Shown: one piece after another, positions 1 through 64,000 of the stretch
How positions within the stretch are numbered: the first letter of the stretch is position 1
How the letters are laid out: each line of letters begins with the position of its first letter
Source of the DNA: Guyparkeria sp. SCN-R1
Lineage (GTDB): Bacteria > Pseudomonadota > Gammaproteobacteria > Halothiobacillales > Halothiobacillaceae
NCBI RefSeq assembly: GCF_003932495.1
Contig: NZ_QZMT01000006.1
Coordinates: forward strand, 62,001 to 126,000
Direction: 5' to 3'
DNA length: 64,000 nucleotides
The notes under the pieces: generated by a model
Databases searched by the model: none
What the model was told of the DNA's origin: nothing
What the model saw: the letters and a program-made list of their open reading frames with translations, nothing else
Made by a program: the position numbers and the translations under genes

Positions 1-1711
1 TCACCGCGATGGTGAGACTGCCCTCGTTGAATTCGGGCAGGAACGAGCGCCCGAACTGACTGATCACCAGCAGGGTGGCGACCACCGCGATGACCGAGAG
101 CCCCAGCACGGCTGGAGCTAAGCGCAGGCTCGCGTTCAGGATGGGACGGTAAAGCCACTTGGCAAAACGAATTACCGGCGGGTCCTTCTCCTCGCCCAGT
201 GCCTTGTCCTTCGCGAGTAGCCACAGGCTCATGACCGGCGTGAGGGTCAGGGCTACCAGCAAGGAGGCGGCGATAGCGAACAGGTAGGCCAGGCCCAGTG
301 GCTCGAGCAGGCGGCCCTCGACCCCCTGAAGGAAGAACAGCGGCGCGAACACCAGCATGATAATGGCCGTTGAGAAGACCACCGACTGGCGTACCTCCGA
401 GCAGGCGCGATACACCACGCGCGCGGCCGGGGCGGCGTGCTCGGCGTGACGGTTCTCTCGCAGGCGGCGGTAGATGTTCTCGACGAAGATGATCGCGTCG
501 TCCACCAGCGCGCCGATGGCGATGGTCATGCCGCCGAGCGTCATGGTGTTGATGCCGATACCCATCCACTTGAGCCCGATCAGGGCCACCACCAGCGACA
601 GCGGGATCGCGAGCACCGAGATCAGCGTGGTGCGGAAGCTGAACAGGAAGGCGAACAGCACCACCACGACGAAGATCGCCCCGTCGCGCAGGGCCACGGC
701 CACGTTGTCGATCGCACGGGAGATGAAGTCCGCCTGGCGGAACAGGCCCGGTTCGATATGGATGCCGTCGGGCAGGTCGGCTTCAGCCTCCTGCAATACC
801 GTCTCGATACGCCGGGTCAGTTCGAGGGTGTCGGCATTGGGTTGCTTGGATACCGCGACCACGACCCCCGGATCGCCGTTGATGCCGGCGTCCCCGATCG
901 GGATACCCGGTCCTTCCCGGACCTCGGCGACGTGACGGATGCGGATCGGGGCATCGTCACGCACGGTGATCACCGCCTCGGCCAGATCCGAGGCGCGCTG
1001 GGTACGGCCGATGAAACGCAGCACGTAGTCCTGGCCACCCTCGCTGATCCAGCCGCCGCCGGCATTGCGGTTCGCCCGGGAGGCCGCCTCGTGCACCTGA
1101 TCCAGCCCGACGTTCATTTCTTGCAGGCGATCGGGGGAAACCAGCACCTGGTACTCGCGGATATCGCCGCCCAGGGCGGTGATGTTGGCCACGCCGGGGA
1201 TGGCGAGCAACTTGGGTTCGAGCTGCCAGTCGGCGACTTCGCGGGCCAGCATGAGGCTCGCCCCCTTTTCGGCGCGCACGCCGAAGAACTCGATCTCGCC
1301 CATGATCGAGGTGATCGGGCCGAGCTGCGGTACGCCCACGCTTTGGGGCAGGTCGTCGCGCGCCTGGTTGAGGCGCTCGGTGACGATCTGTCTCGATTCG
1401 AGGATGTCCGTGCCCCACTCGAATTCCACCCAGACGATGGAAAAGCCCGGCACGGACTGGGAGCGCAGGCGGCGGACGTCGGTCGCGCCGTTCATCGCCG
1501 TCTCGATGGGAAAGGTGACCTGTTGCTCCACCTCCTCAGTGGCAAGGCCCGGGGCCTCGGTCATCACGGTGACGGTTGGGGCGGTCAGGTCGGGGAACAC
1601 GTCCACCGGGACCTCGCGCGCGGTGACGACACCGAGCACGAGCAACAGGGCGGAGGCGGCCACCACCAGCAGACGGTTCTGCAGTGACCAGTCAATCAGT
1701 CGGTCCAGCAT
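1..1711 (-). CDS. czcA: Heavy-metal RND efflux pump, inner-membrane subunit (CzcA/CusA family), 3' end outside window
   Basis: About 570 N-terminal residues of a protein whose family is usually near 1040 residues; the frame stays open to the left edge. Translation begins MLDRLIDWSLQNRLLVV, the usual cytosolic amphipathic start plus first membrane helix of RND pumps. A pore-domain region follows, then helices from about residue 345. The fourth-helix motif ALVDDAIIFVEN carries the Asp pair (about residues 404-405) expected of the proton relay in heavy-metal efflux RND proteins. The gene lies 11 bp downstream of the adaptor gene in one leftward operon. It should pump divalent or monovalent metal ions from the periplasm or cytoplasm through the TolC-like channel. 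Zn/Co/Cd versus Cu/Ag specificity cannot be read from this fragment. Confidence 0.95.
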   Translation of the reverse strand, partial: MLDRLIDWSLQNRLLVVAASALLLVLGVVTAREVPVDVFPDLTAPTVTVMTEAPGLATEEVEQQVTFPIETAMNGATDVRRLRSQSVPGFSIVWVEFEWGTDILESRQIVTERLNQARDDLPQSVGVPQLGPITSIMGEIEFFGVRAEKGASLMLAREVADWQLEPKLLAIPGVANITALGGDIREYQVLVSPDRLQEMNVGLDQVHEAASRANRNAGGGWISEGGQDYVLRFIGRTQRASDLAEAVITVRDDAPIRIRHVAEVREGPGIPIGDAGINGDPGVVVAVSKQPNADTLELTRRIETVLQEAEADLPDGIHIEPGLFRQADFISRAIDNVAVALRDGAIFVVVVLFAFLFSFRTTLISVLAIPLSLVVALIGLKWMGIGINTMTLGGMTIAIGALVDDAIIFVENIYRRLRENRHAEHAAPAARVVYRACSEVRQSVVFSTAIIMLVFAPLFFLQGVEGRLLEPLGLAYLFAIAASLLVALTLTPVMSLWLLAKDKALGEEKDPPVIRFAKWLYRPILNASLRLAPAVLGLSVIAVVATLLVISQFGRSFLPEFNEGSLTIAV

Positions 1712-1722
1712 GTTTGTTCTCC

Positions 1723-3351
1723 TTAGTGGGCGTGGCCGTGGCCGATGTCCTGTTCGCCACGCGAGGCAAGCAGAACGGTGTAAGCGCCTTCGGTGACCAC
1801 GCGCTCGCCCGGTTGCAGTCCGGCCGTGATCGCCACGCGCTCGCCACTGCGGATGCCGGTCTTGACCTGGCGACGCTCGAAGCGCTCGCCGCCGTGCTGG
1901 ACGATGACCACCTCGATGCCGTCGTCATCGAGAATGGCGGATTTCGGTACCACCACGGCCATCTGCCCGGCGCCGATCGAAAAGGCGGCCGACCAGGCCG
2001 TGCCCGGGATCAGCTCGCCGTCGGGATTGGGGACGTCGAAGACCACCGGCACGGTGCCGTTTTCCTCGGTCTGGGTGCCGACGTAGGCGAGTTCCGCACC
2101 GGCGAGCGTCTGCCACTGGCTGCCGGCCTGGCGTGCGAGAACGTTGTCGGGGCGTTCGATCCGCGCCATGTCGCCGGGGTAGGCCATGGCCTTGAGCCAG
2201 ACGCGACCGTCGTCGAGCAGGGAGAACACAGTCTTGTTGGCCGCGACCATTTCGCCCGGCGCGTGTTGGCTGGCGGTGATTACCCCGCTGATCGGGGCGC
2301 GAAGTGTGATGGCACCACCCGCCTGGTCGCGCTCGCCATCGAGCTGCTCGAGGCGGGTAGAAGCCCGCACCAGCGCCTGCTGCGCGACGCGGTACTCGGA
2401 CTGCGCCTGGTCGAGTCGTTTTTCCGACACCACGCCATCGTCAAAGAGGCCCTGTACGCGATCGCGCTCGGCGCGGGCCAGCGAGACGCGTTCGCGTGCC
2501 TCGGTCATGTCGAGGTCGAGCAGGCTGACGTCATCGGCGCCACTGAGCGGCAAGACGCGCGCCAGCACGTCACCGGCCTCGACGTGGTCACCGGGGCGCT
2601 TCCATTCGCCGCTTTCCGGCGGCACCAGCAGCCCGCCGGCCGGCGCGGCCGCGTTGGCACTCTGGCCCGGTCGTGGCTCGATGCGCGCGGGCACCGACAG
2701 GCGCTCGCTGATGAAGTCGCTGAAGGCCTGCTGGACGGCGAAGTCCATGCGCCACTGTTGTTCCTTGAGGAACGCGATATCGCCGGCCTCGTCGCCATGA
2801 CTGTCTTCGTGAGCCTCGTCACCATGGTCGTGACCGTGATCGTCGTCACTGGCACGCGCCTCGCCCGGGGCCGTGACGGTGACGTGCCCGGCGCCGATTG
2901 TCAGTGCACCGTCGCCCGTGCCGAGGATCAGGTCGAGCTGGTAGTGCCCCGGTTTCTCGACACGGATTTCGGGCAGGAAGATGCCGTCGCGCGCGATCGT
3001 CTCGGCGACGTGTTCCTCGACGTGACCGTCCTCGCGCTCGAATCGATACCGGAGCGGGCCGGACATGACCGGCGAGAAGTCCTCGAGATGCGTGAGGTGC
3101 GTGATGTATTTGCCCGGCACGCCCGCGGTCGGCGCGGGAAACTCCATGAACAACTCGAGTTCACGCGACCAGGTGGTGACCGCGCGCATCGGCGGCTCGT
3201 CGTGGGTGGCGTCGGCGGCACTCGCCTCGACATGCTCGCCCTGCTCGTCGTGTTCGTGGCCGAGCTCGTCGAGACAGCCGGACAGCGGCACGCTCAAGGC
3301 AGCCGCCAGCGCGAGCCACAGGCGCCGGCGGGGTAGGGTAATCGGGTTCAT
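1723..3351 (-). CDS. czcB: RND efflux periplasmic adaptor (CzcB/CusB-type membrane fusion lipoprotein)
   Basis: A 542-residue membrane fusion protein. The N-terminus has a signal sequence ending in the lipobox LSGC (Cys at residue 26), so it is probably a lipoprotein of the inner membrane. A His/Asp-rich stretch (HGHDHGDEAHEDSHGDE, around residues 170-190) and the C-terminal end GHGHAH are likely metal-binding. The middle contains the alpha-hairpin between two lipoyl half-motifs and beta-barrel domains typical of HlyD-type adaptors. Its start codon overlaps the stop of the outer-membrane-factor gene by four bases (ATGA), so the two are translationally coupled, and czcA follows after 11 bp. 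It should link the pump to the outer-membrane channel. The His clusters support a metal rather than a drug substrate. Confidence 0.93.
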   Translation of the reverse strand: MNPITLPRRRLWLALAAALSVPLSGCLDELGHEHDEQGEHVEASAADATHDEPPMRAVTTWSRELELFMEFPAPTAGVPGKYITHLTHLEDFSPVMSGPLRYRFEREDGHVEEHVAETIARDGIFLPEIRVEKPGHYQLDLILGTGDGALTIGAGHVTVTAPGEARASDDDHGHDHGDEAHEDSHGDEAGDIAFLKEQQWRMDFAVQQAFSDFISERLSVPARIEPRPGQSANAAAPAGGLLVPPESGEWKRPGDHVEAGDVLARVLPLSGADDVSLLDLDMTEARERVSLARAERDRVQGLFDDGVVSEKRLDQAQSEYRVAQQALVRASTRLEQLDGERDQAGGAITLRAPISGVITASQHAPGEMVAANKTVFSLLDDGRVWLKAMAYPGDMARIERPDNVLARQAGSQWQTLAGAELAYVGTQTEENGTVPVVFDVPNPDGELIPGTAWSAAFSIGAGQMAVVVPKSAILDDDGIEVVIVQHGGERFERRQVKTGIRSGERVAITAGLQPGERVVTEGAYTVLLASRGEQDIGHGHAH

Positions 3352-4637
3352 CGGTCTTGCTCCGGGTAATCGGTCGTGAGCATCCGGCCGGTGGCCAGAC
3401 GCAGATCGGATTCGAGTTCTCGCGCCTCGAGCAGCAGGTCGATATACCGCCGCGAGCCGCGAATGTTGGCCTGGGCGGCGTCGATCAGTTCGGTCAGGCT
3501 CAGCTCGCCCTGCTCGAACCCTCGGCGTGTCTGCGACAGCACGTCGTCAGCCGGGACCAGCACGGCTGTCCGGTGTTCGTCGATGTGCTCGAGCACTCCG
3601 GAGAGGCGCGCATGGGTGCGTTCCAGACGAATGCCGAGGTCACGCTTGGTCACGAGACTCTCGGCATCCTGTCGGATGGCCTGGCTTTGCTTGGCATCGA
3701 CGCGGCCACGCCCCTGCGACCACAGGGGTAATTCGACCTGGAGGCCGATGTGGTTGGTGGTTTCGTCTCGGCCGTTGATGTAGGCACGTTCGCGAGCCAC
3801 GCGGACGGCCAAGTCCGGCAGTCGTTCGGCCCGGGCCTGTTTCACCTCGGCTTGTGCGGCGGCCACTTCCTGAGCGGCCGACTGAAGCAGGGGATGACGA
3901 TCGAGCTGCTGGCGGAGGGTGGCCAGTGTCGGCGGGATGGGCGGCCGTTCCAGCTCGGGTACGGACACGGAAGCCTGCGTATCGATGCCAAGCAACCCAC
4001 GATAATTGGCCAGCGCCGCCTTGCGCTCCCGCTGCGCCTCGTCGAGTTCGGCCCGGGCCTCGGCATTGAGCAGGTTCAATCGCAGGCGTTCGCGCTCGGA
4101 CAGGTCGCCGGCACGGGTGCGGCGGTCACCGATGTGCGCAAAGCGCTGGGTCCATTCCTGCTGTTCCCGGGCTTGCTCGATGCGAGCCTCGGCCCATTGC
4201 AGGCGATGAAAGGCCAGCGCGGCACGATGCTCCATGGTCAGTGCGCGCTGGCGCTGCTCGGCTTCTGCCGCCGCGATGCGCTTGTCGGCGGCGTCAGCGC
4301 GATGCCCGATGCGTCCGTCGATCGGCAGGGCTTGGCGAATTGCGTATTCCTTTACCGACCAGCCGCCCGAGCCGTCTTCGATGCCGAGCTCGTCGGAAAA
4401 GCCGAGCTCAAGGGTGGGGTTGGGCCAGCGGCTGGCTTCGTCGGCCAGGCCGGCACGGCGATTGCGCTCGGCGCGGGCAGCGTCGATCTCGGGTGCGACG
4501 CTCAGCGCGCGTTCGGCGCTGCGCTCGAGCGTCCAGTCGGCGGCCGGCACAGTCATCGGGGCGAGTAACAGCAGGCTGCCCACGAGCAGGGGGCGATGGG
4601 TACGGCGAACCCACCTCGGGTGAGGCGTCAACGGCAT
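3348..4637 (-). CDS. czcC: TolC-family outer-membrane efflux channel (CzcC-like)
   Basis: A 429-residue outer-membrane factor with a signal peptide (cleavage likely near VPAADW) and two repeated coiled-coil halves rich in Ala, Arg, Glu and Gln, as in TolC/CzcC proteins. I chose the ATG at 4637 because an AGAGGAG ribosome-binding site sits just upstream; a longer reading from 4694 has no such site. It is the first of the three classic czcCBA genes and ends in a four-base overlap with the adaptor. It should form the trimeric channel through which the metal is expelled from the cell. Confidence 0.9.
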   Translation of the reverse strand: MPLTPHPRWVRRTHRPLLVGSLLLLAPMTVPAADWTLERSAERALSVAPEIDAARAERNRRAGLADEASRWPNPTLELGFSDELGIEDGSGGWSVKEYAIRQALPIDGRIGHRADAADKRIAAAEAEQRQRALTMEHRAALAFHRLQWAEARIEQAREQQEWTQRFAHIGDRRTRAGDLSERERLRLNLLNAEARAELDEAQRERKAALANYRGLLGIDTQASVSVPELERPPIPPTLATLRQQLDRHPLLQSAAQEVAAAQAEVKQARAERLPDLAVRVARERAYINGRDETTNHIGLQVELPLWSQGRGRVDAKQSQAIRQDAESLVTKRDLGIRLERTHARLSGVLEHIDEHRTAVLVPADDVLSQTRRGFEQGELSLTELIDAAQANIRGSRRYIDLLLEARELESDLRLATGRMLTTDYPEQDR

Positions 4638-4731
4638 GACGAACTCCTCTGGATCAATGCCCGCTACGGGGCGGAAAACCACGCGCCGATTCACTCGACG
4701 GTTGGCGTGGTGCGATCAGGGTGCGGAGTTG

Positions 4732-5103
4732 TCAGGCGAGGGGAGGGGCGCGTTCCGGGGGGCGCAGCCTGAGTAGCGATGAGCCAGGCGCGTAGGTGGC
4801 CAGCGGTGGGCGGATGGCTTGGGTGCGCGGCAGGACGATCAGCAATGTCACCAGGACCAACAGGCCAAGACCACTGCCGAAGAACTTCAGCAGGGCGAAC
4901 GACTCGATCTCCACCGCGTCGGCGTGGGTGGCCTGGTGGGCGGCGGCTTGGTCCATGTGCACCGGCGTGGCGAGATTGCCATGGTCACCGGAGGCGTGGA
5001 TATGCCAGGCACCGAAGACAAGCCCTTGCAGCATGACGGCCACGCACAGCAGCCCGACGAGAAGCCGGGCTTGGGCAGTGCGTTGTCGCAGTCGATGGAT
5101 CAA
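4732..5103 (-). CDS. Small His-rich membrane protein at the head of the metal-efflux operon
   Basis: A 123-residue protein if read from the TTG at 5103, which has AGGAAAG upstream; the open frame continues to 5355 without a better start. It has one hydrophobic segment near the N-terminus (LLVGLLCVAVMLQGLVF), then a His-rich loop (WHIHASGDHG, HMDQAAAHQATHAD), a second hydrophobic segment (LGLLVLVTLLIVL) and a basic, proline-rich tail. This layout suggests a two-helix membrane protein with a periplasmic metal-binding loop. It is 94 bp upstream of the TolC-like gene on the same strand, so it is probably the first gene of the efflux operon. I do not recognise a named family. Small DUF2946/CopL-like proteins near metal-resistance genes look similar in outline. 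Confidence 0.6.
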   Translation of the reverse strand: MIHRLRQRTAQARLLVGLLCVAVMLQGLVFGAWHIHASGDHGNLATPVHMDQAAAHQATHADAVEIESFALLKFFGSGLGLLVLVTLLIVLPRTQAIRPPLATYAPGSSLLRLRPPERAPPLA

Positions 5104-5264
5104 GGACTTTCCTGGCCGGTCATGGGGGGCGGCTACTTTGGCCGACTTGGGCCATAAATATCCGCGATGATTGTAGGGCAAGAGCCCACTGGTTGCAATG
5201 GCGCCGGAGACCATCTCTCCCGGGTGCACGCTCTCCACTTGGGCTGAGGCGGTTTGCATGCGTC

Positions 5265-5278
5265 CACTCGGTCGAGTG
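5265..5278. promoter_or_regulatory. Perfect palindrome CACTCGGTCGAGTG, possible operator
   Basis: Two 6-bp arms separated by GT lie in the 266-bp divergent region between the metal-efflux operon and the DUF3147 gene. The position would suit a repressor or activator site for either transcription unit. No regulator gene is adjacent and no matching -35/-10 pair was clear, so this is only a candidate. The rest of 5104-5369 shows no gene. Confidence 0.22.
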
Positions 5279-5369
5279 AAGTAGGACGGCCATAGATATG
5301 ATATGGCACTATCCGCCCACGCAAATCCGTCAGTGGGGCGGGTGGGTTGCTGCAAGCATAGGAGGTCCC

Positions 5370-5723
5370 ATGGCCTGGTTGATTTTCAAGTACCTGACGA
5401 CAGCCGGGGTAGTGGTGCTGGTTTCCGAGGTGGCCAAGCGTAGTGACAAGCTCGGGGCACTGATCGCGGCCTTGCCCTTGGTCACGATCCTGGCGCTGAT
5501 CTGGCTCCAGGTCGAGACCGGCTCGCAGGAGAAGGTGAGTAACCACGCCTGGTACACCTTCTGGTACGTCGTGCCGACCCTGCCGATGTTCCTGGCCTTT
5601 CCGTTTCTCCTCGGGCGGCTCGGCTTCTGGCCCACCATGTTGGCGAGCGCCGCGATCACGGTCGTGTCGTTCTGGCTGTTTACCTTCGTGGCTCGCTACT
5701 TCGGCGTGGAATTGATGCCGTGA
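5370..5723 (+). CDS. DUF3147 family membrane protein
   Basis: A 117-residue protein starting [13 protein letters not shown]. The ATG at 5370 is preceded by a strong AGGAGG site at ideal spacing, so the in-frame extension to 5298 is not needed. Four hydrophobic segments span nearly the whole length, with the charged stretch [12 protein letters not shown] after the first. Length and segment pattern match the DUF3147 family of small integral membrane proteins, whose function is unknown. It is transcribed away from the metal-efflux operon and is followed 94 bp later by a zinc-ribbon protein gene. Nothing in the context assigns a role. Confidence 0.75.
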
Positions 5724-5817
5724 CGTTCGGCAGGGCATCCCGAGCTGGCGTGCGTGTCGGACCCACGTGGGGTGTTGGCAGGGTATCCTGTCTGTCCTTT
5801 GCGCGTTGGAGTCTGAA

Positions 5818-6159
5818 ATGAGTGAGATGCCCCCTTGCCCCGAGTGCGGCTCGACCTTCACCTACCACGACGGCACGCTGTTCGTCTGCCCGGAGTGTGG
5901 CCACGAATGGTCGGGCGAGGCCGAGACGTCGACCGGTGCCGATGAGCCCGCCGCGCGGGATGCCAACGGCAACCCGCTGGCCGATGGCGACACGGTGACC
6001 GTGGTCAAGGATCTCAAGCTCAAGGGCGGTTCGGGGACGGTGAAGGTGGGCACCAAGGTCAAGAACATCCGCATCGTCGAGGGCGACCACGACATCGACT
6101 GCAAGGTCGAGGGGTTCGGTCCGATGAAGTTGAAGTCCGAGTTCGTCAAGAAGGCGTGA
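5818..6159 (+). CDS. yjdM: PhnA/YjdM family zinc-ribbon protein
   Basis: A 113-residue protein beginning [19 protein letters not shown]. The N-terminus is a zinc ribbon with two CPxCG knuckles (CPECGS and CPECGH, about residues 7-30). The C-terminal half holds the compact beta domain typical of the family, with [15 protein letters not shown] and the end LKSEFVKKA. Members were named for alkylphosphonate uptake because of a gene near the E. coli phn cluster, but no role in phosphonate use is established. No phosphonate genes are present here. The family assignment is firm and the cellular role is unknown. Confidence 0.88.
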
Positions 6160-6243
6160 TCGCCAGCCGGGTGGTTGGTCAGGCGCTCGCCCAAGGTTTC
6201 GTCTAGGCGAGTTTCGAGACAGGGGCAGTCAGGGAGGAACGGA

Positions 6244-6870
6244 ATGACTCGACGCCAATCGTTACCCGTCCACGCCATCACGGTCGAGGAGGTCGTCGCC
6301 GCTGCCGACCGCCTGTCGCGGATGGTGCGCTCGAGCGGTTATCAACCCGATACCGTGATCGCCGTGGCCCGTGGCGGGTTCATGCCCGCGCGGTTTGTCT
6401 GCGATTTCCTGGGCGTCTCGCGTTTGGTGAGCGTCAAGGTGCAGCATTACGCGGCCGGCGCGCACGCCGGGATGCAGGCGCGGGTCACCGTGCCGCTCGG
6501 CGGTCCGATCAAGGGCGAGAATGTGCTGGTGGTCGATGATGTCAACGACAGTGGCAAGACCTTGCAGGCCTTGCGCCCGTACCTGGACGATCTCCACCCG
6601 GCCTCGGTTCGTACCGCGGTATTGCATGAAAAGCAGGTGACGGAATGCCCGGCGGACTTCGTGGCCGAGTCCATCGAGCAATGGCGCTGGATGCTCTACC
6701 CCTGGGCGGTGGTCGAGGATGTCGGCCAGTTCCTGCGCGACATGCAGCCCGTGCCGGCAACCCGCAAGGAGGCGGTGTCCCGGCTAAATGCCGAGCATGG
6801 CTTGCGACTGGACGATGCCGAGCTCGACCGTGTGCTGTTCTTTGGCGGCATCCGCCTCGACCAGGACTAG
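6244..6870 (+). CDS. Phosphoribosyltransferase family protein (Gpt/HGPRT-like)
   Basis: A 208-residue type I phosphoribosyltransferase. The start at 6244 follows a GGGAGG site by seven bases. The PRPP-binding signature is clear: VLVVDDVNDSGKT, about residues 98-110, with the two acidic residues that hold the ribose. VIAVARGGFMPAR near residue 40 is the usual N-terminal loop. The protein should transfer a phosphoribosyl group to a purine base such as guanine, xanthine or hypoxanthine. The C-terminal 40 residues extend beyond the core domain. The hood region that would decide the base is not diagnostic by eye. The gene stands alone between yjdM and a leftward lipoprotein gene. Confidence 0.85.
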   Translation: MTRRQSLPVHAITVEEVVAAADRLSRMVRSSGYQPDTVIAVARGGFMPARFVCDFLGVSRLVSVKVQHYAAGAHAGMQARVTVPLGGPIKGENVLVVDDVNDSGKTLQALRPYLDDLHPASVRTAVLHEKQVTECPADFVAESIEQWRWMLYPWAVVEDVGQFLRDMQPVPATRKEAVSRLNAEHGLRLDDAELDRVLFFGGIRLDQD

Positions 6871-6888
6871 GCGGTGGGCGGCGAGGAC

Positions 6889-7427
6889 TCAGCACGTCAC
6901 TTCACGCACACGTCGGACCCGGTCGGGTGGCCCGATCAATTCGACCAGCCCCTCGTACGTGACCGGCAGTTGGTGGCAGACGGAACCGTCCGCCGTGCAC
7001 AGGACCGGCGAATGCCGGCCGCCGTGGCAATGCGAGCACAGGGTGATGAAGGCCGGTCCCTGCGCCTCGAAATGCACGTAGATGCCTCCTCCCTGGAACG
7101 CGGTTTGCCGGCTTGCCTTTTCCTTCCACGTGTCGGGCCATTGCGGTGGCGGCACGAAGGCCGGCAGATAGCGCGCGGTGAGGCTAGGGGTGAGTGCATC
7201 GAGCGCGATGGGTCGGCCTGCGTCGGGCAAGCGCATGGCGAGCGGGGGAGGGCGTCCGGTGGTCGGCCCCGGTTGTCGATGCGCACCAGGTAGTACAGGT
7301 ACTGCTCCGGCTGCTCGAGTGGCTCGCCGAACGCGGTCAGGTGGTCTGCATCGACACGCGAGACGTGGGAGCAGCCGCCGAGAAGGAAGGCCGAACCGAG
7401 CAGTGCGAGCACCAGAAGGGGTTTCAC
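6889..7427 (-). pseudogene. Small lipoprotein gene, apparently frameshifted near 7240-7265
   Basis: The upstream part starts at the GTG at 7427 (VKPLLVLALLGSAFLLGGC) with a clear lipobox, then reads sensibly to about YYLVRIDNRG. After that this frame turns into unlikely Pro/Cys/Ser-rich sequence. A different frame, ending at 6889, gives convincing protein: PIALDALTPSLTARYLPAF, then CSHCHGG, and a C-terminal GLVELIGPPDRVRRV. The two parts abut at a C/G homopolymer region near 7244-7267. The simplest reading is one lipoprotein of about 180 residues broken by a single-base indel, either real or a sequencing error. Two separate genes are less likely because the downstream part lacks a ribosome-binding site. 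The function is unknown. Confidence 0.55.
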
Positions 7428-7480
7428 GTGGTGACGCCTCGTTGGATGGGGTAGCCGTTGCCGGGAGTTTAGCCTCCAGT

Positions 7481-8770
7481 TCAGCCGCCAGGGCCGCCGG
7501 TCGCCGCGAGCATCCCCTGGGTGATCAGGGCGCCGGTGGACAGCAGCATCCCCGCCCAGGGGATCCACCGAGCAACGTTCGGCACGTCCTCGGGCTGGCC
7601 GCGACGCTTGAGGACGATCAGCGAGGCGTTCACCATGACGAAGACGGCCAGCATGATCGCGCTGGTGAGGTTCGCCAGGGTCGCCAGTGGCAGGAAGAGT
7701 GCCAGTAGCAGGATGGTGATGGTCACCGCGAGGGTCGCGACGATCGGGGTATGGGTACGGGGATGCACGCGCCCCAGCGCCGACGGCGCCCCGGCCCGGT
7801 CGCGTCCCATGTCCATGAGCAGGCGCGTGGCCATGATGATCTGGCCCAGCGCGCCGTTGACGATGATGAACAGGCTGATCAGGCCCAGCGGCACGCCCGG
7901 GTGGCCCATGGCCTCGACCACGGCCACCAGCGGAGCGTGGGCGCCGGCCAGATCATCCGGGGCGAGTACGCTGGTTGCGGCGATGGCGACCAGCGCGTAG
8001 ACCACGAGCGAGATCACCACGGCGCTGACGATCGCGCGTGGCATGGTGCGCGGGGCGTCGCGGACCTCCTCGGCGAGGTTGGCCATGTCCTCGAAGCCGA
8101 TGAACGAGTAGAACGCGAGGAAGGCGCCCAGGAACAGACCGGTGACCATCCCGAACTCGAGCCCGCTTAGCGATTCGGCCAGCCGTACCGGCGCATCACC
8201 CATCGCCGGGGCGGCCACCCAGACCACGTACCCCAGCCCGGCCATGCCCAGTAGCGTGGTGGCGGCCATGAACCAGGCGCTCTCGCGCATACCCGCGATC
8301 GCGATACCACCCAGTGCGAGGGTGACGATGATCAATGTCCAGGCGCGGGGCAGATCGATGAACAGCGAGGCATAGCGCTCGAAGCCGGTCAGGATGGTGG
8401 CCCCCGAGACGGTGCCGGTGGCCACCAGCCCCCAGCCGATGGCGATGCACAGCCCCCGTCGGCCGAAGGCCTGCCGCGCGTAGTCGATCGGCCCGCCGGC
8501 CTCCGGGATGCGGGCGGTGAGTTCGCTGAATGACAGCGCCGTGAGCGAGGCGACCAGCGCGGCGAGGACGAAGGCAAACGGTGTGAGCAGGCCGGCCGCA
8601 CCGGCGACCTCACCGATCACCACGTAGATGCCCGCGCCCAGGATGGTGCCCAGGCCATAGAGTGTCAGCAGCACCGGCCCGAGCTCGCGCCGAAGAACGG
8701 CCTGCCGTGGGGCCGGGAGGCCCTGAGGTGGGGGAGGGGTGTCGTGCCGGCCGTCGGGATCGCGCGTCAT
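7481..8770 (-). CDS. APC-superfamily amino acid permease
   Basis: A 429-residue polytopic protein with about twelve hydrophobic segments. The first membrane helix carries the family signature GLGTILGAGIYVVIGEVAG, the glycine-rich break that binds the amino group of the substrate. A conserved GFEDMANLAEEV follows in the sixth-helix region. A short Pro-rich cytosolic N-terminus precedes helix 1. It should import or exchange amino acids or related amines at the inner membrane; the substrate cannot be named. The gene is divergent from mltF with a 112-bp gap that should hold both promoters. Confidence 0.9.
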   Translation of the reverse strand: MTRDPDGRHDTPPPPQGLPAPRQAVLRRELGPVLLTLYGLGTILGAGIYVVIGEVAGAAGLLTPFAFVLAALVASLTALSFSELTARIPEAGGPIDYARQAFGRRGLCIAIGWGLVATGTVSGATILTGFERYASLFIDLPRAWTLIIVTLALGGIAIAGMRESAWFMAATTLLGMAGLGYVVWVAAPAMGDAPVRLAESLSGLEFGMVTGLFLGAFLAFYSFIGFEDMANLAEEVRDAPRTMPRAIVSAVVISLVVYALVAIAATSVLAPDDLAGAHAPLVAVVEAMGHPGVPLGLISLFIIVNGALGQIIMATRLLMDMGRDRAGAPSALGRVHPRTHTPIVATLAVTITILLLALFLPLATLANLTSAIMLAVFVMVNASLIVLKRRGQPEDVPNVARWIPWAGMLLSTGALITQGMLAATGGPGG

Positions 8771-8882
8771 GTTCGGGAGTGTAGTCCCGTGGCCGGTCGG
8801 TGCCGAACCTCGGGGGATGGTGGGTTACTCTTGTTCTTGATCCGATTTACCAGATACACGCCCACGACGTGGAATCCATTGC

Positions 8883-10238
8883 ATGCCGCTTTTTCTCTGG
8901 ATGATGCCTGTCGCTGCGTTGCTGCTCCTTTCCGGGTGCAGCGACCGCTCGCCACAGGTCGTGCTGTCCTCGCCGTTCGACACGCAGCAGCTGGTCGTGG
9001 CGACGCGTAACGGCCCCACGACTCGCTACCTGGGACGTGACCAGTTGGCGACCGGCCCCGAGCACGACCTGGTCACCGCCTTTGCCGACGGCCGTGGCTG
9101 GACGGTGGAGTGGCGTGTCTATGAGTCGACCGCGGAGGTGGTCGAGGCACTGGAGACCGGTCGAGCGCATCTCGCCGCGGCCGGATTGACGCATCTGTCG
9201 GCGCGGAGCGAACGGTTCGAGCCGGGGTTGGTGCACGGCGAGGTGGTCCAGCAGGTGGTCTGCCATCGCGATGACCGGCCCTTGCCGGACACGATTGAAG
9301 GCCTGGCCGGGGTGGATCTGCAGGTGACGGGCGAGTCGAGTTATGTCGCGCGTCTTGAGGAGCTGGCGCGCACGGTGCCGGATCTGGCCTTCGTCGCCGA
9401 TCCCTCGCGCAGCAGCGAGGTGCTGCTGACTCAGGTGGCAACCGGGGAGGTGGGTTGTACCGTCGCCGATTCGTCGATCGTGCGCATGGTGCGGCGATAC
9501 TGGCCGCATCTCGAGGTGGCGATGAACCTCGGTCAGACCGAGTTGGTGGGCTGGTATGCCGCCGCCTTGCATCCGGATCTGGCCGAGTCCACGCGAGACT
9601 GGCGGGAGAGTGATCCCGGCGAACTGGCGATTGCCACGATGCGCGAGCGCTATTACGCGCACATCGGGGAATTCGATTTCGTCGACCTGCGGGCGCTCAA
9701 TCGCCGGCTCGACGAGCGGCTGCCACGCTACCTGGACGAGTTCCGAGAAGCCGCGGAGGAAACCGGTCTGTCGGTGGAACTGCTCGCGGCGATGGCCTAC
9801 CAGGAATCGCACTGGGATCCGCAGGCGACCTCGCCCACCGGGGTGCGCGGCATCATGATGCTCACCCGGCCGACCGCCGAATCGTTGGGCGTGGAGGACC
9901 GGCTCGATCCGCGCGAGGCCATTCTCGGAGGGGCGCGCTACCTTGCCGATCGTCGTGCCCGCTTGCCGGAAGATATTCCCGAGCCGGACCGCACCTACCT
10001 TGCCCTGGCCAGCTACAACCTGGGACGGGCACACGTGCTGGATGCACGCCGGCTGGCCCGTGAACTCGGCCGCAACCCGGACTCCTGGGCCGACATGCGC
10101 GAGGTACTGCCGTTGAAGGCCGACAAGCGCTATTACCCGCAGACCAAGTACGGCTATGCCCGGGGATACGAATCGGTGCATTACGTCCGCCGCATCCGCA
10201 ATTACCGCGACGTGATCGATCAGGCCCTTCCCGATTGA
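8883..10238 (+). CDS. mltF: Membrane-bound lytic murein transglycosylase F
   Basis: A 451-residue lipoprotein (lipobox LLSGC, Cys at residue 19). Residues about 30-260 form a periplasmic solute-binding (SBP type 3) regulatory domain. Residues about 285-440 form the SLT lysozyme-like domain. The catalytic Glu lies in AAMAYQESHWDP, followed by the family motifs SPTGVRGIMMLT and LASYNLGRAHV. This two-domain order is diagnostic for MltF, which cleaves glycan strands of peptidoglycan with formation of 1,6-anhydro-muropeptides. The products would feed the recycling pathway that uses AmpD, encoded near 53 kb here. It is monocistronic in this window. Confidence 0.94.
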   Translation: MPLFLWMMPVAALLLLSGCSDRSPQVVLSSPFDTQQLVVATRNGPTTRYLGRDQLATGPEHDLVTAFADGRGWTVEWRVYESTAEVVEALETGRAHLAAAGLTHLSARSERFEPGLVHGEVVQQVVCHRDDRPLPDTIEGLAGVDLQVTGESSYVARLEELARTVPDLAFVADPSRSSEVLLTQVATGEVGCTVADSSIVRMVRRYWPHLEVAMNLGQTELVGWYAAALHPDLAESTRDWRESDPGELAIATMRERYYAHIGEFDFVDLRALNRRLDERLPRYLDEFREAAEETGLSVELLAAMAYQESHWDPQATSPTGVRGIMMLTRPTAESLGVEDRLDPREAILGGARYLADRRARLPEDIPEPDRTYLALASYNLGRAHVLDARRLARELGRNPDSWADMREVLPLKADKRYYPQTKYGYARGYESVHYVRRIRNYRDVIDQALPD

Positions 10239-10337
10239 CTGCGAGTGCTTCGCCGACCGGGCAGGGCAATGTTCAGTCCTCTAGTGGTCGTTCCGGTTCC
10301 ATCCTTTCTAGCGGGGGCAGTATTGGTCCTGGCGCCC

Positions 10338-10364
10338 ACAAAAAAGCCCCGGCATTGCCGGGGC
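10338..10364 (-). terminator. Rho-independent terminator of the small acidic lipoprotein gene
   Basis: A GC-rich stem (GCCCCGG with CCGGGGC, 10346-10364) is followed on the minus strand by six consecutive T residues. It lies 26 bp past the stop codon of the leftward lipoprotein gene. On the plus strand the T-run is weak, so it acts mainly on the minus strand. Confidence 0.75.
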
Positions 10365-10389
10365 CTTTGACTCGGGGCGTGTAAACCGC

Positions 10390-10602
10390 TTAGTAGTCGG
10401 TTTCTTCCTCGATGGAGTCGCCGGCTTCCTCGGCGTCGCCACCCATCTCGTCGGTGGCCTCCTCGATCTCGTCGCCCGCTTCTTCCATGGTCTGGTCGAT
10501 CTGCTCGCCGGCCTCTTCCGCCGGACCTTGCTCTTCGGCGCAGCCGGCAACGGTCAGACCCAGAGCCATCATCAGGGCAATCACTGCATTACGTGCGTTC
10601 AT
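10390..10602 (-). CDS. Small acidic lipoprotein without basic residues in the mature chain
   Basis: A 70-residue protein with a signal sequence and lipobox VAGC (Cys at residue 21). The mature chain of about 50 residues is almost half Glu and Asp and has no Lys, Arg or His. It contains a helical repeat EEAGxxIxxxx seen three times, with the same phase at spacings of 11 and 18 residues, which suits an amphipathic helix or coiled coil. A good intrinsic terminator follows, so the gene is probably an independent, well-expressed unit. Similar tiny acidic lipoproteins are known in halophilic Gammaproteobacteria, but I cannot name the family. Function is unknown; envelope spacing or cation buffering are only guesses. 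Confidence 0.75.
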   Translation of the reverse strand: MNARNAVIALMMALGLTVAGCAEEQGPAEEAGEQIDQTMEEAGDEIEEATDEMGGDAEEAGDSIEEETDY

Positions 10603-10713
10603 GTGTCGCTCTCCATGTCATGCCGGAACGTCCCGGCGAATGAGTGTCAGACTCGAAAAAGTGAAGGGCAGTTTCGCGCTGCCAGCCCTTGGAGGTCACT
10701 GTGACCGACAAGT

Positions 10714-11316
10714 TCAGAATCCATCGACATGGCGCACCTCGTCAAGCGAGAGCTGTCCAGGCCGGGCCCAGACGTCGGCGGCCTTCTTGCCGATCGCGAC
10801 CATGAACGAGATCAGGTGATCATCGGGCAGGTTGATCAGCCGGCCGACGGCCTCGAAATCAAAGCCGTCCATTGGGCAGGAATCGAGCCCCATTTCCCGT
10901 GCCGCGAGCATCAGGCTCTGCCCGGCGATGCCGCAGCTGCGCATGACCTCGTCGCGTTCGACCTGCGGCTTGTCACGGTAATACGCATCGATCGCCCCGG
11001 CCATCATCTCGCGCACTTCGGACGGGGCATCGCGCCAGACGCGTTCGGCCTCGTCCTGCCAGACGTCACGACGGCCGGTGAGGATCACCAGCATCGAGGC
11101 GTCGGTCACCTGGGCCTGGTCCCATGCGACCTCGCGGATCGCCTGGCGGCGCGCAGGATCGCGCACCACCACGAACCGCCAGTGCTGCAGGTTGAAGGCG
11201 GTTGGCGACTGCATCGCCAGTTGGATCAGCCGGTCCTGATCGCCCTCGGATAATTGGTGTTCCGGGTCGAATTGCTTGATGGCGCGTCGGGTCGCAATCG
11301 CCTCGCTGACTCGCAT
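10714..11316 (-). CDS. Nitroreductase-family flavoprotein
   Basis: A 200-residue protein beginning MRVSEAIATRRAIKQFD. The Arg-rich N-terminal motif and QSPTAFNLQHWRFVVV (about residues 36-51) bind the FMN phosphate and ring in this family. CGIAGQSLMLAAREMGLDSCPMDGF near residues 128-152 is the second FMN-binding segment. Such enzymes reduce nitro compounds, quinones or enones with NAD(P)H as homodimers in the cytosol. The physiological substrate cannot be inferred. It lies between the small lipoprotein gene and hslR on the same strand, 87 bp from hslR, and may share its promoter. Confidence 0.88.
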   Translation of the reverse strand: MRVSEAIATRRAIKQFDPEHQLSEGDQDRLIQLAMQSPTAFNLQHWRFVVVRDPARRQAIREVAWDQAQVTDASMLVILTGRRDVWQDEAERVWRDAPSEVREMMAGAIDAYYRDKPQVERDEVMRSCGIAGQSLMLAAREMGLDSCPMDGFDFEAVGRLINLPDDHLISFMVAIGKKAADVWARPGQLSLDEVRHVDGF

Positions 11317-11403
11317 GCAGTCTCCTCGTGTTACGGGTTTCGGTACGGGAGTATAGGCATCGAGTCGCTGGTTCGCCGGAGGGCTTGCGTGGGCACGATC
11401 GGT

Positions 11404-11832
11404 TCAGAATGACTTGCCGCGCAGGGCGCGCAGCAGGGCACGCGCCTGCTTGGCCGGCTTGTGGTGTGGGTTGAGCTCGCGCTCGGCACGCTGCTGCTCG
11501 GCGACCAGCCGGCGCTTCTCGATGCTCTCCGGAGTCTCCCGGTAGAGCAGCGCCGCCTCGCTGGCCGGTCCGCGTTTGGGATTGAGTGCCTCGACATCGA
11601 CCACGAACCGCATGCCGGCCTTGCCGATGGTCAGCCGGTCGCCGGGACGTACCGACTTGCCGCGCTTGGTCACGGCCTGGCCGTTGAGCTCGATCTTGCC
11701 GCCGTCGATGGCCGTCGAGGCCAGCTGGCGGGTCTTGAAGAAACGCGCGGCCCATAGCCAGGTATCGAGCCGTTGGCTGTCCTGGGCATTCGAAGCGGAA
11801 GTGGAATGACGTTTCTTGTCGGTTTTTTTCAC
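11404..11832 (-). CDS. hslR: Heat-shock protein 15 (S4 RNA-binding domain)
   Basis: A 142-residue protein starting at GTG 11832. The S4 domain covers about residues 20-85 (QRLDTWLWAARFFKTRQLA, then GKIELNGQAVTKRGKSV and GDRLTI). A basic, helical tail follows (RELNPHHKPAKQARALLRAL). Length, tail and domain match Hsp15, which binds stalled 50S subunits carrying a nascent chain and helps recycle them after heat shock. It is divergent from the GST gene with a 98-bp gap. Confidence 0.88.
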   Translation of the reverse strand: MKKTDKKRHSTSASNAQDSQRLDTWLWAARFFKTRQLASTAIDGGKIELNGQAVTKRGKSVRPGDRLTIGKAGMRFVVDVEALNPKRGPASEAALLYRETPESIEKRRLVAEQQRAERELNPHHKPAKQARALLRALRGKSF

Positions 11833-11930
11833 GTTAACTGCGGCAATAGCGGCGGCCGGTAGGCTACGATTCGGGTCTAATTCGGACGACGTACGCGTGT
11901 CGCCCGCGGTTTTTTCGATGTGGAGGCATC

Positions 11931-12596
11931 ATGCAACTCGAACTCATCAGCTTCAAGCTCTGTCCCTTTGTCCAGCGCTCGGTGATCACCCTCAAGCACA
12001 AGGGCGTGCCGTTCGATACCACCTTCATCCAGCTCAACGACCCGCCGAGCTGGTTCGACGAGGTTTCGCCGCTGGGTAAGGTGCCGGTGCTCAAGGTCGA
12101 TGGCGAAGTGCTGTTCGAGTCGGCCGTGATCAACGAATTCCTCGATGAATCCTTCGGCGAGCGCATGCTGTCGGACAATGCCCTGGAGCGCGCCCAGCAG
12201 CGGGCCTGGATCGAACTGGGTTCAGCGGGAATCATGGCGATGTTCGGCGCGATCACTGCCGCGGAGGAGTCCGCCAGTACCGCCAAGCGTGACGAACTGG
12301 CCAAGCTGTTCGGTCACCTGGAGAGGCAGCTGGCAAAGAAGCCACCCGCCCCGTTCTTTGTGGGAAAAGAGCTCTCGCTGGTGGACACCTCGTTCGCCCC
12401 GCTGTTCCAGCGCCTGTTCGCCCTGCCGGAATCACTGCTCGACTGGAATGCCATCCCGACGGTGATGCGCTGGGGCGAGCGACTGGTCGACGAGCCGGTG
12501 ATCCGCGACTCGCTGCCTGAGGGCTTTGACGAGCTTTTCCCGATGATGCTGAAAAAGCAGAACGGCTGGTACGCGCAGCAGTACCTGGTGGCTTAG
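11931..12596 (+). CDS. Glutathione S-transferase family protein
   Basis: A 221-residue protein. The N-terminal thioredoxin-like domain holds the putative active-site motif FKLCPFVQRS (residues 8-17). A GSH-binding loop (GKVPVLKVDG) and the conserved Glu-Ser in LFESAVINEF follow. The C-terminal all-helical domain includes LSLVDTSFAPLFQR, the N-capping region of the family. The Cys in the CPF motif suggests an omega- or beta-like thiol transferase rather than a Ser/Tyr-type GST. It is cytosolic. It converges with the YeeE/YedE pair, overlapping the leftward gene by four bases at the stop codons. Confidence 0.88.
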   Translation: MQLELISFKLCPFVQRSVITLKHKGVPFDTTFIQLNDPPSWFDEVSPLGKVPVLKVDGEVLFESAVINEFLDESFGERMLSDNALERAQQRAWIELGSAGIMAMFGAITAAEESASTAKRDELAKLFGHLERQLAKKPPAPFFVGKELSLVDTSFAPLFQRLFALPESLLDWNAIPTVMRWGERLVDEPVIRDSLPEGFDELFPMMLKKQNGWYAQQYLVA

Positions 12597-13018
12597 CCTC
12601 GTTCGAGGCGATGATTGATCCAGCTGCCGGCGCCGGAGCCGACCAGGATGCCGGCGCCCACCCACAGGGCGAACCACTTGCCCTCGCCGATCATCGCCAG
12701 TGCGGTGCCGGGGCACACCCCGGTGCCGGCCCAACCCAGACCGAACAATACCGCGCCGACGATCAGTCCACGCTTGAATGGCTTGTGCTGGATCGAGATC
12801 GGTTCGCCGGTGTTGAGCGCGCGCCAGCCAAAACGCCAGGCAAGCCAGGTGAGGGCGGCACCGAGGGCCACGGCCGTGGCGATCACCCACAGCAGGCGCA
12901 GGTCCTCGAACAGGAGTAGCTCACTGATGATCGCCGGGCTGGTCGCACCGGCCCGGCTGAGCAGGAAGCCAAAGGTGGTGCCGAAGGCGAGAAACAGCAG
13001 GTTGCGTCGGTTGATCAT
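12593..13018 (-). CDS. YeeE/YedE family membrane protein, C-terminal-half type (DUF6691)
   Basis: A 141-residue protein with four hydrophobic segments. The conserved motif GTGVCPGTALAMIG (about residues 98-111) is the Cys-containing signature of the second half of YeeE/YedE sulfur transporters. It follows its partner by three bases, so the two are translated together. Full-length YeeE in other bacteria carries both halves in one chain and takes up thiosulfate; here the halves are separate proteins that probably assemble. In sulfur-oxidising bacteria such pairs are usually linked to handling reduced sulfur compounds. That role is inferred from the family. Confidence 0.82.
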   Translation of the reverse strand: MINRRNLLFLAFGTTFGFLLSRAGATSPAIISELLLFEDLRLLWVIATAVALGAALTWLAWRFGWRALNTGEPISIQHKPFKRGLIVGAVLFGLGWAGTGVCPGTALAMIGEGKWFALWVGAGILVGSGAGSWINHRLERG

Positions 13019-13021
13019 CGC

Positions 13022-13540
13022 TCAGACCCCCAGCATCCAAGCGGCGAGTTGGGCGGTGCCCACCGCAACGGCAAAGAAGACGGCCGAAGCCACCAGGCTC
13101 GCCGGTGCCCCCATCGCCACACCCGCGATGGTGTGGCCCGAGGTGCAGCCGCCGGCCAGACGCGCACCAAGGCCGATCAGCAGACCGCCGACCAGCCACC
13201 AGATCGCTGAGCCGAGCGTGGACTCGGGCACCAGGGCGGTATAGAAGCGGCCGAACTCCGCGGCGGTGCCTTGCCAGGCCGGCGCACCATCCGTGAGAGC
13301 AGCGATCAGGCCGCCGAGCACGATGCCCAGCAGGAACACGATCCGCCAGTCGCCCTGCGGATCGCGTGCCGTGCCGGGCCTGAGATAACCCGCCAGGTTG
13401 GCAAAGCCGGTCGAACAGGAGAGAGGCTGGTCGACTAGCCAGCGCTGAGTGAAGGCGAGCAGGGCGATCAGCGCCCCCACCAGCACGGGCGTCCAGAGCG
13501 GGGAAAACAGAGCGTCGATGAGCGTTGCGAACGTATCCAT
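13022..13540 (-). CDS. YeeE/YedE family membrane protein, N-terminal-half type
   Basis: A 172-residue protein from the ATG at 13540; a TTG at 13573 with an AAGGTG site upstream is an alternative that adds eleven residues. About five hydrophobic segments are present. The two family motifs are LSCSTGFANLAG and LAGGCTSGHTIAG; the latter has the conserved Cys and His lining the sulfur-relay path. It forms a two-gene unit with the downstream half-protein. It is expected to move thiosulfate or another sulfur species across the inner membrane. No sulfurtransferase such as TusA is encoded next to it. Confidence 0.83.
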   Translation of the reverse strand: MDTFATLIDALFSPLWTPVLVGALIALLAFTQRWLVDQPLSCSTGFANLAGYLRPGTARDPQGDWRIVFLLGIVLGGLIAALTDGAPAWQGTAAEFGRFYTALVPESTLGSAIWWLVGGLLIGLGARLAGGCTSGHTIAGVAMGAPASLVASAVFFAVAVGTAQLAAWMLGV

Positions 13541-13640
13541 TGTCGACAAGAGCCAAGGTTCCTGAATTAGCAAAGTGGCACCTTAGCGGCCCAGCGGTAT
13601 TGGCGCCAACAGATGTTTTTTACCGGCCCATAACGACAAA

Positions 13641-13661
13641 CACCCCCGGCTGGCGGGGGTG
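13641..13661 (-). terminator. Terminator candidate downstream of minE
   Basis: A stem of CACCCCC with GGGGGTG encloses a seven-base loop, 32 bp past the minE stop codon. The following minus-strand bases begin TTTG, a short T-run. It probably ends the leftward minCDE transcript and insulates the YeeE/YedE pair. Confidence 0.55.
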
Positions 13662-13692
13662 AAAGGGTTGAGCTCATAGCGGCGTTGGGCGG

Positions 13693-13977
13693 TCAGTCGG
13701 ACCGCTCGTTGCCTTCGCCCTTCTCGGGCAGGGTGATGTTGAGCTCGAACAACTCGAACTGCTCGTTGTGCTCGACCTCGAACTTCACCGCATCGTCTTC
13801 GACGTGGACGTACTTGCGGATGACCTCGAGGATCTCCTTCTGCATTTCGGGCAGGTAGTGCGGCGTGATGTGCTGACCCTGGGCGCGTTCGTGCGCGATC
13901 AGGATCTGCAGACGTTCCTTGGCCATCTTGGCCGACGGGTCCTGTGAACGGTTACGAAAGATATCCAGCAATCCCAT
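13693..13977 (-). CDS. minE: Cell-division topological specificity factor MinE
   Basis: A 94-residue protein beginning MGLLDIFRNRS, the membrane-targeting amphipathic N-terminus. The anti-MinCD helix region (AKERLQILIAHERA, residues 19-32) is followed by the beta/alpha dimerisation domain (MQKEILEVIRKYVHVEDD). MinE drives MinD off the membrane and so sets up the pole-to-pole oscillation that places the division septum. It is the last gene of minCDE, three bases after minD. Confidence 0.96.
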   Translation of the reverse strand: MGLLDIFRNRSQDPSAKMAKERLQILIAHERAQGQHITPHYLPEMQKEILEVIRKYVHVEDDAVKFEVEHNEQFELFELNITLPEKGEGNERSD

Positions 13978-13980
13978 GGC

Positions 13981-14796
13981 TTAACTCCGTCCGAACAGGC
14001 GACCGAAAAGCGACTTCTTTTCGGTCTCGATGAAACGCATTGGACGCTCTTCGCCCAGCAGGCGACCAACGGCATCGTGGTAGGCCTGACCGGCGTCGGT
14101 GTTCTCGTCGAGAATCACGGGCCGGCCCGCGTTGGAGGCCTGCAGCACCGCGTTGGATTCCGGGATCACGCCCAACAGAGGGACGGCCAGGATCTCGAGC
14201 ATGTCCTCGACCGACAGCATCTCGCCGGTGCCGACGCGATCGGGGGCGTAGCGGGTGATCAGCAGGTGCTCCTTGATGGCGGTCTCGCCATCCTTCGCCC
14301 GGCGCGACTTGCTGGCGAGGATGCCCAGCATGCGGTCGGAGTCGCGCACCGAGGAGATCTCGGGGTTGGACACCACGATGGCCTCGTCGGCGTAGTACAT
14401 CGCCAGTTGCGCGCCGCGCTCGATGCCGGCCGGGGAATCGCAGACGATGTAGTCGAAGCCTTCCTCGCGCAGGTCGTTGAGGACCTTGCCGACGCCTTCC
14501 TCGGTCAGCGCGTCCTTGTCCTTGGTCTGCGAGGCGGGCAGGACGTAGAGGTTGTCGACTTCCTTGTGGCGGATCAGGGCCTGGTTCAGGCCCGCCTCGC
14601 CCTGGATGACGTTGACGATGTCGTAGACCACGCGGCGCTCGACGCCCATGATCAGATCGAGGTTGCGCAGGCCGACGTCGAAGTCGATCACCACGGTCTT
14701 CTTGCCGGCCATGGCCAGGCCGCTCGAAATGGCGGCGCTGGTCGTCGTCTTGCCAACGCCGCCCTTGCCGGAGGTTACCACCAGGACTTTGGACAC
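13981..14796 (-). CDS. minD: Septum-site determining ATPase MinD
   Basis: A 271-residue deviant-Walker ParA-family ATPase. The nucleotide site is GKGGVGKTTT (residues 10-19) with the signature Lys before the core Lys. DFDVGLRNLDLIMG and the conserved VCDSPAGIE follow. The C-terminus EKKSLFGRLFGRS is the amphipathic membrane-targeting sequence. ATP-bound MinD sits on the membrane, recruits MinC and is displaced by MinE. Length equals the family norm. minC lies 138 bp upstream. Confidence 0.97.
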   Translation of the reverse strand: MSKVLVVTSGKGGVGKTTTSAAISSGLAMAGKKTVVIDFDVGLRNLDLIMGVERRVVYDIVNVIQGEAGLNQALIRHKEVDNLYVLPASQTKDKDALTEEGVGKVLNDLREEGFDYIVCDSPAGIERGAQLAMYYADEAIVVSNPEISSVRDSDRMLGILASKSRRAKDGETAIKEHLLITRYAPDRVGTGEMLSVEDMLEILAVPLLGVIPESNAVLQASNAGRPVILDENTDAGQAYHDAVGRLLGEERPMRFIETEKKSLFGRLFGRS

Positions 14797-14934
14797 GGAT
14801 TGTCTCCCTAATCGCGAAAGATTGTTGACGTCATGCCCCGCGGGGCGGGGTCGTCAGGTCGGGCGGACTGTGCCACAAAGGCGAGCCTTTCCCAACGACC
14901 GTGAAATTCTTCCATTCGCACCGTACGTGTGCGT

Positions 14935-15741
14935 TCAGTCGAACGGATGGACCATCAGCTGGCCATCGACCAGTTCCACCAACACGCGCTTGCCCCAGGC
15001 CGGATGGCGCGCCAGCTGCTCGCCATCGAGGAAGGTGCCGCAGATGGCGATGATCTCCGGCTCGAACGATTCACAGAAGATGCGCGCCTCGATCTGGTTG
15101 CCGGCGCCGGCTGCGGCGGTGCCCTTGAGCGCGCCGTGGATGTAGATCGATCCGTCCGCCACCACGCGTGCCCCGGCACCGACGGTGTTCATCACCACCA
15201 TGTCCTGACCCTGGGCGTAGAGCTCGGTGCCGGAACGGACCGGGTGGCGCAGGATCATCGGGGCGATCGGGCCGGCCGGGGCGGGTGATGCCGGCTCGGC
15301 AGGTGGTGCCGGTTCCTCTGCCTTGACGGGTTCCGGTTCGGCGGCGGGTTCCGGTTCCGGCTTGCTCTGAGGCTGAGCCTGCGCTGGTGCGTCGGCAACC
15401 GCCTGGTCGTCGAAGACCGGCAGGTCGGCGCCGCGCGCCTGGGTCTTTTGTTGATCGTTGCCGTGGACCACGCCGACCGGTTCGAGGCGATAGTTGCGCA
15501 GCAGGCTTACCAGGGCCGGGAAATCGATCCATTTGCCGCTGTCCGCGATCGCCGCCAGATCGATCACGCAAGGCTGTCGCTCGTCACCGACCCCGGGGTT
15601 GCCGAAACGCTCGCTCAGGCTGCGGGTGAGCTTGAGCAGATGCGTCTCGTAGAGGTGAACATGGGTGAGCGCCAGCGAGCGCTGGTCGATGTCGAGGGCC
15701 GGGGCGCCTGTCCTGGCGGCCTTGCGGGTGGTTGCGGTCAT
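14935..15741 (-). CDS. minC: Septum-site determining protein MinC with a long Pro/Glu/Ala linker
   Basis: A 268-residue FtsZ antagonist. The N-terminal domain occupies about residues 1-105. A low-complexity linker rich in Pro, Glu and Ala runs from about residue 115 to 160. The C-terminal beta-helix contains HPVRSGTELYAQGQDMVVM, GSIYIHGALKG and FCESFEPEIIAICG, which bind MinD and FtsZ tails. I chose the ATG at 15741 because homologues start near there; the reading could extend to 15780. It is the first gene of the leftward min operon, 103 bp after the zapD stop codon. Confidence 0.93.
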   Translation of the reverse strand: MTATTRKAARTGAPALDIDQRSLALTHVHLYETHLLKLTRSLSERFGNPGVGDERQPCVIDLAAIADSGKWIDFPALVSLLRNYRLEPVGVVHGNDQQKTQARGADLPVFDDQAVADAPAQAQPQSKPEPEPAAEPEPVKAEEPAPPAEPASPAPAGPIAPMILRHPVRSGTELYAQGQDMVVMNTVGAGARVVADGSIYIHGALKGTAAAGAGNQIEARIFCESFEPEIIAICGTFLDGEQLARHPAWGKRVLVELVDGQLMVHPFD

Positions 15742-15844
15742 TGATGAGCTCGGTTTTCGTCCTGACGATGGTAAAGCCATGCTCGCCCTCGCATGGGCCT
15801 GGCTCCCTTCCGGCCTATCGGCCGGCGAAGGGATGGCCTGGGTG

Positions 15845-16624
15845 TCACAAACGGCACAGGGCGAGGCGGAATTCGATGTCTTCGTGGACCTGGCGTGGAT
15901 GGCCGTTCTCGCGGTCCAGTGTCATAAAACGCACGGTAAAGCGGTGCTTGCCGGCGCTGATCTCGGGATAGCAGACGGTGTCGTCGTCGATCATCACACG
16001 CAGCAGTTGATAGGGCGTCGCGCTCTCGATGCTCTGCTGCAGGAAGCCCTCGTCGGCGACCACCGACATCGTATCGACGCTGTTTCGTATCAGGCTGATG
16101 ACCAGTTCGTTGGCTTGGCGGATGTCGGTAAACGGCTCCAGCCACGTGTCGATATCCTCGCGGCGCTCGGCGTCCGGCAGGCTCAGCCAGTAGTGCAGCC
16201 CGGGTATATCGAATTCGCACAGGGCGCCGGGAATCGAGGCACGCTGACGCACGGCGTTCAACAGCTCGTGCGTCTTCAGGTGAGCGCCGGGCTGGGCGTG
16301 GTAGGCGTGCAGCGCCTTGATCAGGTCGTTTTGCTGATCGAGCAGGGCATTGAGCTTGTCGCGATCGACGCCGGGCGAGTCCGGCACGTTCATCAGGCGG
16401 GCCTGCTGGCGTTCGAGTTCCTTGATCAGTTCGCGCTTGATGTCGATACGCGAAAGGACGTCGGCGGCTTCGAGCAGCAGCAACACCGTGCAAAGCGCGT
16501 CGTCCCGCGAGGTGCTCTGCAGGTGATGGTCGATGCGGGTGAACAAGTGGTCGAGCCTGAGGCAGGCCCGGATCCGTTCGTTCAGTGGTTGCTCGTAGAT
16601 TTTCAGAGGTGCGTTCCGATCCAT
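15845..16624 (-). CDS. zapD: Z-ring associated protein ZapD
   Basis: A 259-residue protein beginning MDRNAPLKIYEQPLNERIR, matching the conserved ZapD (YacF) N-terminus. An alpha-helical N-terminal half (RTCLRLDHLF-type region and LLLLEAADVLSRIDIKREL) is followed by a beta-rich C-terminal half with the FTVRFM strand. ZapD dimers crosslink FtsZ filaments. In E. coli the gene lies beside coaE and yacG; here it is directly upstream of minC on the same strand, so positive and negative Z-ring regulators may be co-transcribed. I chose the start at 16624; the open frame extends further up but runs towards metH. Confidence 0.85.
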   Translation of the reverse strand: MDRNAPLKIYEQPLNERIRACLRLDHLFTRIDHHLQSTSRDDALCTVLLLLEAADVLSRIDIKRELIKELERQQARLMNVPDSPGVDRDKLNALLDQQNDLIKALHAYHAQPGAHLKTHELLNAVRQRASIPGALCEFDIPGLHYWLSLPDAERREDIDTWLEPFTDIRQANELVISLIRNSVDTMSVVADEGFLQQSIESATPYQLLRVMIDDDTVCYPEISAGKHRFTVRFMTLDRENGHPRQVHEDIEFRLALCRL

Positions 16625-16685
16625 TGGATGCCGATGCGGGTCGAGGGTGTGTCGGCGCGTCTCGCGCCTGCCATTCTCAGCCTGC

Positions 16686-16710
16686 TCGCGGGATAACTCA
16701 ACTCCCGCGA
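16686..16710. other. Intergenic stem-loop between metH and zapD
   Basis: Perfect 8-bp arms TCGCGGGA and TCCCGCGA enclose a nine-base loop, 22 bp past the metH stop codon. No T-run follows on the minus strand. It could be a weak terminator or a 3'-end protecting hairpin. Confidence 0.35.
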
Positions 16711-16731
16711 TCATTTGCAGGCGGGTGACGG

Positions 16732-20427
<3,696 letters not shown>

Positions 20428-20508
20428 GGGCGACGCGCGGTCCTGAATCGGCCGGGCCGTCGTCCTGCACAGGCGGGGCAGGCCGCACGGCCGGCGCGGT
20501 GAATTATT

Positions 20509-20673
20509 AAGGAAGGTCTGCACGAATAGCCAACGCCTCTGCAGGGCCTGCCGGCTTGCCCGCCCTCGGTGTTGCCGATCCTCGCCGGGCAATGAGCCTG
20601 CCTTCGAATCGGCGCCTTGATGGCGAACAAGCCGGTAAGCCAGAAGCATTGGCTATTCGTGCGGACCTTCCTT
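20509..20673. mobile_element. 165-bp MITE-like element with IS5-type 28-bp terminal inverted repeats
   Basis: The left end (20509-20536) and right end (20646-20673) are inverted copies with only two mismatches in 28 bases. The left arm contains GGAAGGTCTGCACGAATAGC. Similarity between the two halves continues inward with a gap. The terminal GGAAGGT resembles the ends of IS5-family insertion sequences. The interior has no transposase, so this is a non-autonomous miniature element. No clear target-site duplication was found. It occupies the gap between the DUF2062 gene and metH, 81 bp upstream of the metH start, where it may affect metH transcription. Confidence 0.72.
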
Positions 20674-20722
20674 TTGAGCGGGAGTATAACGTAGAGCCCC
20701 CGCAAGGAGGGGGGGCGCGGGG

Positions 20723-21277
20723 TCAGTGCTTGCGCGAGTCGCGCTGGGATTGGCGCAGACGCAGAAAACGCTGGGCGCGGCGACGGCGCTTGTGGATCGA
20801 GATATTGATGCGCCAGAGCACGCGGATGATGGTAAAGCCGAGCAGCGCGCTGACGAACGACAGGGTGAGCAGCCCAACGCCCAGCGGCAGCCAGATCGCG
20901 GGCAACTGGCTCATGGCATAGCCGACGCTCATCTCGCCGGTCGGCGGGGCCAGTGCCGCGCCGGTGAGCATGGCGCCAATCTGGTAGGCAAGCCAGAGCA
21001 GTGGCGGGATGGTGACCGGGTTGGTGGTCCAGACGAGCGCGACCGCCAGGGCGATGTTGACCCGCATGGCGATGGCCCCCACGGCCGCGATCAGCATCTG
21101 GCCCGGCAGCGGAATGAAGGCGAGAAACAGACCGAGGGCGACACCGCCGGAAACCGAGCGGCGGTTGAGGTGCCAGAGGTTCGGATCGCCGAGGAACTGC
21201 GCCACCGGGCGCAGGAACGGCTGGTTAACGATCCGCTGGCGATTGGGTGTCAGTCGACGAAAGAACTTGCGTGGCAT
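20723..21277 (-). CDS. DUF2062 domain membrane protein
   Basis: A 184-residue protein. The DUF2062 core spans about residues 25-160, with SVSGGVALGLFLAFIPLPGQ and WTTNPVTIPPLLWLAYQIG, the two signature segments of the family. Three to four hydrophobic segments are present, with highly basic ends (MPRKFFRRL and KRRRRAQRFLRLRQSQR). It is an inner-membrane protein of unknown function. It is separated from metH by the inverted-repeat element. Confidence 0.87.
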   Translation of the reverse strand: MPRKFFRRLTPNRQRIVNQPFLRPVAQFLGDPNLWHLNRRSVSGGVALGLFLAFIPLPGQMLIAAVGAIAMRVNIALAVALVWTTNPVTIPPLLWLAYQIGAMLTGAALAPPTGEMSVGYAMSQLPAIWLPLGVGLLTLSFVSALLGFTIIRVLWRINISIHKRRRRAQRFLRLRQSQRDSRKH

Positions 21278-21353
21278 TCTGGCCTCGTCAGACGTCGGCT
21301 TGGCGGCTCGCCGGCGTTGCCCGTGAATGGCGGCGACCGTTGTGCCGCGTCAC

Positions 21354-21806
21354 TCAAAGACTCTTGAGCAGGTCCCGCACCTTGCGGCTCAGTGTCATGT
21401 AGTCGCGTTTCTCCTCGTCGGTCAACTCACCGAGCACCCGGTGGCGGAAGCGAGCGAGGGCCTGGTCGGCGGCCTCGATGCGTGCATGGGCGTCGGGTTT
21501 GAGCCAGATGGTCTTGGCGCGACGGTCCGATTCGGAGATCCGCCGCTCGATCCAGTTGCCTTTTTCCAGGCCATCGAGCAGTTTGACCAGCGTTGGCCCT
21601 TCGATGGCCAGCTCGCCGGCGAGTTCCTTCTGCGTGCGGCCTTCGCCCTCGTCACGCAGGATGCGCAAGACGGCCCAGGCCGAGGCGGTCAGATCGAATT
21701 CGCTTAAGGTGTCGTTGACCTGCACGCGCCACAGCCTGGAGACGTCGAATACCAGACGAGTGATTTCGTCTTCGCGTTGCTGGACCGGATCGAAAGATTG
21801 GGTCAT
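21354..21806 (-). CDS. MarR-family transcriptional regulator (SlyA-like)
   Basis: A 150-residue regulator, read from the ATG at 21806; an ATG at 21839 is also possible, and neither has a strong ribosome-binding site. The winged helix-turn-helix lies in the middle: FDLTASAWAVLRIL, then RTQKELAGELAIEGPTLVKLLDGLEKGNWIERR (stated in parts) and the wing SDRRAKTIWL. Helices at both ends form the dimer interface. MarR proteins usually repress an adjacent gene and respond to phenolic ligands. The neighbours are DUF2062 and the divergent pyrG, neither a typical target. The target is therefore unknown. Confidence 0.85.
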   Translation of the reverse strand: MTQSFDPVQQREDEITRLVFDVSRLWRVQVNDTLSEFDLTASAWAVLRILRDEGEGRTQKELAGELAIEGPTLVKLLDGLEKGNWIERRISESDRRAKTIWLKPDAHARIEAADQALARFRHRVLGELTDEEKRDYMTLSRKVRDLLKSL

Positions 21807-21949
21807 GGGCTGGTGCCGGCTGTCATGGGAATTAAACATCCGTATGGTCGCATTACTCGGGCGTTTTGGCCATCCCGCTGATTCGGGTTGGGGTGGGGGA
21901 GCGTCGCCGGCCCTGGCCGGCCGCGGGGCATCTCGGACTGGGCGGATAG

Positions 21950-24540
<2,591 letters not shown>

Positions 24541-24642
24541 GTCGAACGAGTGCCGTCCCCAAACGGCAGGGCGGCCGACAAACGAATACAGGGCCGGGCG
24601 CGAAAGGCGCCGGTCCGCATCCGATCCAAATCGAACATATAG

Positions 24643-25933
<1,291 letters not shown>

Positions 25934-25935
<2 letters not shown>

Positions 25936-25953
25936 GGCCTCGGCTTAGGCCTT
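25934..25953. other. Stem-loop overlapping the eno stop codon
   Basis: AAGGCCT and AGGCCTT form a 7-bp stem around a six-base loop starting inside the stop codon. No T-run follows, so it is more likely a transcript-stabilising or attenuating hairpin than a full terminator. Confidence 0.3.
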
Positions 25954-26053
25954 CGGGACGCACTGACCAGATGCCTTTCATTCCATCGGTGCCGTGCAGC
26001 GAACCCTCTCGGGACGTGGTGAATGCGGTGCCATCGACGGAATTGAGCGTCTT

Positions 26054-26395
26054 GTGCGCCTTCTGACCGTCATTCTGTTGTTGATGGTCGCCGGTCTGCA
26101 ATGGCGGGTCTGGTTCAGCGAGGCCTCCGTGGGCGAGGTGAATGCCAAGCAGGAGCGCCTGGAGTCCTTGCAGGCCGAACAGACCCGTCTAGAGCGGCGT
26201 AACGAGACCCTGGCGGCCGAGGTGGGCAGCCTGCGGGAGGGCGTGGATGCCGTCGAGGCACAGGCGCGGCTGACGTTGGGGCTGGTTCGCGAGGACGAGC
26301 GTTTCTACCAGGTGGTCGAAGGGGTTCGCCCCGATACCATCACCCCGCCCGCGGTGGACCCGATCCGCGTGACGTCTCCCTCGATCGGCGAGTGA
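26054..26395 (+). CDS. ftsB: Cell-division protein FtsB
   Basis: A 113-residue bitopic membrane protein. A short N-terminus leads directly into one transmembrane segment (LLTVILLLMVAGLQWRVWF), followed by a periplasmic coiled coil (QERLESLQAEQTRLERRNETL) and a C-terminal segment containing RLTLGLVREDERFYQVV. FtsB joins FtsL and FtsQ in the divisome. The GTG at 26054 gives the family length; an ATG at 25994 would add twenty poorly conserved residues. Its position between eno and ispD is conserved in Gammaproteobacteria. Confidence 0.9.
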   Translation: MRLLTVILLLMVAGLQWRVWFSEASVGEVNAKQERLESLQAEQTRLERRNETLAAEVGSLREGVDAVEAQARLTLGLVREDERFYQVVEGVRPDTITPPAVDPIRVTSPSIGE

Positions 26396-26473
26396 TGCAT
26401 CGATGAATCGATCACGGTCGTTGCGTTTCCCCGTGTCCGTCGAGGTTTGTGCACTGTCAGGTCGAGTAGGGCG

Positions 26474-27268
26474 ATGAACGTCGCCACCACCACCTTGCCG
26501 CCCGCCGCGGCGACTCCGGCCGAGGCGGGACGCTGGTGGCTGGTCGTGCCCGCGGCCGGCTTCGGCCGTCGCATGGGGAGCGAGACACCCAAGCAGTACC
26601 TGAGCCTGGGCGAGCGTTCCGTGCTGGAGGTGACCCTGTCGCGGTTTGCAGATCTGCCGGGACTGGCCGGGGTGGTGCTGGTCACCGGCGAGCAGGTCCC
26701 CGAGGGCACGCTGCAGGCGTTGCATGTGGCCGGCGTGCCGATTCATCGCGTCGATGGCGGTGCCACGCGTGCGTTGAGCGTGCGCAACGGGCTGGCCCTG
26801 TTTCGTGATCGCTGGGCGAGTCTCTCGCCCGGCCAGCGGCACGAACCGGCCGATGGGCTGGGGGAGTGGGTGATGGTGCATGACGCCGCGCGGCCTTGCG
26901 TGGCGCCGGGGGACCTGCGCCGCCTGCTGTCTGCCGCTCGCTACCCGGACGGTGCACTGTTGACCGCGCCTGTGCGCGACACCATCAAGCGTGTCGATGC
27001 GGAGGGTCGGGTGGTGGAGACCGTTGACCGCCGCGTACTGCGCCATGCCTTGACCCCGCAGCTGTTCCCGGTGGGCGTGCTGCTCGAGGCGATCGAGCAG
27101 GGGTTGGGCGCAGGGGCGGAGATCACCGACGAGGCCTCGGCGCTCGAACGCCTGGGCCTGTCGCCGCTGGCCGTGGACGCCGGCACGGACAACCTCAAGA
27201 TTACCCACCCGGAGGATCTCGGCATTGCCCGGGCGATCCTCCGGCGGCAGGGGGTGCTCGATGATTGA
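26474..27268 (+). CDS. ispD: 2-C-methyl-D-erythritol 4-phosphate cytidylyltransferase
   Basis: A 264-residue enzyme of the non-mevalonate isoprenoid pathway, joining CTP to methylerythritol phosphate. The nucleotide loop is [17 protein letters not shown] (about residues 24-40), with an N-terminal extension of about 20 residues before it. [23 protein letters not shown] and LTPQLFPVG are the other family motifs. [13 protein letters not shown] near the C-terminus completes the active site. It starts at 26474, preceded by AGTAGGG. It overlaps ispF by eight bases. Confidence 0.96.
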
Positions 27269-27764
27269 TCCCTTCTCGCTGCGTATCGGTCACGGCTTCG
27301 ACGTGCATGCCTTCGAGCCGGGCGATCACCTCTGGATCGGCGGTTGCCGCATTCCCTTTGAACGAGGCTTTCGGGCGCATTCCGACGGTGACGTCCTGCT
27401 GCATGCGATCTGCGATGCCTTGTTGGGCGGGGCCGGGCTCGGCGATATCGGCTGGCATTTTCCGGACATGGACCCTGCCTGGGCGGGGGCCGACAGCCGG
27501 GACTTGCTGCGCCGGGTGGTCGAGCTGCTCGAGCAGGGCGGTTGGCAGCTGGTTAATGTCGATGCGACCGTGATTGCGCAGGCACCGAAGCTTGCGCCGT
27601 GGATCAACCCCATGCGTGAGTCGATCGCGGCGGCCGGCGGCTGGTCGACCGAGCAGGTAAACGTCAAGGCGACGACCTCGGAGAAACTCGGCTTTACCGG
27701 ACGGGGTGAGGGTATCGCCGCCGAGGCGGTCGCCATGCTGTCGCGCACGCCCCGGGCGGATTGA
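27261..27764 (+). CDS. ispF: 2-C-methyl-D-erythritol 2,4-cyclodiphosphate synthase
   Basis: A 167-residue trimeric enzyme, the step after IspE in the same isoprenoid pathway. The metal site is in [11 protein letters not shown] (residues 8-18), with Asp and His ligands, and a second His lies in [41 protein letters not shown] is the C-terminal signature. The ATG at 27261 lies inside the ispD 3' end, so the two genes are translationally coupled. Confidence 0.97.
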
Positions 27765-27891
27765 TTTATGGGGGGCGGCCAAGTAGTCTTGTCGCCCGTT
27801 TCCCGGGGCGGTGCGCGCAACTCGCGTCGCCGCGCGCCGGGGCAACCGATTTCGATAACTGACTCTCGAACATTTCAAGTGGAACCATCGG

Positions 27892-28659
27892 ATGCGTAAA
27901 CCGATCGTCGTAGGAAACTGGAAGCTCAATGGCGCGCTGGCCGACAACGAGTCGCTGGTGCTGGGCCTGCTTGACGGCATGCCGCAGCTCGAAGGCATCG
28001 ACGTTGCCGTCTGCCCGCCGTTCGTCTTTGTGCCGCAGGTCGCCCGCCTGGCCGACTCCACCGCGTTGGATGTCGGCGCGCAGAACTGTTCCGAACACGA
28101 CAATGGCGCGTTTACCGGCGAAGTCGCCGCGCCGATGCTGGCCGACGTGGGGGCGCGTTACGTGATCATCGGTCACTCCGAACGTCGCGCCATGTACGGC
28201 GAGACCGACGAGATTGTCAGCGCGAAGGTCAAGGCCGCGCTGGCAGCAGGGCTCACACCGATCCTCTGCGTCGGCGAGACGCTTGAAGAGCGCGAAGCAG
28301 ACGAAACCGAGGCGGTGGTGCGTCGTCAGCTGGCCGCCGTGATCAGTGGCAACGGCATCCAGGCCTTTGATCGGATCGTGATTGCCTACGAGCCCGTCTG
28401 GGCGATCGGCACCGGCCGGACGGCCTCGCCGGAGCAGGCACAGGCCGTTCACGCGTTCATCCGTGGTCAGTTGGCCGACCACGACGCGGGCATCGCCCAG
28501 TCGGTGCGCATTCAGTACGGTGGCTCGATGAAACCCGGCAACGCGGCCGATCTACTCGCACAGCCGGACATCGACGGCGGCCTGATCGGCGGGGCGTCGC
28601 TCAAGGCCGAGGACTTTCTGGGAATCTGCCGCGCCGCGGCGGACACGGTAGGTAAGTAA
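27892..28659 (+). CDS. tpiA: Triosephosphate isomerase
   Basis: A 255-residue TIM-barrel enzyme. NWKLNG near residue 7 holds the catalytic Lys, IGHSERR the electrophilic His and [12 protein letters not shown] the catalytic Glu followed by the mobile loop. [15 protein letters not shown] binds the phosphate. It interconverts glyceraldehyde-3-phosphate and dihydroxyacetone phosphate for glycolysis and the Calvin cycle. The stop codon overlaps the secG start by one base. The 127-bp region upstream holds its own promoter or a link with ispF. Confidence 0.97.
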
Positions 28660-29078
28660 TGACCACATTCGTAATCATCATCCACGTGCTGCTGGGTCTG
28701 GCCCTGATCGGGCTTGTGTTGATCCAGCATGGCAAGGGCGCGGATGCCGGCGCTGCGTTCGGTTCGGGCGCGTCTGGCACCGTTCATGGGGCGCGTGGGC
28801 CGGCAAACACCCTGCAGAAAGTGACTGGGTGGATGGTGGTGGCCTTTTTTGGCACCAGTTTGTTGCTTGCCTACGTGATTAACACTTCCCAGGAGCCCTC
28901 GAGCGTGGTAGATTCTGCACCCGTTTCCGAGAGTGGAAACGCGCCAGAGCAAGGCGGACGCACCCCGTCCGACAAGCCGGCAGGCACGCCGACCGACGTC
29001 CCATCCTCGAACTCGGCGGCACCCTCTGGGCAGGAAGACGGCAGCACCCAATCGCCGTCGGATGTGCCCGGACAGTAA
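28659..29078 (+). CDS. secG: Protein translocase subunit SecG
   Basis: A 139-residue protein with two transmembrane segments: the first within residues 1-22 (VIIIHVLLGLALIGLVLIQ), the second about residues 52-72. The conserved cytosolic loop HGKGADAGAAFGSG lies between them. The C-terminal 65 residues are a hydrophilic tail rich in Pro, Ser, Gly and Asp, somewhat longer than in E. coli. SecG assists the SecYE channel. The tpiA-secG-tRNA-Leu-nuo order is conserved in Gammaproteobacteria. Confidence 0.95.
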   Translation: MTTFVIIIHVLLGLALIGLVLIQHGKGADAGAAFGSGASGTVHGARGPANTLQKVTGWMVVAFFGTSLLLAYVINTSQEPSSVVDSAPVSESGNAPEQGGRTPSDKPAGTPTDVPSSNSAAPSGQEDGSTQSPSDVPGQ

Positions 29079-29132
29079 CGGCAGTCAAACGCCGTTACGA
29101 CCGGATCAAGCGATGATCCGGTGACAACCAAA

Positions 29133-29217
29133 GCGGACGTGGTGGAACTGGTAGACACGCTATCTTGAGGGGGTAGTGGCGAAAGCCGTGTGGGTTCGAG
29201 TCCCACCGTCCGCACCA
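29133..29217 (+). tRNA. leuU: tRNA-Leu (GAG), 85 bases with encoded CCA
   Basis: The acceptor arms GCGGACG and CGTCCGC pair perfectly and CCA is encoded at 29215-29217. The D-arm contains GTGGAACTGGTAGACACG. The anticodon stem CTATC/GGTAG encloses the loop TTGAGGG with anticodon GAG. The long variable arm of class II tRNAs (TGGCGAAAGCC) is followed by the T-arm with GGTTCGAGTCC. It decodes CUC and CUU leucine codons. It lies between secG and nuoA, the standard position. Confidence 0.96.
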
Positions 29218-29310
29218 AACACACTTTTCCGGTTCGATTCGTTATTCTTGTACGTTCCCGTGGTGATTTCTCCCGGTGCGCGCAAGGCGGTCGAACGCGC
29301 AGAAAAAATC

Positions 29311-29329
29311 GGCCGGGATCGACCCGGCC
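29311..29329 (+). other. GC-rich hairpin in the nuo leader
   Basis: GGCCGGG and CCCGGCC enclose five bases, 24 bp before the nuoA start codon. A run of six A precedes it and only three T follow two bases later. It may be a weak terminator for the secG-tRNA transcript or a leader structure of the nuo operon. Confidence 0.35.
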
Positions 29330-29353
29330 GGGTTTCGAGCAAGAGGGTGTCAG

Positions 29354-29710
29354 ATGCTTGAAGGCTACATTCCCATCCTGATCTTCTTCGGTGTGGCCAC
29401 CCTGTTCTCCCTGGGTCTTCTGGTCATTGGTCAGGTGTTGGCACCCAACCGGCCGGATGCGGCCAAGCTGGATGCGTACGAGTGCGGTTTCGCGCCCTTC
29501 GAGGACGCGCGCATGAAGTTCGACATCCGCTACTACCTGGTCGCCATCCTGTTCATCATCTTCGATCTGGAGATCGCCTTCCTGTTTCCCTGGGCCGTTG
29601 CGCTCGAGGACATCGGCGGCTTCGGGCTCGCGGCCATGGCCATTTTTCTGGGCGTGCTCGTGATCGGCTTCATTTACGAGTGGAAGAAGGGGGCGCTGGA
29701 ATGGGAGTAG
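29354..29710 (+). CDS. nuoA: NADH-quinone oxidoreductase subunit A
   Basis: A 118-residue membrane subunit of complex I with three transmembrane helices. It starts [17 protein letters not shown] after the ribosome-binding site AGAGGGTG. The conserved loop between helices 1 and 2 holds [20 protein letters not shown] with the Cys that moves in the active/deactive switch of some complexes. [22 protein letters not shown] is the family signature. It is first in a complete nuoA-N operon, each gene separated by a few bases, and overlaps nuoB by ten bases. Confidence 0.97.
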
Positions 29711-30180
29711 AAGGCGTTCTTGAGAAGGGCTTCGTCACCACGTCGGCCGACAAGCTGATCAACTGGGCCCGCACCGGCTCGCTCTGGCCGATGACCTTCG
29801 GCCTGGCCTGCTGTGCCGTCGAAATGATGCATGCCGGCGCGGCCCGTTACGACCTCGATCGCTTCGGCGTGGTGTTCCGCCCGAGTCCGCGTCAGTCCGA
29901 CGTGATGATCGTGGCCGGCACCCTGGTCAACAAGATGGCCCCCGCACTGCGCAAGGTCTACGACCAGATGGCCGAGCCGCGCTGGGTGATTTCCATGGGC
30001 TCCTGCGCCAATGGTGGGGGCTACTACCACTACTCCTATTCCGTGGTGCGTGGCTGTGATCGGATCGTGCCGGTCGACATCTACGTGCCCGGGTGCCCGC
30101 CGACGGCCGAGGCACTCTTGTACGGAATCATCCAGTTGCAGAACAAGATCCGTCGCACCAACACCATTGCGCGTGCCTGA
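29701..30180 (+). CDS. nuoB: NADH-quinone oxidoreductase subunit B
   Basis: A 159-residue peripheral subunit that binds the terminal [4Fe-4S] cluster N2, the donor to quinone. The Cys ligands are visible: the adjacent pair in [11 protein letters not shown], one in [12 protein letters not shown] and one in [12 protein letters not shown]. The start ATG at 29701 lies inside nuoA. Spacing to nuoC is 33 bp. Confidence 0.97.
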
Positions 30181-30213
30181 CGGGTACCGGCAAGCACAGG
30201 GGTAGCCTCATTC

Positions 30214-30909
30214 ATGAACCTGCAAACGGCCCTCAAGGAAACCATCGGCGAGTACATCGTCGATCAGACCTTCGACCGTGGTGAGCTCACCATCCAGGTC
30301 GAGGCCAAGCACTGGCGCGAAGTCGCCGAGCGGCTCGAGTCGAGCGAGGCGACGCGTTTCGAGCAGTGCGTCGATCTGTGCGGCGTCGACTACCTCGAGT
30401 ACGGTCGCGATGAATGGGCCGGTGAAGAGACGGTTTCCTACACCGGTTACAGCCGCGGTGTCGAGCCGAATACCAGCGGCTGGCTCAAGTTCGGCGACGA
30501 GCCGGACCTGGGTGACCTGGGCCGACCGCGCTTTGCCGTGGTCGCCCACCTGCTTTCGTACACCCACAACTGGCGCCTGCGTGTGCGGGTCTATTGCCCG
30601 GACGACGAGGCCCCGGCGGTGCCGTCGGTGGTGTCGGTGTGGGCCGGTCTGAACTGGTTCGAGCGCGAGGCGTTCGACCTGTTCGGCATCCTGTTCGACG
30701 GCCACCCGGACCTGCGGCGAATCCTGACGGACTACGGCTTCGTCGGCCATCCGTTCCGCAAGGACTTCCCGCTGATCGGGCATGTCGAGGTGCGTTACGA
30801 CGACGAGAAGCAGCGGGTGGTCTACGAGCCGGTTTCGATCGAGCCTCGTGTGCTGGTGCCGAAGGTGCACCGTGACGACAGCCGCTACATTGACCTCGAC
30901 GAGGGCTGA
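30214..30909 (+). CDS. nuoC: NADH-quinone oxidoreductase subunit C
   Basis: A 231-residue peripheral subunit (30 kDa type) of the connecting module. Family motifs are [15 protein letters not shown] near residue 50, and [24 protein letters not shown], of which the first part is the classic ERE-DxxG signature; [10 protein letters not shown] follows. NuoC and NuoD are separate genes here, unlike the E. coli fusion. The C-terminal tail [12 protein letters not shown] is short. The stop codon is three bases before nuoD. Confidence 0.96.
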
Positions 30910-30912
30910 TAG

Positions 30913-32166
30913 ATGCCGGAAATCGCCAACTACACCCTGAATTTCGGTCCCCAGCACCCGTCGGCCCACGGCGTGCTGCGCCTGGTGCTCGAGATGGACG
31001 GCGAGACCGTCGTTCGTGCCGACCCGCATATCGGCCTGCTGCACCGCGCGACCGAGAAGCTCGCCGAGAGCAAGCCCTACAACCAGTCGATCGGCTACAT
31101 GGACCGGCTCGACTACGTCTCGATGATGTGTAACGAGCACGCCTACGTGCGCGCCATCGAGCAGTTGCTGGATCTGGAGATCCCCGAGCGCGCCCAGTAC
31201 ATCCGGGTGATGTTCGACGAGATCACCCGCATCCTGAATCACCTGCTGTGGCTGGGCGCCCACGCGCTCGACATCGGTGCGATGGCGGTGTTCCTGTACG
31301 CCTTCCGCGAGCGCGAGGACCTGATGGACTGCTACGAGGCGGTCTCGGGTGCCCGCCTGCACGCCACCTACTACCGCCCGGGCGGTGTCGCGCGCGACTT
31401 GCCGGACTCGATGCCCAAGTACCAGGCATCCAAGTGGCACAGCGAGCGTGAAGTCAATCGCATGAACGAGGCGCGCCAGGGATCGCTGCTCGACTTCCTC
31501 GAGGACTTCACCGAACGTTTCCCGAAGTACGTCGACGAGTACGAGACCCTGCTGACCGACAACCGTATCTGGAAGCAGCGGACGGTCGACATTGGCGTCG
31601 TCAGCAAGGAGCGGGCGCTGCAGATGGGCTTTACCGGCCCAATGCTGCGCGGTTCGGGCGTCGAATGGGACCTGCGCAAGCACCAGCCGTATGCTGTCTA
31701 CGACCAGCTCGACTTCGACATCCCGGTGGGAAAGAACGGTGATTGCTACGACCGTTACCTGGTGCGCGTCGAGGAGATGCGCCAGTCCAACCGCATCATC
31801 CGCCAGTGCATCGACTGGTTGCGCAAGAACCCGGGGCCGGTGATGGCCGACGACCACAAGGTCGTCCCGCCGCGGCGCGAGGAGGTGAAGGCGGACATGG
31901 AATCGCTGATTCACCACTTCAAGCTGTTCACGGAGGGGTATACCCTCCCGCGCGGCGAGGCCTATGCCGCCGTGGAGCACCCGAAGGGCGAATTCGGCAT
32001 CTACCTGGTTTCCGACGGGGCCAACAAGCCGTACCGCCTCAAGATTCGTGCGCCGGGCTTTGCCCACCTGTCGGGTCTCGACGAGATGTCACGCGGCCAC
32101 ATGCTGGCCGACGTCGTGGCAATCATCGGCACCCAGGACATCGTATTCGGAGAGGTCGACCGCTGA
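30913..32166 (+). CDS. nuoD: NADH-quinone oxidoreductase subunit D
   Basis: A 417-residue subunit (49 kDa type) that forms the quinone pocket with NuoB. The N-terminal loop [21 protein letters not shown] carries the quinone-binding His. [16 protein letters not shown] and [18 protein letters not shown] follow, and the C-terminus ends DIVFGEVDR. It is derived from the large subunit of NiFe hydrogenases, with the metal ligands lost. The stop codon overlaps the nuoE start by one base. Confidence 0.97.
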
Positions 32167-32663
32167 TGACCGAGAGCAAACTCCACCTGTTGACCGATCA
32201 CAGCCGCGAGGAAATCGACGGCTGGCTCGCGCGCTACCCCGAGGACCAGAAGCAGTCTGCCTCGCTGGCCGCGCTGCGGATTGCGCAGCACCAGAACGAC
32301 GGTCACGTCACCGTCGATCTGATGGACGCGATCGCCGAGTACCTCGGGATGGAGCCGATCTCGGTCTACGAGGTCGCCTCGTTCTATTCCATGATCGAGA
32401 CCAAGCCCTGCGGGCGCCATCACGTCTCGGTCTGCACCAACATTGCTTGCTCGCTGATGGGTTCCGACGAGATTGTCGACCACTGCGAGAAAAAGCTCGG
32501 CATCAAGACCGGCGAGTCCACGCCCGACGGCCGGATCCTGCTGAAGAAGGAAGAGGAATGCCTGGCGGCCTGCGGCGGCGGTCCGATGATGCAGGTCGAT
32601 CACGTTTACTACGAGAATCTGACACCCGAGAAGGTGGACGAGATTCTCGACAAGCTGGATTGA
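32166..32663 (+). CDS. nuoE: NADH-quinone oxidoreductase subunit E
   Basis: A 165-residue subunit (24 kDa type) with the thioredoxin-like fold that binds the [2Fe-2S] cluster N1a. The four Cys ligands are in [11 protein letters not shown] and [32 protein letters not shown] precedes them. It forms the NADH-input module with NuoF and NuoG. Start ATG overlaps the nuoD stop codon; nuoF follows after four bases. Confidence 0.96.
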
Positions 32664-32667
32664 CGCC

Positions 32668-33975
32668 ATGAGTTTCAATTACGTCAGTTCCACCCCGGTC
32701 TGCTTCGCCACGCTCGAACACGAGCAGCCGTGGTCGTTGGAGGCCTACCTCGCCTCCGGCGGCTACCAGGCCTGGAAGAAGATCCTCGAGGAAAAGACCG
32801 ACCCCGCGCTGATCATCGAGGAGGTCAAGACCTCGAATCTGCGTGGCCGCGGCGGCGCCGGCTTCCCGACCGGGCTCAAGTGGTCGTTCATGCCGCGTAA
32901 TGCCCCGGGGCAGAAGTACATCGTTTGCAACTCGGATGAGTCCGAGCCGGGCACCTTCAAGGATCGCCAGATCTTGATGAATAACCCGCATGCGCTGGTC
33001 GAGGGCATGGCGATCGCCGGCTACTCCATCGGCGCGACCAAGGGCTACAACTACATGCGCGGCGAGTTCTCGGACCTGGTGTTCGAGCGCTTCGAACAGG
33101 CCGTGCGCGAGGCCTACGAGTACGGCGTGCTGGGCGAGAACATCCAGGGGTCTGGCATCGACTTCGACCTCTACGGTTCGCTCGGTGCCGGGGCGTACAT
33201 CTGTGGCGAGGAGACCGCGCTGCTCGAATCGCTCGAGGGCAAGAAGGGCCAGCCACGCTTCAAGCCGCCGTTCCCGGCCAACTTCGGCCTGTACGGTCGG
33301 CCGACCACGGTCAACAACACCGAGACGCTGTCGTCCGTGCCGGCGATTATGCGCAATGGCGGCCAGTGGTTCGCCGATCTGGGCGTGCCCAACAGTGGCG
33401 GGGTGAAGATCTGGTCGGTCTCCGGTCACGTCAACAAGCCGGGCGTGTTCGAGATCCCCATGGGCACGCCGTTCGCCGACCTGCTGGAAATGGCCGGCGG
33501 CATGCGCGGGGGCAAGAAATGCAAGGCCGTGATTCCGGGCGGCACCTCGTCGCCGGTCATCCCGGGCGAGATCATGCTCGAGACCAACATGGATTACGAC
33601 TCGATCGCCAAGTCGGGCACGTTCCTGGGCTCGGGCGGGTTGATTGTCATGGACGAGGACACCTGCATGGTCAAGGCGCTGCGTCGCGTGGCGCAGTTCT
33701 ATTACAAGGAATCCTGTGGCCAGTGCACGCCGTGCCGTGAAGGCACCGGCTGGCTGTTCCGCATGCTCAACCGGATCATCGACGGCAAGGGCACGCTCGA
33801 GGATCTCGACCGTCTCGACGACGTGGCGAGCAAGATCGAGGGGCGCACCATCTGCGCCTTCGGCGATGCCGCCGCCACGCCGGTACGGAGCTTTATCAAG
33901 CACTTCCGTCCGGAATTCGAGTACTACATCAAGCACGGCCACAGCATGGTCGACCGCGCATCCCAGGCGGCCTAA
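32668..33975 (+). CDS. nuoF: NADH-quinone oxidoreductase subunit F
   Basis: A 435-residue flavoprotein (51 kDa type) that oxidises NADH. The NADH site is in [15 protein letters not shown], the FMN site in [14 protein letters not shown] and [16 protein letters not shown]. The N3 [4Fe-4S] ligands are in [12 protein letters not shown], with a fourth Cys in [11 protein letters not shown]. The protein ends with KHGHSMVD. Spacing to nuoG is 28 bp. Confidence 0.97.
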
Positions 33976-34003
33976 GGCCGGCCGTGCAATCAGGTTTCCA
34001 GGT

Positions 34004-36394
34004 ATGAGTGACGAGCAGATTACCTTTGAAGTCGACGGCATGACCCTCCAGGGCAACCCGGGGGACATGCTGATCGAGGTGACGGACAAGGCGGGGATCA
34101 ACATCCCGCGCTTCTGTTATCACCGCAAGCTGTCGATCGCGGCCAACTGCCGCATGTGCCTGGTGGAGGTCGAACGCGCGCCCAAGCCGTTGCCGGCCTG
34201 TTCGACGCCGATTTCCGAGGGCATGAAGGTCTCCACGCGCAGCCCCAAGGCGATCAGCGCCCAGCGCTCGACCATGGAGTTCCTGTTGATCAACCACCCG
34301 CTCGACTGCCCGATCTGCGATCAGGGCGGCGAGTGCGAGCTCCAGGATGTGGCCATGGGCTACGGCGAGGGCGTCGGTCAGTACTCCGAGGCCAAGCGCG
34401 TGGTCAAGGACAAGGACATCGGTCCGCTGATCGCGACCGACATGACCCGCTGCATTCACTGCACCCGCTGTGTGCGGTTCGGCGAGGAGATCGCGGGCCT
34501 GAAGGAGCTGGGCGCGACCGGTCGTACCGATCAGATGGAGATCGGTACCTACATCTCCAAGAGCGTGACCTCCGAGCTCTCGGGTAACGTCATCGACCTG
34601 TGCCCGGTCGGCGCGCTGACGGCCAAGCCGTCGCGCTACACGCATCGTCCCTGGGAACTGGTGCAGCACAAGCACCTGTCCACGCATGATGCCTTCGGCT
34701 CGAACCTCTACATCCACACCCGCGAAGGGCGGGTGATGCGCACCGTTCCGCGTGACAACGACGCGGTCAACGAGACCTGGATCGCCGACCGCGATCGCTA
34801 CGCCTACACTGGCCTGTTCACCGACGATCGTCTGACCCGGCCGATGGTCAAGCGCGATGGCGAGTGGGTTGCCACGAGCTGGGAAGAAGCACTCGAGGCT
34901 GCCGCCCAGGGCATTCAGGAGATCGTCAACCAACAGGGGCCGGCATCACTCGGCGCGCTGATCTCGGCCAACGCGAGCCTCGAGGAGCAGTACCTGACCG
35001 CGCGCATCGTCCGTGGCATGGGCTCGAACAACATCGATCACCGTCTGCGCCAGACCGACTTCTCCGGTGACGCCGACGACCCGGTCATGCCGTGGCTGGG
35101 CATGGACATCCCGGCGATCGCGGATCTGAACGCGGCCGTGACCGTCGGTATGGCGGTACGCGAAGAGGTCCCGCTGTTCGCCCACCGCCTGCGCCAGACC
35201 GCATTGAACAACCAGGCGCGGATCACCCTGATCCATCCCTACGAGCAGGATCTGACCTTCCCGGCGCGCCAGGCCCCGAGCCGGGTGGCGGAAGGTGGCG
35301 AGCTGGGTAGCCTGCTGGCACTGCTCAAGGCCGCCGGTGGCGAGATCCCGTCCAATCTGTCCGACCAACCGGTCGCCCAGATCGATGACGCCGCGGCGAT
35401 CGTCGCCGAACTCAAGGACGCCGAGAAGGGCGCGATCTTCCTGGGTGCCGTGGCACAGAACGCCCCCGAATTCGCCGCGCTGCGCGCCGTGGCCGCCGAG
35501 CTGGCGCGGCTGACCGGCGTCCAGCTGGGTATCGTCTCACAGGGTGGCAACGCCGCCGGTGCCTGGCTCGCCGGTGCGGTGCCTCACCGTGCCGCCGGTG
35601 GTGCCGATGCCGTCGGGCACGGCCGCAACGCCGCCGACATGCTGGTCGAACCCTGCGAGGCGATGATCCTGCAGGGCATCGAGCCGGAATTCGATTCGGC
35701 CGCCGGTCAGGCCGCCATCGATCGGCTGGAACAGGCCGGTTGCGTGGTCGCCATCACCAGTTACGTCACCCCGGCGATGAAGCGTTACGCCGACGTGCTG
35801 TTGCCGATGGGCACCGCGGTCGAAACGGCCGGCACCTGGGTCAACGGTGAGGGCCGCTGGCAGTCGGTGAACGGCGCGGTTCGCGCGCTGGGCGAGTCGC
35901 GTCCGGCCTGGAAGATCCTGCGGGTGCTGGGCAATCTGCTTGACCTCAATGGCTTTGACTACATGGCGGTCACAGAGGTGCGTCGCGAGATCCAGACGCA
36001 TTGCCAGGAAGTGGCGCTCGAGAACAAGACCGCGTCGCTCGCCGAGGCGCACTACGAGTTGCCGACCAAGGCCGGGCAGGGCGGCTACCAGCGGATTGCG
36101 CCGGTGGCGATGTACGGCATCGATCCGGTGATCCGTCGGGCCGCGCCGCTGCAGGCCACCGAAAAGACCGAGCTGCAGCACCATGTGCTGGTCAATCCGG
36201 CCGATGCCGAGCGTGAGGGCTGGGCAGACGACATGACTGCGGCGATCGAGCAGGACGGCGTGCGCGTCGAGTTGCCGATCCGTGTCGATCCGCGCGTCAC
36301 ACCGGGCAGCGTCGTCGTGTTCAGCGGCGTGTGTGCCGGTGAACTGGCGCCGCGCGCCGGCAAGGTCGAAATTCAGGTGGAGGTCGCCGCATGA
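34004..36394 (+). CDS. nuoG: NADH-quinone oxidoreductase subunit G
   Basis: A 796-residue iron-sulfur subunit (75 kDa type). The N-terminus holds a [2Fe-2S] site ([21 protein letters not shown], partial), then the His-Cys motif [21 protein letters not shown] and a [4Fe-4S] ligand set in [14 protein letters not shown]. The rest is a molybdopterin-oxidoreductase-like domain without an obvious cofactor, rich in Ala between residues 400 and 620. The ATG at 34004 is chosen because [13 protein letters not shown] is the conserved N-terminus; the open frame extends far upstream inside nuoF. It overlaps nuoH by four bases. Confidence 0.96.
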
Positions 36395-37446
36395 TCACCG
36401 AATGGCTCTCGCCGGTTATCGGCTGGATGTCGCCGTCGTGGCAGTACTTCGTCGTTCACCTGCTGCTCACGCTGGTGATCGTCCTGCCGATCGTGGTCGC
36501 GGTCGCTTACCTCACGCTCGCCGAGCGCAAGGTGATCGGTTACATGCACGTGCGCATCGGCCCCAACCGGGTCGGGCCGCGCGGGATGTTCCAGCCGTTC
36601 GCCGACGTATTCAAATTGATGTTCAAGGAGGTGATCACGCCGACGGTCGCCAACAAGTTCATCTTCTATCTCGCGCCGGTCCTGATCCTGGTCGCCGCGC
36701 TGGTGGCCTGGGCGGTCATCCCGTTTGACGACGGCTGGGTACTGGCCGACATCAACGCCGGTCTGCTGTACGTGCTCGCGATCGGTGCGGCGGGCGTCTA
36801 TGGCGTGATCCTCGCCGGCTGGGCCTCGAACTCCAAGTACGCGCTGCTCGGCGGCATGCGCTCGGCGGCGCACAAGGTTGCCTACGAGCTGGCGATGGGC
36901 TTTGCGCTGGTCGGTGTGTTGATGGTGGCCGGCAGTCTGAACCTCTCCGAGATCGTGCGCGGCCAGGAGGGCAGCATCCTGCACTGGTACTGGCTGCCGC
37001 TGCTGCCGATGTTCGTGGTCTACTTCGTCTCCGGCGTGGCCGAGACCAACCGCGCACCGTTCGATATCTCCGAGGGTGAATCGGAAATCGTCGCGGGCTT
37101 CCACGTCGAGTATTCGGGCATTGCCTTCGCACTGTTCATGCTCGCCGAATACGCCAGCATGATCCTGATCTCGGCGCTGACCGCGGTCATGTTCCTGGGT
37201 GGCTGGCTGTCGCCGTTCCAGGGCACGTTCCTCGAGCCGGTGTTCGCCTTCGTGCCGGGCATCGTCTGGTTCCTGCTCAAGATCTCGTTCCTGCTGTTCG
37301 TCTTCATCTGGTTCCGCGCGACGTTCCCGCGTTTCCGTTACGACCAGATCATGCGTCTCGGCTGGAAGGTCTTCATTCCGGTGACGATCCTCTGGATCGC
37401 GGTGGAAGGCGCGTTCTTCTACTTCGAAGTCGGTCCTTGGTTCTAA
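36391..37446 (+). CDS. nuoH: NADH-quinone oxidoreductase subunit H
   Basis: A 351-residue membrane subunit with eight helices that joins the quinone chamber to the proton-pumping arm. The conserved cytoplasmic loop [20 protein letters not shown] and the acidic motif [20 protein letters not shown] (with the Glu/Asp cluster of the E-channel) are intact. It starts by an ATGA overlap with nuoG, and nuoI follows after 12 bp. Confidence 0.97.
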
Positions 37447-37458
37447 GAGGTTCCTGCG

Positions 37459-37947
37459 ATGAACGCGATCAAGCATTTTTTCAAGACCTGGTTCCTGTGG
37501 GAACTGTTCCTCGGCATGTCGGTGACCGGTAAGTACTTCTTCGGCCACAAGTACACCGTGCAGTACCCGGAGGAGAAGACACCTCAGTCGCCTCGTTTCC
37601 GTGGGCTGCACGCACTGCGTCGCTACGCCAACGGCGAAGAGCGCTGCATTGCCTGCAAGCTCTGCGAGGCGGTCTGCCCGGCGCTGGCGATCACCATCGA
37701 ATCCGAACAGCGCGAGGATGGCACGCGCCGGACCACGCGCTACGACATCGACCTGTTCAAGTGCATCTACTGCGGCTTTTGCGAAGAGGCCTGCCCGGTG
37801 GATTCCATTGTCGAGACAAGGGTTTACGAGTACCACTTCGAGAATCGTGGCGAGAACATCATGACCAAGGACAAGCTCCTCGAGATTGGTGATCGCCTCG
37901 AACCGCAGATCGCGGCGGACCGCCTGGCGGACGCCGCCTACCGGTAA
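37459..37947 (+). CDS. nuoI: NADH-quinone oxidoreductase subunit I
   Basis: A 162-residue ferredoxin-like subunit (23 kDa type) carrying two [4Fe-4S] clusters, N6a and N6b. The ligands are in [12 protein letters not shown] and [12 protein letters not shown], each in the CxxCxxCxxxCP pattern. The N-terminus is an amphipathic helix that lies on the membrane. After this gene comes a 164-bp gap, the longest interruption in the operon. Confidence 0.97.
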
Positions 37948-37981
37948 CGGCTCTCGATCAGGGGTGATCGGTACGGGGTGA

Positions 37982-38042
37982 CGTGCCGGCGGGCGGAGGT
38001 CGTGGTAACGTCCCGTCCCGTCGTGGCACGACGCCCGGCACC
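37982..38042 (+). other. Nested inverted repeats in the nuoI-nuoJ gap
   Basis: The gap contains a perfect 7-1-7 palindrome CGTCGTGGCACGACG (38019-38033). A longer pairing is possible between the segment starting GTGCCGGCGGGCG near 37983 and CGCCCGGCAC ending near 38041. The two pairings share sequence and are alternatives. The remaining gap bases, to the nuoJ ribosome-binding site, contain no gene. The structure could protect or process the polycistronic transcript, or lead an internal promoter. Confidence 0.4.
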
Positions 38043-38111
38043 TGGAACAACGAACGAAACAACGGTCAACCGGCTCAGGGGCGGACGCCCGCTCCCAGCA
38101 GAAGGATAGTC

Positions 38112-38768
38112 ATGTCGCTCTATCAGATCCTTTTCTACGTATTTGCATCGGTCGCGGTGCTTGCCGCCATCCGGGTGGTGACGGTCAAGAACCCGGTGCA
38201 TGCCGCCCTTTACCTGGTGCTGACATTCTTCTCGACCGCGCTGATCTGGATCCTGATGGAAGCGGAATTCCTCGGCATCGTGCTGCTGCTGGTCTACGTC
38301 GGGGCGGTGATGGTGCTGTTCCTGTTTGTGGTGATGATGCTCGATGTGAATATCGCGCCGCTGCGCGAGGGCTTCATCCGTAATCTGCCGGTGGGCGTGT
38401 TCGTCGCGCTGGTGATGATCATCGAGCTGGCACTGATCCTCGGCCCGGCGAGCTTCGGCCTGGATATTTACCCGTCACCGGAGCCGGCCCCGGCCGATGC
38501 GGGCAATACACTCGCCATCGGCCAGGTGCTGTACACCAAGTTCGTCTATCCGTTCGAGATCGCGGCGTTCATCCTGCTGGTCGCCATTGTCGCGGCGATC
38601 GCGCTCGCCCATCGTCGTCGCCCGGGCGTGCACTACCAGGACATCGACGCACAGGTGCGGGTGCGTGCCGAGGATCGCGTTCGCATTGCCGAGCTGGATG
38701 CGGACAAGACGCGCCGTGGCGATGTCGCGGGCGACTCCAAAGCCAACCAGGATAAGGAAACGTCATGA
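38112..38768 (+). CDS. nuoJ: NADH-quinone oxidoreductase subunit J
   Basis: A 218-residue membrane subunit with five helices. It starts [20 protein letters not shown] after AGAAGGA; the open frame before it runs through the structured gap and is not coding. [20 protein letters not shown] holds the pi-bulge helix linked to coupling. The C-terminal 50 residues after the last helix (about residue 175) are charged and longer than in E. coli. It overlaps nuoK by four bases. Confidence 0.95.
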
Positions 38769-39070
38769 TCAGCCTGTCCGAGTTCCTGATCTTCGGCGGT
38801 CTGCTGTTCTCGATCAGCGTCGCCGGCATCTTTCTCAACCGCAAGAACGTGCTCGTGCTGCTGATGGCCATCGAGCTGATGCTTCTGGCGGTAAACGTGA
38901 ACTTCGTGGCGTTCTCGCACTTCTCCGGCGATATCGACGGCCAGGCGTTCGTGTTCTTCGTCCTGACCGTCGCCGCGGCCGAGGCGGCGATCGGTCTGGC
39001 GATCCTGGTGACGCTGTTCCGCAATCGACGCACGATCAACGTCGAAGACCTGACCGAGATGAAGGGCTGA
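38765..39070 (+). CDS. nuoK: NADH-quinone oxidoreductase subunit K
   Basis: A 101-residue, three-helix membrane subunit (Mrp C/ND4L type). The conserved membrane Glu residues lie in [19 protein letters not shown] and the third helix contains [18 protein letters not shown]. It takes part in proton translocation next to NuoJ and NuoN. It follows nuoJ by an ATGA overlap. Confidence 0.97.
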
Positions 39071-39074
39071 TTCA

Positions 39075-41036
39075 ATGGAAAAGGTTTATCTTGCCGTCGT
39101 ACTTGCCCCGCTGATCGCCTCGATCATCGCGGGCCTGTTCGGACGACAGATCGGTCGGTCCGGCGCCCACTGGGTCACCATCATCGGCGTGGCGATCGCG
39201 CTGGCCGCGTCCCTGTACGCCTTCTACATGCACGTATTCGGTGGGCTGTCGACCTTCGACGGCACCGTCTACACCTGGATCGCCTCGGACCTTTTCGAGT
39301 TCAACATCGGGTTCCTGGTCGACAACCTCACCGTGATGATGATGGTGGTGGTGACCGCCGTCTCGCTGATGGTTCACATCTACACCATCGGCTACATGCA
39401 CGATGATCCCGGCTACCAGCGCTTTTTCAGCTACATCTCGCTGTTCACCTTCTCGATGCTGATGCTGGTGATGTCGAACAACCTGCTGCAGTTGTTCTTC
39501 GGCTGGGAAGCGGTCGGCCTGGTCTCGTACCTGCTGATCGGCTTCTGGTACAAGCGCGAGTCGGCGATCTTCGCCAACCTCAAGGCCTTCCTCGTCAACC
39601 GGGTGGGCGACTTCGGCTTTTTGCTCGGCATCGCCGCGATCCTCGCCTACACCGACTCGTTGCACTACGCGACCGTGTTCGAGCGCCTGCCCGAGCTGGC
39701 CGACATCACCGTTGAGTACTGGCCGGGCGTCGAGTGGTCGCTGATCAGCGTGATCGCGATCCTGCTGTTCATTGGCGCGATGGGCAAATCGGCGCAGGTG
39801 CCGCTACACGTGTGGCTGCCGGACTCGATGGAAGGCCCCACGCCGATCTCGGCGCTGATCCACGCGGCGACCATGGTCACCGCCGGTATCTTCATGGTGG
39901 CGCGCTTCTCGCCGCTGTTCGAACTATCCGATGCGGCGCTGTCGTTCATCCTGGTGATCGGCGCGGTGACCGCGATCTTCATGGGCCTGCTGGGTATCGT
40001 CCAGCACGACATCAAGCGCGTGATCGCCTACTCGACGCTCTCGCAGCTGGGCTTCATGACCGCCGCGCTGGGCGTGTCGGCCTACAGCCCGGCGCTGTTC
40101 CACCTGATGACCCATGCCTTCTTCAAGGCGCTGCTGTTCCTCGCGGCCGGCTCGGTGATCATCGCGCTGCACCACGAGCAGGACATGCGCAAGATGGGCG
40201 GGCTGGCGAAGAAGCTGCCGATCACCTTTGCGACCTTCTTTATCGGGGCACTGGCGCTGATCGGCTTCCCGGGCACCTCCGGGTTCTACTCCAAGGAGTC
40301 GGTCATCTACGCCGTGGCGGCCTCCGAGCTGCCCGGTGCAGAGTTTGCCTACTGGGCGCTGTTCATCGGCGTGTTCGTGACCGCGTTCTACACCTTCCGC
40401 ATGCTGTTCCTGGTTTTCTTCGGCGAGTCGCGGATGGACGCCCATACTGCCTCGCACGCCAAGGAATCGCCCAAGGTGGTCACGGTGCCGCTGGTGCTGC
40501 TGGCCGTGCCGTCACTGATCATCGGTTTTCTGGTGGTCGAGCCGATGCTGTTCGGTGCCTACTTCGATGACTCGATCCGCGTGCTGGCCACCCACGGGGC
40601 GATGGCGACGCTGGAAGACCAGTTCAAGGGCGCGTGGGGCATGTTCCTCTACGGCTGGACCACGCCGGTGGTCTGGATGGCGCTCGCCGGCGTGGCGGGT
40701 GCGGCGATCATGTACCTGGGTATGCCGAATGTATTGCCGCCGCTGTTCGCCCGCGTGTTCGCCTGGCCCAAGCGGATTCTCGAGGAAGGCTACGGTTTCG
40801 ACAGCTTCAACAACACCGTCATCGCCGGCGGCTCGCGGCTGCTGGGCCGTGGGTTGTGGCAGGGCGCCGACCTGCGGGCGATCGACGGCTGGCTGGTCAA
40901 TGGCACGGCTGCATTCGTGGGTTACATGGCCCGCACCTGGCGCCTGATCCAGACCGGCTACCTCTACCATTACGCGTTCGTCATGATCCTCGGCCTGATC
41001 GGGCTGATGACCTGGATCGTGTTCATTGGCGCGTAA
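39075..41036 (+). CDS. nuoL: NADH-quinone oxidoreductase subunit L
   Basis: A 653-residue antiporter-like subunit at the tip of the membrane arm. The first transmembrane core contains [25 protein letters not shown]-type sequence (here with [13 protein letters not shown]), with key Lys and Glu residues for the proton channel. [14 protein letters not shown] and [15 protein letters not shown] are further signatures. The last 150 residues include the long lateral helix and an extra terminal segment. It lies four bases after nuoK. Confidence 0.97.
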   Translation: [653 protein letters not shown]

Positions 41037-41072
41037 CGCCCAAACCGATAACAAGCGAAGGAAAACGGTTCG

Positions 41073-42593
41073 ATGCTGACCTCCTGGCCCATACTGAGCC
41101 TGCTCGTCTGGTTGCCGATCGCGGCAGGCCTTGCCGTCATGCTGTTCGGCGAACGGCGTGCCGCCTCGGCGCGCTGGTTCGCGCTGATCGTCTCCGTCGT
41201 GGTCTTCGTGATCAGCCTCGGCCTGATCGTCGGATTCAACACGCAGACCGCCGCGATGCAGTTCGTCGAGCATCTGCCGTGGATCCCGGCCTTCGGCATC
41301 AACTATGCGTTGGGCGTCGACGGCATCTCCATGCCGCTGATCGTGCTGACCACCTTCACCACCATCCTCGTGGTGGTGGCCGCCTGGGAAGTGATCAAGG
41401 AAAAGGCCCACCAGTACCTGGCCGCCTTCCTGATCATGGAAGGGATGATGAACGGCACCTTCGCCGCAATGGATGCCATCGTCTTCTACTTCTTCTTCGA
41501 AGGCATGCTGATCCCGATGTTCATCATCATCGGTATCTGGGGTGGCCCGCAGCGGGTCTACGCGACGATCAAGTTCTTCTTGTATACCTTCCTCGGCTCG
41601 GTGTTCATGCTGGTCGCGCTGATCTACATGTACTTCCAGGCCGGTAGCTTCGCCATTCCCGTGCTGCACGAGTTGCCGCTGACACTGACCGAGCAGATCC
41701 TGATCTTCCTGGCCTTCCTGATCGCCTTCGCGGTGAAGATCCCGATGTGGCCGGTACATACCTGGTTGCCGGATGCGCACGTCGAGGCGCCCACCGGCGG
41801 CTCGGTCATCCTGGCGGCGATTATGCTCAAGATCGGTGGCTACGGCTTTCTGCGCTTCTCGCTGCCGATGACGCCGGACGCGGCGGCGACGCTCGACTGG
41901 CTGATGATCGCGCTGTCGCTGATCGCGATCGTCTACATCGGCCTGGTGGCGATGGTCCAGTCGGACATGAAAAAGCTGGTCGCCTACTCGTCGATCTCGC
42001 ACATGGGCTTCGTCACCCTGGGTCTGTTCGTGATCTACATGATTGTCGCCAACCCGGATAACGCGTCGGCTAGTGGCGTGACTCTGGCGCTCGAGGGCGC
42101 GATGGTCCAGATGATCTCCCACGGCCTGATTTCCGCGGCGATGTTCCTCTCTATCGGCGTGCTCTATGACCGGCTCCACACGCGGGACATCTCGGCCTAC
42201 GGTGGGGTGGTCAACACCATGCCGTGGTTCGGTGCGCTGGTGGTGCTGTTCGCCATGGCCAACGTCGGTCTGCCGGGCACCTCGGGCTTCGTCGGCGAGT
42301 TCATGGTCATTCTCGCGGCGTTCAAGGCGAACTTCTGGATCGCCCTGGCGGCCGCCCTCACGCTGATCATCGGCGCGGCCTACACCCTGTGGATGGTCAA
42401 GCGCGTGATCTTCGGCGAGGTCAAGAACGAGGGCGTCAAGACGCTTGAAGACCTTAACTTCCGCGAGGCCTGGGTGCTGGGCGTGCTCGCGTTCCTTATC
42501 GTGCTGATCGGCGTCTGGCCGAACCCGCTGGTCGAGGTCATGCACGCCTCGATCGAGAACCTGGCGCAACAGGCGCTGACCACCAAGTTGTAA
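41073..42593 (+). CDS. nuoM: NADH-quinone oxidoreductase subunit M
   Basis: A 506-residue antiporter-like subunit with 14 helices. NYALGVDGISMPLIVLTTF is the family N-terminal motif. KIPMWPVHTWLPDAHVEAPT holds the conserved Lys of the proton path, and MLKIGGYGFLRFSLPM and KKLVAYSSISHMGFV follow. It translocates protons together with NuoL and NuoN. Spacing is 36 bp after nuoL and 10 bp before nuoN. Confidence 0.97.
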   Translation: MLTSWPILSLLVWLPIAAGLAVMLFGERRAASARWFALIVSVVVFVISLGLIVGFNTQTAAMQFVEHLPWIPAFGINYALGVDGISMPLIVLTTFTTILVVVAAWEVIKEKAHQYLAAFLIMEGMMNGTFAAMDAIVFYFFFEGMLIPMFIIIGIWGGPQRVYATIKFFLYTFLGSVFMLVALIYMYFQAGSFAIPVLHELPLTLTEQILIFLAFLIAFAVKIPMWPVHTWLPDAHVEAPTGGSVILAAIMLKIGGYGFLRFSLPMTPDAAATLDWLMIALSLIAIVYIGLVAMVQSDMKKLVAYSSISHMGFVTLGLFVIYMIVANPDNASASGVTLALEGAMVQMISHGLISAAMFLSIGVLYDRLHTRDISAYGGVVNTMPWFGALVVLFAMANVGLPGTSGFVGEFMVILAAFKANFWIALAAALTLIIGAAYTLWMVKRVIFGEVKNEGVKTLEDLNFREAWVLGVLAFLIVLIGVWPNPLVEVMHASIENLAQQALTTKL

Positions 42594-42603
42594 GACGTTC
42601 CCT

Positions 42604-44040
42604 ATGACTCTCGCCTCACTGAACCTGCAACCGGTCCTTCCCGAAATCGTCCTCGCGGCGATGGCGTGCCTGATCCTGCTCGTCGACCCGTTCCTGCCGA
42701 AGCGCGGGCCGACGGTCAGCTTCGTGCTCTCGATCCTGACGCTGATCGCGCTGTTCGTGATCACGCTGGTGCAGATGGATGACAGCGTGCGGATGAGCTT
42801 CGGCGACATGGTGGTCAACGATCCCATGGCCGACCTGATGAAACTGGTGGTCTACGTGCTGGTCGCGGCGGTGTTCGTCATCTCGCGTACCTACCTGCGC
42901 CAGCGCGGCATCGACAAGGGCGAGTACTACATGCTCGGCCTGTTCGGCGTGCTGGGGATGATGATCACGATTTCCTCGAATCACTTGTTGCTGCTCTATC
43001 TCGGCCTCGAGTTGATGTCTTTGGCCCTGTACGCCATGACTGCATTCAAGCGTGACGACGGCCGCGCCTCCGAGGCGGCAATGAAGTACTTCGTGCTCGG
43101 CGCGCTCGCCTCGGGCATCCTGCTCTACGGCATGTCGTTGCTCTACGGCGTGACGGGCAACCTGATGCTCACTGCGATCGCCGAGACGGTCGCCGCCGGC
43201 GAGGACTCGATGGCCTTGAAGGCCGCCGTGGTGCTGATCGTGGTCGGTGCGGTGTTCAAGATGGGTATCGCGCCGTTCCACATGTGGTTGCCCGACGTCT
43301 ACGAGGGCGCACCGACGGCCGTGACGCTGTACCTGGCTGCCGCCCCGAAGGTCGCTGCGCTGGCCTTGGTGATGCGCCTGCTGGTCGATGGCATGGGGCC
43401 GTTGTTCTACGATTGGCAGCCGATGCTGATCGTGGTGGCGATGCTGTCCATGGCGATCGGCAACGTGGTCGCCATCGCGCAGACCAGCTTCAAGCGGATG
43501 CTGACGTATTCCACCATCGGTCACGTCGGTTTCATCCTGCTGGGCGTGCTGGCCGGCACCAACGAGGGCTACGCCGCGGCGTTGTTCTACACCATCGCCT
43601 ACGCCGTGATGACCATCGGGGGCTTCGGCATCATCCTGCTGCTGGCCCGCCAGGGCTTCGAGGCCGAGAGCATGGACGACCTGAAGGGCCTGAACGATCG
43701 CAGCCCGGTGATGGCATTCGTCTTCCTGCTGCTGATGTTCTCCATGGCCGGCATCCCGTTCACCTTCGGTTTCTGGGCGAAACTTGCCGTGCTGCAATCG
43801 ATCGTCGGTGTCGGGTTGTGGTGGCTTGCCACCTTCGCCGTGGTCACGGCGGTTATCGGGGCGTTCTACTACCTGCGCGCGGTCAAGATGGTCTACTTCG
43901 ACAAGCCGGAGGACACCAGCCCGATTCAGGCCGACGTCAACGTGCGTGGCGTGCTGATCCTCAGCGGTGCCTCGATGCTGATCTTCGGCCTGTATCCGAC
44001 CGGCCTGACCGCACTGACGGCCGGGGCTTTCGGGCTCTAA
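42604..44040 (+). CDS. nuoN: NADH-quinone oxidoreductase subunit N
   Basis: A 478-residue antiporter-like subunit. LYLGLELMSLALYAMTAF carries the membrane Glu, and FKMGIAPFHMWLPDVYEGAP the Lys/Pro motif of the proton channel. FKRMLTYSTIGHVGFIL and FSMAGIPFTFGFWAKL follow. It is the last structural gene of complex I. DUF2818 follows after 37 bp and probably shares the transcript. Confidence 0.97.
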   Translation: MTLASLNLQPVLPEIVLAAMACLILLVDPFLPKRGPTVSFVLSILTLIALFVITLVQMDDSVRMSFGDMVVNDPMADLMKLVVYVLVAAVFVISRTYLRQRGIDKGEYYMLGLFGVLGMMITISSNHLLLLYLGLELMSLALYAMTAFKRDDGRASEAAMKYFVLGALASGILLYGMSLLYGVTGNLMLTAIAETVAAGEDSMALKAAVVLIVVGAVFKMGIAPFHMWLPDVYEGAPTAVTLYLAAAPKVAALALVMRLLVDGMGPLFYDWQPMLIVVAMLSMAIGNVVAIAQTSFKRMLTYSTIGHVGFILLGVLAGTNEGYAAALFYTIAYAVMTIGGFGIILLLARQGFEAESMDDLKGLNDRSPVMAFVFLLLMFSMAGIPFTFGFWAKLAVLQSIVGVGLWWLATFAVVTAVIGAFYYLRAVKMVYFDKPEDTSPIQADVNVRGVLILSGASMLIFGLYPTGLTALTAGAFGL

Positions 44041-44077
44041 GCCCACACTTGCCACACGCCACCGAAACGAGGCCTAC

Positions 44078-44395
44078 ATGATCGCCGACTGGATTATCGC
44101 GAGCTACCTGATCGGCCTGTTCGTCCTGGCGAACATGCCGTTCATCAATCAACGACTGTTCCTGGTGATCCCTGTGGTCGAGCGGGGCCGTCAGAAGTCG
44201 TTCTGGTGGCGGATCGTCGAATGGTTGGTGTATTTCGTTATCGGGATGGGCGTCGGTATCTACCTCGAATACTCGGTCGGCGGTGTTGAACCCAAGGGCT
44301 GGGAATTCTGGGCCATAGCTGCGTCGATTTTTGCTGTCTTCTCGGTGATCGGCTTCATCTGGCAGTACCAGTTGCGGAAATACCTACAGGCCTGA
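44078..44395 (+). CDS. DUF2818 family membrane protein, terminal gene of the nuo operon
   Basis: A 105-residue protein with three hydrophobic segments: IIASYLIGLFVLANMPF at the start, IVEWLVYFVIGMGVGIYLEY in the middle and AIAASIFAVFSVIGFIWQY near the end. FINQRLFLV and the basic RGRQKSFWWR lie between. Length and order match DUF2818, a family often found just after nuoN in Beta- and some Gammaproteobacteria. A role in complex I assembly or stability is inferred only from that position. A strong terminator follows. Confidence 0.85.
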   Translation: MIADWIIASYLIGLFVLANMPFINQRLFLVIPVVERGRQKSFWWRIVEWLVYFVIGMGVGIYLEYSVGGVEPKGWEFWAIAASIFAVFSVIGFIWQYQLRKYLQA

Positions 44396-44429
44396 CACAA
44401 CTCGCAACCCGCAGGGGTGTCTCGCCACG

Positions 44430-44469
44430 AAAAAACCGCCAGTCGAGCATGGCTCACTGGCGGTTTTTT
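44430..44469. terminator. Bidirectional Rho-independent terminator after the nuo operon
   Basis: A stem of ACCGCCAGT-type arms (CCGCCAGT 44436-44443 with ACTGGCGG 44456-44463) has a 12-base loop. Six A precede and six T follow, giving an extended A-T pairing and a T-run on both strands. It ends the 15-kb nuo-DUF2818 transcript and can also stop the leftward unit that ends at 44580. Confidence 0.9.
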
Positions 44470-44579
44470 GTGCCCGTTATCTAAGTGATGACGCGTTGCC
44501 ACGATTGGCGTGGAGCGAGGCCGCGGCGTGTTCGTCCCGCTGGTCATTGGGTGAGGAGGGCGGGTTGTCTTTCGCCCGG

Positions 44580-46637
44580 TCAGTGGCGCCCTGTGGAGTG
44601 ATCGCGGGGCTCGTGGTCGGCCGTTGCCTCTGACTCGTTGTCGTTGGATGCGGTCTCGGCAGGCGCGGCCGGCGGATAGATCAGGCTTGCCGGCTGCTGC
44701 CGGAGCAGTTGCCAGTAGGCCCGCACGAGGTTCATAGGCTTGGCGATGCGGGTGCCGCGCGCCCGCAGGGCGACGTTGAGGGCCAGGGCGAAGCTCACGG
44801 TGAGGTTGACCGCGCCGATCAGCAGCACGAAGCCCAGCAACAGGGCGAACGTGAGTGGTCCGGCGAATTCGTGCGACATCGCGTAGCCCAGGTCCGCCGA
44901 GGAAAAGGCTACGTGGCGGATGTCGAGTGGCAGGCCGAGCAGGTAGCCCACGTAGCCGGTGGAGCCGAGCATGATGCCGAAGGCGAAGTTACTGATCAGG
45001 GCGCCGTAATGGCCATCGATGTAGGTAGCTAGACGATGGCGGGCGCCTTGCGGCAGCACCCGTTGAAGCAGCGGATGCTCGCGCAGCCTCGCCTCGAGTC
45101 CCAGGTACGCGGCACGGTTGTCGAAGAACCCCGCGATCAGGCCCGACAGGAACAACCAGACCCCGGCGATGGCGGCGTAGAACAGGGCCAAACCGCTCAC
45201 GGGATTGATTCCCGCCAGGATGTAATCCGCCCGTTCGCTGGTGATCAGCGAGCTGCCGGTCTGTTGTTGCCACAACCAGGCGATCAGGAAGGCAAGCGAG
45301 AGGGCGGCGATGACGTTGCCGGCGATGGCGACGAACTGGGTGCGTCCCACGCGCAGCAGGAGATTCGCGAGCTTGCGGGGGTTGGCGCGACCGTGCTCGC
45401 CCAACTCGACCTGCTCGGCGATGCTCGCGGCTGTCATGGCCGGCTGCTTTGTGGCCACCGTCCCGTGCAGGATGTGGATCAGGACGAAACCCAGCCCGTA
45501 ATTGAGACTGACCAGCACGGTTTCGGGCAGGCGCGCAAAGCCGCTCTCAAGGATGTGGATCTTGAGCAGGGCCATGACGGCGATGATCAGGCCTCCAGCC
45601 AGCCCCGAGGCCAACATGCGGAAATAGGCGGGGCGGTCGCCGGCGATGTAGTGCTCGCCCTTGTCACTGGCGTTCTCGGTGACGCTGCGTGCCAGTTGGC
45701 GCACGCTGCGGCGAATCAGCGGGCGGATGCCGTGACGTTCGGAGCTGGCCTCGACCAGTTCGGTGAACAGCGCGGTCGCTCGCTCGTTGCATTGCTCGCA
45801 TGCCTTGGGGTCAAGGATGTCGAGCAATCGTTCGATCCGGGCGATGGTCTGGCCGAGGCGCTCGAGTAGGTGGGTCAACGAGATGCTGGTCCCGCGCGTG
45901 ACTGCGCGCCGGTGCAGGCGCTCGACCTCCTCGCTGCATTGTTCGAGCAACACGCGGATGTGGGCGTCGTCGTGGAAGTCCTCGAGCTTGCCGTCCATCC
46001 AGCCGACGTAGTCACGTACGTAGGCGCCGACCTCTCGCTGCAGCGCGATGAAACTCGAATCGCGGGTGGCCATGCTCGGGTCGAGTCGGAGGATGTCGGG
46101 CTCGAATTCCTCGGCGGCGATCCAGATGGCCAGCATCTCGACGGCGTAGAGTGTCTCGCGGGTCAGCCGGTCCCTGCCTTTCTGACCCGCCTCGTCCGGC
46201 GACCACGGCCAGAGTGTTCGCATCAGCCGCTCCCAGCAGGGCGGCGGCACCTGCGCCACCCACTCGGGGTCCTCGGCCTCGTGGAACGCCAGGTAGAACA
46301 CGTCACGCACGCTCATCGGATCGGCCGGCGCGGGATTCAGGCGCTCGTAGACCCGCTGACCCAGCTCCCGCAGGAAGCCGCGTCGCGAGAACAGTCCCAG
46401 TCCGGCGAGGATCTGAAAGAAGCGCGCCTGGTCGAGCCAGTCCCCCAGGCGCTCATGAAGGGCCTCCTGCATCGTGGAGTCTGCCTCGAGCGCTACCTGC
46501 AGTTGCTCGATGCGTTCGATGGCCGCCGAGGCATCCTCGTCCGGGCCGGGACGCAACCAGTCGATGATGGCGACCAACGTGCCGACCGGATCGTCCGCAT
46601 GGCGTTCGGTGAGCGTCCGGAGCAGCTGCTGGGGCAT
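44580..46637 (-). CDS. Integral membrane protein of the SpecificRecomb (Gcr) family
   Basis: A 685-residue protein, read from the ATG at 46637 with AGGATC upstream. Residues 1-330 are soluble and mostly helical. The remainder has at least six hydrophobic segments, for example FRMLASGLAGGLIIAVMALL and ALFYAAIAGVWLFLSGLIAGFF, and a Glu/Asp-rich tail. The domain is listed in databases as site-specific recombinase, from the Neisseria Gcr gene. I see no recombinase catalytic motif, and the membrane topology argues against DNA recombination. Its partner genes here are hflD, mnmA and a NUDIX gene in the same direction. The function is unknown. Confidence 0.8.
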   Translation of the reverse strand: MPQQLLRTLTERHADDPVGTLVAIIDWLRPGPDEDASAAIERIEQLQVALEADSTMQEALHERLGDWLDQARFFQILAGLGLFSRRGFLRELGQRVYERLNPAPADPMSVRDVFYLAFHEAEDPEWVAQVPPPCWERLMRTLWPWSPDEAGQKGRDRLTRETLYAVEMLAIWIAAEEFEPDILRLDPSMATRDSSFIALQREVGAYVRDYVGWMDGKLEDFHDDAHIRVLLEQCSEEVERLHRRAVTRGTSISLTHLLERLGQTIARIERLLDILDPKACEQCNERATALFTELVEASSERHGIRPLIRRSVRQLARSVTENASDKGEHYIAGDRPAYFRMLASGLAGGLIIAVMALLKIHILESGFARLPETVLVSLNYGLGFVLIHILHGTVATKQPAMTAASIAEQVELGEHGRANPRKLANLLLRVGRTQFVAIAGNVIAALSLAFLIAWLWQQQTGSSLITSERADYILAGINPVSGLALFYAAIAGVWLFLSGLIAGFFDNRAAYLGLEARLREHPLLQRVLPQGARHRLATYIDGHYGALISNFAFGIMLGSTGYVGYLLGLPLDIRHVAFSSADLGYAMSHEFAGPLTFALLLGFVLLIGAVNLTVSFALALNVALRARGTRIAKPMNLVRAYWQLLRQQPASLIYPPAAPAETASNDNESEATADHEPRDHSTGRH

Positions 46638-46677
46638 GGCTTGATCCTGTGAGATGGGCGGCCGGTTGGCAGGTGGT

Positions 46678-47304
46678 TCAGAGGCGTGGCACCAACTCCT
46701 CGGCGCGGGCCAGGTACTTGCCGCGCTGGAACAGCAGGCGCCAGCGCCTACCACCCACCTGGTCGAACAGAATGGTCGCACGCACCCCGGCAAGCAGCAG
46801 GCCGCGGACCGACGAGGAGATCGCCATGTCCTCGAGGTGATGCTTCTCGCCGTTGATGACGAATTTCTGTGGCAGGTTGCTCAGGGTGCTGCGATAGAGG
46901 TTGTTCAGATCGGCCATCAGGCCGCTGTCGGCACCGTGCTGATCGAAGGCGGGCTTGAGTTCCTCCAGGCGGGAAAACAATTTCCCCGCCATCTCGTCAT
47001 CGCGACGGAATGCCTTGGTCACGGCAAACAGCGTGACCAGGTAGCGGGTCAACTCGAGATCACGCTGTGCGCGCGAGTTGCCGGCCAGCATTTCGGTCAG
47101 TCGCGTCATGCCAAAACGTACCCCCGAGAGCCCGCCGTAGATGCTGGCCGTGTCGGGGGCGTCGAAGGCGAACAGCGAGCCGATGCTCGCCTCCAGCGCT
47201 TGGCTGTCCGCCACGCGGCCTTCGTAGGCCAGCGTCTGGATCAACTGGACGGCCTGGGTCATGCCGGCCATGGCGATCAATTGGTCGTCGGTATCTTGTG
47301 GCAT
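46678..47304 (-). CDS. hflD: High-frequency lysogenization protein HflD homologue
   Basis: A 208-residue all-helical protein. The N-terminus (LIAMAGMTQAVQLIQTLAYEG) and the central part (LELTRYLVTLFAVTKAF) match HflD, and the end FQRGKYLARAEELVPRL is typical. In E. coli it is membrane-associated and binds the lambda CII protein; its role in the host is not clear. The order nudJ-mnmA-hflD is conserved in Gammaproteobacteria. purB, the usual next gene, is missing, and the SpecificRecomb-family gene takes its place 40 bp downstream. Confidence 0.9.
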   Translation of the reverse strand: MPQDTDDQLIAMAGMTQAVQLIQTLAYEGRVADSQALEASIGSLFAFDAPDTASIYGGLSGVRFGMTRLTEMLAGNSRAQRDLELTRYLVTLFAVTKAFRRDDEMAGKLFSRLEELKPAFDQHGADSGLMADLNNLYRSTLSNLPQKFVINGEKHHLEDMAISSSVRGLLLAGVRATILFDQVGGRRWRLLFQRGKYLARAEELVPRL

Positions 47305-47330
47305 GCGTCCCGAATCGGTTGGATTGATGA

Positions 47331-48913
<1,583 letters not shown>

Positions 48914-48919
48914 GGGCTC

Positions 48920-48925
48920 ATTATA
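48920..48925 (-). promoter_or_regulatory. Perfect -10 box TATAAT just before nudJ
   Basis: TATAAT on the minus strand ends six bases before the nudJ ATG. Transcription would start at or within the start codon, giving a leaderless message. No good -35 box is found at 16-18 bp, so the promoter call is moderate. Confidence 0.4.
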
Positions 48926-48988
48926 CCGGGGAAGGCAAGGGGTACCTGCGGCGAGAGTCAATCGGGCTTATCGGATGTCAGTGCCTTA

Positions 48989-49000
48989 ACGTCACGACGT
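48989..49000. promoter_or_regulatory. Palindrome ACGTCACGACGT upstream of the RelBE-like pair
   Basis: Two 5-bp arms (ACGTC, GACGT) with AC between, 55 bp before the antitoxin start. Type II antitoxins with a ribbon-helix-helix domain usually bind such palindromes to repress their own promoter. It is only a candidate operator. Confidence 0.3.
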
Positions 49001-49054
49001 CATGATGCTGTTACACTGTCGATCCCGCTCGACAATAGCCACCGGGAGCCCACC

Positions 49055-49288
49055 ATGACCACCGAGACGAAACGATCCACCATTTACTTCGATGCGCAAT
49101 TGCATCAAGCCCTGCGGATGAAGGCCGCGCAGTCGCATCGCTCGATTTCCGAGATCGTCAACGACGCGGTAAAGGCGGCCCTGGCGGAGGATCAGGAGGA
49201 CCTCGCCTCGTTCGAAGAGCGAGTCGCCGAGCCCACGATCAGCTATGAAGCGCTGCTCGAGGATTTGAAGGCGCATGGCAAGCTATAA
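49055..49288 (+). CDS. Ribbon-helix-helix antitoxin of a RelBE/ParDE-type pair
   Basis: A 77-residue protein. TKRSTIYFDAQLHQALRMKA begins with the beta-strand that contacts DNA, followed by the helix pair to SISEIVNDAVKAAL (CopG-type fold). The C-terminal half is acidic and probably wraps around the toxin (EEDLASFEERVAEP-type region). It overlaps the toxin gene by 14 bases, standard for these operons. It should neutralise the toxin and repress the promoter. A palindrome lies upstream. Confidence 0.88.
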   Translation: MTTETKRSTIYFDAQLHQALRMKAAQSHRSISEIVNDAVKAALAEDQEDLASFEERVAEPTISYEALLEDLKAHGKL

Positions 49289-49535
49289 GCTCTGTTTTCG
49301 CCAATCGGTCACGCGTGATCTCCGCCCCATACCTCGTCCCGACGTCGAGCGGATTCTCCGTCGGGTGAAAGCGCTCGCGGACGATCCGCGGCCACCGGGG
49401 TGCGAGAAGCTGTCGGGTCAGGAGCGATACCGCGTCCGCCAGGGCAATTATCGAATTCTGTACGAGATCGTCGATGAGGAACTGGTGGTCACGGTGGTCA
49501 AGATCGGCCATCGTCGACACGTCTACCGACGTTGA
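49275..49535 (+). CDS. relE: RelE/ParE-superfamily toxin
   Basis: An 86-residue protein with the RelE fold order: FRQSVTRDLRPIPRPDVERIL, then LADDPRPPGCEKLSGQERYRVRQGNYRILYEI (in parts) and the C-terminal VVTVVKIGHRRHVYRR. Conserved basic and aromatic residues near the end match mRNA interferases of the RelE type, which cut mRNA in the ribosome A site. It is transcribed with the overlapping antitoxin and converges with mutS nine bases away. The RelE versus ParE activity is not proven by sequence. Confidence 0.87.
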   Translation: MASYKLCFRQSVTRDLRPIPRPDVERILRRVKALADDPRPPGCEKLSGQERYRVRQGNYRILYEIVDEELVVTVVKIGHRRHVYRR

Positions 49536-49544
49536 TCGCCGGCG

Positions 49545-52196
49545 TCATTCCTGACGGTTAGCCTTCCATTCATAAAGTAGATCGAGCGCGGCGCGTGGGG
49601 AGAGCTCGTCCGGATCGAGTGCATCGATGGCCTCGAGCAACGGGTCGGGCTCGGGTTCGGCGAGCTCGGCCGGTGCTTCCGCCGCGAACAGGTCGAGTTG
49701 CGGCACCTCGCCCCCGGCGTGCGACTGCCATTCGAGTTTTTCCAGCAAACCGCGGGCGCGACGAATGGTGGGGCGCGGCAAGCCGGCCAGGCGGGCCACG
49801 TCGATGCCGTAGCTCTGGTTGGCCGGACCGTCCTTCACGCCATGCAGGAACACCAGCTCGCCGTTGTGCGTGATGGCCTCAAGGTGCACGTTGATCAGCG
49901 TCTCGAACTGCTCGGACAGGGTGGTCAGCTCGAAATAGTGGGTGGCGAACAGCGTCATCGCGCAGTTCTTCTGCAACAGGTGCTCGGCGACCGCCCAGGC
50001 CAGGGCCAGGCCGTCGAAGGTCGAGGTGCCGCGGCCGATCTCGTCGATCAGCACCAACGAGCGCTCGGTGGCGTGATGCAGGATCTCGGCGGTCTCGGTC
50101 ATCTCCACCATGAAGGTCGAGCGACCGGAGGCCAGATCGTCGGAGGCGCCGATGCGGGTAAAGATGCGATCGATCGGACCGATCTCGGCCCCCTCGGCCG
50201 GCACGTGTGCCCCGGCGTGGGCCAGCAGCACGATCAACGCGGTCTGGCGCATGTAGGTCGACTTGCCGCCCATGTTCGGGCCGGTGATCAGCAGCATGCG
50301 CCGGTCGGGCGCCAGCTCGGCGTCGTTGGGCACGAACACCGCCTCGCTGTTGGCCTCGACCACCGGGTGGCGGCCCTGGCGGATATCCACGCCCAGTGCC
50401 TTGCGAAAGCTCGGTGCGTTCCAGCCGTGGCGTTCGGCGACGTCGGCCAGCGCGGCCAGCGTGTCGAGATCCGCCAGGGCATTGGCACGCCGGCGCAGCT
50501 CGCCCTGGTGGCCGGCCAGGGTGACTAGCAGCCCCTCGAAGCATTCACGCTCGCGGGCCAGCGATCGATCGCGTGCCGTGAGCACCTCCTGCTCGAAGGT
50601 CTTGAGGGTGTCGTTGGTGTAGCGCTCGACGGACTTGAGCGTCTGGCGACGGGTGAAGGTCTCCGGCATGCGTGCCGATTGGCTGCGCGGCACCTCGAAG
50701 TAGTAGCCGTGGACGCGGTTGTAGGCGAGCTTGAGGTTGTCGATGCCCGACTGGCGCCGCGCATCCTCTTCCATGGCGGTGAGCGTGGTGTCGGCGCGTT
50801 CGGACAATCCGCGCAGGCGGTCGAGTTCCTCGTCGAAGCCGCTCGCAATCACCCCACCGTCGCGCAGCCAGACCGAGGGCTTCTCGGCAATCGCGGCATC
50901 CAGCAATTCGCGCACCTCGGGCAGATCGGCCAGCTCGTCGATCAGCGTGGTCAGCAGCGGTTGGTCACAGGCGGCAAGGGTAGCGGTCAGCGAGGGCAGC
51001 TGGTGCAGCGAGTCGCGCAGGGCGGCCAGATCGCGCGGCCGGGCCGTGCCCAGCACGATGCGCGTGGTGATCCGCTCGATGTCGTTGACCTGGCGCAGGG
51101 CGTCGAACAGGGTGGTCGGCAGGTCGCGCTCGCGCAATTCGCCGATCGCCTGGTGTCGGGCGGCCAGCTGATCGTGGTCGCGCAACGGGCGGGCCAGCCA
51201 TTCGCGCAGGCGGCGTGCGCCCATGCCGGTGGCGGTCCGATCCAGCAGTCCGATCAGGGCCCCGTCAGGGCGCCCCTGGCTGTCCTCGAACAGCTCCAGG
51301 TGGCGGCGGGTGTGCACGTCGAGCAGGAGGGCGTCACTGGTCTGCTCGACGGCCAGGCCGTCGATGTGGCCCAGGTGTGTCTTTTGCGTGTCGTTGACGT
51401 ATTGCCACAGCGCACCGGCCGCACCCAGGGCCGCATCCAGTGCCTGGCGGTTGTCGGCATGGATGCCGAAGCCGGCCAGGTCCCGGGTGCCGAACTGGGC
51501 GCACAGCCGCTCGGTGGCCGTCTCGCTGGAGAAGTGCCAGACCGGCCGTTCCCGGCTGAATCCCTCGGCGCGGAACAACCCATCGGTCAGTGCCTCGATG
51601 CGCAGCCCCTCGGGCAGCAGCAGCTCGCGCGGGTCGACGCGGGCCAGCTCGGTGGCGAGCTCGTCCGGCCCGTTGGGCGCCATGATGGCAAATCGGCCGC
51701 TGGAGAGATCCAGGTGCGCCAGACCCAGCCGTTCACGGCCCCGCGACCGGGTGCGGGCCACTGCCACGAGACGATGCGCCTGGCGCTGCTCGAGCAGGGC
51801 CTCGTCGGTGACCGTGCCCGGGGTGACCACCTTGACCACCTCGCGCTTCATCGGCCCCTTGGCCTGCACGTCGCCGACCTGCTCGCAGATGGCGACCGAC
51901 TCGCCGGCCTTCAGCAGGCGTGCCAGGTACGACTCGTAGGCATGCACCGGCACGCCGGCCATCGGGATGGGTTCGCCGGCCGAGGTGCCGCGTTGCGTCA
52001 GGTTGAGATCGAGCAGTCGGGCGGCGTGGCGCGCGTCCTCGAAAAACAGCTCGTAGAAGTCGCCCATACGATAAAAGAGCAGCACGTCGGGGTAATCTTG
52101 TTTGATCCCGAGAAACTGCTGCATCATGGGCGTATGCGCGCTGAGAGGGTCCGCGTCTCCGGCTGGGGCGGGTCGGGGCGATGTCGGTTTCGTCAT
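49545..52196 (-). CDS. mutS: DNA mismatch repair ATPase MutS
   Basis: An 883-residue protein, read from the ATG at 52196; in-frame starts up to 52214 are possible. The mismatch-recognition domain begins [31 protein letters not shown] (in part), containing the Phe-x-Glu-type contact region. The ATPase has the Walker A motif [15 protein letters not shown] and Walker [13 protein letters not shown]. The C-terminus carries the MutS tail that mediates tetramerisation ([21 protein letters not shown]). It starts strand-directed repair with MutL. It is divergent from pncC. Confidence 0.97.
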
Positions 52197-52272
52197 GCGC
52201 GGCATTGTAACCAAAACCCCGGCCCCGAATTGATTCGGGATCGGCCGGTGGCACGAGGGATAAGCAAGCAGG

Positions 52273-52941
52273 ATGGTCGATCAAGACAACGCGCAACCGA
52301 TGCCGCGACCGCCGGCATGGAACGGCACCGATGCGATGACCGACGGCGGTCTCGATCGTGGCTCACGCATCCGCTGTCTGGGCGAAGCGCTGGCAACGCG
52401 CGGCCTGCGCCTGGCCGTGGCGGAGTCCTGTACGGGCGGGCTGTTGGCGGCGAATCTCACCGACCAGGCCGGCAGCTCGTCCTGGTTCGAAGGCGGCTGG
52501 GTCACCTACAGCAACCGGGCCAAGCAGCGCGACCTGGCCGTACCCTCGTCGCTGTTCGCCGAGGTGGGTGCGGTGTCGGGCGAGGTGGTCACGGCCATGG
52601 CCCGCGGTGCGATCGAGCGGGCCGATGTCGACTACGCCGTGGCCATCAGTGGCGTGGCCGGGCCGGGTGGTGGCAGCGACACCAAGCCGGTCGGTACGGT
52701 GTGGATCGGTTGGGGGTATCGCGCACCCACGGGTTCAGATGCCACTCAAACCGGTGCCACCACCTTCGCGAGCCGCTTTCGTTTCCCCGGAGAGCGGCAG
52801 GCCGTGCGCGAGGCGGCGGTCGAGGCGGCGCTGCAAGGGCTCTGCGCCCATCTGGGCGGCAAGGGCTGGAGTCAGCAGGTCGCCAGCGAATGGTCATCGG
52901 CCCACTGGCCGGCCGCTGGCCTCAAGTGGTCGGAGGACTGA
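52273..52941 (+). CDS. pncC: Nicotinamide-nucleotide amidohydrolase PncC (CinA C-terminal domain)
   Basis: A 222-residue single-domain protein; the ATG at 52336 is an alternative start. The motif [18 protein letters not shown] marks the catalytic Ser region, followed by [13 protein letters not shown] and [21 protein letters not shown]. It deamidates nicotinamide mononucleotide for NAD recycling. It lies between mutS and ampD. The usual neighbour recA is not in this window. Confidence 0.92.
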
Positions 52942-52944
52942 GTT

Positions 52945-53508
52945 GTGATGAATATTGACCCGGCCACCCACCGCCTCGACAGCGCCCGCTATGTCCTCTC
53001 ACCCAATCACGACCAGCGTCCCCGTGACGAACGCATCGAACTGGTGGTGATCCACGGCATGTCGTTGCCGCCGGGCCAGTATGGCGGCACGGCCATCGAG
53101 CGGTTCTTCACCAACGAGCTCGATCCGGCAGAGCACCCGTACTTCGAAGAGATCCGCGATCTGCGTGTGTCCGCCCACGTGGTGATCTATCGTGACGGTT
53201 CGGTCACGCAATTCGTGCCCTTCGACCGACGCGCCTGGCATGCCGGGCAGTCGCGCTTCGGCGAGCGCATTCGCTGCAACGACTTCTCCATCGGCATCGA
53301 GCTCGAAGGCACCGACACCGAGCCCTACACGGCCGTGCAATACGAAGTGCTCGGCAAGGTGTTGGCCGCGATCAAGCGCGCCTACCCGACGGTGAATGCC
53401 GTGCGCGGTCACAGCCATATCGCCGCGGGTCGAAAGACCGATCCCGGCCCCGCCTTCGACTGGGGGCAGCTGGCATCCCGGTTGCCCGAGGGGGTCGCCA
53501 CCGCATGA
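52945..53508 (+). CDS. ampD: 1,6-anhydro-N-acetylmuramyl-L-alanine amidase AmpD
   Basis: A 187-residue cytosolic zinc amidase. The first metal His is in LVVIHGMSLPPGQYGG and the last His and Asp are in RGHSHIAAGRKTDPGPAFDW. FDRRAWHAGQS is another family motif. The enzyme cleaves the peptide from anhydro-muropeptides released by enzymes such as MltF and so regulates the AmpR-AmpC response in bacteria that have it. GTG at 52945 is followed directly by ATG; a GGAGG site lies upstream. ampE follows after 40 bp. Confidence 0.95.
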   Translation: MMNIDPATHRLDSARYVLSPNHDQRPRDERIELVVIHGMSLPPGQYGGTAIERFFTNELDPAEHPYFEEIRDLRVSAHVVIYRDGSVTQFVPFDRRAWHAGQSRFGERIRCNDFSIGIELEGTDTEPYTAVQYEVLGKVLAAIKRAYPTVNAVRGHSHIAAGRKTDPGPAFDWGQLASRLPEGVATA

Positions 53509-53548
53509 CATCCTGTTCCTATCCATTCCACGTGGAGGCATCCACGCG

Positions 53549-54478
53549 ATGAAACTCCTGGTCCTGATCCTCGTCGTCGCCATCGATCGGTTTCTGGAAT
53601 TCTTCCAGCGCTGGCGTGCCGATCGGTGGCCGCATCGCGCCACGATCGAGGTGTTCGACACGTTGGCCGGGATGATCGGCTCGACGGCCGCGCGCCTGAT
53701 CGTCTGGTTGCTGCTGCCGGTGGTCTTGCTGGTCTGGCTGGGGCCGGGCGGTGATGGCTGGATCGGCTGGCTGGTATCACTGGTCGTGCTGTTACTGGTG
53801 ATCACGCCGCGCAATACCTCGGAGATCAACCGTCAGTTGCTGGACGCCGCCGCCCGCGATGATCAGGAGACCGTCGAATCCGCGCGCCGGGTGCTGTTCG
53901 ACGAGACGCCCGTCGACCCGGCCGGGGCGACCACGCGGCAGACCGGCGAGCGCATCATCGTGCTGGCCTTCAGCGAATGGTTCCTGGTGCTGTTCTGGTT
54001 CGTGCTGCTGGGTCCGGCCGGGGCGTTGTTCTATCGACTGACCGAATGGCTGGCGCGCGAGGAGGGCGTAAAACGTCGGGACGGTGAAGAGCAGCCCGAG
54101 CCGGCGCAAACGGGCTGGCTGCATCGCGGCCAGCGCAAGGTGCATGCGCTGATGGTCTTGCCGGCGGCGCCGGTGTTCACCGTGCTGATGCTCTTGGCGG
54201 GGTCGTTCCAGCGCGGCCTGAGCGCTTGGCGCGGAGACGCGGCGCAAGGCCGCGAGCACGGGGCCCTGGATGACTGGGAGGCCGGATCGATCGGCCTGAT
54301 CGCCCGGGTCGGTCACGCGGTGATCGATGTCGAGCGGGCCGACGAGTGCCTCGACCAGAACGCCTGCCTGGCCGACCAACGCACCTGGTATCGAGCCGCT
54401 CACGCCATCGTGTGGCGGGCGCTATTGTTTGGGTTGGCCCTGGTGGCCGTGCTCACCATGATTGGCTGGGTGCCGTGA
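53549..54478 (+). CDS. ampE: Inner-membrane regulatory protein AmpE
   Basis: A 309-residue membrane protein that starts MKLLVLILVVAIDRFLEFFQRWR. Three to four transmembrane segments are clear, with the central hydrophilic part (LDAAARDDQETVESARRVLF) in the cytosol. The signature ECLDQNACLADQRTWYRAAH is near the C-terminus. AmpE works with AmpD in sensing cell-wall damage, but its chemistry is unknown. A GGAGG site lies upstream. ampD-ampE form an operon. Confidence 0.9.
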   Translation: MKLLVLILVVAIDRFLEFFQRWRADRWPHRATIEVFDTLAGMIGSTAARLIVWLLLPVVLLVWLGPGGDGWIGWLVSLVVLLLVITPRNTSEINRQLLDAAARDDQETVESARRVLFDETPVDPAGATTRQTGERIIVLAFSEWFLVLFWFVLLGPAGALFYRLTEWLAREEGVKRRDGEEQPEPAQTGWLHRGQRKVHALMVLPAAPVFTVLMLLAGSFQRGLSAWRGDAAQGREHGALDDWEAGSIGLIARVGHAVIDVERADECLDQNACLADQRTWYRAAHAIVWRALLFGLALVAVLTMIGWVP

Positions 54479-54505
54479 CGTGATGAAGGTGTCAGCAATG
54501 GGTGA

Positions 54506-54541
54506 TAACGCGTTGCGTTAATATAAGCGCGGCTGTATTCT
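54506..54541 (+). promoter_or_regulatory. HigBA promoter with overlapping operator palindrome
   Basis: TAACGCGTTGCGTTA (54506-54520) is a perfect 6-3-6 inverted repeat. It contains TTGCGT (54513-54518), which with TATTCT (54536-54541) at 17 bp makes a promoter just before higB. Binding of HigA to the palindrome would cover the -35 box, the expected mode of autoregulation. The -10 lies six bases before the ATG, so the message may have almost no leader. Confidence 0.55.
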
Positions 54542-54547
54542 CGGATC

Positions 54548-54829
54548 ATGATAGTTGGCTTCGCTTGCAAGGATACGCAACGGGTGGCGAGCGGCCGGTT
54601 TTCGAAACGGCTTCCGCAACAGATTCAGCGCCGGGCAAAAATGCGCCTGGACCGAATCGATGCAGCGCGAGACCTCGATGATTTGCGCGTGCCGCCGTCC
54701 CACCGACTCGAGCCCTTGTCCGGGGATCGGCTCGGCTTTCACAGCTTGCGCATCAATGACCAATGGCGGATCGTTTTCCGGTGGGAGCAGGGCGGCGCCC
54801 ATGACGTGGCTATCGTGGATTACCACTGA
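54548..54829 (+). CDS. higB: HigB-type toxin (RelE/ParE superfamily)
   Basis: A 93-residue protein starting MIVGFACKDTQRVASG. The family order is intact: RFSKRLPQQIQRRAKMRLDRIDAA, the loop LEPLSGDRLGFHSLRINDQWRIVF (in part) and the C-terminal VAIVDYH. It should be a ribosome-dependent mRNA interferase. As in other higBA loci the toxin gene comes first, with the antitoxin 13 bp downstream. Confidence 0.9.
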   Translation: MIVGFACKDTQRVASGRFSKRLPQQIQRRAKMRLDRIDAARDLDDLRVPPSHRLEPLSGDRLGFHSLRINDQWRIVFRWEQGGAHDVAIVDYH

Positions 54830-54842
54830 GAGGGGAGTCGGG

Positions 54843-55133
54843 ATGAACAACAGTATTGACCCAATCCATCCGGGCGAACACCTGGCCGAGTTTCTCGATG
54901 ACTTCGGGGTTACGCAATATCGCCTTGCCAAGGAAATTCACGTTCCGGCAAGACGGATCAACGAAATCGTGCTTGGACGGCGTGGGGTCAGTGCCGACAC
55001 GGCGCTCCGGTTGGCGCGCTTTTTCGGTACCAGCCCCGACTTCTGGATGAACCTGCAGGACAAGTACGAACTCGAAGTGGCTCGGGCACGATCAGGGGAC
55101 GAAATCGACCAGATCATCACGTGTTCGGCTTGA
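54843..55133 (+). CDS. higA: HigA-type antitoxin with helix-turn-helix domain
   Basis: A 96-residue XRE-family protein. IHPGEHLAEFLDDFGVTQYRLAKEI starts the domain and the recognition part is VPARRINEIVLGRRGVSADTALRLARFFG. FWMNLQDKYELEVAR is the family signature. It should neutralise HigB and bind the palindrome upstream of higB. A GAGGGGAG site precedes the ATG at 54843. Confidence 0.92.
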   Translation: MNNSIDPIHPGEHLAEFLDDFGVTQYRLAKEIHVPARRINEIVLGRRGVSADTALRLARFFGTSPDFWMNLQDKYELEVARARSGDEIDQIITCSA

Positions 55134-55141
55134 GTGGCTAT

Positions 55142-55165
55142 GCCCCCGGGTTTTCCTTCGGGGGC
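55142..55165 (+). terminator. Candidate terminator after higBA
   Basis: GCCCCCG and CGGGGGC form a 7-bp stem with a ten-base loop, nine bases after the higA stop codon. A run of five T lies 11 bases further on, so it is a weak example. Confidence 0.4.
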
Positions 55166-55233
55166 GTCCATCGTGCTTTTTGACGCCGGGCCGACTGATA
55201 GAATCCCGCCTCGACTTCCAGCGGCGAGTGTCC

Positions 55234-55872
55234 ATGATCACCCAGACCACCCCGGCCACCCGAATTAACCTGATACGCCACGGCGAACCCGTCGGCGGCC
55301 GTCGTTTTCGTGGCGACGCCGTCGACGATCCGTTGAGTGAACTTGGCTGGCAGCAACTCGAGCGTCGCCTGGCGATGATCGAGGCACGTGGCGAGGGCGA
55401 CTGGGACGTCATCGCCACCTCGCCGATGCGCCGCTGCCGAGCCTTTGCCGCCTCGGTCGCCGAGCGTCGCGGGCTTGAACTGGTCGTCGACCCCGACCTG
55501 CGCGAGATCGGTTTCGGTCCCTGGGAAGGCCTGCGGCATGCCGAGATCCCCGAGCGCTATCCCGAACAGCACGCGGCCTTTCTCGCCGATCCGGTCGACG
55601 GCCGCCCGCCCGGCAGCGAGCCGATGGCCGATTTCTTTGAGCGCGTCACGCGCGGGCTGGCCCGCCTGGAGACCAATCACGCCGGCCAGTCCGTGCTGGT
55701 GCTCTCGCACGCGATCGTCATGCGGGTCGCCTGTGCCTGGGTGCTGAATGCGCCGATGGCGGCGATTGCACACGTGGAGACCGAATACGCCGCCATGCTC
55801 TCCATCCGCCACAACCATCGCGGCCGGCGGTTGCTCGGCCTAGATAATGGCCTGCCGGGTGACGGGGCGTGA
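55234..55872 (+). CDS. Histidine phosphatase family protein (phosphoglycerate-mutase-like)
   Basis: A 212-residue enzyme. The phosphohistidine motif is LIRHGEPVGG (residues 12-21), the second catalytic region is IATSPMRRCRAFA, and the later His is in LVLSHAIVMRV. The fold is that of the branch 1 histidine phosphatases, which include alpha-ribazole phosphatase (CobC) and phosphoglycerate mutases. The absence of cobalamin biosynthesis genes nearby leaves the substrate open. Its stop codon overlaps the next gene by four bases (GTGA). Confidence 0.88.
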   Translation: MITQTTPATRINLIRHGEPVGGRRFRGDAVDDPLSELGWQQLERRLAMIEARGEGDWDVIATSPMRRCRAFAASVAERRGLELVVDPDLREIGFGPWEGLRHAEIPERYPEQHAAFLADPVDGRPPGSEPMADFFERVTRGLARLETNHAGQSVLVLSHAIVMRVACAWVLNAPMAAIAHVETEYAAMLSIRHNHRGRRLLGLDNGLPGDGA

Positions 55873-57053
55873 CGCGGCGGGTTGTTGATGTCGAGCTGGG
55901 TGTATTGGGCCTTGAGCCGCTCGATGCACCGGGCGATGACCAGAGCGGCTTTTCACGCCCCATCTGGACCTGGCCGAGAGGAGGAGAGGAGGGTTCCGAG
56001 ACGGACGTTTCCCCACTGGCCCATCTGCTCGATGGTCGCTTTCAACGCGGTGCGTCGACCGATGAAGGCTCTCCCGAGGTCGCCTGCGACGATCCCGATG
56101 CGCTTGCGCTGGCGGCCGTGGACGGGGCCGCGTCAGTCGCCGCGCCACTTGGCACCCGGAGCCCTGTCAACGCGCTCGCTCGCGCCCTGGGTGATTGGTG
56201 TCTTTCCGGCGGTACGCGGGCCGGGTTTGCCGAGCAAGTTGCCGGCTGGCGCGCGCAGGGTTTCGAGCGGCTGCTGTGTTTCGATCCCGTTCACCTAAAG
56301 CCCGAGACCGACCATGCCATCGTGCTCGGGCCGCGTTTTCTCGCATTGAGCGAAGCCGAACTCGATGGCCTGCTCGATGACCTCAATCCGTGGCTTGCCG
56401 ACGACGGCATGCAAGCGGTCCGCATCGGTCGTCAGACCTACTTGCTGGCGCAGTTGCGCCCGGACGGAATCGGCCCGGCAAATGCTGACTTGCAACGGGG
56501 CGGGGCGCCGCTGGCCTGCCTGTTGAACCGCAATGCGGGGGTGTTCCTCAACGAGGAGCGCAGCGACCCCGTGCTGCGCCAATGGCTGACCGAGTTGCAG
56601 ATGTGGCTCTACCCGCAACCGCTCAACGACCGCCGCGCCGCACAGGGCCAGCCCATCCTGAGCAGCTTCTGGCCGCACGGACTGAGTGCCTTGTCCGATG
56701 AAATGCCGTCACCGCCGGCCGGGGAGCGATTGATCCTGACCGACTCGCCCGCCGTGATCGCCGAGTGCGATGCCAGCGTGTGGCAGGGCGACGAAGTGGG
56801 TGCGGCAAGCGAGGCGATTCGTGCCGGCCGGCCCGTGCGCGTGCTGCTGACCGAAGCGGCGTGGTGTCGACTGGAAGGCGACGTTGGCGGCTTCCAACAG
56901 GAACTGGCCCGCATCGATGCCTGGCTTGAGCGATTGGAGACCGAGTGTCCGGGCGTGCGGGTTCGCCTGGACGATGGCCAGGGCGGGGTATGGCAGCCGG
57001 AATCCGGGTGGAAACGCACCTGGCGCCGACTGTTGCAGCGGGTGGGCCGATGA
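55869..57053 (+). CDS. RpfE/COG4255-like protein, upstream of recJ
   Basis: A 394-residue protein with a GTG start coupled to the phosphatase gene. The C-terminal part has the sequence WLTELQMWLYPQPLNDRRAAQGQPILSSFW (in parts), matching the motif shared by the RpfE-type proteins that lie next to recJ in Xanthomonadales and other Gammaproteobacteria. The N-terminal half has a region rich in Ala and Leu and no clear catalytic motif that I can name. A distant relation to phosphonopyruvate-decarboxylase or ApgM-like enzymes has been suggested by database names and is not verifiable here. The function is unknown; coupling to recJ suggests a housekeeping role. Confidence 0.7.
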   Translation: MTRRVVDVELGVLGLEPLDAPGDDQSGFSRPIWTWPRGGEEGSETDVSPLAHLLDGRFQRGASTDEGSPEVACDDPDALALAAVDGAASVAAPLGTRSPVNALARALGDWCLSGGTRAGFAEQVAGWRAQGFERLLCFDPVHLKPETDHAIVLGPRFLALSEAELDGLLDDLNPWLADDGMQAVRIGRQTYLLAQLRPDGIGPANADLQRGGAPLACLLNRNAGVFLNEERSDPVLRQWLTELQMWLYPQPLNDRRAAQGQPILSSFWPHGLSALSDEMPSPPAGERLILTDSPAVIAECDASVWQGDEVGAASEAIRAGRPVRVLLTEAAWCRLEGDVGGFQQELARIDAWLERLETECPGVRVRLDDGQGGVWQPESGWKRTWRRLLQRVGR

Positions 57054-58843
57054 CCGCTGAGGCAAAGGCCAATCCGAAGACTGCACGCCTGCTGGGTGTC
57101 GCGAGCATCCGCCGGCGTCAGGCGCCCGAGCCCGGCGAGGCCTTGGCGCATCTCAATCCCCGGTTGGCCCGCGTGCTGGCCGCGCGTGGGATCACGCAGG
57201 CCGCGCAACTCGATCACCGCCTGCAGGCGGTCCTCCCGCCGGCCGGCCTGCCGGATCTGGACGAGGCGGCTCGACTGCTCAGCGATGCCATCGAGCGCCA
57301 CGAATCTATCCTGGTAGTCGGTGACTTCGATGCCGACGGCGCGACCGCCACGGCCTTGTGCCTGCGCGGTCTGCGCGCCATGGGTGCCGAGCGGGTCGAC
57401 TTCCTGATTCCGGATCGCCAGCGCCACGGCTACGGGCTGAGCCCGGCGCTGCTCGACGAACTCGATGCGCCGCCGGCGTTGATCCTCACAGTCGACAACG
57501 GCATCAGTGCCCACGACGGGGTTGCCGCGGCCAAGGCCGCCGGGTCGCGTGTGGTGGTCACCGACCATCACCTACCGGGCGACACGCTTCCCGCCGCCGA
57601 TGCCATCGTCAATCCCAACCGCACCGATGCCGTCTTCGGCTCGACCGCGCTGGCGGGCGTTGGCGTGGCCTTCTACCTGCTCGCCGCCGTGCGTGGCGAA
57701 CTCGACCGGCGCGACTGGTTCGCCACGCGTCAGCGACCCAATCTCGCCAATTGGTTGGATCTCGTGGCCCTGGGCACCATCGCCGACGTGGTCGAGTTGG
57801 ATGACAACAACCGCCGCCTGGTCGCCCAGGGGCTTTCCCGCATCCGCTCCCACGCCTGCGCGCCGGGCATCCTGGCGCTGTTCGCCGTCGCCGGGCGCGA
57901 TCCGCGCGAGGCGCAGTCCAGCGATCTGGGCTTTGCCATCGGCCCGCGGCTCAACGCCGCCGGACGGCTGGAGAACATGAGACTGGGGGTCGAATGCCTA
58001 CTCGCCGACGATGCGGCCGAGGCCCGCCGGCTGGCTGGCACGCTCGATCAGATCAATCGGCAACGCCGCGATGTCGAGGCCAACATGCTCGACACCGTCG
58101 CCGCCGACCTGGATCGGGCGATGGCGGGGCAGGGCGATACGCCGCCGTCAAACCCGGCCGACTGGGTGCGCTTCGATCCGGGCTTTCACCCCGGCGTGAT
58201 CGGCATCGTTGCCGGGCGCTTGAAGACCCGCTGGGTGCGCCCCGTGTTCGTCTTCGCCCCGGCCGAGATCGGTATCAATGACGGCCGGCTCAAGGGCTCC
58301 GGTCGCTCGATCCCGGGCATCCACCTGCGCGACCTGCTGGTCGAGATCGACGCCCGACACCCCGGCCTGATCGACGGCTTCGGCGGGCACGCCATGGCCG
58401 CCGGACTGTCACTCGATCGCGCCCGACTCGATGCCTTTCGCCAAGCCTTCACGCAGGCCGTCGCTCGCCATCACGAGCGCCTACCCGACGGCCGAGAAGT
58501 GATCACCGACGGCCCCTTGGAAGCCGCGGACCTTCATCTGGATTTCATCGACACCCTCGACCACCACGGCCCCTGGGGCATCGGCTTTCCCGAACCGCTG
58601 TTCGACAACACCTTCGAGGTGCTCGAGAAAACCGCCCTGAAGGACGGCAAGCACTGGCGCCTGTCGGTGCGCCTGCTCAACCAACCGGATGCGCGACCCG
58701 TCGATGCCATCTGGTTCCGCGCCCCCGACCCGCTCCCCCCCGGCCGCCACTGGCAGATCGCCTACCGCCCCGTCGCCGACAGCTTCCGCGGCCGCAAACG
58801 CCTCAAGCTTTTTATTGAGGCCGCGCTGCCCGTCGGCGGGTGA
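57050..58843 (+). CDS. recJ: Single-stranded-DNA exonuclease RecJ
   Basis: A 597-residue 5'-3' exonuclease of the DHH superfamily. The metal motifs are LVVGDFDADGATATALCLRG, LTVDNGISAHDG and VVTDHHLPGDTLP. The DHHA1 domain has the GGHAMAAGLS motif and the C-terminal OB domain follows. An ATG at 57050 overlaps the stop of the preceding gene. RecJ works in RecFOR recombination and in mismatch repair, the latter with MutS. Repeat sequences start right after its stop codon. Confidence 0.96.
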   Translation: MTAEAKANPKTARLLGVASIRRRQAPEPGEALAHLNPRLARVLAARGITQAAQLDHRLQAVLPPAGLPDLDEAARLLSDAIERHESILVVGDFDADGATATALCLRGLRAMGAERVDFLIPDRQRHGYGLSPALLDELDAPPALILTVDNGISAHDGVAAAKAAGSRVVVTDHHLPGDTLPAADAIVNPNRTDAVFGSTALAGVGVAFYLLAAVRGELDRRDWFATRQRPNLANWLDLVALGTIADVVELDDNNRRLVAQGLSRIRSHACAPGILALFAVAGRDPREAQSSDLGFAIGPRLNAAGRLENMRLGVECLLADDAAEARRLAGTLDQINRQRRDVEANMLDTVAADLDRAMAGQGDTPPSNPADWVRFDPGFHPGVIGIVAGRLKTRWVRPVFVFAPAEIGINDGRLKGSGRSIPGIHLRDLLVEIDARHPGLIDGFGGHAMAAGLSLDRARLDAFRQAFTQAVARHHERLPDGREVITDGPLEAADLHLDFIDTLDHHGPWGIGFPEPLFDNTFEVLEKTALKDGKHWRLSVRLLNQPDARPVDAIWFRAPDPLPPGRHWQIAYRPVADSFRGRKRLKLFIEAALPVGG

Positions 58844-58861
58844 CAAACGTCGCCCGATCCC

Positions 58862-58883
58862 CGTAGGAGCGGCTTCAGCCGCT
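58862..58883 (+). repeat. Single REP unit downstream of recJ
   Basis: GTAGGAGCGGCTTCAGCCGC is the same sequence as the repeat in the rfb operon near 62.07 kb. AGCGGCT and AGCCGCT form a 7-bp stem with the loop TC. It lies 18 bp after the recJ stop codon and may mark or protect the 3' end of the transcript. Confidence 0.75.
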
Positions 58884-58957
58884 AAATATCAACGATCCCG
58901 CCCACGCGACAAGCGGCACGAAAGGCGGGCTCAATGGGGTGGTCGTTGACACCGATT

Positions 58958-59158
58958 GTTGGACTGAAGTCCAACCCACAATCGCTCGCTCGATGAGGCG
59001 AGGGACCCTGTGGGTCGGGCTTCAGCCCGACAATCCGCCCTTGGAGGGCGGATGGACAAGGACTCAGGGCAACGTGGTCGAGATAAAGTCGGCCCTGCGG
59101 TCGAACGTTGGACTGAACTCCAACCCCAAATCGGGCTCTGACACTGAGTTCTAGCCCG
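58958..59158. repeat. Cluster of five short hairpins with two- or three-base loops
   Basis: Within 200 bp: GTTGGACTGAAGTCCAAC (58958-58975), GTCGGGCTTCAGCCCGAC (59014-59031), CCGCCCTTGGAGGGCGG (59035-59051), GTTGGACTGAACTCCAAC (59107-59124, one mismatch) and a looser CGGGCT/AGCCCG pair (59132-59158). The first, second and fourth share an 8-2-8 plan. The 386-bp recJ-rfbB gap holds these and the REP unit but no gene; the remaining bases to 59229 show nothing further. Confidence 0.7.
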
Positions 59159-59229
59159 TCAAGCCTGATTTGTTCCCTGTTGAAGCGGTGAGCTTGAAGT
59201 CCACAGGACGTAAAACCCGTGATCGTCAC

Positions 59230-60294
59230 ATGAAGATTCTCGTAACGGGCGGCGCCGGTTTCATCGGCTCGGCGGTCGTCCGCCACATCATCACCAACAC
59301 CGCCGACGAGGTGGTGAACGTCGACAAGCTTACCTATGCCGGCAATCTGGAGTCGCTGGCATCGGTTGCCGACGATCCCCGCTACCGGTTCGAGCAAGTC
59401 GACATCGTTGACCGGGCTGCGCTGGCGGATGTGGTCTTCCGGCATCGCCCCGACGCGGTCATGCACCTGGCGGCGGAAAGCCATGTGGACCGATCCATTG
59501 ACGGGCCGGCGGCGTTCATCGAGACCAACATCATCGGGACGTACACCCTGCTGGAAGTCGCGCGAGCCTACTGGAACGAATTGGACCACACGGGCAGGGA
59601 ACGTTTCCGGTTCCACCACGTCTCCACGGATGAAGTCTACGGTGATCTCGAGGGTTCAGAAGGGCTGTTTTCCGAGCAAACACCCTATGCGCCCAGCTCG
59701 CCGTACTCCGCGTCCAAGGCCAGTTCGGATCACTTGGTGCGGGCCTGGCAGCGTACCTACGGGTTACCGACGCTGATGACCAACTGCTCCAACAACTATG
59801 GCCCCTACCAGTTCCCGGAAAAGCTGGTGCCGTTGATGATCCTCAATGCCCTGGAAGGCAAGCCATTGCCGGTCTACGGCAAGGGTGAGCAGGTGCGCGA
59901 TTGGCTCTACGTGGAAGATCATGCCCGGGCGCTGTACACCGTGCTGACTCATGGCGAGATCGCTGAGACCTACAACATCGGTGGTCACAGTGAGAAGCGC
60001 AACATTGACGTGATCCACGCCATCTGTGAGTTGGTAGACGAGAGGAGGCCTGCCTCCTGTGGCCTCACACGTCCCGCGTCCAGCTTGATTACGTTCGTCG
60101 CGGACCGCCCGGGTCACGATCTGCGCTATGCCATCGACGCCGGGAAGATCGAGCGGGAACTCGGATGGGCACCTGAGGAAACCTTTGAGAGCGGCCTGCG
60201 CAAGACCGTGGCCTGGTACCTGGATAACCTCGACTGGTGCCTCCGTGTGCAGGACGGCAGTTACCGAGGCGAGAGGCTCGGGGTCCGAGCATGA
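59230..60294 (+). CDS. rfbB: dTDP-glucose 4,6-dehydratase
   Basis: A 354-residue NAD-dependent enzyme. [13 protein letters not shown] (residues 7-19) binds NAD. The catalytic Asp/Glu pair is in [12 protein letters not shown], and the Tyr/Lys pair in [38 protein letters not shown] is the C-terminal signature. It converts dTDP-glucose to the 4-keto-6-deoxy sugar. It is the first gene of an operon for dTDP-L-rhamnose used in O-antigen or exopolysaccharide. Its stop codon overlaps the rfbD start (ATGA). Confidence 0.95.
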
Positions 60295-61184
60295 AGATCT
60301 TGCTGCTCGGCGCGAACGGGCAGGTTGGGCGCGAACTTTCGCGCACCTTGCTCTCGCTTGGTGATGTGGTGGCACTTGGTCGCGAGCAACTCAACCTGGC
60401 TGTGCCGGAACTTATGCGGCCGCGACTGTTCCACGAGCGGCCCGACATCATCGTCAACGCGGCGGCTTATACCGCGGTCGATAAGGCGGAACAGGAAGAA
60501 GGTCTCGCCAGGGCGGTCAATGCCGAGTCCGTGGCAGAGATGGCTGCGTATGCCAACGATACGGGCGCGTTGGTAGTGCACTACTCCACGGACTACGTGT
60601 TCGACGGCTCAAAGCAAGGTGCTTACCAGCCAACCGATGCGACAAATCCGCAAAACGCCTATGGGCGCACAAAACGAGCGGGCGAAATTGCGTTGCAAGA
60701 AAGCGGTTGCGGCCACCTGATTTTCCGCACGAGCTGGGTGTATTCCGCGCGTGGGCAGAACTTCATCAAGACCATTCTGCGGCTGGCCTCGGAACGTGAG
60801 GAGTTGCAAGTCGTAGCCGATCAGATTGGTGCGCCAACGTCGGCCTCGCTGATCGCCGACGTTACCTCGCTTGCACTAGCGGGATTACGAAAGGATGAAT
60901 TTTCAACCGGGATCTATCACCTCACCGCGAGCGGCGCGACAACCTGGCACGGCCTGGCCTGCCGAATCGTTGAGCGTGCGATCGCCAATGGGCGGAAGCT
61001 GCGACTTCGTGGCTCTGACATTCATGCGATTGGCACAGCGGACTTCCCGACGCCGGCAACCCGCCCGGCGAACTCGTGCATGGACTCGAGCGGCCTCGAA
61101 GAGGCGCTAGACCTGCACTTTCCTGATTGGACCATTGACGTCGATCGGGTGGTCGACTGGATCACGAAGGAAAACGCATCCTGA
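60291..61184 (+). CDS. rfbD: dTDP-4-dehydrorhamnose reductase
   Basis: A 297-residue short-chain dehydrogenase. [14 protein letters not shown] binds [17 protein letters not shown] and the catalytic Tyr/Lys in YGRTKRAGE are clear. It makes the last reduction to dTDP-L-rhamnose. Codons in the middle (about 60600-60720) use more A and T than neighbouring genes, hinting at a different origin of this block. It overlaps rfbB and rfbA by four bases or one base. Confidence 0.94.
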
Positions 61185-62065
61185 TGAAGAGAAAAGGCAT
61201 CATTCTGGCGGGCGGTTCGGGCACCCGGTTGCACCCGGCGACATTGTCCGTGAGCAAGCAGTTGCTCCCCGTGTACGACAAGCCACTGATCTATTACCCG
61301 CTGAGCACCCTGATGCTGGCGGGCATCCGCGACATTCTCATCATCTCCACGCCTCAGGACACCCCTCGCTTCGAGCAGCTACTCGGTAATGGTGAACAGT
61401 GGGGACTCAACCTCCAGTACGCCGTCCAGCCCTCACCGGATGGCCTGGCCCAGGCATTCCTGATCGGCGAGGAGTTCATCGGCAACGACCCCTGTGCGCT
61501 GGTGCTGGGCGATAACATTTTCTATGGCCACCACTTCGATGACTTTCTGGGCAAGGCCATGGCCCGCCAGGACGGTGCCACGGTGTTCGCCTACCACGTT
61601 CATGACCCCGAGCGTTATGGCGTGGCTGAGTTCGATGCGGATGGAAAGGTGCTGTCGCTGGAGGAAAAGCCCAAGAAGCCGAAATCAAACTATGCAGTGA
61701 CCGGTCTCTACTTCTACGACAACGACGTGATCGAAATGGCCAAGGCCCTTAAGCCCTCGGCGCGCGGCGAACTGGAAATCACCGATATCAATTGTGCCTA
61801 CATGGGTGTGGGCAAGCTCAACGTCGAGATCATGGGGCGCGGTTACGCCTGGCTCGACACGGGCACTCACGAGTCGCTGTTGGATGCCGGTCAGTTTATC
61901 GCCACGCTCGAGCAACGACAGGGGCTGAAGGTGGCCTGCCCGGAAGAAATCGCCTTCCGAAAGGGCTGGATCGGAAGGGAACAACTCGAAGAGCTTGCCT
62001 CACCGTTGCTCAAGAGCGGGTACGGCCAGTACCTGAAACGCCTACTCAACGAAACCGTGTTCTGA
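61184..62065 (+). CDS. rfbA: Glucose-1-phosphate thymidylyltransferase
   Basis: A 293-residue nucleotidyltransferase that starts the pathway by making dTDP-glucose. [32 protein letters not shown] (in parts) is the catalytic and substrate region, with Lys in [41 protein letters not shown] and [14 protein letters not shown] are further motifs. The start overlaps the rfbD stop codon by one base. A 238-bp gap with REP repeats separates it from rfbC. Confidence 0.96.
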
Positions 62066-62072
62066 TCGCTAA

Positions 62073-62139
62073 TGTAGGAGCGGCTTCAGCCGCGACGAAT
62101 AAGGGCACGCCGCCGTTCGCGCCTAAAGGCGCTCCTACA
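62073..62139. repeat. BIME 1: two REP units in opposite orientation
   Basis: The left unit, GTAGGAGCGGCTTCAGCCGC, and the right unit, ending GCGCCTAAAGGCGCTCCTAC, are inverted copies of the same design, each with its own hairpin. It begins eight bases after the rfbA stop codon. Confidence 0.8.
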
Positions 62140-62153
62140 AAGGAAGAAAGAAC

Positions 62154-62220
62154 CGTAGGAGCGGCTTTAGCCGCGAAGGACGTCTACCGCAGCCGGATCG
62201 CGCCTGAAGGCGCTCCGGCA
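62154..62220. repeat. BIME 2: second pair of REP units
   Basis: GTAGGAGCGGCTTTAGCCGC starts the left unit; the right unit contains GCGCCTGAAGGCGC. The spacing is the same as in BIME 1 (67 bp in total), so the pair repeats in tandem with a period of 81 bp. Confidence 0.78.
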
Positions 62221-62232
62221 AGGGAAAGGAAA

Positions 62233-62258
62233 GCCGTAGGGCCGCCTTCAACCGCATG
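62233..62258. repeat. Degenerate third REP unit
   Basis: CCGTAGGGCCGCCTTCAACC retains the GTAGG head but the hairpin has decayed. It lies 46 bp before the rfbC start. Confidence 0.5.
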
Positions 62259-62303
62259 AACCGCAATCCAATATCGCAACGACCAGAACACCACAAACAC
62301 ACC

Positions 62304-62855
62304 ATGCAATCTACTCCCCTCGCCATCCCCGACGTCATGCTCATCGAGCCGCATGTGTTCGAGGACGAACGTGGTTTTTTCTATGAGAGCTACAACCAGA
62401 AGGCCTTTGAAGAGGCCGTCGGCTATCCCGTCACCTTCGTCCAGGACAACCACAGCCTCTCAGTCCGGGGCACCTTGCGTGGCCTGCATTACCAACTTGC
62501 GCCGCATCCTCAAGGCAAACTCGTGCGCGTAACGGCAGGCGAAGTATTCGACGTGGCCGTGGACGTCCGCAAGAACTCACCGACCTTCGGTCAGTGGGTG
62601 GGTCAAACACTTTCGGCCGACAACCGTTGCCAGATCTGGATTCCACCTGGCTTTGCCCATGGCTTTCTGGCGACCAGCGATGTGGCCGAGGTCCAGTACA
62701 AGTGCACGGATTTCTACGCCCCTGGTTGCGAGGCCAGTATCCGCTGGGACGACGCTGAACTCGGTATTGATTGGCCGATCCAGGGCCAGCCATTGCTCTC
62801 CGTCAAGGACGCCCATGCCCCGTCGTTCGGCGATGTGCGGACCTTCAATGATTGA
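62304..62855 (+). CDS. rfbC: dTDP-4-dehydrorhamnose 3,5-epimerase
   Basis: A 183-residue cupin-fold enzyme. [18 protein letters not shown] binds the nucleotide, and the catalytic His is in [27 protein letters not shown] is the C-terminal signature with the conserved Tyr region following. It epimerises positions 3 and 5 before RfbD. It starts at the ATG at 62304, which lacks a clear ribosome-binding site, and is separated from rfbA by REP elements. Confidence 0.94.
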
Positions 62856-63367
62856 GTGAGAGTTGGTACAACCGCATGCTCGGCAGCGCCCCGTTGATGT
62901 CATCCAGTGCAGCCGGATCACGTCTCACAATTAGGCTGTCGCTCCGTTGCCGATAGCTTTCTCGGTCGAAAGCGCCTTGAACTGTGTGTCGAGACGGCGT
63001 TGCCGATCAGCTTTTAGACACCTGTAAATCAGTATCTTTCATACTAAAGCTGCTGAAACGGTCAAGGCTCCCTGGGTTGTTCTGCCGCCTTACACCCCGC
63101 AGCGCCCCCGTCATTCCCGCGAAAGCGGGAATCCAGAGCACGAAGCCACCAAACGCGGCTCCGGATCCCCGTTGTCCCGGGGATGACGAACTCGCGACCG
63201 GCACTCGCGGCCGAATCGGGCTCTACCCGACGAGTCTCTCGAGGCCGTCCGCTCGACTGCTCATTGCTCACCAGAGAAGACCTTCTGGCCTAAAATCCCC
63301 CCTCAGAGCCACTTCATTGAGATACAATCCCGCGCTATTCAATCCGAGTTAAATGGGAAACGGATTC
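62856..63367. other. 512-bp gene-free stretch between rfbC and glmS
   Basis: No supported gene. It contains one 80-bp inverted-repeat element (63109-63188), described separately. A sequence TACAAT at 63323-63328 could be the -10 of a glmS promoter but has no good -35. The open frame at 62984-63352 is discussed under rejected items. Confidence 0.6.
63109..63188. repeat. 80-bp element with CGTCATTCCCGCG-type inverted ends
   Basis: The left end CGTCATTCCCGCGAAAGCGG includes a perfect hairpin ATTCCCGC-GAAA-GCGGGAAT (63113-63132). The right end contains ATCCCCG and CGGGGAT, and its last six bases ATGACG pair with the first six, CGTCAT. Elements of this design occur widely in Proteobacteria; in translation the left part reads VIPAKAGIQ. 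Confidence 0.75.
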
Positions 63368-64000
63368 ATGTGCGGAATCGTCGCAGCGGTAGCCGAACGG
63401 CAGGTGGGGCCCATCCTTCTGGAAGGATTGCGTCGCCTGGAGTACCGCGGCTACGACTCGGCCGGGGTGGCATTGCTGGATGAGCAGCAGGGGCTCGCTT
63501 CGGCGCGTGCCGTGGGCAAGGTCGCCGCCTTGGCCGAGAAGCTTGAAGCCACCCCCATCAGCGGCCAGCTCGGTATCGCCCACACCCGTTGGGCGACCCA
63601 CGGTGTGCCGGTCGAGCGCAATGCGCACCCGCATATCGCGCCCAATGGCGATCATGGCCGGGTGGCGGTGGTGCACAACGGCATCATCGAGAACTTCGCC
63701 ACGCTCAAGGCCGAGTTGGTCGACGCGGGCTGCACGTTCGCGTCGGATACGGATACCGAGGTCATTGCGCACCTCATCCACCATCAACTCGAGCTCGGCC
63801 TCTCGCCGGAGGCGGCCTTCCACGCCGCCGTGGATCGCCTGCAGGGTGCCTTTGCGTTGGCGGTGGTCATTACCGATGCACCCGAGACGCTGTTCGTCGC
63901 CCGCCAGGGCAGCCCGCTGGTCATCGGAGTAGGCATCGGCGAGCACTTCGCCGCCTCGGATGCCCTCGCGCTCCTGCCGGTCACCCAATCGTTCATCTAC
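63368..64000 (+). CDS. glmS: Glutamine-fructose-6-phosphate transaminase, 5' part
   Basis: The first 211 codons, open at the right edge of the window; the full protein is usually near 610 residues. The start is MCGIVAAVAER, with the catalytic Cys directly after Met. The N-terminal glutamine amidotransferase domain follows: LEYRGYDSAGVALL, GIAHTRWATHG and VVHNGIIENF. The enzyme makes glucosamine-6-phosphate for peptidoglycan and lipopolysaccharide. The start follows a gene-free stretch and no ribozyme was seen there. Confidence 0.95.
   Translation, partial: MCGIVAAVAERQVGPILLEGLRRLEYRGYDSAGVALLDEQQGLASARAVGKVAALAEKLEATPISGQLGIAHTRWATHGVPVERNAHPHIAPNGDHGRVAVVHNGIIENFATLKAELVDAGCTFASDTDTEVIAHLIHHQLELGLSPEAAFHAAVDRLQGAFALAVVITDAPETLFVARQGSPLVIGVGIGEHFAASDALALLPVTQSFIY

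Follow-up and report, generated by a model that had tools for sequence, protein, structure and literature searches.

A short inverted-repeat element upstream of metH

We analyzed a window of 64,000 nucleotides from Guyparkeria sp. SCN-R1, in which a short inverted-repeat element lies between the methionine synthase gene metH and an upstream neighbor open reading frame (ORF) (Table 1). The two arms of the repeat, at 20509-20541 and 20641-20673, are 33 nt each, 91% complementary with 3 mismatches, and 99 nt apart, whereas the longest inverted repeat with up to 3 mismatches in 40 simple letter shuffles of 20300-20900 was 18 nt. The initial annotation had described a 165-bp element with 28-bp ends bearing 2 mismatches; the inverted repeat was confirmed, and the lengths had to be revised to those given here, the element proper being 163 bp. 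Its placement 81 bp upstream of the metH start (20427 to 20509) stands as first described, and so does the absence of a transposase gene, since 163 bp is too small to hold one. The element sequence opens with AGGAAGGTCTGCACGAATAG.

Table 1. Features of the metH region (positions in the window)
Feature	Position	Strand	Basis and remarks
metH, methionine synthase	16732..20427	-	TIGR02082, 1769.9 bits (cut-off, 1010.85); NF007024, 2159.7 bits
TA border, target-type dinucleotide	20508..20509		Sequence; TT at the opposite border (20673-20674)
One-armed MITE-like element, 163 bp	20510-20672	None	Covariance model R1, 143.2 bits on + and 84.7 bits on -; inverted repeat
Left terminal inverted repeat (outer stem, 5' strand)	20510..20541	+	Inverted repeat and model alignment
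Gap point, arm 1 and linker (about 104 bp) missing	20541..20543		Model gap of 99 positions plus 5
Sole hairpin arm retained (family arm 2)	20544..20640	None	Model alignment and sequence; arm motifs also in 16 divergent genomes
Arm-2 core motif GGTGTTGCC	20568-20576		
Arm-2 core motif GGCGCCTTGAT	20611-20621		
Right terminal inverted repeat (outer stem, 3' strand)	20641..20672	-	Inverted repeat and model alignment
CGTTATACT, putative -10-like box of metH	20683..20691	-	Lies 10 nt beyond the element; found ahead of metH in 10 of 10 congeners whose leader is readable
Upstream neighbor ORF, 184 aa	20723..21277	-	No confident family; sub-threshold NCBIfam match, 36.7 bits (cut-off, 300)

The usual form of the family to which the element belongs is about 267 bp long and consists of a terminal-repeat stem bearing two hairpin arms. 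Judged from the model alignment, the window copy is a one-armed derivative of this two-armed family from which arm 1 and the linker have been lost. The heptamer CTGCGGG stands at the start of arm 1 in intact A-type copies and, in some of them, also at the start of arm 2; as the missing stretch is flanked by CTGCGGG in those copies, slippage between the two repeats is a likely cause of the deletion.

Copies in the genome

The genome of the strain (2.42 Mb, 68 contigs) gave 44 matches to the window element and 61 to an intact copy, partial and both-strand matches included. Thirty-seven copies could be delimited, and thus the further copies for which the initial annotation had proposed a search do exist. 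Thirty-two are full-length (262 to 280 bp) and five are shorter or interrupted, the window copy being one of the five; undelimited or partial copies lie at five more loci (L024, L052, L056, L059, and L069). Three sequence subfamilies are visible in the alignment of these copies. In L058 (1504-1842) and L044 (1504-1765), we observed a foreign stretch with GCAAGCCGGCCCGAAGGGCGAGG in arm 1, perhaps a second small repeat that was inserted there.

Gene picking was crude, the picked ORF overrunning the element in 13 of the 37 copies (the metH frame included), and orientation was therefore counted only on the 24 copies clear of ORFs. Seventeen of these lie between co-directional genes (10 and 7 by orientation), 5 between convergent genes, and 2 between divergent genes. 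Where an ORF overruns an element, as the metH frame does, the start codon was probably called too far upstream.

The dinucleotide TA adjoins the element at 15 of 36 left ends and 15 of 36 right ends (at both ends in 6 copies and at either in 24), against a background of 1.4% in the loci, and it is preceded by C in 11 of 15 cases and followed by G or A in 14 of 15. These borders at most suggest a target-site duplication; equal flanking dinucleotides were no commoner than in shuffled sequence (9 of 36; P = 0.35). The element has terminal inverted repeats, is short, lacks a transposase gene, occurs at unrelated sites, and is missing from the metH site in 7 of 10 readable congeners. Its designation as a MITE is upheld by the many genomic copies, the TA-rich borders, and the empty sites described below.

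The metH leader in related genomes

The sequence CGTTATACT is a putative promoter box of metH, which a consensus scan does not flag. Ten congeners had a readable leader; in G003, metH is located at the edge of a contig, for which reason this genome was left out. The leader is empty in seven of the ten, with 67 to 90 nt between box and ATG, and filled in three, where this distance is 255 nt (G000), 354 nt (G005), and 284 nt (G010). The leader of G000 (L086) contains a short A-type copy (143.2 bits) 10 nt after the box, that of G005 (L089) a full C-type copy (250.6 bits) 13 nt after it, and that of G010 (L095) a degraded copy (38.9 bits for the arm-2 part), by eye 11 nt after it. The closest relatives by the first 600 nt of metH, namely, G001 and G009 for G000 and G004 for G005, are empty, which points to at least two, and probably three, independent insertions, the alternative being repeated precise loss. 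The empty sites are those for which a search among relatives had been suggested, and they contradict the possibility that all relatives carry the same sequence at this place.

Different family members were seen near the same spot, 10 to 13 nt past the -10-like box, in G000, G005, and G010. Genome-wide, sites just past -10 boxes were not clearly preferred (6 of 74 flanks, or 5 of 74 in the opposite reading, versus 25 of 592 control windows). A further family copy lies farther upstream of metH in L088 (2820-3071) and L095 (2214-2463).

The initial annotation had also considered that the element could supply metH with a promoter or terminator. Neither a promoter nor an intrinsic terminator was found by a consensus scan of 20380-20780, a weak scan that overlooks the conserved -10-like box too, and this suggestion was not borne out.

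Fold and covariation

An intact copy forms a three-way junction: the terminal repeats pair as an outer stem, within which arm 1 and arm 2 follow one another with a small linker hairpin between them. Across the aligned copies, 55 of 99 consensus pairs are changed on both sides with pairing kept. Paired cells make up 96.6%, versus 80.9% when shuffled and 34 to 40% with partners slid, and the covariation score is 0.428 versus 0.148. Furthermore, within subfamilies we counted 80 double changes that restore Watson-Crick pairing, where about 10 doubles of any kind would be expected if the two sides were independent; the count was made on 29 of the 32 aligned copies (L027, L044, and L066 left out), and because copies share ancestry, the events are not independent. 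Selection on the fold and correction of imperfect palindromes can each account for this excess, and either suffices.

Covariation of this kind would also be compatible with a structured noncoding RNA or a cis-regulatory metH leader that is kept for its RNA fold. The predicted RNA fold of the window element is very stable (-104 and -113 kcal/mol on the two strands), the site is in the presumed transcribed leader, and three congeners have a family member there. Arms 1 and 2 are, however, inverted copies of each other, so that the model matches both strands, and G.T and A.C were counted only at pairs that form in the fold of either strand. The totals were 53 G.T and 36 A.C (outer stem, 15 and 17; arm 1, 28 and 7; arm 2, 10 and 12). 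A larger contrast, 165 G.U versus 38 A.C, was set aside since it leaned on the structure predicted on that strand. A strand-specific RNA structure was thus considered and rejected, the G.T excess being only moderate overall, which speaks against one functional RNA strand; arm 1 is the exception, and its surplus could reflect an RNA role for that arm. Besides, nothing occupies the metH site in seven of the ten readable congeners, and the 24 ORF-free copies are of mixed orientation. No Rfam match was found in the window element at gathering cut-offs, at which the whole window yields only one tRNA, or in L031, L054, and L060 at E values up to 1; the one match in L089 (E, 0.27) lies outside the element. 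We consider a structured RNA or cis-regulatory leader very improbable. The weak strand bias and the inverted symmetry together suggest that the fold may matter, or be maintained, at the DNA level.

Distribution across bacteria

DNA searches detected the element in 10 of 11 genomes of the genus (that of the strain included), and further genomes were positive in the family (4 of 14) and in the class (2 of 15). With the covariance model, matches at E ≤ 1e-5 were obtained in 64 of 274 class genomes and 52 of 221 genera, 3 of the 64 genomes being from the genus of the window; at most seven candidates per genome were scored under strict filters, and the matches lean to Guyparkeria letters because model R1 was built from Guyparkeria copies. 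This frequency matters for annotation, since a family found in so many of the sampled class genomes is yet without an Rfam match in the copies tested.

A core pattern that fixes 23 letters, whose conservation in the matches is thus by construction, retrieved at least 117 stretches, 80 of them listed with names, and 53 of 54 tested loci from this set matched the model at E ≤ 1e-5 (the exception was L117). Strong model matches came from Nitrosomonas halophila (161 bits), uncultured Comamonas (164 bits), a Sulfurisoma MAG (177 bits), an Acidobacteria MAG (135 bits), and, in one-armed form, Streptomyces (57 bits). Matches from Planctomycetota, Omnitrophota, Opitutales, and Myxococcota were weak (31 to 49 bits) and rested mainly on the pattern itself. 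MAG records may be mis-binned; named strains include Streptomyces sp. NBRC 110028, Nitrosomonas halophila Nm1, Microbulbifer rhizosphaerae, and Marinobacter xestospongiae.

Streptomyces sp. NBRC 110028 (L129) has at least 40 one-armed copies with CTAGTGCCGCGTCAG ends, 96 to 100% identical over 165 to 181 bases, and from this near identity they look like the product of a recent burst. The parent transposase of these ends was not found among the 40 of 175 candidates scored, all of which were element copies. In Planctomycetota, three loci (L139, L195, and L158) each have just one core hairpin, about 100 bp long, whose outer pairs are of the CTGAAAA type and whose borders lack a clear TA; these may be a separate branch. 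Searches of 72,556 plasmid records returned 9, 1, 0, 0, and 0 matching records, and neither of the two inspected among the nine has an annotated feature in the stretch. Phages gave 0 and 0 matches among 50,697, E. coli gave none, and the exact core pattern was absent from viral contigs.

Conserved core and changing ends

Conservation within the element was compared in 16 divergent genomes of the class that the model had retrieved, after 6 of the 22 sources had been set aside as close to Guyparkeria. The best-kept letters are those of the arm tips (CAAGGCGC ... AATGG ... CCTT..CAAG ... GCAACGCC, with the complement in arm 2) and of the linker (CGCCC..GGG), whereas the terminal repeats and the stem letters vary among the same genomes with complementarity retained. 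The evidence lies in this contrast between core and stem and not in the level of conservation, as the model is biased to Guyparkeria letters everywhere.

The pattern matches provide a second test, in that arm 2 and the linker are not fixed by the pattern. For this test, 109 of the at least 117 loci were used (L226 to L233 left out), and 99 of them were placed: 46 elements of two-arm length, 34 of the short class, and 19 outside the score or length limits. The arm-2 signature was present in 30 of the 46 two-arm-length elements, some of which are from Guyparkeria or Halothiobacillus, versus 15 of 9,200 shuffles, and the linker was present in 38 of the 46 versus 611 of 9,200; none of the 34 short-class elements had the arm-2 signature.

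Around this core, the same 109 loci (again with L226 to L233 left out) displayed unlike classes of ends: RGGAANCTCTG, and CTAGTGTAGTG, CTAGTGTGGTG, and GTGTCCTG. Streptomyces has CTAGTGCCGCGTCAG, Acidobacteria AGGGCCCGTCAGGAAATAAGG, Nitrosomonas GGGCTCGTTAATGAATAA, Comamonas AGAACCTGTTTACGATC, and Opitutales AGAGGGTGTCTAAAAAG.

These observations bear on whether the element is simply an ordinary IS5-derived MITE, that is, an IS with its inside deleted, in which the internal letters are unimportant and the arms stay complementary through template-switch correction alone. Template-switch correction maintains the complementarity of imperfect palindromes, and the excess of two-sided changes within subfamilies (80 versus about 10) is as palindrome correction would give; the IS5-class ends are also as expected of such a derivative. 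However, the same letters are found at the arm tips and in the linker of elements whose ends are unalike, and across phyla, while the adjoining stem letters change, and no such core was detected in the four IS loci checked (L246, L268, L269, and L275), where the core model gave nothing better than an E value of 0.4. We regard this account as unlikely, if still worth serious consideration. In breadth and in structure, the family exceeds what a decayed IS would show.

We tentatively propose, as a possibility held at less than even odds, that the core hairpin is a structure-defined mobile DNA module occurring across phyla. The module would be marked by the tips CAAGGCGC and GCAACGCC, would stand single or as an inverted pair around the linker hairpin, and would be the constant part under selection. 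With exchangeable ends, it would have been moved by several transposases unrelated to one another, and a conserved cellular factor would recognize its constant letters, probably in DNA that is extruded or single stranded.

The common view of bacterial MITEs is that they are broken IS whose inside has little meaning. In this family, it is the ends that vary and the inside that is better kept, with matches from Gammaproteobacteria, Betaproteobacteria, Acidobacteria, and Streptomyces. A host factor that reads the core, should there be one, would help mobile DNA in general, and the survival of MITEs beyond their parent transposases would become testable.

Candidate transposases

We examined 34 DDE_Tnp_1 loci, 24 in 8 of 14 genomes with the element and 10 in 7 of 25 relatives. 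Ends of the RGGNANCTC class were present on four, namely, L246 among the 24 and L268, L269, and L275 among the 10. Three proteins were scanned, and those of L268, L269, and L246 belong to the IS5 family by NCBIfam NF033581 (361, 308, and 242 bits, respectively). The IS end of L268, GGGAACCTCTGATCAATT, and the MITE end in L107 agree without a mismatch for 18 nt, the two being in different genomes. It was also observed that the MITE ends of L107 (G217) and L109 (G107) share 17 to 18 nt with this IS5-family end, which is in a genome (G033) of another family.

Matching IS and MITE ends within one genome were found in none of the genomes examined. None of the 24 DDE_Tnp_1 loci from the 8 genomes clearly has the ends of the MITE copy representing its own genome; indeed, the ends of L246 differ from those of the G081 MITE copy used. 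In G015, which is of the family of the window, the MITE begins with GGGAGTCTCTACACGAA and the IS5-family IS with GGGCACCTCGAAAAACC, and the ends diverge after about 9 nt. The genome of the strain contains no PF05598 and no PF01609 protein, so that the full-length IS5 parent with the same ends that the initial annotation had hoped for was not found there. Within the genus, PF01609 occurs in 1 of 11 genomes, on an element with other ends, and PF13358 and PF13586 in none of the 11. The PF05598 search covered the genome of the strain. Together, the own-genome and genus searches found no IS with the Guyparkeria end. Thus, the label IS5-like holds as far as the end class goes (4 of the 34 loci, with three scanned proteins of the IS5 family), and it did not extend to a same-genome pair or to a parent in the genome of the strain. 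The window element is IS5-type by end class only.

A TA-targeting transposase, of the IS630/Tc1 type or another, might have mobilized the element instead of IS5. The target of IS630 is TA, and the TA border of the copies lies in a CTAG-like context (preceded by C in 11 of 15 cases and followed by G or A in 14). CTAGTG-type ends occur in other lineages of the family, and the searches yielded no IS5 whose end is exactly that of the Guyparkeria copies. On the other hand, the DDE_3 (PF13358) protein is absent from the 11 genus genomes, which were the ones searched for it, and no parents of the CTAGTG-type ends were found. The end class of the Guyparkeria copies is, moreover, the class found on IS5-family elements. 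We judge mobilization by such a transposase to be improbable.

Proposed origin of the element

The family is present in many copies, with empty sites, a covarying fold, and an end class common to IS5 elements elsewhere. We propose, with a probability of roughly 70%, that the feature is a MITE, a deletion derivative, and that a transposase acting in trans, most likely of the IS5 family, inserted it downstream of the metH promoter and ahead of the start codon. Our confidence is lowered because no matching IS-MITE pair was found.

The transposase, most likely of the IS5 family, would have been supplied in trans and would have acted on RGGAANCTCTG-type ends at a TA-containing target. An intact member has a terminal-repeat stem, two mutually inverted arms, and a small linker hairpin; the window copy has lost arm 1 and the linker. 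Over evolution, the fold and some arm-tip and linker letters appear to have been kept while the terminal repeats switched by lineage, presumably following the transposase in use. We infer that the fold matters, or is maintained, at the level of DNA, as a cruciform or single-stranded hairpin, and not as one RNA. The metH mRNA is expected to contain the element near its 5' end, folded into a hairpin of 163 nt; any effect on metH would probably be modest, through mRNA stability or processing and not through a new promoter or terminator.

Comparison with known repeat families

We found no description of the family in the open-access literature, including the accessible parts of PMC4666352, PMC10969869, and PMC2229807; subscription journals and ISfinder lay outside the scope of the search, and an earlier description is possible. 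Like IS5-family MITEs, the element has terminal repeats of an IS5-borne class, no transposase gene, multiple copies, and a TA-containing target. Unlike them, the family has a conserved two-armed inside, absent from the four IS loci checked, and the same core is found with unlike ends.

According to the accessible part of one survey, RUP of Streptococcus pneumoniae, Correia/NEMIS, and ERIC are small and nonautonomous, bear terminal repeats with TA at their ends, form single long stem loops, and are each tabulated for one genus or group (PMC2229807). The family of the window shares the small size, nonautonomy, terminal repeats, and TA termini with these elements as described there, and differs in its three-way junction, two-sided pair changes, and occurrence in several phyla. 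The same part of that survey describes the CIR repeats of Caulobacter and Brucella as two long inverted-repeat arms plus a linker, with a GANTC motif and no terminal repeats tabulated (PMC2229807). Two inverted-repeat arms joined by a linker are thus common to both, whereas the present family has a closing stem and other motifs; the two are set apart by this description and not by sequence.

REP and REPIN sequences are palindromic multicopy repeats in the available portions of two reports (PMC3116915, PMC3733652), in one of which REPs are given as 20 to 40 bp long and GTAG or CGTC tagged (PMC3733652). The present family is likewise palindromic and multicopy, but it is about 163 to 280 bp long and has terminal repeats and TA borders, a distinction again made by description and not by sequence. 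Elsewhere in the window, at 62076-62176, there are two overlapping short REP-like palindromes, which score 14 bits with the model and thus fall outside the family.
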